The translations under genes were made by a program, and so were the position numbers. Below are positions 1 to 35,922 of a DNA stretch of 35,922 nt, one piece after another (the first letter of the stretch is position 1; every line of letters begins with the position of its first letter). The notes beneath the pieces are model-generated. The model worked only from the letters and a program-made list of their open reading frames with translations, ran no database searches and was not told the origin of the DNA. Source of the stretch: Nitrospira sp. (GTDB lineage: Bacteria; Nitrospirota; Nitrospiria; Nitrospirales; Nitrospiraceae); NCBI GenBank assembly GCA_024330945.1, contig JANDJJ010000013.1, positions 1-35,922 of the forward strand, written 5' to 3'.

Positions 1-993
1 TTCGATGGCCGTATCGATGGCCTCTTGAAGGCTCAGCGGTTCGAGCACGGTGACGGGTGCGTCGGCGGGCATGATATGGACGTCTTGCCGCAGACTGTCT
101 TCCCCCGGATTCAGCAGGCGCCGAAGCTGATCTTCCTGGTCGTGGATGGTTCGTTCGGCGACCAACACTTGTTCTACGCGTGAGGCGACGGCCGCTTCCG
201 CCTGCAGGACGTCCACGATGGACATGACGCCGGCTTTCAGCTTGGCGCGGTTGGAGGCCAGCAATTCTTCGGCGGCCTTGAGGGCGGTCTGGGCGACTTT
301 TAAGTTTTCGTTCGCGAAGACGAGTTCCCAATAGGTTTGTTCCACAGACGCGATGACGCTCATCACGCGGTCGCGAAAGACGTGATGTTCTACTTCGGCG
401 TTGTTTTGAGCGACCTTGATGAAGGTCTTGTTGACGTCGATGCCGGCGTTGCGCAGGAGCGGTTGCGTGATCGTCAAGGCCAGGCCGCCGGTCCACGACG
501 GGTTGAACAAAAATCCTCTGGCGACGTCTTGATTGATGCTGCTTCGGGATGGACTGTAATTCAGATTGACATTGCCGCCGGTGATCAGGTTTTGCGTCGC
601 ATCGACAGTGACGGAGTGGTTGCGTTGATCAAAGACGGTGATCTCGTTCAGGACTCCGCCCGTCCCTCCGAACACGGGTCGATTCAGCGGGCTGACGATC
701 CGATTGTATTGTCCGTTGATGCTGAAGGTCGGGTCGAACTTCGATTGTTCGATGACGATGTCGGCCAATCGGCTTTCCTTGGTGTGGCGGCTGATGCTGA
801 TGTCGAGATTGTATTGCAACGCGCGCAGCGCAGCATCCGCAAGCGAGAGGGGTTCGCGCAGCGCGGCCGGTGTTTCCGATGCCTCGTCGGTTGAAGCCGA
901 CGTCGGACCATCAATCGGTCCCGAGGCGATCCAGAACACCATAATGAAAACGGCTGTGCGCCTCAAACCAAGAGATACCATTTCGAACTCCAT
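1..993 (-). CDS. TolC-family outer-membrane efflux protein, truncated by the window edge
   Basis: The reverse strand stays open from an ATG at 993 to base 1, giving 331 codons with no stop, so the C-terminal part is missing. The start is supported by a GGAGGAG ribosome site five bases upstream. A hydrophobic stretch at about residues 13-25 fits a signal peptide. It is followed by the repeat typical of the outer-membrane factor family: LSLADAALRALQYN near residue 50, QPLLRNAG near 165, a long helical stretch (SVEQTYWELVFANENLKVA) near 210, then an ANxAKLKAG-type segment and VLQAEAAVASR. Such proteins form trimeric export channels for tripartite efflux or type I secretion. The substrate and inner-membrane partner lie outside the window. 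The family call is firm; the specific role is unknown. Confidence 0.85.
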   Translation of the reverse strand, partial: MEFEMVSLGLRRTAVFIMVFWIASGPIDGPTSASTDEASETPAALREPLSLADAALRALQYNLDISISRHTKESRLADIVIEQSKFDPTFSINGQYNRIVSPLNRPVFGGTGGVLNEITVFDQRNHSVTVDATQNLITGGNVNLNYSPSRSSINQDVARGFLFNPSWTGGLALTITQPLLRNAGIDVNKTFIKVAQNNAEVEHHVFRDRVMSVIASVEQTYWELVFANENLKVAQTALKAAEELLASNRAKLKAGVMSIVDVLQAEAAVASRVEQVLVAERTIHDQEDQLRRLLNPGEDSLRQDVHIMPADAPVTVLEPLSLQEAIDTAIE

Positions 994-1059
994 ACACTCC
1001 TCCTTGGAATCGACTTCGGTCGCCGGTCTATACTATAATCCGGCAAAAAGGAAATTGTC
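994..1059. promoter_or_regulatory. Divergent promoter region between tolC-like gene and exported protein
   Basis: This 66-base gap separates two divergent genes, so both promoters should lie in or near it. On the plus strand TATACT (1029-1034) and TATAAT (1034-1039) are candidate -10 boxes. The best -35 candidate, TTGGAA at 1004-1009, is 19 bases from the first of them. The reverse strand has TATAGT/TATAGA in the same place but no good -35. This is a visual match only. Confidence 0.3.
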
Positions 1060-1476
1060 ATGAAACGCGCGCGCTTGTTGGAAATTACAAGGGGGATGGC
1101 GGGCCTGTCCCTGTTTCTGTTCCTGACAGGGCAGTTCGGTTCAACCGCCTCGGGGCAGGGAGTGTCCGGTGTGCGGGCCTTTGGCGGCGGGGTTGCGCCC
1201 CTCGTGAGGTTTCCGGGCGGCAGCCTCTATATTGACAACCAGGGTACACAGGGATTCCTGTACACGCCGGGGAAGAATTTCCAGACTTACAGTTTTCGCA
1301 ACCCCGCCACAGGTCAGGCGTGGAGCGGGGCGGTCGGAACCTTGGGGCCGCAGCTTTCCATCGGACTGATTCAAGGCGCCAATCAAACCGGCAATCCGCT
1401 CATTCTGCCTGGTCCCCCGCGCCAAACCGCTCCGCTGCTTCCGATCCAATCAACGCTTTTGGACGATATTCCGTAA
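1060..1476 (+). CDS. Small exported protein of unknown function
   Basis: 138 residues starting at an ATG with AAGGA seven bases upstream. The N-terminus (basic MKRAR, then a hydrophobic core at about residues 13-23 and a small-residue region ending ASG near 31) looks like a Sec signal peptide. The mature part is rich in Gly, Pro, Gln and Asn, with few charged residues, and has short glycine-rich turns such as FGGGVAPLVRFPGG. I recognise no family. It is divergent from the tolC-like gene and convergent with the M28 peptidase. A periplasmic or surface location is inferred from the signal peptide alone. Confidence 0.65.
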   Translation: MKRARLLEITRGMAGLSLFLFLTGQFGSTASGQGVSGVRAFGGGVAPLVRFPGGSLYIDNQGTQGFLYTPGKNFQTYSFRNPATGQAWSGAVGTLGPQLSIGLIQGANQTGNPLILPGPPRQTAPLLPIQSTLLDDIP

Positions 1477-1568
1477 CCTTCGACCTGGTTCAGGACGACG
1501 GGTGGGCAAGGCCAGAAGAGTCCGCGCCCTGACCATTGGTGGGGCGCAGACACCTCTCGTAGAAACGT

Positions 1569-3101
1569 TCACGGCCCATCGGCCAACCGCCACGCCAAGG
1601 CCAGCACGTACCGAGCCACGTTTCGCAAGATGTCCGGATCGAGTGTGTCGGCCGTGTCGGTGGGCCGGTGAAAATGTGGATGAACGCCGCCGCTGACCAC
1701 CGTGACGGTCGGCACGCCCGCTTCCTTGAACGGCACATGATCGCCGCCGGGGAAAAATCCGAAGAGATCGAGTCGGTCCTGTAACCCCGCCGCCGTTCCC
1801 GCGTCGAGGGCGACCCGCTTATCCAGACCGGTCACGCCGACCGTGAGCCTTCCGTTACCGATTCCGGCATGGTCGATATTGATCATGGTCTTGGTTGCTG
1901 TGAGCGGCACAAGAGGGCGCGAGATATAGAGACGCGACCCGAGCAAATCTCGCTCCTCTCCGCTGAACGAGACAAAGAGGATCGAATGCCGGGGATGGAA
2001 TCCGGCTTTGATAAGGACCCGCGCCACCTCCAGGATCACGGCGGTGCCCGAGGCATTGTCGTCCGCCCCCGGAAACAACAGGCCGGCCGGTTTGCCGAAA
2101 TGGTCGCGGTGTGCGCCGATGATGATCCAGTCCGGTCCCCTTCCGGGGAGCACTCCCAACACGTTGGTCAGTAGGCCGTCTTGGATCGTGGTGTTCCACC
2201 GGAGCGACGCATAGTGATTCGTGACAATTGAGCGGGATGACGGATTCCGGTTGAGCTGCTCTTGAAGCGTGCGTAGGCGATCGGAAGCGGCGTTGTTCGA
2301 GTCGGCAAGGATCTGTTCCGCGAGGGTCGTGCTGATCCAGGCCCCTGGGATGGCATGGTCGAGGGGCAGTTGTCCGTAGAAGGCGCTGGGGCTTCCTGTG
2401 ACGCCTCGGCGGGCTTCATAGGGATGGAGAATAGGGCCGGTTGCGGTCAGATAGGCAAGGGCGCCGCGTTCCCGCGCGAACCGGACCTTGTCCGCATGGC
2501 TGATCGGATGTTTGAGGTGGTCCGGCTTCCCTCGCAGGAAGAGCACAATGCGGTTATTGACGTCCACGCCGGCATAGTCGTCGATGCCTTGGGCTGGATC
2601 GACAATGCCATAGCCGGCAAAAACAATTTGACCCTGAAGATCGGCGGAAGGCGCGTCAAAGATAGGAAGGTAATCCGTGCCGAGGGAGACCGCCGACAGA
2701 TGCTCAATAGCTCCGATTCGGAGTTCAGGATCGGGAGCCAGCACGGGAGTGGAGAGAAGAGTTGCCATGATGCCTGCCGTGGCACCATCTGTTGTCGTCA
2801 AGCGTGGTGCTATCAGCGAATCGTGGAAGACTCTGGGTAAACGAAGTCCCGCCGATAAAAATTCTTGCGCCACCCAGTGGGCGGAACGGAGATCATCTTC
2901 CGTTCCCGTTTGCCGCCCGTTAAGTGACGGGTTGCTCAATGTTCGGACATCGGCCAGCATCCGTTCGGCAGAAATGATGCCGAGGGCTCCGGACAGTCCG
3001 TCGTCCGCTTGTTGAGCGACGAGCGTTGTCGCTTGAAAGACGATCCAGAAGCCGACAAGGGCGGGCGTTTGTCGTGCAAGGGAAGAGGCGAAAATGCGCA
3101 A
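1569..3101 (-). CDS. M28-family zinc metallopeptidase (aminopeptidase), exported
   Basis: 510 residues. The start codon is TTG, chosen because GGAGGG lies just upstream and no ATG precedes the mature domain. The N-terminus has a signal-peptide-like hydrophobic stretch (about residues 13-29, ending VAQ). A PA-like insertion lies at about 130-270 (VFAGYGIVDP, DDYAGVDV). The M28 catalytic core follows: GAHRDHFG at about 329-336 (first zinc His and Asp), GADDNASGTA (bridging Asp), SGEERDLLG (Glu-Glu catalytic pair), NIDHAG (Asp ligand) and HPHFHRPTDTAD near the end (last His). All expected zinc ligands and the catalytic Glu are present, so an active di-zinc exopeptidase is likely. It probably acts on peptides in the periplasm. 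Neighbours suggest no pathway. Confidence 0.88.
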   Translation of the reverse strand: MRIFASSLARQTPALVGFWIVFQATTLVAQQADDGLSGALGIISAERMLADVRTLSNPSLNGRQTGTEDDLRSAHWVAQEFLSAGLRLPRVFHDSLIAPRLTTTDGATAGIMATLLSTPVLAPDPELRIGAIEHLSAVSLGTDYLPIFDAPSADLQGQIVFAGYGIVDPAQGIDDYAGVDVNNRIVLFLRGKPDHLKHPISHADKVRFARERGALAYLTATGPILHPYEARRGVTGSPSAFYGQLPLDHAIPGAWISTTLAEQILADSNNAASDRLRTLQEQLNRNPSSRSIVTNHYASLRWNTTIQDGLLTNVLGVLPGRGPDWIIIGAHRDHFGKPAGLLFPGADDNASGTAVILEVARVLIKAGFHPRHSILFVSFSGEERDLLGSRLYISRPLVPLTATKTMINIDHAGIGNGRLTVGVTGLDKRVALDAGTAAGLQDRLDLFGFFPGGDHVPFKEAGVPTVTVVSGGVHPHFHRPTDTADTLDPDILRNVARYVLALAWRLADGP

Positions 3102-3121
3102 AAACCCTCCGTCTTCGAGCT

Positions 3122-3151
3122 TTGACCTTGCAAAGTGGAAAAAACTATAAC
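3122..3151 (+). promoter_or_regulatory. Sigma70-like promoter upstream of the 3261 gene
   Basis: TTGACC (3122-3127) and TATAAC (3146-3151) are separated by 18 bases, a good match to the vegetative consensus. Transcription would begin near 3158, about 100 bases before the ATG at 3261. The site also lies upstream of the divergent M28 gene. Confidence 0.5.
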
Positions 3152-3260
3152 ACAGCCGGCGTGACCCGTTGCACCATCTTGGAGAGGCAGGGTACTATCC
3201 CACGTTGACATGGACAAGGAGTGAGCAAAGGAAAAGTCTGTGTGCCAAGAGGGGGTGTCG

Positions 3261-3515
3261 ATGGCGGCTGGCGATTCGGGGAACGGGTTGTATGACCACC
3301 TCTATAAACGTTTTTTTGAACAGCGGGACACTCATCACGGTTATTCGTTTCAGGAGGCCGCGGGAGGCAGTGTGCCACCGCCGACGGTGACGTTCGGCGA
3401 AAAGCTTCGCTGGTGGACATGGGATCGGTGGCGGCGGCGGAAGAAGATTCTTGCCGAACGAGACCGGTTGCAACGGGAAATTCTTCAAATTAAAAACGCC
3501 GGTCGATCAAAATAG
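3261..3515 (+). CDS. Small hypothetical protein with basic C-terminal helix
   Basis: 84 residues from the ATG at 3261, which has GAGGGG about six bases upstream; an in-frame alternative start exists at 3240. No signal peptide or membrane segment is visible. The middle contains FGEKLRWWTWDRWRRRKK, followed by a heptad-like charged helix (ILAERDRLQREILQIKN) that could be a short coiled coil. I recognise no family. The good ribosome site and upstream promoter favour a real gene. Confidence 0.5.
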   Translation: MAAGDSGNGLYDHLYKRFFEQRDTHHGYSFQEAAGGSVPPPTVTFGEKLRWWTWDRWRRRKKILAERDRLQREILQIKNAGRSK

Positions 3516-3595
3516 CGGGACGGCCACGATGTCTTGTGTTGTTATGAAGTGTTGTTAGGCGGATGAAAACAAGTTGCTCGACGGGGAGATCGGCC

Positions 3596-4381
3596 ATGGC
3601 GCGGTCCCAAAGGAATCGAAGAGTCGTGATAATAGGGGGCAAAGTGCTCTGGATCTGTCTCTTGGTCGGATGGAGCATCCCTGCTGTCGGTGACTCGGCA
3701 GAGGCCGTGCAGTGGGAAACACGGGAGGAGAAAGAATTCCATCTCAAGCAGCAGGCGAAAGGCGGATTATTTCAACGGTGGACGTTCGATCAAGACCATC
3801 CCGATCAGACGCCAGCCGGATTTTTGGAGATGGCCGTCGGGAAGGAGCAGCCTGTCGCCTGGATCGTTCAGACCTCCATGGATGCGCCGTCACCGCCCAA
3901 TGTCGTGGCGGTATCGGCGGACTGTGATGGGAAGCCCTGTTACCATTTGTTGATCGCCGAGGGGCTCGATTATGAATATCCGGATCTTACGGTTCGCTTC
4001 CGAGGTTCGCAAGGAATCGGGGGGATCGTTTTTGGCGTCAGAGATGCCGAGAATTTTTACGCGACGGTGGTCGATCTGGCGACGTCCACGGCGCGCGTGA
4101 TTCGGATGATGGGAGGAAAAGAGCAGGTGCTGGCGCAAACTTCGGTGAGTCTTAAAAATACGGACTGGCATTCGTTGAGAGCGCAGCGGAACACGATCAT
4201 CAGCAAGGACTTTATCGAGATGTTCGTCGACGGCATGTTGGTCTTGTCCGTCGAGGATCAGACGCTCGGGCTCGGACAAGTTGGTCTGGTGGCCGGAGGA
4301 AAGGCGTCGTTATTTTTCGACCTATTTCATGCCGCTCCTCTTTTTTCTCATCGCCCGCTGTCGCCTCCCCCTGCCTATTAA
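3596..4381 (+). CDS. Exported protein with a probable concanavalin-like beta-sandwich domain
   Basis: 261 residues from the ATG at 3596, preferred over the in-frame ATG at 3563 because GGGAG precedes it by about seven bases and it gives a compact signal peptide (basic start, then VLWICLLVGWSIPAVG, cleavage near residue 32-36). The mature part shows patterns seen in LamG/DUF1080-like folds: FQRWTFDQDHPDQTPAGF at the start, GGIVFGVRDAENFYATVVD in the middle, then DWHSLRAQRN, IEMFVDGMLVLSVED and LGQVGLVAGGKASLFFDLF at the end. These domains often bind carbohydrate, but no ligand or catalytic residues can be named here. The fold assignment is inference from pattern. Confidence 0.65.
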   Translation: MARSQRNRRVVIIGGKVLWICLLVGWSIPAVGDSAEAVQWETREEKEFHLKQQAKGGLFQRWTFDQDHPDQTPAGFLEMAVGKEQPVAWIVQTSMDAPSPPNVVAVSADCDGKPCYHLLIAEGLDYEYPDLTVRFRGSQGIGGIVFGVRDAENFYATVVDLATSTARVIRMMGGKEQVLAQTSVSLKNTDWHSLRAQRNTIISKDFIEMFVDGMLVLSVEDQTLGLGQVGLVAGGKASLFFDLFHAAPLFSHRPLSPPPAY

Positions 4382-4672
4382 GCCACCATGTAAATGGTGA
4401 CGGTATTGATCAAGGAAAAGAGGGGACGAGAGATCGAAGCTTGCCTTTGCCTCATCGAGTGGGGTACGATAAGCCCGCTTGGATGCGAGAGGCCTAGCAG
4501 ACAAGCGCGGAGAGCGATAAGGCCTGAGCCGGTGTTGTTTTGGTCCAGCTAGGGAATTTGATCGGAAGCCGGAGTAAAGCCGGCGCGGTGTCGTGACGTC
4601 TTCGGCCCCTTTCTTTCTTCACTTCCTTCTCGAGTCCAAAACAGCACCATTGTGTCAAAGGAGGGTCTGCTG
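4382..4672 (+). other. Non-coding stretch and long leader of the RRM gene
   Basis: I see no convincing gene here. The 3' part holds a C/T-rich tract (4606-4631) just before the RRM gene and a small CCGG-based hairpin near 4568-4584. Near 4440-4470 there are only weak promoter-like boxes (TTGCCT, TACGAT). The position and length fit an mRNA leader, possibly regulatory, but this is unproven. Confidence 0.35.
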
Positions 4673-4975
4673 ATGGGTGCGAAGATTTATGTGGGTGGAT
4701 TGCCGTACGCAACAACGGAGCAGCAACTGAGCGATTTGTTTGCCGCTCACGGGACTGTGGCATCGGCGCGGATCATCACGGACAAGTTTACCGGGCAATC
4801 CCGGGGATTTGGATTTGTGGAGATGTCCTCCGAGTCCGAGGCACAGGCGGCCATCGCGGCATTAAATGGGACACAATTCGGTGGACGAACCTTAACGGTC
4901 AATGAAGCTCGTCCCCAGGAACCCCGCCAGGGCGGTGGAGGCCGAGGGGGATTTGGAGGGGGCAGTCGCAACTAG
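4673..4975 (+). CDS. RNA-recognition-motif (RRM) RNA-binding protein
   Basis: 100 residues. The ATG at 4673 is chosen over the upstream in-frame GTG at 4652 because AAGGAGGG lies seven bases before it. Nearly the whole protein is one RRM domain: RNP2 is KIYVGGLPY at residues 3-11 and RNP1 is SRGFGFVEM around 43-51, with the usual aromatic residues for stacking on RNA. The C-terminus is a glycine-rich tail (GGGGRGGFGGG) like that of cyanobacterial Rbp proteins and eukaryotic glycine-rich RNA-binding proteins. Such proteins bind single-stranded RNA and are often cold- or stress-induced. It is a single-gene unit with its own terminator. The target RNA is unknown. Confidence 0.92.
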   Translation: MGAKIYVGGLPYATTEQQLSDLFAAHGTVASARIITDKFTGQSRGFGFVEMSSESEAQAAIAALNGTQFGGRTLTVNEARPQEPRQGGGGRGGFGGGSRN

Positions 4976-4999
4976 CCCGATCGTGTTTTTCGTGATGCA

Positions 5000-5030
5000 G
5001 GGGGAGCCGGCGATCCGGCCCCCCTTTTTT
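5000..5030 (+). terminator. Rho-independent terminator after the RRM gene
   Basis: A GC-rich hairpin (inner stem CCGG-cgat-CCGG, extended by G-C pairs with one mismatch) occupies 5000-5024 and is directly followed by six T residues. It lies 25 bases after the RRM stop codon and isolates that gene from uvrB. Confidence 0.85.
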
Positions 5031-5103
5031 ATTCTGTTTGTTCAACCAAGAGTCTGTGATCCGCCGGTACGTGGAGGCCGATCAAGGTTGTGACGAAAAG
5101 ACG

Positions 5104-7107
5104 ATGATTCCGTTCAAGCTTGAGGCGCCATTTAAACCCTGCGGTCATCAGCCGGAAGCGATCGCCAAGCTGGCGGCTGGAATAGAAGCCGGGAAACGCC
5201 ACCAGGTTTTGCTGGGAGTCACCGGATCTGGCAAAACGTTTACGATGGCCAACCTGATCGAACGAGTCCAAAAACCCACGCTGGTGCTCGTTCACAACAA
5301 AACGCTCGCCGGGCAACTGTATCAAGAGTTCAAGCAGTTCTTTCCCCGCAACGCCGTCGAGTATTTCGTGAGCTATTACGATTATTACCAACCGGAAGCC
5401 TACATCCCACAGAGTGATACCTACATCGCCAAAGATGCATCGATCAACGATGCCATCGACCAAATGCGGCATGCCGCGACCACGGCGTTGCTTCAGCGAA
5501 ACGACGTGCTGATCGTGTCATCGGTTTCGTGCATCTATGGGTTGGGATCTCCGGAGGTGTACCACGATATGTTGGTTTATCTGCAAGAGGGCGATGAGAT
5601 CCGGCGGGAAAAAATTTTACAAAAGCTCGTGGAGATCCAATATGAGCGGAACGACGTTGATTTTCATCGTGGGACGTTTCGAGCGCGAGGGGACGTGATT
5701 GAAGTGTTTCCCGCGTCGTCGGAGGCCAAATCGGTGCGGATCGAGCTGTTCGGTGACGTAGTCGATGCGATCCATGAAATTGATCCGCTCACCGGGAAGT
5801 CGGTGGGGAAGTTACCGAAAATCGCCATCTATCCCAACACGCATTATCTCATCGCGCCGGATCGCTACGAACGGGCCATCGCCGGGATAGAGGAAGAACT
5901 GGAAGAACGGTTGATCTATTTCAGAAAAACAGGCCGGTTGGTCGAAGCACAGCGTCTGGAGCAGCGTACGAAATTCGATTTGGAAATGATTCGAGCCGTC
6001 GGCTATTGCCATGGCATTGAGAACTATTCGCGCCATTTAAGCGGACGGGCGCCTGGTGAGCCACCGCCCACGTTGCTGGATTATTTTCCGAAAGACTTTC
6101 TGTTGATCGTTGACGAGTCGCACGCGACGATTCCGCAAGTGGGCGGCATGTACGAAGGAGATTACTCACGGAAGCGGACCCTGGTGGAATACGGTTTCCG
6201 CCTTCCCTCGGCGGTGGATAACCGCCCGCTGAAATTTTCGGAGTTCGAACGGTGCCTGCATCAAGTGGTCTACGTGTCGGCCACGCCGGGTCCTTATGAA
6301 TTGGAACGGGCGAAGGGCGATATCGTGGAACAGATCATCCGTCCGACCGGCCTGATGGATCCGGCGATCACGGTGGCGCCGGCCAAGGGACAGGTGGATC
6401 ATCTGCTGGGGCAGGTGCGGGCGGAGGTTGCCAAAGGGGGGCGTGTGCTGGTCACGACTTTGACCAAACGCATGGCTGAGGATTTGACGGAGTATTACCA
6501 TGATCTCGGCGTCAAGGTGCGGTATCTTCATTCCGACATCAAGACCCTCGAACGGGCCGAAATTGTGCAAGACCTTCGACGCGGTCGATTCGACGTCTTG
6601 GTGGGAATCAATCTGCTGCGTGAGGGGCTGGATCTGCCGGAAGTGAGTCTTGTCGCCATCCTCGATGCCGATAAGGAGGGATACCTCCGTTCCTATCGGT
6701 CGCTCATTCAAACGGCCGGCCGAGCGGCGCGCAACGTCGAAGGTCGGGTAATTTTCTACGCAGACACCGTCACCGACTCGATGCGGATGGCGATCGAGGA
6801 AACGGAGCGGCGGCGGAGCATTCAGGCCGAATACAATCGAAAGCACGGCATCACGCCGGCCAGTGTCAAAAAAGGGATCCCGGCGATCGAGTACGCCATG
6901 GCCGATTTGGATTACGTGCATTTGGAGGCGGTGGCCGAATCCGGTGAACCATACGGAGTGGAGGGAGGAGAAAAAGTGGACCAGCTTATCAAGACATTGG
7001 AAGCGGAAATGAAGGCGGCGGCCAAAGAGCTTGCCTTCGAACGGGCCGCTCAATTACGCGACCGCATCCGAGCGCTTCGGCTGAAAGAATTGGAAGTGAA
7101 GGCGTAG
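5104..7107 (+). CDS. uvrB: Excinuclease ABC subunit B
   Basis: 667 residues from the ATG at 5104 ([10 protein letters not shown]), matching the family's usual length of about 670. The frame extends to 5038, but the added residues look unlike UvrB. Seen in order: Walker A GVTGSGKT at residues 38-45, the damage-inserting beta-hairpin region [12 protein letters not shown] near 95, DESHATIPQ (DEAD-like motif II), [10 protein letters not shown], the helicase C-terminal motif QTAGRAARN, and a UVR domain at the end ([17 protein letters not shown]). UvrB loads onto DNA with UvrA, verifies bulky lesions and recruits UvrC for incision in nucleotide excision repair. uvrA and uvrC are not in the window. 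Ribosome-site complementarity is weak. Confidence 0.97.
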
Positions 7108-7111
7108 GGCG

Positions 7112-7438
7112 CTAGATGTGTTTGTAGAGATAGATGCCGATGAACATGCCCAGGATGCTGATGATGTTGATTTTCACGCCGATCCCTACGGTGAGTTTCA
7201 GCAGGACCAAATCGAGTGTGAGGGGAGGATTGATCCCGGGAGTGAAATGGGTGGAGAAGATACTCTGAATCATGCCTTGAGGAGCCATGACGTGAAGAAT
7301 TTCTCCGAGAATGCCTCCTAACAGACCTCCAATAAGAATAAAAGTGAACAACACCCACGGTGACTTTCGCACGAGCGCGCCGACCTCTCGGATAAGACGA
7401 CAGGATACCACGGCACCATATAGCAAGGTTTCTGGCAA
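7112..7438 (-). CDS. DUF4321-type small membrane protein
   Basis: Up to 108 residues. The core PWVLFTFILIGGLLGGILGEIL followed by a second hydrophobic segment ending IGIYLYKHI matches the DUF4321 pattern of two transmembrane helices. The function of the family is unknown. The start is uncertain: the codon at 7438 is TTG without a good ribosome site, and an internal GTG near VRKSPW could be used, giving about 86 residues. It converges on uvrB with only four bases between the stop codons. Confidence 0.7.
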   Translation of the reverse strand: MPETLLYGAVVSCRLIREVGALVRKSPWVLFTFILIGGLLGGILGEILHVMAPQGMIQSIFSTHFTPGINPPLTLDLVLLKLTVGIGVKINIISILGMFIGIYLYKHI

Positions 7439-7477
7439 GTCAATAAATCCGACGACTTCAGCCGATACGGCGCCGCC

Positions 7478-7506
7478 TTGACTTGCAAGAGGCGGTTCTA
7501 TAGACT
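7478..7506 (+). promoter_or_regulatory. Probable promoter of the ffh transcription unit
   Basis: TTGACT (7478-7483) is followed after 17 bases by TAGACT (7501-7506); an overlapping TATAGA at 7499 is an alternative -10. Transcription would begin near 7513, about 75 bases before the ffh start. Confidence 0.4.
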
Positions 7507-7587
7507 GCTCCTACCTTTTCCTAATTTTTTCGAGGCGATCGGAGGTCTCTGATCCAGGGCTTCGATGGCCTCTTTCTTTGTGAGCCT

Positions 7588-8946
7588 ATGTTTGAAACGT
7601 TAAGCCGGAAGTTTGAAGCGATCTTGAAAAAACTCCGCGGCCAGGGCGTGCTCACGGAGCAAAATATCGCCGAGGCGCTCAAGGAAGTCCGACTCGCGCT
7701 CCTTGAGGCCGACGTGAATTTTAAAATCGTCAAAGACTTCATCGAACGGGTTCGACAGAAAGCCGTCGGGCAAGAGGTCTTGCAAAGCCTGACTCCCGGC
7801 CATCAGGTCGTCAAGATCGTATTGGACGAACTGGCCGAGATGATGGGACGCGAGCGATCGGGACTTGCGTTCAGCTCAAGACCTCCCACCATCGTCATGC
7901 TGGTCGGGTTGCAGGGAGCGGGAAAAACCACGACCTGCGGCAAGTTGGCCCGCCTCTACAAAAATCAAGGCAAGCGCGTGTTGATGGTCGCCGCCGATCC
8001 CCGCCGGCCCGCGGCGGGAGAGCAATTAAGTGCGCTGGGACGCGATTTGGGCATTGAGGTGTATCGTGTGGATCGGCCTCAGGGATCCCCCTCGGTTTCC
8101 CGATCGGAGGTGGTGGAGATCTGTCAAGCCGGGGTGGAACAGGCGCGGGGACGGGGGTTCGATCTGGTGGTCTTGGATACGGGCGGGCGGCTGCACATTG
8201 ATGATGAACTGATGGAAGAGCTGGTCGCCATCAAGGCCGCGGTGGCTCCTCAGGAAGTGTTGTTGGTCGCCGACGCCATGACTGGCCAAGACGCGGTGGC
8301 GATGGCAAGTCGGTTCGATCAACAAGTCGGCTTGACCGGCATCATTCTGACAAAGGTCGAGGGCGACGCGCGTGGAGGGGCGTTGTTGTCGATTCGAGCC
8401 GTCACCGGCAAACCGGTGAAGTTTCTCGGTGTGGGGGAGAAACTGGACGCCTTGGAGGCGTTCCATCCGGATCGCATGGCCTCTCGCATTCTTGGCATGG
8501 GAGACGTCCTGTCGCTGATTGAAAAAGCACAAGCCGGTTTTTCTCAGCAGCAGGCCGAAGAAGCTCGGAAACGGCTTGTGACCAACACGTTCACGCTGGA
8601 AGATTTCCGCGCTCAATTGGGGCAAATGGGTCGTCTCGGCTCGATGGATCAGATTCTCAACCTGCTGCCGGGCGGGCAGAAACTCAAGGGAATGATCGAG
8701 GGCGACAAGCCGGAACGGGAAATCAGGCGGGTGGTCGCCATCATCGATTCCATGACGATCAGCGAACGTCGCGACCACACGATCATCAACGGAAACAGAA
8801 AAAAGCGGATTGCTCGAGGAAGCGGGACCAGCGTTCAAGAGGTCAATCGCTTGATCAAGCAATTTTTGTCGGCGAAGAAGTTGGCCAAGGCCATGACCGG
8901 CGCGGGCGCGCGGCGACACCTTGCTCAGCTTATGCGGTCGATGTAA
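7588..8946 (+). CDS. ffh: Signal recognition particle protein Ffh
   Basis: 452 residues, the normal length for bacterial SRP54/Ffh. The N domain (MFETLSRKFEAILKKLRG...) is followed by the GTPase G domain: G1 GLQGAGKTTT at about 107-116, ADPRRPAAGEQL, the G3 motif LDTGGRL and the G4 motif TKVEGDARGG. The methionine-rich M domain (MGRLGSMDQILNLLPGG, RRDHTIINGNRKKRIARGSG) binds 4.5S RNA and signal sequences. Ffh delivers ribosome-nascent-chain complexes to FtsY at the inner membrane. It heads the conserved ffh-rpsP-rimM-trmD-rplS order; 160 bases separate it from rpsP. The start has little ribosome-site complementarity but agrees with the family N-terminus. Confidence 0.97.
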   Translation: MFETLSRKFEAILKKLRGQGVLTEQNIAEALKEVRLALLEADVNFKIVKDFIERVRQKAVGQEVLQSLTPGHQVVKIVLDELAEMMGRERSGLAFSSRPPTIVMLVGLQGAGKTTTCGKLARLYKNQGKRVLMVAADPRRPAAGEQLSALGRDLGIEVYRVDRPQGSPSVSRSEVVEICQAGVEQARGRGFDLVVLDTGGRLHIDDELMEELVAIKAAVAPQEVLLVADAMTGQDAVAMASRFDQQVGLTGIILTKVEGDARGGALLSIRAVTGKPVKFLGVGEKLDALEAFHPDRMASRILGMGDVLSLIEKAQAGFSQQQAEEARKRLVTNTFTLEDFRAQLGQMGRLGSMDQILNLLPGGQKLKGMIEGDKPEREIRRVVAIIDSMTISERRDHTIINGNRKKRIARGSGTSVQEVNRLIKQFLSAKKLAKAMTGAGARRHLAQLMRSM

Positions 8947-9106
8947 CGCGGTCCTCAGGGAGCGAGAAGGAAAGAGCTAAGAGGTTGGATGTTCCCGAAA
9001 GAGTGAATGACCGAATCTTTTGGACTGAGCGGAAAATTGCCTAAAAGCAAAGACGGTTCGTTTCATCACTTCACATAGTTCGTCACGTTGGAACAAGGAG
9101 GAGTCT

Positions 9107-9400
9107 GTGGCTGTTCATCTGAGGCTTGCTCGGGCAGGAAGACATAAACGACCCATGTATCGATTGGTGGCGGCCGATTCCCGCAGGGCGCGGGACGGAC
9201 GATTTATTGAGATTCTCGGAATCTTCGATCCATTGAAGGAAACGGGAATCCCGGAGCTGAAACAAGAGCGGGTGCTCTCCTGGTTGCACCAGGGGGCGCA
9301 GCCGACGGTCACCGTGCGGACGTTGCTCCGCCGCTCCGGCCTGTGGAAACAGTTTGAGGCCGAAAAGGCCGCCCAAAAAGGGGTTCCCCCGAAGAGGTAG
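9107..9400 (+). CDS. rpsP: 30S ribosomal protein S16
   Basis: 97 residues. It starts with GTG at 9107, chosen because AAGGAGGA lies a few bases upstream and the product begins MAVHLRLARAG, as S16 does. Typical S16 features are GRHKRPMYRLVAADSR and the segment FIEILGIFDP. S16 is a primary assembly protein of the 30S body. The KH-domain gene often found between rpsP and rimM is absent; rimM follows after 17 bases. Confidence 0.97.
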   Translation: MAVHLRLARAGRHKRPMYRLVAADSRRARDGRFIEILGIFDPLKETGIPELKQERVLSWLHQGAQPTVTVRTLLRRSGLWKQFEAEKAAQKGVPPKR

Positions 9401-9417
9401 AAGAGAGGTTCTTTTTT

Positions 9418-9951
9418 ATGGTTCTCGATCGGGATTTTGTGACGGTGGGACGGATTCAGCGGCCTTTTGGGGTGAAGGGAGAGGTCAAGGTTCGTCCTTT
9501 GAGCGACGTCCCGGACCGGTTGGAAACACTCTCGAAGGTGAGCCTGGTCGCCAAAGACGGGAAAACCATGGACACCAGCGTCACCGGGGTAAGACGGGCC
9601 GGATCTGAATTTATCGTGGGGTTTGCGGGCCTCACGACGCCCGAGGCCGCCAAACTCTGGTGTGGTGGACTCATTCAGGTGACTCGCGGGACGGTGCCGG
9701 CGCCTCCGGTAGGCCACTACTACGAATGTGATTTGGTGGGGCTTACGGTTCAAAATGACCGGGGGCAGCGGATCGGGATCGTGGAAGAGATTTGGGAGTC
9801 GCCCGCTCATCATGTGTTCGTCATCCGGGACGGCGAAGAAGAAATCTTGATTCCGGCGGTCAGAGAATGGGTTACGCGGGTTGACCTCGAGAACGGGTTG
9901 ATGACGGTCTGTATGAGGGATTCGACGGACGAGCGCGATGCTTCGCTTTGA
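9418..9951 (+). CDS. rimM: Ribosome maturation factor RimM
   Basis: 177 residues with a GAGAGG ribosome site upstream. The N-terminal RimM domain starts VTVGRIQRPFGVKGEVKVRP, and the C-terminal PRC-barrel domain includes YYECDLVGLTV and EILIPAVREWV. RimM binds S19 in the 30S head and assists late 16S processing. Its last 14 bases overlap trmD, so the two are probably translated in a coupled way. Confidence 0.96.
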   Translation: MVLDRDFVTVGRIQRPFGVKGEVKVRPLSDVPDRLETLSKVSLVAKDGKTMDTSVTGVRRAGSEFIVGFAGLTTPEAAKLWCGGLIQVTRGTVPAPPVGHYYECDLVGLTVQNDRGQRIGIVEEIWESPAHHVFVIRDGEEEILIPAVREWVTRVDLENGLMTVCMRDSTDERDASL

Positions 9952-10735
9952 TGTCCTGACGCTGTTCCCGGAAATGGTCTCTGCCGTCCTGGGGCACAGT
10001 ATACTCAAACGAGCCCGTGACAAAGGGGTGCTGGAGGTCAGGGTTCACAATCTGCGAACGTATACCGATGATCGCCACAAGACCGTCGATGACGTACCCT
10101 ATGGCGGAGGAGCCGGGATGGTCATCAAAGCCGAGCCGATTTTTCGCGCCGTCGATGCGCTCCTCCAAGAAGCGTATGAAACGGGGGAACGCCTGCGGTT
10201 GTTATTTCCGACTCCTCACGGCCGGCCGTTTTCGCACGAGTACGCCAGGCAACTTGCGTGTGAACGTCGTCGCATGGTGATTCTCTGTGGCCATTACGAG
10301 GGGATTGATGAGCGGGTGAGAATCGCCTTGTCTCCGGAGGAAATCTCGGTCGGAGACTATGTGTTGACGGGCGGCGAACTGCCCGCGCTTATTCTGATCG
10401 ATGCGACGTCGCGGTTGGTTCCGGGCGTGTTGGGCGATCCTGAGTCCATCAGGGAAGAGTCGTTTGCGGATTCGTTGCTGGAATATCCGCACTACACCAG
10501 GCCGGCTCGAGTGCGGGGGTTGGACGTGCCCGATGTGCTGCTGTCCGGGCATCATGAAGCGATCCGCTTATGGCGGAGGAAGCAGGCGTTGCGCAGCACC
10601 TATCTCAAACGGCCGGATTTGTTGAGGAATCGGGTTCTGACGGGAGAAGATCGACAATTGTTGGATGAAATGATCCGCGAAGGCGCCGTCACGGCGCCTT
10701 CGCACGGTGGGGAGGAGGGAGGGATACGTTCATGA
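9938..10735 (+). CDS. trmD: tRNA (guanine-37-N1)-methyltransferase
   Basis: 265 residues, close to the usual 250. The SPOUT trefoil-knot motifs are clear: [15 protein letters not shown], the AdoMet-binding [12 protein letters not shown] and [19 protein letters not shown]. TrmD methylates G37 next to the anticodon in a subset of tRNAs, preventing +1 frameshifts. It overlaps the end of rimM by 14 bases and the start of rplS by 4, so it lies inside a tightly packed operon. Confidence 0.97.
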
Positions 10736-11148
10736 ATCGGTTGGAACGGGTGCGCCAGTCATTGACGAAAAAGTCGATTCCGAGTTTTGAGATCGGAGAT
10801 GTGGTGAGAGTGCACGTCAAAGTCGTCGAAGGAGACAAGGAACGAATCCAAGTGTACGAAGGCACGGTGATCGCCCGGAAAGGTTCTTTGAACACGGAAA
10901 CGTTTACGGTTCGCAAGATATCGTACGGTGTCGGCGTCGAACGTATCTTCCCGGTGCATTCGCCGATCGTCTCCAAGATTGACGTCGTCCGGCACGGACG
11001 CGTGCGCCGCGCCAAGCTCTATTATCTCCGGAGTAAAAAGGGACGGTTCGCCAAAATAGAAGAGCGGGAGTTCAGCGGCGAGAACAAGTCCGCTTCGAAG
11101 CCGGCTGTTGTTTCCGAAGAAAGTGTGAGCGCGTCATCGACCGCTTGA
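10732..11148 (+). CDS. rplS: 50S ribosomal protein L19
   Basis: 138 residues starting at the ATG that overlaps the trmD stop by four bases; a purine-rich GGGAGGAGGGAGGG tract precedes it. The L19 core is evident: [44 protein letters not shown] and [15 protein letters not shown]. The C-terminus extends about 20 residues beyond the core with a Ser/Ala/Glu-rich tail, likely disordered. L19 lies at the 30S-50S interface. Confidence 0.97.
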
Positions 11149-11215
11149 ACCTGACCTGATTCTCAAGGGGCCGTTGCGTGTCCCATGCAGAGGAACAGCC
11201 TGCGGTGAGAGCCAG

Positions 11216-11851
11216 ATGGGGCCTGCCGACGAGTTCGAGCAAGAAGCCAGGCGGAGGGGGTACCGCCGCGTCGCCGGCTTGGATGAAGCGGGGCGAGGCC
11301 CCTTGGCCGGTCCGGTGGTCGCGGCGGCGGTGATTTGGCCGGCCCATCTCGGCTCAATCGGCATCGACGACTCAAAACGATTGTCGGAAGAAGCGCGGCA
11401 ACGGTTGTATCACCTCATCTTGGAGCGAGCCGTCGGCGTGGGCGTCGGATCGGCGGATGCCGCGGAAATCGATGCGCTCAATATCCTGGAGGCGACACGC
11501 CTGGCCATGGTTCGGGCTCTCGCCGGCTTGTCACCCCCTCCGGATTACGTGCTCACGGACGCGGTCACTCTCCCTGCTCTCTCGATTCCGCTGCGCCCGA
11601 TCATTAAAGGCGACGCCTTGTCCCTTTCGATTGCCGCTGCGTCGATCGTCGCCAAAGTGACGCGCGATCGTCTGATGGTGGAATACCACGATCTCTATCC
11701 ACAGTATAATTTTCCGTCGCACAAAGGGTACGGGACTTCCGAGCATCTGCGGCTCTTGGCGCGGTTCGGCCCCAGTCCCGTTCATCGTCTGACCTTCGGA
11801 CCGGTACGGGCGGCCGCCGCCGCGTGCGCTCGCCCGGCCGGTTCGTCATGA
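11216..11851 (+). CDS. rnhB: Ribonuclease HII
   Basis: 211 residues from the ATG at 11216; the frame is open to a GTG at 11174, so 14 more residues are possible. The motif VAGLDEAGRGPLAGPVVAAA holds the first catalytic Asp-Glu pair. Further on are IDDSKRLSE, LTDAV (catalytic Asp) and SIAAASIVAKVTRDR (the last acidic residue lies nearby). RNase HII nicks RNA-DNA hybrids at embedded ribonucleotides. It follows rplS after a short gap, a common arrangement. The C-terminus is Ala/Arg-rich. Confidence 0.95.
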   Translation: MGPADEFEQEARRRGYRRVAGLDEAGRGPLAGPVVAAAVIWPAHLGSIGIDDSKRLSEEARQRLYHLILERAVGVGVGSADAAEIDALNILEATRLAMVRALAGLSPPPDYVLTDAVTLPALSIPLRPIIKGDALSLSIAAASIVAKVTRDRLMVEYHDLYPQYNFPSHKGYGTSEHLRLLARFGPSPVHRLTFGPVRAAAAACARPAGSS

Positions 11852-11872
11852 CGGGTCGCGAAATCGCGGTCG

Positions 11873-12271
11873 ATGAAGCCATGTGACGCGAAGGATCCTC
11901 GCCACCGGTTCGGTCGCGCAAGCGAGCTGATGGCGGAGCAATTTCTTCGAGCCAAAGGCTATCGCATTTTAGAGCGCAACTTGAGAACTTCGCTGGGTGA
12001 GTTGGACCTTGTCGCCGAGGACGGCGGTGTGCTGGTCTTTGTCGAAGTAAAGGCGCGCGCCACGGAGGCGTTCGGCGGGGCGTTGCTGGCCGTGGGGCGG
12101 CGCAAGCAGGAGAAGTTGGTGCGGTTGGCTTCACAGTACACGGCGCAGCGCCGTCTGTCAGATCGGCGGTGCCGATTCGACGTGATCGCGGTGCAAGGAG
12201 ACCCCGCACGAGGCGGCCGGATCGTGCATTTGGAAAATGCGTTCGATGCTTCGGGAAATGAGACGTATTGA
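11873..12271 (+). CDS. yraN: UPF0102 (YraN) family nuclease-fold protein
   Basis: 132 residues. The family signature is visible: GRASELMAEQFLRAKGYRIL, then NLRTSLGELDLVAED and VFVEVKARA, which carry the acidic residues and Lys of a restriction-endonuclease-like fold (GExD...ExK). The biochemical role of YraN is not settled; placement next to rnhB is common. Its stop codon sits just upstream of ftsE, so the genes are probably cotranscribed. Confidence 0.92.
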   Translation: MKPCDAKDPRHRFGRASELMAEQFLRAKGYRILERNLRTSLGELDLVAEDGGVLVFVEVKARATEAFGGALLAVGRRKQEKLVRLASQYTAQRRLSDRRCRFDVIAVQGDPARGGRIVHLENAFDASGNETY

Positions 12272-12285
12272 ACGGTGATCGATCC

Positions 12286-12963
12286 ATGTTCGTGCCAGAA
12301 GCCATTATTCAACTGATCCATGTCTCCAAAAGTTACGACCGCCGGGCGGCGTTGTCCGATGTGACGCTGGATATCGCGAAGGGAGAATTCGTCTTGCTTA
12401 TGGGAGCGAGCGGGGCTGGAAAATCGACGTTGCTGCGTCTGTTGATCGGGGAAGAACGGCCGGATCAAGGACAGATCTTCGTGCAGGGGAAAAACGTCGG
12501 CCGGTTGAAGCAAGCCGAGGTGCCGTATCTTCGGAGAAAAATAGGGACGGTTTTTCAGGATTTTCGCCTTCTGCCGAATAAGACCGTGTTTGAAAACGTT
12601 TCGCTTCCCTTGATTGTCCAGCGGGCTTCAATGGCGGATATCCGCCGCAAAGTGATCGAAGCGCTCAGGGCGGTCGGCGTCGAGCATAAAAAGGACCAGT
12701 TCCCCAACAGCTTGTCGGCCGGAGAACGGCAGCGCGTTTGCATCGCGCGGGCGATTGTCAATGGACCGGTGGTGCTGCTGGCGGATGAGCCGACAGGCAA
12801 TCTTGACCCGGAGCGGACCGCCGAAATCATCGAGTTGTTCAAACTGATCAACGCCCGGGGGACCACCGTTGTGGTGGCGACCCATGACCCTCATGTCATG
12901 ACGCTGGCCAATCGACGTGCATTGACGTTGGCGCAAGGAACCGTCGTGCAGGGGCCCGGCTAA
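12286..12963 (+). CDS. ftsE: Cell-division ABC transporter ATP-binding protein FtsE
   Basis: 225 residues from the ATG at 12286; an in-frame TTG at 12268 overlapping the yraN stop is a weaker option. Walker A GASGAGKST is near residue 38. The signature reads LSAGERQRV where most family members have LSGGEQQRV, and Walker B is VVLLADEPTGNLDPE. The H-loop follows in VATHDPH. FtsE pairs with FtsX to drive septal peptidoglycan hydrolysis by transmitting ATP-dependent movement to a periplasmic activator. The next two genes, ftsX and an envC-like gene, fit that system. Confidence 0.96.
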   Translation: MFVPEAIIQLIHVSKSYDRRAALSDVTLDIAKGEFVLLMGASGAGKSTLLRLLIGEERPDQGQIFVQGKNVGRLKQAEVPYLRRKIGTVFQDFRLLPNKTVFENVSLPLIVQRASMADIRRKVIEALRAVGVEHKKDQFPNSLSAGERQRVCIARAIVNGPVVLLADEPTGNLDPERTAEIIELFKLINARGTTVVVATHDPHVMTLANRRALTLAQGTVVQGPG

Positions 12964-12983
12964 GCGAGGCATCGGAAGATGAT

Positions 12984-13883
12984 ATGAGGTGGCTCTGGTA
13001 TCTGGTGCGCGAGGCCTACGCGAATTTGCGGACGAATCGCTTGACCACGGTCGTAGCGATCTTGACCACGGCGTTCACGTTGGCTTGCGTGGGGATTTTT
13101 TTGCTGTCCTACGTCAACCTCCGCAATGCCGCGAACTGGCTGCAAGAAGACATCAAGATCATCGTCTATTTGGATGACGCGGTGTCGCAGGAGGAGGTCC
13201 AAACGCTGCGGGAGCGACTCCGCACGGATCGGCTGGTCGCCGCTCTTCGCTACATCTCAAAGGAAGAGGCTTTGGGCGAATTTCGAGTCCAGTTTCCGAC
13301 CGATTTCCACCTTCTTGAGGGGCTCGGGGAAAATCCGCTGCCCGCGTCGTTTGTGGTCACTCCGGCGCCGGATTTTCGCTCGCCGGAGGCGGTCGCGCGC
13401 TGGGCCGAACGCATCGGCGGCATGGCCGGAGTCGCAAAGATCGATTATAATCAAGAATGGATCGACGCATTGGCTGAAGTCGTTCGCTATCTCGAATTGA
13501 CGGCGATCGCCGTCGGCTCGATTCTGTCCGCCGCTGCGGTGACCATCATCGGCAATACGATCAGACTCGCGCTCTTTGCCAGGCGGGAGGAAGTCGAAAT
13601 TCTTCGGCTGGTGGGGGCGACCGGCGCCTTCATCCGAATCCCCTACTTGCTGGAAGGCGCGGTGCTGGGCGGGGCAGGGAGCGCGTTGGCGTTAGGGATG
13701 CTCAAAGCGGGATTCGAGGTGTTCAGGCATCAAATCGGGTTGGTCGGCCGATTTCACGGCTTTGAAGAGCTGGTGTCATTTTTCCCCTTGTCCGTTTCCG
13801 CGGCGTTTGTTGCGGTGGGGATGGGGTTGGGAATCGTCGGCAGTATGATCTCACTGCTGCGGGTTGGAGAACGGCGGCGATGA
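12984..13883 (+). CDS. ftsX: Cell-division membrane protein FtsX
   Basis: 299 residues. The FtsX topology is visible: a cytoplasmic start, TM1 at about 21-43, a large periplasmic domain at about 45-170 (DIKIIVYLDDAVSQEEV, RYISKEEALGEF), then three more membrane segments, with the conserved LALFARREEVEILRLVGAT between TM2 and TM3. FtsX couples FtsE ATP hydrolysis to the EnvC-type coiled-coil activator. Its stop overlaps the start of the envC-like gene by four bases, strong evidence for coupled translation. Confidence 0.96.
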   Translation: MRWLWYLVREAYANLRTNRLTTVVAILTTAFTLACVGIFLLSYVNLRNAANWLQEDIKIIVYLDDAVSQEEVQTLRERLRTDRLVAALRYISKEEALGEFRVQFPTDFHLLEGLGENPLPASFVVTPAPDFRSPEAVARWAERIGGMAGVAKIDYNQEWIDALAEVVRYLELTAIAVGSILSAAAVTIIGNTIRLALFARREEVEILRLVGATGAFIRIPYLLEGAVLGGAGSALALGMLKAGFEVFRHQIGLVGRFHGFEELVSFFPLSVSAAFVAVGMGLGIVGSMISLLRVGERRR

Positions 13884-15064
13884 CGGCGAAGCGGCTGCTG
13901 GCAGCCGCCTTCTGCTGCGTGGCGGTGGAAGGCGGGTGGGAATTCGCGTTTGCCGGCGATGCCATCACCGAGAAAATCGAGCGAGAGCGAAAAGCGCTGG
14001 AGCAACTGAAAGACAAGATCCAAGAAAAACGGAAGCAGGCGAACGAAGCGGAAAAAAAACGGGAGTCGCTGCTGCAAAGTATCCAGTCTCTGGATGAGCA
14101 GTTGATCCGTCATCGTCAGGATCACCGAGACATCATGAAGAAACTACGGAAGAAAGATCGGGAGATCGAGGACATTACGGAACGAATCGGCGTGATGCGC
14201 GCCGGCATGCGGGAGCGGCGCGAGGCCATTCTTGCGCGTGTGCGGGCTCAGTATATGGAGGGGCGGTTCGGATACGTGAAGGCGCTGCTGGCGTCGGACT
14301 CTTACGTGGATTTTCAACGTCGCCGCCAATACTTGTCGACGGTGACTCATAAAGACTATGAATTGATGGGCGAGTTCAAAACCGATCTGATGCGGATGGA
14401 GCAAGCCGAGCGGCAGCGGGCGGAGGCCCGCGCCGGCTTAATGACGTTCAAAGAACGCATCGAGAAAAAGCTGGCGGACATTCAGTCGCTCCAGAAGCAA
14501 AAGAAGGTGTATCTGGTCAAAATCAGACAAGAAAAAGAGGCTTACGATCGCGTGGTCGAGGAGCTTGAACGATCCGCGTCCCGGGTAGATGGGTTGTTGC
14601 GTCAATTGGAAGCCCGTCGCCAAGCTCTTGCCAAGCGCCCGCCGACATCCGGTCCTCCTCCGTCCATAGGAAAAGGGACGTTACCATGGCCGGTGGAAGG
14701 GCAGGTGATCTCCTTTTTCGGCCGACAAAAGCATCCGACGTTCGATACCTACGTCCAGCGTAAGGGAATTGAGATCAGGACGAAGGACGGCAGCGCGATT
14801 CAGGCGGTCATGCCGGGCACGGTGGTCTATGCGGACTGGTTGAAAGGCTACGGACTCGTTATAATTCTGGATCATGGCAACGGGTTTTTCTCTTTGTACG
14901 CCCATGCGTCGAAGGTGTTGGCAAAAGTCGGGGAGCAGGTTGTCGGGGGGCATCCCATTGGGGAAACGGGGGACACGGGCGTCATCGGGGAAAATACCTT
15001 GTACTTTGAGTTGCGTCAGGGAACCGAGCCGGTGGATCCGCTTCAATGGTTGGCGAGGCGGTGA
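13880..15064 (+). CDS. envC: EnvC-like murein hydrolase activator (degenerate LytM domain)
   Basis: 394 residues. A signal peptide (residues 1-23) is followed by a long charged coiled coil (about 28-125 and 175-250) and a C-terminal M23/LytM domain (about 265-394). Active M23 enzymes have HxxxD and HxH zinc motifs. Here the corresponding positions read RKGIEI and TLYFEL, so the zinc-binding His and Asp residues are missing. The middle YAHASKV remains. This matches the non-catalytic LytM domain of E. coli EnvC, which activates amidases instead of cutting peptidoglycan itself. Direct overlap with ftsX supports an FtsEX-EnvC complex. The amidase partner is not in the window. Confidence 0.9.
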   Translation: MTAKRLLAAAFCCVAVEGGWEFAFAGDAITEKIERERKALEQLKDKIQEKRKQANEAEKKRESLLQSIQSLDEQLIRHRQDHRDIMKKLRKKDREIEDITERIGVMRAGMRERREAILARVRAQYMEGRFGYVKALLASDSYVDFQRRRQYLSTVTHKDYELMGEFKTDLMRMEQAERQRAEARAGLMTFKERIEKKLADIQSLQKQKKVYLVKIRQEKEAYDRVVEELERSASRVDGLLRQLEARRQALAKRPPTSGPPPSIGKGTLPWPVEGQVISFFGRQKHPTFDTYVQRKGIEIRTKDGSAIQAVMPGTVVYADWLKGYGLVIILDHGNGFFSLYAHASKVLAKVGEQVVGGHPIGETGDTGVIGENTLYFELRQGTEPVDPLQWLARR

Positions 15065-15115
15065 TTCCCGCGAGGAGTGCGGGCCGAATGTTCGATGAAT
15101 GAATGAAGGGATGGG

Positions 15116-16486
15116 ATGATGATGGAACAGCAGCCGCGGCGAAGATCTTGGGTAGTGTGGCCGATGATTGCCATCGCGCTCCTCGGCGGGATTCTGATCG
15201 GCAAGGGGTGGGAGCGGACCGGCTACGCCGGTGAAACTTACGAAGAGCTCAAGACGTTTTCGGAAGTGCTGAATCAAATTCAGCGCCATTATGTCGATGA
15301 GACGAAGCCGAAGGAGTTGATCCAAGGCGCCATTCGCGGCATGCTCGCGACGCTCGACCCGCATTCCGCCTATATGACGCCCGAAATGTACAAGGAGATG
15401 CAGGTCGAGACCAAGGGGGAATTCGGAGGAGTGGGGATCCAGATCGGCGTGAAAGACAATCGTTTGGCCGTGATCGCGCCCATTGAAGGAACTCCCGCGC
15501 ATCGGGCGGGGATCAAGGCCGGTGATTTCATCGTCAAGGTCAATGATGAGACGACGAAAGATCTTTCCTTGATGGACGCGGTCCAAAAGATGCGGGGACC
15601 GAAAGGGAGTAAGGTGAGTTTGACGGTCCAACGCGAGGGCACGCCCGAACCCCTCGTGTTTACGTTGGTTCGGGATACGATCAAGATCGAAAGCGTCAAG
15701 TCGAAAGTCATCGAAAACAATTTGGGGTACGTGCGGTTGACGCAATTCCAAGAATCGACGGGCAAAGATTTGGCCAAGGCCATCAAACAATTCAAAGAGC
15801 AGAAGGTCCAAGGCGTCATCATTGATTTACGGAACAATCCCGGCGGGCTGTTGACCGCCGCGGTCGACGTCTCCGAGCAATTTCTGCCGAGCGGGAAACT
15901 GATCGTCTACACCAAGAGCCGCGACGGGAAAAAAGACGAATGGTTCGCCAAGGCCAAAGATCAGTTGGACAATCTTCCTCTGATCGTGTTGGTCAACGAG
16001 GGGTCGGCCAGCGCCTCGGAGATCGTGGCCGGCGCCCTTCAAGATTGGGGACGGGCGGTCGTCGTCGGAACCACCTCGTTCGGCAAAGGATCGGTCCAGA
16101 CCATTCTGGCGCTCGGTGACGGGTCGGGACTGCGTCTGACGACGGCCAAGTATTACACGCCGAAGGGACGGACCATCCAATCGACGGGGATCACGCCGGA
16201 TATCATGGTGAAGGCGCCGCAGCCGGTCGTCGCCAAGGCGACCGAGAACCACGCTGGTGAGAAAGATTCCGAGGGCAAGGGCGGAAAGTCTTCGGCCGGC
16301 AAGGATCATCAGGCGTCTCCCACGGGGAAGTCGACGGATGAAGCCGGCGCCAAAACCGGAACGCCTCCGCCGGCCGTAACGGCGGAGGCAGGGGGCGATC
16401 TTTCGCCCGAAGAAGATGTTCAATTGCAAAAGGCCGTAGAGTTGCTCAAAACTTGGAAGATATTCAAGGATCTCAAGCCCTCTTAA
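15116..16486 (+). CDS. ctpA: Carboxy-terminal processing protease (S41A family)
   Basis: 456 residues. A single N-terminal membrane segment (about 11-28) anchors or exports it. A PDZ domain follows (GVGIQIGVKDNRLAVIAPIEG, HRAGIKAGDFIVKVND), then the S41 protease core: RLTQFQ, IIDLRNNPGGLL, the nucleophile region NEGSASASEIVAGALQD near 296 and the general-base Lys in SFGKGSVQT near 324. The catalytic Ser/Lys dyad appears intact. A low-complexity Lys/Gly/Ser/Ala/Pro-rich segment lies between 375 and 430 before a short helical end. CtpA trims C-termini of envelope proteins, in several bacteria including peptidoglycan hydrolases, which fits the position after envC. Confidence 0.95.
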   Translation: MMMEQQPRRRSWVVWPMIAIALLGGILIGKGWERTGYAGETYEELKTFSEVLNQIQRHYVDETKPKELIQGAIRGMLATLDPHSAYMTPEMYKEMQVETKGEFGGVGIQIGVKDNRLAVIAPIEGTPAHRAGIKAGDFIVKVNDETTKDLSLMDAVQKMRGPKGSKVSLTVQREGTPEPLVFTLVRDTIKIESVKSKVIENNLGYVRLTQFQESTGKDLAKAIKQFKEQKVQGVIIDLRNNPGGLLTAAVDVSEQFLPSGKLIVYTKSRDGKKDEWFAKAKDQLDNLPLIVLVNEGSASASEIVAGALQDWGRAVVVGTTSFGKGSVQTILALGDGSGLRLTTAKYYTPKGRTIQSTGITPDIMVKAPQPVVAKATENHAGEKDSEGKGGKSSAGKDHQASPTGKSTDEAGAKTGTPPPAVTAEAGGDLSPEEDVQLQKAVELLKTWKIFKDLKPS

Positions 16487-16516
16487 GCTTGCCGAATCAA
16501 CTTTCGGAATCTTGCG

Positions 16517-16595
16517 TTCAACGTTCAAGAGGAGTCGTTCGGGGGGCGATCCGTTCGATTGACATTTCTCGAGAGCTCGGCTTCAACGTTCAAGA
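16517..16595. repeat. 14-base direct repeat, two copies
   Basis: TTCAACGTTCAAGA occurs at 16517-16530 and again at 16582-16595, a spacing of 65 bases start to start. The copies contain the palindrome AACGTT. They could be paired protein-binding sites, or a chance or remnant repeat. Confidence 0.6.
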
Positions 16596-16611
16596 TAAAC
16601 GTGCCTGTTCA

Positions 16612-16652
16612 GTCCCGACTTGCCCGGGGTTTTCTTCGGGGGAAGTCGGGAC
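16612..16652. terminator. Strong hairpin downstream of ctpA
   Basis: GTCCCGACTT at 16612-16621 is perfectly complementary to AAGTCGGGAC at 16643-16652, with more G-C pairing inside (CCCG with CGGG) around a T-rich loop. The stem is about 14-15 base pairs. The downstream T-rich stretch (16671-16690) begins some 20 bases later, so it is not a textbook intrinsic terminator. It could end the ctpA transcript by another route or be a structured RNA. Confidence 0.45.
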
Positions 16653-16793
16653 GGGTCTTCTGAATCCCGTATTTTCCTTTTCAATTTTTCACCAACCGAT
16701 ACAATGGGGGCGTCGACGGCTTAATTATGTCGGCGGACGCGCTTCTCCGGCGCAAAACGGATTTCTTCCCGACCTAGGTAACCGGCTGATCTC

Positions 16794-17783
16794 ATGGCGA
16801 CTCTTATTTCCGTGGCATCAGGGAAGGGCGGTGTGGGAAAGAGCGTCGTCTCGACCAATCTGGCGTTGGCGCTTGCAAAGGCTGGTCGACAGGTTCTGCT
16901 GGCGGATCTCGACGTGGGGGGAGCCGATGCCCACATCTTGCTGGGAGAACTGAAACCGCCGGTCACTCTCACAGATTTTTTAAACAAACGGGTTCACCAC
17001 TTGAGTGACGTGGCCATCCCGGTCACGTTTCATCCGAACCTCCGCCTCATTGCGGGGACTGGTGACACCTTGGCGACGGCCAACATGGCCTATGCCCGCA
17101 AGAAACGGCTGATGAATCAATTTCAAAGTCTCAACGCAGACGTGGTCGTCATCGACGTCGGAGCCGGGACCAACTACCATTCGCTGGATTTCTTTCTGAT
17201 GGCCGACGTTCATCTCGCGGTTGCCACGCCGGAGCCGACGTCGGTGCTGGATCTGTATCGATTCATCAAATTGGCGGCGATCCGACGAGTGCTGGCCTGT
17301 TTTCTTGCCCGCAGTCCCCTGTCCGAGGCTCTGTCCAACCGTGACTTTTCCAGTGTGGAAGAAGTCATGGATGTTGCGGGAGCGACCGACCCGGAGGGAC
17401 GAGGCATGGCGGCTGCGGCCTTGCGGGCGTTTCGACCCGGATTGATCGTCAATCGCGCTTCCGGTCGCTCCCACGTCAACGTGCTGTATCTTCGCAAAGT
17501 TCTTCGAGACTACGTCGGCGGCGATATCCTGTTTCTTGGAGAGATCCCCGAGGATCCGGCCGTGGGACAAGCGGTTCAAAAATTCATGCCCATCATCGAA
17601 GCTGTTCCAGAGTCTCCCGCCGCCAAGGGGTTGTTGGCCGTCTCCTCCGCCCTTGAACGACTGCTGGCCGAACATTCCGTTGTTGCTTCCTCCTCGCGTG
17701 GCGTCGAATTGTCCCCTTGTCGACGCCCGACGCCGCGTTCTACGGAGGCGGTTTCCTGCGAGGCCGTTCCTTCAAGCCCGTAG
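16794..17783 (+). CDS. MinD/ParA-family P-loop ATPase
   Basis: 329 residues. The deviant Walker A motif ASGKGGVGKS lies at about 8-17, then the switch region LLADLDVGGADAH and Walker B VVVIDVGAG near 120. The C-terminal half carries LIVNRASGRSH and FLGEIPEDPAVGQAV, as in FlhG/YlxH-like and MinD-like ATPases. Such proteins dimerise with ATP on membranes or nucleoid to position structures. No parB, minC, minE or flagellar gene is nearby, so the cargo is unknown. The last 35 residues are Ser/Arg/Pro-rich and may be disordered. No strong ribosome site precedes the ATG. Confidence 0.85.
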   Translation: MATLISVASGKGGVGKSVVSTNLALALAKAGRQVLLADLDVGGADAHILLGELKPPVTLTDFLNKRVHHLSDVAIPVTFHPNLRLIAGTGDTLATANMAYARKKRLMNQFQSLNADVVVIDVGAGTNYHSLDFFLMADVHLAVATPEPTSVLDLYRFIKLAAIRRVLACFLARSPLSEALSNRDFSSVEEVMDVAGATDPEGRGMAAAALRAFRPGLIVNRASGRSHVNVLYLRKVLRDYVGGDILFLGEIPEDPAVGQAVQKFMPIIEAVPESPAAKGLLAVSSALERLLAEHSVVASSSRGVELSPCRRPTPRSTEAVSCEAVPSSP

Positions 17784-17933
17784 CCCGTAGGCGTCTCTTC
17801 ATCGTTGCAGGTTGGGGGACGAACGATTTTCGGGAGGCGTTCGTTCGAGAGACGCTTGCGCGGGGTGAAAAAATACCTCCGTGTTCAAGGTCTCCGCGCA
17901 GGACCGGTGAATCGTTGCGAGTCTGTTTAATTT

Positions 17934-18413
17934 TTAATTGGTGAGCTGGTCACTTCGTGCCATGAGTCGCTGAACGGCATCGAGCAATTCCTGCTCGGAC
18001 CCCGAAAATCCTGGCACCGTGCGAAGCAAATGGGAGCGGATCAGTCGCTCCAAGTCCGGAAGGGTTCGAATACCAAGGCGAAAGTACAGATACGTCACAA
18101 GGGAATCTGAAAACCCCGGCAGAGAAGCCCAGGTTTTTACCTCCGGCGGCAAGGGGGTTTTAAGCTCTTCGTAAGCGCGGATCGTTCCACTCTCAAGAAA
18201 TTCCATGATTTTCTTGGCCAGGTCTTTGCCGATCCCCTCGATGTCTTCCAACTGACGTCGGCTTGCAACGGCGGCGACGTCTTCTTCGAGAGCCAGCAAG
18301 ACCTCCGCCGCCCGTTGATAGGCCCGAATCCGGTAGGGGTTCGCTCGTTGAGCCGAGAGCAGTTCGGCCATTGATTGAAAGAGAGTTGCCAGTCGCCGGT
18401 TGTTCTCGTGCAT
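17934..18413 (-). CDS. Helix-hairpin-helix protein resembling the PolX N-terminal domain
   Basis: 159 residues from the ATG at 18413. The frame extends to 18497 (TTG) with an ATG at 18452, but the family-like sequence begins MHENNRRLATLFQSMAELL. It resembles the 8-kDa lyase-like and helix-hairpin-helix region of family X polymerases: NPYRIRAYQRAAEVLLAL, then LEDIEGIGKDLAKKIMEFLESG, a classic HhH, and a second HhH-like LPGFSDSLVTYLYFRLGIRTL. The polymerase palm and PHP exonuclease domains of PolX are absent, so this is a stand-alone DNA-binding module. A role in DNA repair is possible but inferred only from the domain. It is divergent from thiS. Confidence 0.75.
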   Translation of the reverse strand: MHENNRRLATLFQSMAELLSAQRANPYRIRAYQRAAEVLLALEEDVAAVASRRQLEDIEGIGKDLAKKIMEFLESGTIRAYEELKTPLPPEVKTWASLPGFSDSLVTYLYFRLGIRTLPDLERLIRSHLLRTVPGFSGSEQELLDAVQRLMARSDQLTN

Positions 18414-18490
18414 GGTGATGATCCGACGGATTGAGCGGGTTGATAGGTCCATTGTGCATTGGATCGGGTCGTTTGAGCAAGCAGCGTTGA

Positions 18491-18520
18491 TTGACAAGGC
18501 GAATTCGCGTCCCCTAGGAT
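18491..18520 (+). promoter_or_regulatory. Promoter of thiS, predicted to give a leaderless mRNA
   Basis: TTGACA (18491-18496) is a perfect -35 box. After 18 bases TAGGAT (18515-18520) can serve as -10. The expected start of transcription, 18527-18528, falls on the ATG at 18528. No TPP riboswitch motif is seen before thiS. Confidence 0.45.
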
Positions 18521-18527
18521 GACCGAT

Positions 18528-18785
18528 ATGGATGAAACGATTAGAATTCAGGTGAACGGCGAGATGAAGGACTGGCGCGGCGGCATGACGGTGGCTGATT
18601 TGTTGCGGGAGCTGGAGATCGCGACCGACCGCGTGGCGGTAGAGGTCAACCTCGAAATTTTGGACCGTACAACGTTCGCGGAATATCGACTTCGGGACGG
18701 CGATCGCGTGGAAATCATGAGTTTTATCGGTGGCGGCACGTTGTGCATCGGTGAGGGGACGTCAATGATTGCCTTGCATGGGTAA
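18528..18785 (+). CDS. thiS: Sulfur carrier protein ThiS with a C-terminal extension
   Basis: 85 residues from the ATG at 18528; an ATG nine bases earlier (18519) overlaps the likely -10 box. The beta-grasp ThiS fold is recognisable: IRIQVNGEMKDW, MTVADLLRELEI, RVAVEVNLEIL and RDGDRVEIMSFIGGG. In normal ThiS the final Gly-Gly is the C-terminus, adenylated by ThiF and converted to thiocarboxylate. Here the glycines are residues 68-70 and 15 more residues follow (TLCIGEGTSMIALHG) before the TAA. Either the extension is removed, as in QbsE-like carriers, or the protein is not activated in the usual way. thiG follows 63 bases downstream. No thiF is in the window. Confidence 0.85.
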   Translation: MDETIRIQVNGEMKDWRGGMTVADLLRELEIATDRVAVEVNLEILDRTTFAEYRLRDGDRVEIMSFIGGGTLCIGEGTSMIALHG

Positions 18786-18848
18786 ACCTAAACCAAGGGA
18801 ATTGCCAAAAGAGCACGGCTTCTCCCGCCATTTTTTGAAGAGGGGGGT

Positions 18849-19622
18849 ATGACGGACGATCGGTTGATCATCGCAGGGCGTGAGTTCAAGTCACGGCTGT
18901 GGGTGGGAACGGGCAAGTACAAAAGTTTCGCCGAAACCCAAAAGGCCATTGAGGCGTCGGGGGCCGATGTCGTCACCGTAGCGGTACGCCGAGTCAATAT
19001 CACCGATCGATCGAAAGAAAACTTGCTCGACTACATTGATCCCAAGAAATACACGATTCTTCCCAATACGGCCGGTTGCTACACGGTGGAAGATGCGGTG
19101 CGGTATTCCCGTCTTGCCCGCGCCGCCGGCGTCTCCGATTTGGTGAAACTTGAGGTGATCGGCGACGAAAAAACGTTGTTTCCCGATACGGCGGGCTTGA
19201 TCGAAGCGGCGAGAATTCTGATCAAAGAAGGGTTCATCGTACTGCCTTACACGAACGATGACCCGATCGTCGCCAAGAAACTGGTCGATATCGGATGTCC
19301 GGCGGTGATGCCGCTGGCTGCGCCGATCGGATCGGGACTGGGGATCAGAAATCCCTACAACTTGAAGATCCTGATGGAGAGTGTCACCGTCCCGGTCATC
19401 GTCGATGCCGGCGTGGGAACAGCGTCCGACGCGGCGTTGGCCATGGAATACGGGGCCGATGCGGTATTGATGAATACGGCCATCGCCGGCGCGCGGGATC
19501 CCATTGCCATGGCGGAAGCCATGAAATACGCGGTCTGGGCCGGCCGGTTGGCGTACAAGGCCGGCCGAATTCCCAAGAAACTCTACGCGACGGCGAGCAG
19601 TCCGATAGAGGGGATGCTCTAA
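18849..19622 (+). CDS. thiG: Thiazole synthase
   Basis: 257 residues with a GAGGGGGG ribosome site just before the ATG. ThiG features: [44 protein letters not shown], the Schiff-base Lys at residue 100 in [10 protein letters not shown], and the phosphate-binding glycine segments [10 protein letters not shown] and [11 protein letters not shown]. ThiG condenses 1-deoxy-D-xylulose 5-phosphate, dehydroglycine (or iminoacetate) and ThiS-thiocarboxylate sulfur into the thiazole phosphate. It lies between thiS and a thiE/tenI gene. Confidence 0.97.
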
Positions 19623-19730
19623 GCTGTTCCAAGTTGCAAGTACGGACCGCCGGTTCCTCGGCGGTTTTCCCGATGCGGGGATGCGCGATACGACGCGTGC
19701 GCGCGACGCCCGGTCCCTCTCGATCACCCT

Positions 19731-20393
19731 ATGCGGCCTGTTGATTTCCGCCTGCTGTTGGTCACGGATCGAACCCAAACACGGGGGCGTCCCCTCCTAG
19801 AGCTTCTTCGCCAAGCCGTCGATGCGGGGCTGCCGGCCATTCAGCTTCGCGAGCGAGATTTGCCGACACGGGAACTGATTCAGTTGGGGCGCGAGATCGG
19901 ATCGCTTGCGAAACACGGGACTGTGCCATTGATCGTCAACGATCGGGTCGATCTGATGTTGGCGATGAATCTGGACGGCGTCCATCTGCGTGCGAACAGC
20001 CTCCCGCTCTCGGCCGTTCGCCGGCTGGTCGGCGCCGGTTGCCTGATAGGGATTTCGACGCATTCGCTCGCAGAGGTGCACGCTGCCAATCGGGAGAAGG
20101 CCGACTATATCGTGTTCGGGCCGGTCTTTGATACGCCGTCGAAACGGCGGTTCGGAGCTCCCGTCGGATTGGAGCGATTGGCCGAAGCCTGCTGGCTCTC
20201 AACGGTTCCGGTGTTTGCCATCGGAGGAATCACCCGTGCATCGGTGCCCGCTGTTCGTCGAGCCGGCGCGTACGGCGTCGCCGTCATCGGGGCCATTCTC
20301 GGTTCCGACGACGTCGCCGCCGCGACGCGCGACCTGTTGGCGGCGCTGGATGCGTCATCCGATTCCGATGTTCGCACGATGCCGCGCGCGTAG
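19731..20393 (+). CDS. ThiE/TenI-family protein (thiamine phosphate synthase or thiazole tautomerase)
   Basis: 220 residues. The (beta/alpha)8 family motifs are AIQLRERDLP, PLIVNDRVDLMLA, DGVHLRANSLP, IGISTHSLAEVHAA, DYIVFGPVFDTPSK and VFAIGGIT. ThiE normally has a GQxD-type sequence after DGVH; here it is RANSLP, which is closer to TenI (LGxxSLP). The THS motif places a His where TenI uses one for thiazole tautomerisation. It could therefore be TenI aromatising the ThiG product, or a divergent ThiE. Position after thiG fits either. There is no clear ribosome site. A predicted proteasome-cluster promoter follows immediately. Confidence 0.85.
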   Translation: MRPVDFRLLLVTDRTQTRGRPLLELLRQAVDAGLPAIQLRERDLPTRELIQLGREIGSLAKHGTVPLIVNDRVDLMLAMNLDGVHLRANSLPLSAVRRLVGAGCLIGISTHSLAEVHAANREKADYIVFGPVFDTPSKRRFGAPVGLERLAEACWLSTVPVFAIGGITRASVPAVRRAGAYGVAVIGAILGSDDVAAATRDLLAALDASSDSDVRTMPRA

Positions 20394-20404
20394 CGCCGCT
20401 CCAG

Positions 20405-20433
20405 TTGACCACCCCAGGGGTGGGTGTTAGAAT
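20405..20433 (+). promoter_or_regulatory. Strong promoter of the proteasome operon with a palindrome in the spacer
   Basis: TTGACC (20405-20410) and TAGAAT (20428-20433) are separated by exactly 17 bases, each matching consensus at five of six positions. The spacer region holds a perfect inverted repeat, CCACCCC-A-GGGGTGG, at 20409-20423, overlapping the end of the -35 box. Transcription would begin near 20440, about 57 bases before the arc ATG. The palindrome is a candidate operator for a repressor or a spacer-binding activator; no regulator gene is adjacent. Confidence 0.6.
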
Positions 20434-20496
20434 CCGAAAAAGGAGCATACGGACTCGCTTTCGACCGATGTCGGGGGCGAATATCGAGCGCCGCAC

Positions 20497-22266
20497 ATGG
20501 GAGAAAGCAAAAATCAACAGACCCGGCTCCGGTCCCTCCGCGATTCCGTCAAGAAAATTACCAAGCGGTTGTCAGAGAGGAATGCGGGCATGATTCACAA
20601 AAACGACGAGCACGCTGGAGAAACCGACAGGCTTCGCGAGCAAATTCAGTCGATGGAAGAAGAAATCCGTCGATTGTATCAATCGCGCTACCAGCTCGAG
20701 CAGGTGAACAAGCAGAATGAACGGCTGGTCGCGGCGCTTCAAGAGGCGAAGACGCAAATTGAGACGCTGCGTGCCGAAGTCGACAAGCTGACGGCTCCTC
20801 CTTCGTCGTACGCCATTTTCTCGAGCCTCAATGAGGACGGGACGGGAAACGTATTCGTGTCCGGCCGAAAAATGAAAGTCAGCATTCATCCCTCCATCAG
20901 CGGTCCTCAATTGAGGAAGGGACAGGAAGTCGTGCTGAACGAAGCGCTGAACGTCATCGAGGCGAAGAGCTTCGACAGACAGGGTGAGGTGGTGCGGCTC
21001 AAGGACGTGTTGGAGGGAGGGCGCGCGCTCGTGACGTTGCACTTCGACGAAGAGAAGGTCGTTGAGTTGGGAGATCCGTTGCTGGCCGATCGATTGAGCG
21101 TCGGCGATCATCTCTTGTACGATCCTCGTTCCGGATACGTGATCGAAAAACTGCCGAAATCGGAAGCGGAGGAATTGGTGCTGGAAGAGGTTCCCGACGT
21201 CGATTACTCACGTATCGGTGGACTTCAGAAAGAGCTGGAACAAGTACGCGACGCGGTCGAACTGCCGTTCCTTTATCCGGATCTGTTCGCCGAGTATAAA
21301 CTGAGCGCTCCGAAAGGCGTCTTGTTGTATGGGCCGCCCGGCTGCGGCAAAACGCTCATCGCCAAGGCCGTCGCCAATTCGATCGCCAAAAAACTCGGCC
21401 ACCGCACGGGCAAGGAGGTCCGTAGCTATTTTCTCCACGTCAAAGGCCCAGAATTGCTCAACAAGTACGTCGGCGAGTCCGAACGACAAGTGCGGGAGGT
21501 CTTCAAAAAGGCGAAGGAGCGCGCGGAAGACGGTCATCCGGTGATCGTCTTTTTCGACGAAATGGACGCGTTGTTCAGGACAAGAGGGAGTGGCATCTCG
21601 TCCGACATCGAATCGACGATCGTTCCGCAGTTTTTATCGGAGATAGACGGAGTGGAGCGTCTGCGCAATGTGATCGTCATCGGAGCCAGCAATCGGCAGG
21701 ATTTGATCGATCCCGCGGTGCTGCGGGCTGGACGGCTGGACGTCAAAGTCAAAGTCGGGCGTCCGGACGCCGAAGCCGCACGGGATATTTTCTCAAAGTA
21801 CCTGTCGCCGGATCTGCCGTTCGACCAGAGCGAGTTGGACCAGCATGGGGGTGACCGCCGGACGTTCGTGGAACGATTGACCGCCCGGACCGTCGAGGCC
21901 ATGTATGCCGCCAGCGAGGAGAACAAGTTCATCGAGGTGACGTACGCCAGCGGTGAAAAAGAAGTGCTGTATTTCAAGGATTTCGCCAGCGGGGCCTTGA
22001 TTGAAGGAATCGTGTCACGCGCCAAGAAATTCGCCGTGAAGCGGGCCATTGCGCGAGAAGGGAGCGGTCTCCGGTTGGATGATATGTTGCGCGCCATCCG
22101 TGAGGAATTTAAAGAGCACGAAGATCTTCCCAATACGACCAATCCGGATGATTGGGCGAAAATCGCCGGGAAGAAGGGCGAAAAGATCGTTCACATTAGA
22201 ACGATCAGCGGCGGACCCGGCGAGTCTCGCCAGATCGAAACCGTGACCACCGGTCATTACCTCTGA
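20497..22266 (+). CDS. arc: Proteasome-associated AAA ATPase (ARC/Mpa)
   Basis: 589 residues from 20497; an ATG at 20590 preceded by GAGAGG is a plausible shorter start (558 residues). After a basic N-terminus comes a coiled coil (about 40-95), which in Mpa binds the Pup tag. OB domains follow ([37 protein letters not shown]). The AAA domain has Walker A GPPGCGKT near 279, Walker [13 protein letters not shown] near 350 and the arginine-finger region [16 protein letters not shown]. The final residues GHYL resemble the GQYL docking tail with which Mpa opens the 20S gate. ARC unfolds tagged proteins and threads them into PrcBA. dop begins seven bases after the stop. Confidence 0.95.
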
Positions 22267-22273
22267 CGTCTCC

Positions 22274-23773
22274 ATGCGGAAAGCCATCCCGACGACTCGT
22301 CCGCGCGTGCTTGGCACCGAAACGGAATTCGGCATCACGGCGAAGGATTCGTCCATTTCCGATCCCGTCTCGAGTTCTATCGCCGTAATCGGGCATTATA
22401 GGGGAATTCCCGCTCCTGCGGCGATTTGGGATTACGAACACGAAAATCCGCTCTTGGACGCCAGAGGGTTCGAAGTCGAGGGAGAGCGGGAACGTCCCAA
22501 TCCGGATTACAACCGACAACTGAACAAAGTGCTGGCCAACGGCGGGCGACTGTATGTGGACGGCGCCCATCCTGAATACTCCACGCCGGAATGTTCGGGG
22601 GCTCGCGAAGTCGTGGCGTTTGAACGGGCGGGAGAGCGGATTCTGGCCCAAAGTCTCCAGGAAATGGCGAGGGTGGTGGGGCGGGATCTGTACGTTCTGT
22701 ACAAGAACAATTCGGACGGCAAGGGCAACAGCTACGGCTATCATGAGAATTATCTGGTGGCCAGGACCGTGCCGTTCGAGAACATCGTCCGATCGTTGGT
22801 GCCTTTCCTGGTGACGAGGCCGATCTTTGCCGGAGCCGGGAAGGCTGGAGCGGAAAATCAGACAAGCCCCGCCGAGTACCAGATTTCTCAGCGCGCGGAT
22901 TTTTTTGAATGTTTGGTCGATCTCAACACGATGGTCAAGCGACCGATCATCAACACCCGCGACGAGCCGCACGCCGATCACGCAAAGTATCGGCGGTTTC
23001 ACGTCATTGTCGGCGACGCCAACATGGCCGAAGTCTCCACCTTTCTCAAGGTCGGGACCTTGAGCATCGTGCTCGATCTTTTGGAAGCGGGAGCGACGCT
23101 GCCGGTCATCGAATTGGACGAGCCGGTTCGGGCGTTCCGGCAAGTGTCGCGCGATCTGGAGATGAAGGAAACGATCAAGTTGGCCGGGGGCGGTCCGACG
23201 ACGGCCGTGGCCGTGCAGCGCCTCTACCTCCAGGCCGCCAAGGACTTTTATGCCGAAGAGGGCTGCGACGATGAAACGCGGGACATTCTCGCGCGGTGGG
23301 AGGAGGTGCTCGACAAGCTCGAGCGGGATCCGCGTCTGCTGGTGCGGGAATTGGATTGGGTGGCCAAGCGCCACCTCATTGAATCCTATATGGATCGGAA
23401 GCGATGCGGCTGGGACGACCCTCGAACGAAATTGATGGATCTTCAGTACCACGACATTCGTCCGGACCGCGGGTTGTTTTATACCCTGGAGCGCGGCGGT
23501 CATGTTGACCGTATCGTCCATGATGAGGATATCCGACGGGCCGAATTGACGCCCCCCCCGAACACGAGAGCGTACTTTCGGGGGCGCTGCGCGAGCAAGT
23601 TCGCCAGGTCGCTCTACGGCGCGAGCTGGACATCACTTTTGTTCGACGTGGGGAATGGGACCATCAAGCGAGTGCCGTTGATGGACCCGCATCGCGGCAC
23701 CCAGGCGTTGACCGGCGGTTTGTTGGACCTTGTTGATTCGGTCGATGCCTTGATTGAAAAGTTGAAGGCCTGA
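22274..23773 (+). CDS. dop: Depupylase/deamidase Dop
   Basis: 499 residues. The glutamine-synthetase-like fold starts with LGTETEFGIT (metal-binding Glu residues). The segment IAVIGHYRGIPAP plus the following acidic stretch is the Dop loop, absent from PafA, and separates this gene from the ligase at 25419. The catalytic Asp sits in RLYVDGAHPEYSTPE at about residue 96. Other signatures are LYKNNSDGKGNSYGYHENYL and KRPIINTRDEPHAD. Dop hydrolyses the isopeptide bond between Pup and substrate and deamidates C-terminal Gln of Pup where needed. It sits directly after arc and ends only 20 bases before prcB. Confidence 0.95.
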   Translation: MRKAIPTTRPRVLGTETEFGITAKDSSISDPVSSSIAVIGHYRGIPAPAAIWDYEHENPLLDARGFEVEGERERPNPDYNRQLNKVLANGGRLYVDGAHPEYSTPECSGAREVVAFERAGERILAQSLQEMARVVGRDLYVLYKNNSDGKGNSYGYHENYLVARTVPFENIVRSLVPFLVTRPIFAGAGKAGAENQTSPAEYQISQRADFFECLVDLNTMVKRPIINTRDEPHADHAKYRRFHVIVGDANMAEVSTFLKVGTLSIVLDLLEAGATLPVIELDEPVRAFRQVSRDLEMKETIKLAGGGPTTAVAVQRLYLQAAKDFYAEEGCDDETRDILARWEEVLDKLERDPRLLVRELDWVAKRHLIESYMDRKRCGWDDPRTKLMDLQYHDIRPDRGLFYTLERGGHVDRIVHDEDIRRAELTPPPNTRAYFRGRCASKFARSLYGASWTSLLFDVGNGTIKRVPLMDPHRGTQALTGGLLDLVDSVDALIEKLKA

Positions 23774-23793
23774 GCCGATCCCCGTTCGTTTCG

Positions 23794-24633
23794 ATGAATG
23801 ACATGAAGTTGCCCTATTTCCCTGATTTTGAGACCTCCAGTTTTTTTGATTTCCTTGCCGAACACCGGCCTGGTCTTCTACCGGGGGCAGGAAGAAACGC
23901 ATCCGCCGGCCGTACCATGTCACCGGAGCAGACGGCTCAAGGAGCGCACCTGACGGTCCCCCACGCCACCACGGTCTTGGCCGTCAAGTATCGTGACGGC
24001 GTGGTCATCGCGGGAGACCGACGGGCAACGGAGGGTTTTCAGATCGCCGACCGACGCATTGAAAAAGTTTTCAAGATCGATGACTGGTCAGCCATGGCGA
24101 TTGCAGGCGCCGCCGGACCCTGCATCGAAATGGCCAAATTGTTCCAGACGGAGCTGGAACATTACGAAAAATTGGAAGGCGTGCCGTTGTCGTGCGAAGG
24201 AAAAGCAAACAAACTCGGCCAGATGGTCAAGGCCAATCTTCCCCTGGCGTTCCAAGGACTTATTGTCATGCCCCTTTTTGCGGGATACGACGTAAAGCGC
24301 GGCGAAGGGCGCATTTTCAAATATGATCTCGCCGGCGGCCGGTACGAAGAGTCCGATTATCACGCGATCGGGTCTGGCGGGAAAGACGCCCGCAACACCA
24401 TGCGCGAACATTTTCGAAAAAACATGGCTGAGCCGGATGCGCTCGGCCTGGCGCTGACGGCCCTGTATAACGCCGCGGACGACGACGTGGGTACCGGAGG
24501 GCCGGATCTCGTGCGAGGCATTTATCCAACGGCCAAGTTCGTGACGGCCCAAGGAATCGTCGATGTGTCCGACGAGAAGGTCCGCTCGGTGTACGATGGG
24601 CTGATCGCCGCGCGCCGTTTGAGGGAGGCGTAA
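23794..24633 (+). CDS. prcB: Proteasome beta subunit
   Basis: 279 residues. The catalytic Thr is predicted at residue 59 in PHATTVLAVKYRDG, giving a 58-residue propeptide and a 221-residue mature subunit. The propeptide contains SSFFDFLAEHRPGLLPG, strikingly like the SSFxDFLRxxxPELLP box of actinobacterial PrcB propeptides. VVIAGDRRATEG carries the active-site Asp, with the catalytic Lys downstream in IEKVFKI. PrcB forms the inner beta rings that cut unfolded substrates. An ATG at 23803 is an alternative start. The ribosome site is weak and dop stops just upstream, suggesting translational coupling. Confidence 0.96.
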   Translation: MNDMKLPYFPDFETSSFFDFLAEHRPGLLPGAGRNASAGRTMSPEQTAQGAHLTVPHATTVLAVKYRDGVVIAGDRRATEGFQIADRRIEKVFKIDDWSAMAIAGAAGPCIEMAKLFQTELEHYEKLEGVPLSCEGKANKLGQMVKANLPLAFQGLIVMPLFAGYDVKRGEGRIFKYDLAGGRYEESDYHAIGSGGKDARNTMREHFRKNMAEPDALGLALTALYNAADDDVGTGGPDLVRGIYPTAKFVTAQGIVDVSDEKVRSVYDGLIAARRLREA

Positions 24634-24636
24634 TCC

Positions 24637-25323
24637 ATGCCGCTGCCGTATTACGTATCCCCCGAACAGATGATGCAGGACAAGGCCGAGTATGCCAAGA
24701 AGGGCATCGCGAGGGGCCGGTCGATCATCGCCATGGAATACGAAGACGGTATCCTGCTGACGGCGGACAACCCCAGCGCGTCTCTGCACAAGATCTCGGA
24801 GGTGTACGACAATATCGCCTTTGCCGGAGCCGGAAAATACAGCGAGTTTGAAAACTTGCGGAAGGCCGGCATCAGACACGCCGATCTCAAGGGGTTTATG
24901 TACAGCCGGGAGGACGTGACCGGCCGGTCGCTCGCGAACGGCTATTCACAAAGTCTCGGGACGATTTTCAGCCAGGAGATCAAACCTCTCGAAGTGGAAA
25001 TTTTGGTCGTGCAAGTCGGCGTCGACGGCCATCCCAACGAGATCTATCGTATTTCGTTCGACGGCAGCATCATCGACGAAAAAAATTTTGCGGTCATCGG
25101 GGGAAGAGCGGAGGCCGTTCAAGCGGTTTTGAAAGACAAGATCTCGACCGAGCCAGCCGCGTTGGGAGCCGCCCTGTCGCTCTGCGTGTCGGCGCTCGAA
25201 CAGACGGCTAATCAGAAATTGCCCCATGAAGGTCTGGAAGTCGCAGTATTGGACCGCAACCGCCTCGGTCGAAAATTTCGTCGGTTGTCGATCGCCGACG
25301 TTCGACGGCTGCTCTCCGATTAG
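24637..25323 (+). CDS. prcA: Proteasome alpha subunit
   Basis: 228 residues; GGGAGG lies eight bases before the ATG and prcB stops three bases upstream. The N-terminus PYYVSPEQMMQDKAEYAKKGIARGRS matches the gating N-terminal helix region of bacterial alpha subunits, followed by NPSASLHKISEVYDNIAFAG, RREDVTGR-like SREDVTGRSLANGY and GTIFSQEIKPLEVE. There is no N-terminal catalytic Thr, as expected. Alpha rings cap the core and provide the pockets for the ARC C-terminal tail. Confidence 0.96.
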   Translation: MPLPYYVSPEQMMQDKAEYAKKGIARGRSIIAMEYEDGILLTADNPSASLHKISEVYDNIAFAGAGKYSEFENLRKAGIRHADLKGFMYSREDVTGRSLANGYSQSLGTIFSQEIKPLEVEILVVQVGVDGHPNEIYRISFDGSIIDEKNFAVIGGRAEAVQAVLKDKISTEPAALGAALSLCVSALEQTANQKLPHEGLEVAVLDRNRLGRKFRRLSIADVRRLLSD

Positions 25324-25418
25324 CGCCCCTCCCTCTCACGCCGTTCCGTACCTTCGCTTGCGGATCAAAGACGGGCCGTGTAATCTGATTTTATCAACCC
25401 ATGGCCGGCACAGGTCCG

Positions 25419-26795
25419 ATGAAGCAAAGAATTTTCGGTCTCGAAAACGAGTACGGTCTCATCTTTTCCCCCAACGGCCGAATCTATTTGCCGATGGAAA
25501 AGGTCTTGGGCTACATCTTCGAGGGGTTGATTCCGAATAGTTGGCCGTCGAACGCCTTTCTCGTCAACGGCGCAAGATTTTATCAGGACACCGGATGCCA
25601 TCCGGAATACTCCACGCCCGAATGCGACAACGTTCTCGATCTGGTGACCCACGACAAGGCCGGCGAGCGGTTGCTGGAAGCCTGCCTGCCTGCCGCCGAA
25701 GAGCGGCTTCGCGAGGAAGGGTTGTCAGGCGAAATTTACATTTTCAAGAACAACACTGATTCGCTGGGCAACACCTACGGGTGTCACGAGAATTTTCTCA
25801 TGAGGCGGGATGTCGATTTCTGGAAAGTCACGGAGCAATTGATTCCGTTTTTCGTAACGAGGCAGGTGTTCAGCGGAGCGGGAAAGGTCCTCAAGGTGTC
25901 CGGCAAACCCCAGTATTTCATTTCCCAACGGGCGCAGCACATTCACGAAAAGACCTCCTCGTCCACGACGTCGTCCCGCAGCATCATCAACACACGCGAC
26001 GAGCCGCACGCCGACGCGGAACGTTACCGTCGACTGCACATCATCGTGGGAGATTCCAACATGTCGGAATTCGCCACGTATCTCAAGGTGGGAACGGCGG
26101 CGCTGGTCCTGTCGATGATTGAGGAGGGCTATCTGGTGCATGGGGTGGAGCTGGAGGACCCCGTGAAGGCGATTCGCGAAATCGCGAGGGACCCCACACT
26201 CAAGAAAAAAGTCCGGCTTGACGATGCCCGCTATATGACCGCCATTGAGATCCAGCGGGTCTATTTGGAGCGCGCGCGGCAGTATCTGGACCAGGAAGAA
26301 CATGATGCGGCGCTCGACGACGTGTATGCCAAGTGGGAGGCGGTGCTCCGTCAGTTGGAAGAGGATCCCATGCAGTTGGCGCATCAAATCGACTGGGTGA
26401 CCAAGAAGCACCTGATTCAATCGTATGTAGACAAGAAAGAATGCGGATGGGATGATCCCCGCGTCTTGCTGTTGGATTTGCAATTTCACGATGTGAAGCG
26501 CACAAGAGGGTTGTACTACCTGTTGGAATCGCGCGGGTTGGTCGAGCGGATCGTGCAGGAAGACGCCGTGCAACGAGCCATGTCCATACCTCCGCAGACG
26601 ACCAGAGCCAAGGTGCGAGGGGATTTCATTCGGTTCGCAAGGGCGAAAAACCGTTCCTACACGGTCGATTGGACCTATTTGAAATTGAACGGTTATTGGG
26701 AAGAGACGATTCTGTGCATGGATCCGTTCAGCGCCGTGAATCGGCGGGTCGAGGAATTGCTGTCGCAGATGCCGGGAGGGCGGTTTCACCGATGA
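25419..26795 (+). CDS. pafA: Pup/UBact-protein ligase PafA
   Basis: 458 residues from the ATG at 25419 (MKQRIFGLENEYGLIF), which has AGG upstream and matches the family start; an ATG at 25401 is possible. The carboxylate-amine ligase features are GLENEYG (metal Glu residues), RFYQDTGCHPEYSTPE with the catalytic Asp near residue 57, FKNNTDSLGNTYGCHENFL and SIINTRDEPHADAERY. It lacks the Dop loop, identifying it as the ligase. PafA uses ATP to join the C-terminal Glu of the tag to substrate lysines. It follows prcA after about 95 bases and overlaps the M23 gene by four. Confidence 0.95.
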   Translation: MKQRIFGLENEYGLIFSPNGRIYLPMEKVLGYIFEGLIPNSWPSNAFLVNGARFYQDTGCHPEYSTPECDNVLDLVTHDKAGERLLEACLPAAEERLREEGLSGEIYIFKNNTDSLGNTYGCHENFLMRRDVDFWKVTEQLIPFFVTRQVFSGAGKVLKVSGKPQYFISQRAQHIHEKTSSSTTSSRSIINTRDEPHADAERYRRLHIIVGDSNMSEFATYLKVGTAALVLSMIEEGYLVHGVELEDPVKAIREIARDPTLKKKVRLDDARYMTAIEIQRVYLERARQYLDQEEHDAALDDVYAKWEAVLRQLEEDPMQLAHQIDWVTKKHLIQSYVDKKECGWDDPRVLLLDLQFHDVKRTRGLYYLLESRGLVERIVQEDAVQRAMSIPPQTTRAKVRGDFIRFARAKNRSYTVDWTYLKLNGYWEETILCMDPFSAVNRRVEELLSQMPGGRFHR

Positions 26796-27790
26796 GTCGG
26801 CCGGTCAAGACGTCGGTCGGACGGCGGTGCCTGCTGTGGAAGGGGATGCTGGTCGTCGCCCTTCTTGCCCTCGGTGATCCGGTAATGGATCGTCCCGAGT
26901 GGGGAGCCTCCTTCGTGGCTGCGGATGATGGAGGATGGTACAAGGGCAAACAGGGTCAGATTCTCGTTGTGAAGGTTCCGGCTGACGAGACGTCGCTTGA
27001 GGCTCGTGGAACATTCATGGGCAGAACCGTCAGATTTTTTACCGAGACCGGACCGGATGAGCGGAAAGAATTTGTTGGGCTGCTCGGCATCGATATGGAG
27101 GATAAGCCGGGAACCCACGAGCTTGCGATCGAGATTGAGCTGAAGGGCGGCAGTCGGCGGCTCACCCATCATGTAGAAGTGCTGAAAGAGAAATTCCGCG
27201 TCGAGCGACTGACCTTGCCAAAAGACAAGGTCGATCTTGACGAGCGGAGCTTGCAGCGCTGGAAAGCGGAGCAAGAGCAGGTCAAAACGGCGCTGGCGGA
27301 TGATTCACCGGTCAGGTTGTGGCGATCGAGTTTCGCGGAGCCGCTCAGTGGAAGAAGAACCGGCATATTCGGCAGCGTCAGAATCATGAACGGTCAAGCC
27401 CGCAGCCCTCATAACGGTGAGGATATTGGTGCTCCTATCGGCACCCCTGTAGCGGTCACAAACGATGGTGTTGTCCGGCTGACGGTGGATCATATTTTCT
27501 CCGGCAAAGGTGTCTATGTGGATCATGGGCTCGGATTTTATTCCATGTACTTCCACCTGTCGGAGATCCTGGTCAAGGAAGGCGATGCAGTGCGGGCCGG
27601 ACAGGTCATCGGCACGGTGGGTGCGACCGGTCGTGCGACCGGTCCGCATCTCCATTGGGGCGTCAAACTCAACGGCGCGCGTGTCAATCCTTACGCATTA
27701 CTGGAACTGCCGTTCAGAGGCGAGGCACGGTCGCCAATTCCAGTTCCGATATCTGACGTTCCATCTGCGGCTGGCGAGTCTGCTCCATAA
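26792..27790 (+). CDS. M23 family metallopeptidase, exported
   Basis: 332 residues from the ATG overlapping the pafA stop by four bases; an upstream in-frame start at 26669 lies inside pafA and is unlikely. A hydrophobic segment at about 14-28 serves as signal peptide or anchor. An N-terminal beta-rich domain (about 45-150, QGQILVVKVPADE, LLGIDMEDKPGTHEL) resembles those preceding LytM domains in other envelope endopeptidases. The catalytic M23 domain has HNGEDIGAP (HxxxD), YFHLSE and GPHLHWGV (HxH), so all zinc ligands are present, unlike the envC-like protein. It probably cleaves peptidoglycan cross-links. Its coupling to the cytoplasmic pupylation ligase gene is unexpected. Confidence 0.92.
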   Translation: MSRPVKTSVGRRCLLWKGMLVVALLALGDPVMDRPEWGASFVAADDGGWYKGKQGQILVVKVPADETSLEARGTFMGRTVRFFTETGPDERKEFVGLLGIDMEDKPGTHELAIEIELKGGSRRLTHHVEVLKEKFRVERLTLPKDKVDLDERSLQRWKAEQEQVKTALADDSPVRLWRSSFAEPLSGRRTGIFGSVRIMNGQARSPHNGEDIGAPIGTPVAVTNDGVVRLTVDHIFSGKGVYVDHGLGFYSMYFHLSEILVKEGDAVRAGQVIGTVGATGRATGPHLHWGVKLNGARVNPYALLELPFRGEARSPIPVPISDVPSAAGESAP

Positions 27791-28045
27791 AAAGACTGTG
27801 CCCGGTTGACTCGTTTCCGGTTCAGAAGAAGGAGCCGACGAGACGTGTCTCGCACTGTGTGCGTTGTAAGTCGTCGGTTCGTAGTTGCCAGGTCCAAGCA
27901 CAAAGCTGACAAGCCTCAACGGGTGCGGTTCCAAAGCCGGAGATGGATTTTGACTGGTGATTGGCGAACGATGCATCAGTACAGCGGTATGGGAAACATG
28001 TAAACGAGACGTCATCACGAAACGGAGAGAGGCGAGGCGCCGACC

Positions 28046-28285
28046 ATGAGAATTTTGCTGCTCGGTCTCTCGGCATTGGCGATCGGGCTTGCCACGAGAC
28101 GGTTTTATCTCACCGAACACATTGGTTATGACGTCAACGCCTTGTTTCTGCTGTTGGTCGGCATCCAGTTGCTTGTGGCGGCAATGCTCTTCGGTGAGCG
28201 GAATGAGAACCACAATCGCTCTTCTGCGTCCTCTTCGGATCGTGAGCAAAAAGATGATCAAGAAGAGACCAAAAACAAACGGTAA
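28046..28285 (+). CDS. Small two-helix membrane protein of unknown function
   Basis: 79 residues. Two hydrophobic segments are visible (about 2-16 and 31-48) and the last 28 residues are very polar (Ser, Asp, Glu, Lys, Asn), probably a cytoplasmic tail. A GAGAGGCGAGG purine tract precedes the ATG. The 255 bases between the M23 stop and this gene show no other gene. I recognise no family. Being short and isolated, it could be spurious, but membrane-segment structure favours a real gene. Confidence 0.5.
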   Translation: MRILLLGLSALAIGLATRRFYLTEHIGYDVNALFLLLVGIQLLVAAMLFGERNENHNRSSASSSDREQKDDQEETKNKR

Positions 28286-28657
28286 CGCTCTCCCCTCTGC
28301 CACGCACGGCCGTTTCATGCCAGGCCGTTGTTGAAGCACAAAAGCCCTTGCCAAGACCTGAGACGTTGCCTGTCATCAGCGCATCAATGGGAGCCTGAAC
28401 GGTCAACTTCACCGGGAGGGGAAGGGAGGCCAGCAGATTTTCGACAACATCGAGTTTAATCTCTTGGAGGGATACATGCGGTACTGCCGCCCGCCACGAC
28501 GAGTTCGTTCTGCGTCGGGTCTCTCAATCTTCGTGACTGAGACCATCGTTGACGGCTTGCCGGCGGTGACGAGACCAAAGCGTGTTATCTTTTGGTCGGG
28601 ATGCACCGTCCGCAGCAGGATGCTGCCGCTAGTGTGGCGGCATGCTTGCGTGAGGAT
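28286..28657. other. Gene-free stretch before the tRNA
   Basis: 372 bases with no gene I can support. Short frames exist on both strands; one on the reverse strand (28134-28412 and upstream) stays open but overlaps the membrane-protein gene and has no plausible start. No clear terminator or repeat is visible. Confidence 0.4.
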
Positions 28658-28733
28658 TGGTGGAGGGCACGGGAGTCGAACCCGCGACCCCGACGTTGCG
28701 AACGTCGTGCTCTCCCAACTGAGCTAGCCCCCC
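28658..28733 (-). tRNA. tRNA-Ala with anticodon CGC
   Basis: The reverse strand folds into a complete 76-base cloverleaf: acceptor GGGGGGC with GCCCTCC, D-stem GCTC/GAGC, anticodon stem CGACG/CGTCG around loop TTCGCAA, and T-arm GCGGG-TTCGACT-CCCGT. The anticodon CGC occupies plus-strand 28698-28700 and reads GCG (Ala). The 3' CCA is encoded. The 250 bases between it and 28984 hold no gene. Confidence 0.97.
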
Positions 28734-28983
28734 ACGTTTGTCACCGATGCGAACCGAGCGCGTGAAAACCGGCAGGGTTGGCTGCGCCTGATTGCGCAAC
28801 ATGGAACCTGGGTCAGGAGAACGGGGAGGTGCCGCGCTCACGTTCGCGAAGGCATTCTACACAAGACGTCGCTGAGATTCCACTGCAAGAAACTGTGGTT
28901 CGTTGATCCGGTTGAATCCGTCCCCGCCGTCGTCGCCTTTTATGCGACGGCCGGCACCGTCCTCAAAACCTTATCGCACAAGT

Positions 28984-29988
28984 CTAATTCCCCTGGGAAT
29001 CCCGCACCAGTGACAGGGTGCCGGCCGGTCTGATCCGATTACGCCCCTCTTGTTTGGCTTGATAGAGGGCCTGATCGGCCGCTTTGATGAGATCAGTGGG
29101 AGAGGTGTTTCTGGTGGGAGTCAGACAGGCATAGCCGACGCTGATGGTGATCAGTCCTCCGTCGACGTTCTTGATTCCGAGACACTCAACCCGGCGTCGC
29201 AGGTTCTCGGCCACCTGCGCGGCACCTTCAATGGAGGTGCCCGGCAACACGATGGCGAACTCGTCGCCTCCATAGCGGGCGACCAGATCGCCGGGCCGAT
29301 TCACGGCACTGGAGATCGCGGCCGAGACTCGCTTGAGGCACTCGTCTCCGGCCATGTGGCCCTTGGTGTCGTTATAGGTTTTGAATTGGTCGATGTCGAA
29401 CATGATGAGGGAGAGCGGAGTCGCCTCGCGTGCCGCCCGCCGCCATTCCTGGTCCAGAAAGTCGTCGAATTGGCGGCGATTGGTGATGCCTGTCAAGCCG
29501 TCTAAGCAAGAGAGGCGTAGGAGCATTTGGTTGGCTTCCTGCAATTGGCGCATGACTTCGAGCAGTTCCTGCTCGCGCGAGCGTCGCCGTTCGATTTCAT
29601 GGACCAGGCGCAGGACGGATCGCACCCTCGTCAGAAGCTCGATCCTGTTGATCGGCTTGGCGATGTAATCCATCGCGCCGGCGGCGAATGCCTGTTGGAG
29701 GTCGGCCGGGTCGGTTTTGGCGGTGATCATGATGACGGGGGTGTCGCGGTACCGCGTGACGGCTTTGATCCGGCGGCAGGCCTCGATTCCACTGGTGTGA
29801 GGCATGAGGATGTCCATCAAGATGAGGTTCACCTGATCGGGGGAGGTGTTGCCTCCGTCAAGCCCCAGGTATTCGAAGGCGGCGGCGGCGGAGTCGGTTG
29901 TGACGACGTTTTCATAACCGGACGACAAGAGGATGGTTTTGAGCAGTTCGCGGTCGTCCGGCGAGTCGTCAACGATCAGGATACTCAT
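28984..29988 (-). CDS. Response regulator with diguanylate cyclase (REC-GGDEF)
   Basis: 334 residues from the ATG at 29988; the frame extends to a TTG at 30030, but the REC domain starts [11 protein letters not shown]. The receiver has the acidic pair Asp7/Asp8, phospho-acceptor Asp59 (LILMDILMP) and Lys111 (AKP). A helical linker (about 125-165) leads to a GGDEF domain with an intact YGGDEF active site and an RPGD motif five residues upstream, matching the RxxD inhibitory site for c-di-GMP. It should make c-di-GMP from GTP when phosphorylated. No histidine kinase or c-di-GMP effector is nearby. It follows the other response regulator by 42 bases. Confidence 0.95.
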
Positions 29989-30030
29989 GCGACATACGCT
30001 CTCATGCCGAGATGGGTCGAATCCTAGCAA

Positions 30031-30669
30031 TTAGTCCTGGCAAACACCAGGATAAAGCTTTTTGATACAGGGCTGGCAGAGGCCGTGACTAAATTGAACC
30101 TCGGAATGCTCGCTCAGATATTCTTCGATGCGCGTCCACAATCCATCGTCGGTGCGGATGTTTTTGCAGGACGCGCAGATGGGAATGAGGCCGCGGAGCA
30201 CTTTGACTTCCTTGAGCGCCCGCTGCAGCTCCTCGTTGCTGCGCCGTAGCTCGGTCTCCCGTTCTTTTCGGCAATCCATTTCCCGTTTGAGCGTCAAGGC
30301 GGACGTCACGCGCGCCAGCAATTCGACCCGGTTGACCGGCTTGGAGATGTAATCCATGGCTCCCGCCGAGAACGCTTCGCTCAAGTCGTCCGGGTCGTTT
30401 TTGGCCGTGACCATGATGATCGGAATGTCTCGAAGATGGTCCCGCTGTTTGATCAGTCGGCACGCGTCGATGCCGTTGAGATTCGGCATGAGGATGTCCA
30501 TGAGGATTAAGTCGATGGACGAACGGTCTTGTCCGGCGTCGAGGGGCAACAGAGAAAAGGCTGCCTGCGCCGACTCGGCCGTGACAACGTCCGAGTGGCC
30601 GGCATTCGTAAGGATGGATCTCAGGAGAAACTGCTGATCAGTGGAATCATCGACAATGAGAATAGCCAT
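30031..30669 (-). CDS. Response regulator with C-terminal double-CxxC module
   Basis: 212 residues from the ATG at 30669; the frame reaches a TTG at 30693. The REC domain has Asp7/Asp8, phospho-acceptor Asp58 (LILMDILMP) and a switch Lys in SKPVNR. A heptad-rich helix (about 120-155) joins it to a compact C-terminal module, IPICASCKNIRTDDGLW ... FSHGLCQPCIKKLYP, whose Cys165, Cys168, Cys198 and Cys201 could bind zinc. This module is common at the end of receiver and PAS proteins, but its role is unknown. There is no DNA-binding domain, so output is probably by protein contact. Its receiver closely resembles that of the downstream diguanylate cyclase, suggesting duplication and a shared pathway. 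Confidence 0.9.
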   Translation of the reverse strand: MAILIVDDSTDQQFLLRSILTNAGHSDVVTAESAQAAFSLLPLDAGQDRSSIDLILMDILMPNLNGIDACRLIKQRDHLRDIPIIMVTAKNDPDDLSEAFSAGAMDYISKPVNRVELLARVTSALTLKREMDCRKERETELRRSNEELQRALKEVKVLRGLIPICASCKNIRTDDGLWTRIEEYLSEHSEVQFSHGLCQPCIKKLYPGVCQD

Positions 30670-30756
30670 GATCGTCTTTACCGGATGCCGCAAAACTCGT
30701 CCGCCGAGGGCGAACGAGTCCCCACGTTAGGGTTAGGTAAGTAAGTATAGCAGAGG

Positions 30757-31206
30757 TTATGTCGATAGTTTGGTTCGGACCAAATCGCTGACCATTTTCC
30801 CATCGACAGTCCGGCCCGCGAGACGGGTCATGACGGCTTTCATGACGATCCCCATGTCCTTGGGAGACCGGGCTCCCGTCTCTTCGATCGTCGAGGTGAT
30901 CAGACGTTCGATTTCTTCCATAGGCAGAGGTCGTGGGAGGTACGTCTCGATGATGGTGATTTCTTTTTGTTCTTTTTCCGCCAAATCCGTTCGACCGGCC
31001 CGCTCGTATTGGGCGATGGAGTCGCGGCGCTGCTTGATGAGCGTCGTCATGAGCCGACTCATCTCGGCGTCGTCCAGGTCTTTTTTTAGTTCCAGCTCTT
31101 TGTTCAAAATGGCCGCTTTGATGAAACGGATGACATCCATTCGAAGCTGGTCTTTAGACTTCATGGCAAGTTTCAGGTCTTCGGCCAAACGATCGCGCAA
31201 CGACAT
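30757..31206 (-). CDS. yqeY: GatB/YqeY domain protein
   Basis: 149 residues with GAGG five bases before the ATG. Family features are MSLRDRLAEDLKLAMKSKD, RMDVIRFIKAAILNKE, KQRRDSIAQYERAGR, ETYLPRPLPMEEIERLI and KDMGIVMKAVM. The domain is related to the tRNA-binding tail of GatB and is often encoded near rpsU/dnaG. Its cellular role is not settled; a link to tRNA amidation or translation is assumed from homology. It has its own promoter (31247-31275). Confidence 0.93.
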   Translation of the reverse strand: MSLRDRLAEDLKLAMKSKDQLRMDVIRFIKAAILNKELELKKDLDDAEMSRLMTTLIKQRRDSIAQYERAGRTDLAEKEQKEITIIETYLPRPLPMEEIERLITSTIEETGARSPKDMGIVMKAVMTRLAGRTVDGKMVSDLVRTKLST

Positions 31207-31246
31207 GAGAACCTCGTCGGTTGAGGCAAGGTGGGCTTCACGGTGA

Positions 31247-31275
31247 AGAATACTCCTGTGCGTTCAGTGAGTCAA
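31247..31275 (-). promoter_or_regulatory. Sigma70-like promoter of yqeY
   Basis: On the reverse strand TTGACT (31275-31270) is followed after 17 bases by TATTCT (31252-31247). Transcription would begin near 31240, about 35 bases before the yqeY ATG. Confidence 0.5.
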
Positions 31276-31429
31276 CGAGACGCGATAAAGATGAGAAAAG
31301 AGTGATAGCATGGTGTTTCTGGCATCTCGCGCGGTATGATTCCACACGGAAATCTTGGTGGTGAAAAAGTTCGTCGCGGATCATCGGGCGATCGCCGCGC
31401 CGAATCGATAAAAAAGAAGGAGGATGAGC

Positions 31430-31660
31430 ATGAAGGAGACGGGAGTTTTCCGGAAACGGTCTCACGATAGCCTGGCCGTTGGAGTGGTCTGCCTCATCGT
31501 TCTCTTGCCGGGGCTCGTCGGTTGCGTGGGCGAAGAGCCCAAGCCGTCGCCGCCGACCATCACACCGGACCAGGTTCGCGGTCATGCGGACAAGGCCTTT
31601 GAAAACTTGAAACAAGAAGAGCGGAATCGAACCGGCACCCAGGCCGAACCACCCCGCTGA
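31430..31660 (+). CDS. Small lipoprotein of unknown function
   Basis: 76 residues. The ATG at 31430 is preferred over the one at 31424 because AAGGAGG ends six bases before it and touches the first. The N-terminus is basic, then hydrophobic (VGVVCLIVLLPGLVG) and ends in a lipobox LVGC with Cys32. The residue after the Cys is Val, not Asp, which would favour outer-membrane sorting by the E. coli rule. The mature peptide is Pro- and charge-rich with no recognised domain. Confidence 0.7.
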   Translation: MKETGVFRKRSHDSLAVGVVCLIVLLPGLVGCVGEEPKPSPPTITPDQVRGHADKAFENLKQEERNRTGTQAEPPR

Positions 31661-31809
31661 CCGGCGCTCGCGGAAGATCGGAGAGTGTCGGGGAGCATGT
31701 CGGAATGATTTCCGGTTGAGCCCTCGTCTTCTTTTGGTTCTATCCTCCCGCCTGCCGTTTAACGGCGGACGACGCACGTTACTTCCTCATCGGTTGATGA
31801 CGGCCGTTA

Positions 31810-31838
31810 TTGACCCTGCGGGATTCCCTGGCTAGCAT
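31810..31838 (+). promoter_or_regulatory. Promoter giving a predicted leaderless mRNA for the 31845 gene
   Basis: TTGACC (31810-31815) and TAGCAT (31833-31838) are 17 bases apart. The start of transcription is expected at 31845, the A of the start codon. About 45 bases upstream of the -35 lies an inverted repeat GCCGTT-T-AACGGC (31754-31766), a possible operator. Confidence 0.45.
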
Positions 31839-31844
31839 AAATCC

Positions 31845-32501
31845 ATGAGAGCCGCCGGCTTATACTCCTTCGCCACCGTCCTCGTTTCCGCCTGGCTATC
31901 GACCAGCCCGGCGGTGTGGTCCGTGTCACGGGCCGACGCTAGGGACTTACTGGCTCCGAAAGAGCAGGAAACGACAGAGATCGGCTCCACACCGGGTCCG
32001 TCGTTTGATGAGCAGCGACAGGGAATCCCCCAATCTTTGTTTACCTGGATCACGATGGCGAAAGGATATGAAGTCGAATGGGACACGTTCGGGCGACAGG
32101 GCTGGTACACTCAGGACCCTCGGCTCAAACCGGTCGAACCGGGATCGGTGTTTTCACCGGACACGCCGGTTGTCTATATCGTCTTTGAGGTGGCGCCTTT
32201 GGAAGATCCGGCGCAGTTCGGCGTGCAGTGGTTTTTTGAGGAACCGGAGGGACAGTTGAGTCCCAGCCTGAGGGGGAGAGATGTTCTTGAGGTTCCCGGT
32301 CATGAGCGATACGGTTTTCTTGAATTGAAGCGACCGGGAGACGCTTGGAAGATCGGCAATTATCTGGCCAAAATTTTCATCGCCCCATTGGGGCAACAAC
32401 CGTTCCATGCTGTGAATCAAGTCGGGACCATGCGTTTTGCGATCGCTGAAGCGGAGCCGTCCAAGCCATTCGGTAATACTCGCCAAAACGGAGAACGGTG
32501 A
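31845..32501 (+). CDS. Exported protein of unknown function
   Basis: 218 residues. The N-terminus (MRAAGLYSFATVLVSAWLST...) looks like a signal peptide with cleavage around residue 25-33. The mature part has an alternating hydrophobic pattern (VVYIVFEVAPL, FGVQWFFEEPEG, YLAKIFIAPLG, TMRFAIAEAE) suggesting a beta-sandwich. I recognise no family. No ribosome site precedes the ATG; a promoter sits so close that the mRNA may be leaderless. The next gene starts about 50 bases after the stop and may be cotranscribed. Confidence 0.65.
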   Translation: MRAAGLYSFATVLVSAWLSTSPAVWSVSRADARDLLAPKEQETTEIGSTPGPSFDEQRQGIPQSLFTWITMAKGYEVEWDTFGRQGWYTQDPRLKPVEPGSVFSPDTPVVYIVFEVAPLEDPAQFGVQWFFEEPEGQLSPSLRGRDVLEVPGHERYGFLELKRPGDAWKIGNYLAKIFIAPLGQQPFHAVNQVGTMRFAIAEAEPSKPFGNTRQNGER

Positions 32502-32550
32502 CGACGGGAATGGGGTATGCGCGAGTAACCGGCGGATGCAAGAGGACGTC

Positions 32551-32844
32551 ATGACGAGGGAGAATCGTATCAAAATCACGGACCCTGAGAAGCTGGCCTT
32601 GCTCTACGAACGATTTCGGGATGTCTGCTTGATCGAAAAGGAGGTATGGAAAGAAATTTTCATGCCACGGGATATCATGGCCGGGCCCATCAGGACTAAT
32701 TTGCAAGATCGTTATGAAGTTGAGATTGACGATCCACTGGTGGAGGCGGCTTTGGAAGCAAACATCCCAAGGGGGAGAGAGGCATTGGGCGCGGCCATTC
32801 ATGAGTACCGCGCCCACCTTTCGTTTTGGAAACGAGCGACTTAG
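32551..32844 (+). CDS. Small cytoplasmic protein of unknown function
   Basis: 97 residues from the ATG at 32551, chosen because AGAGGA precedes it; the frame extends to 32437 but the added sequence overlaps the upstream gene. It has no signal peptide or membrane segment and looks mostly helical and acidic/basic mixed (ITDPEKLALLYERFRDVCL, DDPLVEAALEANIP). I recognise no family. It converges on htpX with a four-base overlap of the 3' ends. Confidence 0.6.
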   Translation: MTRENRIKITDPEKLALLYERFRDVCLIEKEVWKEIFMPRDIMAGPIRTNLQDRYEVEIDDPLVEAALEANIPRGREALGAAIHEYRAHLSFWKRAT

Positions 32845-33728
32845 AGTCGCTCCAGCGCCGCGATACGGGCTTCGATCGGCGGATGGGTTGAGAACAGACT
32901 CATGAAGCCGCCTGTTTTCCCCGAGATTTTCATGGTAGCCAGCGCGTCTTGCGACGAGTATTGGAATTGAGCGCGGGTGACCCACCGGTCGATGGCGCGG
33001 AGCGCGTTGATCATCGACTCTTTCCCATACACCTTGGCCGCAAAGGCGTCGGCTCCGAACTCGCGGCGGCGAGAGAACCAGCTGATCAGGATCGACGCCA
33101 GGATGCTGACGACGATCTGAAGAACCAGCGACAGGGCGAATCCCAGAGCCGCCTGGTCGCGTTCCGCGAAGACACGCCGCACCCACATGGCGATATAGTA
33201 CACGAACGTGTTCATCAACCCGGCGAGAACGGTGGTGGCGAACATGTCGCCGTTATAGACGTGACCCATTTCATGGGCGAGAACCGCTTTGACTTCCTCC
33301 TCCCGCAGATTTTCAAGCAGCCCGGTCGACACGGCGACCATCGAGTTGTTTTTGCTGGGTCCGGTGGCGAAGGCGTTGGGGTCCGGCGAATGGTAGATCC
33401 ACACTTCCGGCATCGTGATGTGCAACCGTTGCGCAATCTCTTGGACCGAGCCGTAGATCACCTGTTCCGCGTGTGAGCGAGGCTGGGTGATTTGTCGGCA
33501 ATCGAGCATCGCGCGGGCCATCTGTTTGGAGAAAGCCAAGCTGATGAACGCGCCGCCGAATCCAAAGGCCGCGGCCCAGACCAAGGTCGAAAGATCGACC
33601 GAGCCGCGCAGGTCGATCCCGAACATGGGCAAAATGACGTTCAGTAAAATCGGGACGGTGATCGAAAGCGTCACCATGATCAGAATGTTGGCCATCAAGA
33701 GCAGAAATACGCCCTTCATCCACTTCAT
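32841..33728 (-). CDS. htpX: Membrane zinc protease HtpX
   Basis: 295 residues from the ATG at 33728; a second ATG at 33734 touches the AAGGAGG ribosome site and is less likely. Two N-terminal membrane segments (about 5-35 and 50-67) are followed by the M48 zinc motif HEMGH near 151-155. Two further hydrophobic segments precede SRRREFGADAFAA, which holds the third ligand Glu. HtpX is an inner-membrane endoprotease that removes misfolded membrane proteins with FtsH. The active site faces the cytoplasm. A TATAAT box lies on the reverse strand at 33796-33791. Confidence 0.95.
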   Translation of the reverse strand: MKWMKGVFLLLMANILIMVTLSITVPILLNVILPMFGIDLRGSVDLSTLVWAAAFGFGGAFISLAFSKQMARAMLDCRQITQPRSHAEQVIYGSVQEIAQRLHITMPEVWIYHSPDPNAFATGPSKNNSMVAVSTGLLENLREEEVKAVLAHEMGHVYNGDMFATTVLAGLMNTFVYYIAMWVRRVFAERDQAALGFALSLVLQIVVSILASILISWFSRRREFGADAFAAKVYGKESMINALRAIDRWVTRAQFQYSSQDALATMKISGKTGGFMSLFSTHPPIEARIAALERL

Positions 33729-34099
33729 TGACATCCTCCTTGCGACTTCACCGCTTGCTCGCGTTTGTTTGAGAAGAGGTGAAGACTCACATTATACACA
33801 AAGTCTTTCCACTCCTCCTATCCGGAATCCTTCTGACAACTTCGCCCTTCTTGATTATTCAGGCTGGTGCTAACCGATTGAAGAATAAGGCTGCGGGATT
33901 AAAAGTCAAGATATGCCCCCTCCGTAGAAGGAAGCAGACGGAATCGGAGGTCTGAGCGAGGCAGGAGGATTGACCCCTCCACCGTCTTGCGGTACAACGC
34001 CTTATGTTCGAACGTTTTCATCCACCCTCCGATTACATGGGGAAGGAACGATGCGGAGGAGAGGCGGGAACTGAGTGTAAACCGATGGAGGTTCCCCCA
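33729..34099. other. Divergent intergenic region between htpX and the squalene/phytoene synthase-like gene
   Basis: 371 bases with no gene I can support. On the reverse strand a perfect TATAAT (33796-33791) lies about 63 bases before the htpX start, but no TTGACA-like box is at the right distance. On the plus strand CTGACA (33833-33838) with TATTCA 17 bases later is only a weak candidate. Confidence 0.35.
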
Positions 34100-35137
34100 A
34101 TGGCCGCCTCGTCCAAACGAGCGCTTCTTCACGATCTTCTTAAACAGGTATCGAGGCTCTTTTATACAACGCTGGCCGTCGTCCCCGCAAACGTGCGAGA
34201 TCAAGTCTGTTTGGCCTATCTCTTCGCACGCGCGGCCGATACGATCGCGGACACGGACATCATTGAGCGGCATCGGCGACTGGAGCTGCTCGGTTGCTTC
34301 CGGAACCAATTTGCCGGCGATCACATCGCCTGGGAACGGTTACGGGACATTCAACGCGCGGTCGCGCCGTTTCAGCATGAGTCGGCGGAGCGCGTTCTGC
34401 TCGAACGATTGGAAGAATGCTTCCGGCTGTTTTGTGATTTCTCTCCGGACGACCGTCGGCGGGTTCAGCGGCTCATGACGACTCTCACGCAGGGCATGGA
34501 AATGGATTTGAGGGCATTCCCCGGTCAATCCGCCGCCGATCTTGCGGCTCTCAAGACGCTCGACGAACTCGAGCTCTATACCTATTACGTGGCCGGCTGC
34601 GTGGGTGAATTTTGGACGGATCTGATGTGTGCCCATCGGAAGGCGCTGGCATCCTGGAACGTTCGGGATATGGCGACGATCGGAGTGAGATTTGGAAAAG
34701 GCCTGCAATTGACCAACATCGTCAAAGATCTCGCACACGATCTTCAAAAAGGGCGATGTTACGTGCCCGAACCGCTGTTGGCCGACGTGGGACTGAAACC
34801 GCGCGACCTCTTGGAGCAAGCCAATCTTCCTCGTTTCAGGCCGGTGCTGACCAAACTGATTCGCACGGCGGTCGACCATCTTGACCAAGGCTGGCTCTAT
34901 ACGATGGCCATCCCACGTTACGAAACTCGGTTACGGCTGGCTTGTATGTGGCCGATTCTTTCTGCCGGAGAATCGCTCAAGCTTGTCATGAATTCCCCCG
35001 ATCTGTTGAACCCCGCCGTGAAAGTCAAAATTCCGCGCAGCAAGGTGTATCAGATCGTGGGGATGACGACGGGCACCGTCGCGTGCGGCTATGCAGGGAC
35101 CGCCTACTGGGGGCATGTGCGCAAGCAGATCGTGTGA
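34100..35137 (+). CDS. Squalene/phytoene synthase family protein
   Basis: 345 residues from the ATG at 34100, which has GGAGG eight bases upstream; the frame begins at 34004, but the added residues are unlike the family. The two Asp-rich Mg-diphosphate motifs are visible: RAADTIADT near residue 45 and QLTNIVKDLAHDL near 210. YTYYVAGCVGEFW between them is the family's YxxxVAGxVG element. Such enzymes couple two prenyl diphosphates head-to-head to squalene or phytoene, feeding hopanoids or carotenoids. The C-terminal 25 residues contain a moderately hydrophobic stretch (IVGMTTGTVACGYAGTAYW) that may help membrane association. No other terpenoid gene is in the window, so the product cannot be decided. 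Confidence 0.9.
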   Translation: MAASSKRALLHDLLKQVSRLFYTTLAVVPANVRDQVCLAYLFARAADTIADTDIIERHRRLELLGCFRNQFAGDHIAWERLRDIQRAVAPFQHESAERVLLERLEECFRLFCDFSPDDRRRVQRLMTTLTQGMEMDLRAFPGQSAADLAALKTLDELELYTYYVAGCVGEFWTDLMCAHRKALASWNVRDMATIGVRFGKGLQLTNIVKDLAHDLQKGRCYVPEPLLADVGLKPRDLLEQANLPRFRPVLTKLIRTAVDHLDQGWLYTMAIPRYETRLRLACMWPILSAGESLKLVMNSPDLLNPAVKVKIPRSKVYQIVGMTTGTVACGYAGTAYWGHVRKQIV

Positions 35138-35233
35138 ATCGATCCGGTTCCGGTCCGTGTGCTGTCCCGCATGGACAAAGAAGGCGGTTCTCGGCTAGGC
35201 TACGGCCTGGATGAAAACTCTCTGAGCGGAGGA

Positions 35234-35665
35234 ATGAGCGAGGAACATCTCACAGAAGCGTTGCCAGGATTGAGGGAATTCGCCCGACGTCACAGGATTC
35301 GCGTGATCCTCCAGTTCGGGTCAACGGTCGCAGGAACGACCCATGATCGCAGCGATCTGGACCTGGCGATTCAATTTGAGGGGCCCAGCGTGCCGTTTCA
35401 GACTATTCTGGAGATACAAGAGGCATTGCAGGCGATGTTCCCTGGACGCGAAGTGGACCTGGCGATCCTCAACCGGGCGGACCCCCTCTTTCTGAAGAAA
35501 ATCCTTGAATCCTGCCGGTTGCTTTTTGGGAAGCCGCAGGATTTCACCCGGCTGCGTCTCTACACGTTCAAAGCGTACCAAGACTTTCGGCCCTACTTGG
35601 AACTGGAGCGTCGGCATGTCGCCCAGCGGTTGGCCGCGCTGGTGGCGGAGCCTTCCCGCCCATGA
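35234..35665 (+). CDS. mntA: MNT-type nucleotidyltransferase antitoxin (MntA-like)
   Basis: 143 residues from the ATG at 35234; GGAGG is very close to this ATG, and upstream starts at 35171 (ATG) or 35159 (GTG) remain possible. The minimal nucleotidyltransferase motif GSx10DxD is complete: Gly29-Ser30 and Asp41, Asp43 in FGSTVAGTTHDRSDLD, with a further acidic residue in REVDLAIL. In MntA-HepT systems this protein neutralises the HEPN RNase by AMPylation. Its stop overlaps the start of the HEPN gene by four bases, the usual order and coupling for this pair. Confidence 0.88.
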   Translation: MSEEHLTEALPGLREFARRHRIRVILQFGSTVAGTTHDRSDLDLAIQFEGPSVPFQTILEIQEALQAMFPGREVDLAILNRADPLFLKKILESCRLLFGKPQDFTRLRLYTFKAYQDFRPYLELERRHVAQRLAALVAEPSRP

Positions 35666-35922
35666 TCGACCGCCAGCTCATCACAAGAAAGATGAGCCTC
35701 ATCCTTGAGGACGTGGGCGCGATGACCCGGCTGTCTCAATTGTCACGCGAGCAGTATGTGGGGGATTCCATCAACGAGGCCTTGGCCGAGCGGTATCTCG
35801 AACGGGCCATCGGTCGTATGATCGACATCAATTTTCATCTGATCACCGAGTCAGGCCACGCGCCGCCCAAGGACTATCACGAATCCTTTGTGCGCCTCGG
35901 CACGCTCGGCATCATGACGGCC
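35662..35922 (+). CDS. hepT: HEPN-domain toxin (HepT/DUF86), cut by the window edge
   Basis: The frame is open for 87 codons to the last base, so the 3' end is missing. The visible part matches the first helices of DUF86: a start overlapping mntA by four bases, ALAERYLERAIGRMIDINFHLI and PKDYHESFVRLGTLGI. The catalytic RNxxxHxY motif of HepT lies further towards the C-terminus and is beyond the window, so activity cannot be judged. Known members are RNases that, with MntA, form a toxin-antitoxin pair. Confidence 0.85.
   Translation, partial: MIDRQLITRKMSLILEDVGAMTRLSQLSREQYVGDSINEALAERYLERAIGRMIDINFHLITESGHAPPKDYHESFVRLGTLGIMTA

What the first reader, a model, noticed from the sequence alone, without database searches (positions are those of the whole stretch)
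18528..18785. ThiS carries 15 residues after its Gly-Gly terminus
ThiS must end in Gly-Gly for adenylation and thiocarboxylate formation. Here the frame runs on after residues 68-70 (GGG) for 15 codons to a TAA. A processing protease such as the JAMM enzyme used for QbsE, or a lineage-specific form of ThiS, could explain it. It is also a Ub-fold protein next to a proteasome cluster lacking its tag gene, but ThiG directly downstream makes a thiamine role far more likely; any link to protein tagging is speculation.
Basis: partly seen in the sequence, partly recalled or inferred. Interest (0 to 1): 0.55.

Follow-up and report, generated by a model that had tools for sequence, protein, structure and literature searches.

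The report
Thiamine sulfur carrier with disposable tail
In Nitrospira and its relatives the small protein that delivers sulfur for vitamin B1 is made with an ever-changing tail behind its working end, so it very probably has to be cut to size before it works, most likely by a JAMM protease that nearly all of these genomes carry.

Summary
ThiS at 18528-18785 runs 15 codons past the canonical Gly-Gly-Gly end (residues 68-70) to a TAA. It is not a sequencing error: 50 of 50 window-type thiS loci in the order carry a tail of 1-21 residues, as do 72 of 79 thiG-anchored thiS loci in named genomes, including complete Nitrospira moscoviensis with 20 residues. The glycines are invariant while the tail is not: window and nearest relatives (ThiG 99%) differ by frame-shifting indels inside it. 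Best reading: a 'capped' sulfur carrier, cut after Gly70 before adenylation, most likely by the Prok-JAB/JAMM metalloprotease found over cut-off in 56 of 59 genomes, in the cluster that also holds the main E1 enzymes. Support: eight JAMM-less genomes of the phylum all stop at GGG; three apparent exceptions trace to assembly gaps; the residue after the cut is unusually small; in the window's own genome MoaD is fused to MoaE, a known JAMM substrate type. Capped carriers are known (QbsE, PtmS2), but a 2006 survey reported no JAB in the thiamine pathway. Cleavage is inferred, not shown. A protein-tagging role is not supported; 10 of 10 congeners searched have Pup.

The parts
18528..18737 (+). thiS core, 70 residues, ubiquitin-like (beta-grasp) sulfur carrier ending in FIGGG
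   Evidence: TIGR01683 and PF02597 matches end at residue 70; AF2 model pLDDT about 86-94 over residues 1-60, best PDB matches all ThiS
18729..18737 (+). codons of Gly68-Gly69-Gly70, the canonical terminus; predicted cleavage just after 18737
   Evidence: Gly69 and Gly70 invariant, Gly68 at least 90% in 68 aligned ThiS; PDB ThiS chains end here
18738..18782 (+). 15-codon C-terminal cap TLCIGEGTSMIALHG
   Evidence: not conserved, frame-shifting indels against nearest relatives; low model confidence, pLDDT blocks of 46 from residue 71 on
18783..18785 (+). stop codon TAA
18840..18847 (+). purine-rich stretch GAGGGGGG before the thiG start, probable ribosome-binding site
   Evidence: sequence; inference
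18849..19622 (+). thiG, thiazole synthase
   Evidence: PF05690 E 1.2e-113
19731..20393 (+). thiE, thiamine phosphate synthase
   Evidence: PF02581 E 4.4e-56; TIGR00693 over cut-off

Best explanation
This is a working thiamine-pathway ThiS made as a capped precursor. A cytoplasmic protease, most likely the Prok-JAB/JAMM metalloprotease encoded with the MoeB-type E1 enzymes, cuts after Gly70 and frees the Gly-Gly-Gly carboxylate. An E1 (no dedicated ThiF was seen in Nitrospira) then adenylates it, it becomes a thiocarboxylate, and ThiG uses it. Because anything behind GGG is removed, the stop codon is free to drift, so the tail is a short, nearly neutral read-through of the thiS-thiG spacer with only its first residue constrained. 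Shown: the tail, its lineage-wide presence, its lack of conservation, invariant glycines, JAMM and E1 genes, MoaD-MoaE fusion. Inferred: cleavage, the identity of the protease, the order of steps.
For: (1) 50 of 50 window-type thiS in the order end FIGGG plus 1-21 residues. (2) Gly69, Gly70 invariant in 68 sequences, while tail length differs in 13 of 21 pairs whose cores are at least 95% identical; 1-nt and other indels in the tail against nearest relatives. (3) JAMM over cut-off in 56 of 59 genomes, the window's own included, and 139 of 148 genomes of the phylum; catalytic E...H-S-H-x7-S-xx-D in 30 of 30 JAMM loci read. (4) Eight genomes with no JAMM over cut-off and no sign of an assembly gap all end GGG*: 0 of 8 capped versus 33 of 72 with a strong JAMM outside Nitrospiria, Fisher p 0.011, not corrected for kinship. 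Three exceptions trace to assembly gaps: G134's contig starts inside the JAMM gene, G138's contig ends inside the gene that adjoins JAMM in its family, G076 lacks every E1. (5) First tail residue is A/G/S/T/C in 84 of 112 distinct tails; 29 of 41 core clusters at 65% identity versus 0.285 expected from the other frames, p 2.6e-8. (6) Other carriers also need cutting: MoaD-MoaE fusion in the window's genome, ThiS2 ending GGGR or fused to cysteine synthase, ThiS-ThiG fusions in G125 and G168. (7) Precedent: JAMM uncaps carriers (PMC6006322 passages) and cuts MoaD-MoaE (PMC8832034 passages).
Against: No biochemical evidence. Presence of JAMM does not force a cap: 39 of 72 JAMM-positive genomes outside Nitrospiria stop at GGG, and two Nitrospirales loci do too (L123, L125). 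The JAMM sits beside a CysO that usually ends in a bare GG, so its main job could be releasing cysteine from CysO as for Mec+ (recalled), without touching ThiS. The tail is not wholly free: the in-frame stop lies nearer (median 2 codons) than stops in the other frames (10.5 and 12), so long tails seem disfavoured. The association is confounded by kinship.
Confidence: 0.72

Rival explanations
1. The tail is removed, but by another cytoplasmic protease or carboxypeptidase rather than by this JAMM; the JAMM serves only CysO and MoaD-MoaE.
For: JAMM is not in the thi operon, and its neighbours are cysteine and homocysteine-type genes. JAMM-positive genomes often have uncapped ThiS.
Against: Absence of JAMM goes with absence of a cap in 8 of 8. 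The one processing protease in the window, a CtpA-like S41 peptidase (15116-16483), has an N-terminal membrane or signal segment, so it should act outside the cytoplasm.
Confidence: 0.15
2. ThiS here is not the sulfur donor of ThiG any more; ThiG takes sulfur from the second carrier (ThiS2) or free sulfide, and the capped ThiS is drifting.
For: A second ThiS-like carrier exists in most relatives.
Against: Core and Gly69-Gly70 stay invariant and thiS stays beside thiG while only the tail drifts; a dying gene would lose the glycines as well. ThiS2 itself ends GGGR, GGGA or GGGT in the standalone copies read, so it would also need trimming.
Confidence: 0.06
3. The tail does something: a degron, a regulatory cap or a translational coupler that lets ribosomes reach thiG.
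For: In several lineages the tail frame runs over the ribosome-binding site and start of thiG (family f2; L097, L105), and short tails are favoured.
Against: No conserved peptide sequence or length; frame-shifts between nearest relatives. Coupling would concern the RNA and would not remove the need to expose GG.
Confidence: 0.05
4. Sequencing or assembly error, or a missed stop.
For: The window comes from a 205-contig draft.
Against: Tails in 50 of 50 loci of the order, from many assemblies, and in complete N. moscoviensis (L103).
Confidence: 0.01
5. ThiS is a Pup-like or ubiquitin-like protein tag for the neighbouring proteasome, matured and recycled by JAMM.
For: Ub fold, JAMM, E1 and proteasome genes all present.
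Against: thiS-thiG-thiE gene order; Pup itself is in 17 of 19 genomes searched, including 10 of 10 same-genus relatives G001-G010. It was not found in G000, but in G005 and G006 it lies about 41 kb from thiS, beyond the end of this 35.9-kb contig.
Confidence: 0.01

Closest known systems
Capped sulfur carriers QbsE/QbsD (thioquinolobactin) and PtmS2/PtmS1 (thioplatensimycin)
   Same: ThiS/MoaD-family carrier with residues after its terminal glycines, and a JAMM protease in the genome that exposes GG (PMC6006322 passages: caps MV and C; QbsD named as the example)
   Different: Those carriers serve siderophores or antibiotics, have one or two cap residues, and PtmS1/PtmS2 are neighbours. Here the carrier is the thiazole ThiS beside thiG, caps run to 38 residues in its order, vary freely, and JAMM is elsewhere in the genome
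HcyS/HcyD/HcyF of Wolinella (methionine; details recalled, the paper seen only as a reference)
   Same: Extra C-terminal residue removed by a zinc protease before use (recalled)
   Different: Homocysteine pathway; the Nitrospira ThiS2 (ending GGGR, beside a cysteine synthase) resembles it more than the window's ThiS does
MoaD-MoaE fusion cut by DRJAMM in Deinococcus radiodurans
   Same: JAMM frees a carrier's C-terminal Gly from a linear fusion (PMC8832034 passages); the window's own genome has such a fusion
   Different: Molybdenum cofactor; D. radiodurans ThiS itself ends GGG*
Canonical ThiS (E. coli, B. subtilis, T. thermophilus)
   Same: Fold, GG(G) terminus; partner ThiG
   Different: Ends at the glycine, no processing needed

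Membership tests
ThiS (TIGR01683, thiamine sulfur carrier) | Sequence over the curated equivalog cut-off | tested here: met
   73.8 bits, cut-off 37.45
ThiS (TIGR01683, thiamine sulfur carrier) | Beta-grasp fold | tested here: met
   AF2 core pLDDT mostly above 86; the six best Foldseek matches are all ThiS
ThiS (TIGR01683, thiamine sulfur carrier) | Gene beside thiG | tested here: met
   thiG at 18849-19622
ThiS (TIGR01683, thiamine sulfur carrier) | Encoded protein ends in GG | tested here: not met
   15 residues follow; met only after processing
ThiS (TIGR01683, thiamine sulfur carrier) | Adenylated, then thiocarboxylated, and donates sulfur to ThiG | not testable with these tools
   needs biochemistry
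Capped sulfur carrier (QbsE/PtmS2 type) | ThiS/MoaD fold with residues beyond the conserved glycines | tested here: met
Capped sulfur carrier (QbsE/PtmS2 type) | JAMM protease with intact catalytic residues in the genome | tested here: met
   L036, Prok-JAB E 6.6e-21; HSHPHDPARPSVTD and upstream HECCG
Capped sulfur carrier (QbsE/PtmS2 type) | JAMM gene adjacent to the carrier gene | tested here: not met
   G000 JAMM on contig C24, thiS on C44; in relatives JAMM lies with ThiS2, CysO and the E1s
Capped sulfur carrier (QbsE/PtmS2 type) | Protease removes the cap and exposes GG | not testable with these tools
   inferred
Pup/ubiquitin-like protein tag | No other tag gene available to the proteasome | tested here: not met
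   Pup in 17 of 19 genomes, including 10 of 10 same-genus relatives; none found in G000 itself

The most novel reading that the evidence does not exclude
In Nitrospirota one general JAMM protease acts as a shared convertase for several ubiquitin-like sulfur carriers at once (thiamine ThiS, the ThiS2/cysteine-synthase carrier, MoaD in Moco synthesis, some CysO), so B1, Moco and cysteine synthesis all depend on proteolytic activation, as ubiquitin and SUMO precursors do in eukaryotes. The caps are then a neutral ratchet: once trimming exists, stop codons drift and genes fuse (ThiS-ThiG, ThiS-CysM, MoaD-MoaE), and the protease becomes hard to lose.
Probability: 0.45. Interest if true: 0.72.

Novelty: new variant of a known kind. 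Interest (0 to 1): 0.52.

Why it matters
The thiamine branch of prokaryotic ubiquitin-like sulfur transfer has been described as free of JAB/JAMM proteins (PMC1779556, passage). If a whole bacterial order makes ThiS only as a precursor, proteolytic maturation of ubiquitin-like carriers is part of core vitamin metabolism in a widespread group of nitrifiers. The freely drifting caps give natural data on JAMM specificity: more than a hundred different tails behind an invariant GGG, with a small residue preferred right after the cut. It also means an extended ThiS in these genomes should not be corrected as an annotation error. I found no description of capped thiamine ThiS or of Nitrospira ThiS maturation in the held library; subscription papers are largely not held.

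Tried and rejected
Sequencing error: rejected by the lineage-wide tails. Tagging role: rejected, Pup present in relatives. CtpA-like S41 peptidase in the window as trimming enzyme: set aside because of its N-terminal membrane segment. Whether tail length is free of selection: not fully, the in-frame stop is nearer than off-frame stops. Controls from other phyla by whole-genome search: not possible, so only five plasmid-borne ThiS were read: S. meliloti, Nonomuraea, D. radiodurans and Paenibacillus stop at GG or GGG; Tistrella is a ThiS-ThiG fusion whose JAMM status was not tested. 38 plasmid records matched; five were opened. In one search, three genomes (G134, G138, G076) were left out of the 2x2 table as assembly gaps, three with only a weak JAB hit (G155, G197, G202, all uncapped) were left out of the JAMM-positive row, and six JAMM-positive genomes without thiG beside the matched gene were dropped (G105 tail 2, G064 1, G127 0, G091 0, G068 64, G077 1). 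Had G134, G138 and G076 been counted as JAMM-less, 3 of 11 would be capped. Four of the eight JAMM-less genomes (G061, G071, G080, G192, one family) have no thiG beside thiS.

Full report
Observation. The frame 18528-18785 encodes 85 residues ending SFIGGG-TLCIGEGTSMIALHG and a TAA. The ThiS profiles stop at residue 70 and ThiS chains of solved structures end at the matching position. thiG and thiE follow. The window is the whole of contig C44 of a 205-contig draft.

Not an error. A protein search of 59 genomes gave 50 window-type thiS matches (E at most 1e-15). All 50 were read and all carry a tail of 1-21 residues behind FIGGG; none stops at GG or GGG. A second set anchored on ThiG in named genomes gave 80 loci, 79 with thiS: 72 are capped, with lengths up to 38, and 7 stop at GGG (L123, L125, L159, L160, L162, L167, L170). 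Nitrospira moscoviensis, a complete genome, has 20 residues. The two sets overlap, since some loci come from the same assemblies.

The tail drifts, the glycines do not. In 68 aligned ThiS, Gly69 and Gly70 are invariant. The two nearest relatives (ThiG 99% identical) have tails of 35 and 30 residues where the window has 15; the DNA alignment shows one-base, two-base and six-base indels inside the tail region while the core has none against them. Among pairs with cores at least 95% identical, tail length differs in 13 of 21. In several lineages the tail is simply the frame running over the ribosome-binding site and start of thiG. The AF2 model gives a confident core and an unordered tail (pLDDT blocks of 46 from residue 71), and its best PDB matches are ThiS.

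Two traces of selection remain. First, the in-frame stop lies closer to GGG than stops in the other two frames (medians 2, 10.5 and 12 over 108 loci with thiG), so long tails seem mildly disfavoured. Second, the first tail residue is Ala, Gly, Ser, Thr or Cys in 84 of 112 distinct tails, against 35 of 102 at the second position. With one member per cluster at 65% core identity it is 29 of 41, against 0.285 expected from the other frames of the same DNA (p 2.6e-8). A preference at the residue just behind the scissile bond is what a protease cutting after Gly70 would leave.

The protease. Prok-JAB (PF14464) is over cut-off in 56 of 59 genomes and 139 of 148 genomes across the phylum. In the window's genome it lies at C24:84-530, at a contig start. 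In relatives it closes a cluster ThiS2 - cysteine synthase - MoeB-type E1 - threonine-synthase-like - CysO - NIL - E1 - JAMM (NIL and threonine-synthase names are my reading of the sequences). The catalytic residues are present in 30 of 30 JAMM loci read. These two E1s are the only strong PF00899 matches in most relatives, so no dedicated ThiF was seen in Nitrospira; E1s and JAMM together look like a maturation hub.

Association test. Eight genomes have no JAMM over cut-off and no sign that an assembly gap explains it: G061, G071, G080, G192 (one family), G178, G188, G205 (one family; G205 is 86% complete) and G172. All eight ThiS end at GGG. Outside class Nitrospiria, 33 of 72 genomes with a strong JAMM are capped, Fisher p 0.011 without correction for kinship. 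Three genomes first looked like exceptions. G134 (cap AA): its contig begins inside the last 35 codons of the JAMM gene. G076: no E1 at all, so the cluster is probably missing from the draft. JAMM seems necessary for a cap, not sufficient.

Other carriers tell the same story. MoaD of the window's genome is fused in frame to MoaE (PF02597 plus PF02391); DRJAMM cuts such a fusion in Deinococcus (PMC8832034, passages). MoaD is capped SEGC in G100 and G076, and CysO is capped in G134 and G138; against this, G021 has MoaD-like carriers that end in a bare GG and CysO of G010 and G021 does too. The standalone ThiS2 copies read end GGGR, GGGA or GGGT, and in family f4 ThiS2 is fused to cysteine synthase. 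ThiS is fused to ThiG in G125 and G168.

Known background. Capped sulfur carriers needing a JAMM protease are described for QbsE and PtmS2/PtmS3 (PMC6006322, passages). [quoted passage not shown] QbsE, HcyS and Mec+ details beyond these passages are recalled. PMC6225789 and PMC5764234 were seen as passages. So the kind is known, and its use for the thiamine ThiS of a whole order, with freely drifting caps, appears new within the library searched.

Limits. Nothing here shows cleavage. The JAMM could serve only CysO and MoaD-MoaE while another enzyme trims ThiS. Genomes are mostly drafts, kinship is not corrected, and other phyla were sampled only through five plasmid records.

Noticed in passing
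L253 (G000:C148), locus 151-861: MoaD fused in frame to MoaE in the window's own genome (PF02597 and PF02391 in one frame).
   Followed up: yes
L184 (G125:C24) and L224 (G168:C32); L273 (Tistrella mobilis plasmid pTM3): In-frame ThiS-ThiG fusions, apparently arisen separately in Nitrospirota and Alphaproteobacteria.
   Followed up: partly
L066, L090, L091 (family f4): A second ThiS-like carrier fused in frame to a cysteine synthase (FYMGGGQ-...); elsewhere it is a separate gene ending GGGR, GGGA or GGGT.
   Followed up: partly
window 20497-26795: Proteasome cluster (Mpa-like ATPase, Dop and following genes) directly after thiE without Pup. Pup is in 10 of 10 same-genus relatives searched, but not found in G000; in G005 and G006 it is about 41 kb from thiS, so it may lie just off this contig.
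   Followed up: partly
L266 (G134:C17) 1473-1766 and L267 (G138:C27): CysO-like carriers with caps (GG-EHQQRRDL and GG-RGWS), in a cluster with NIL-like and threonine-synthase-like genes.
   Followed up: partly
L303 (G061:C27): JAMM-less family f13 has a ThiF-like E1 with an N-terminal ubiquitin-like stretch, resembling the Campylobacter-type fusion of PMC1779556.
   Followed up: no
L296 (G133:C52) 1876-2351: What looks like a RelE-type toxin-antitoxin pair lies between the E1 and JAMM genes (reading by eye, no search run).
   Followed up: no
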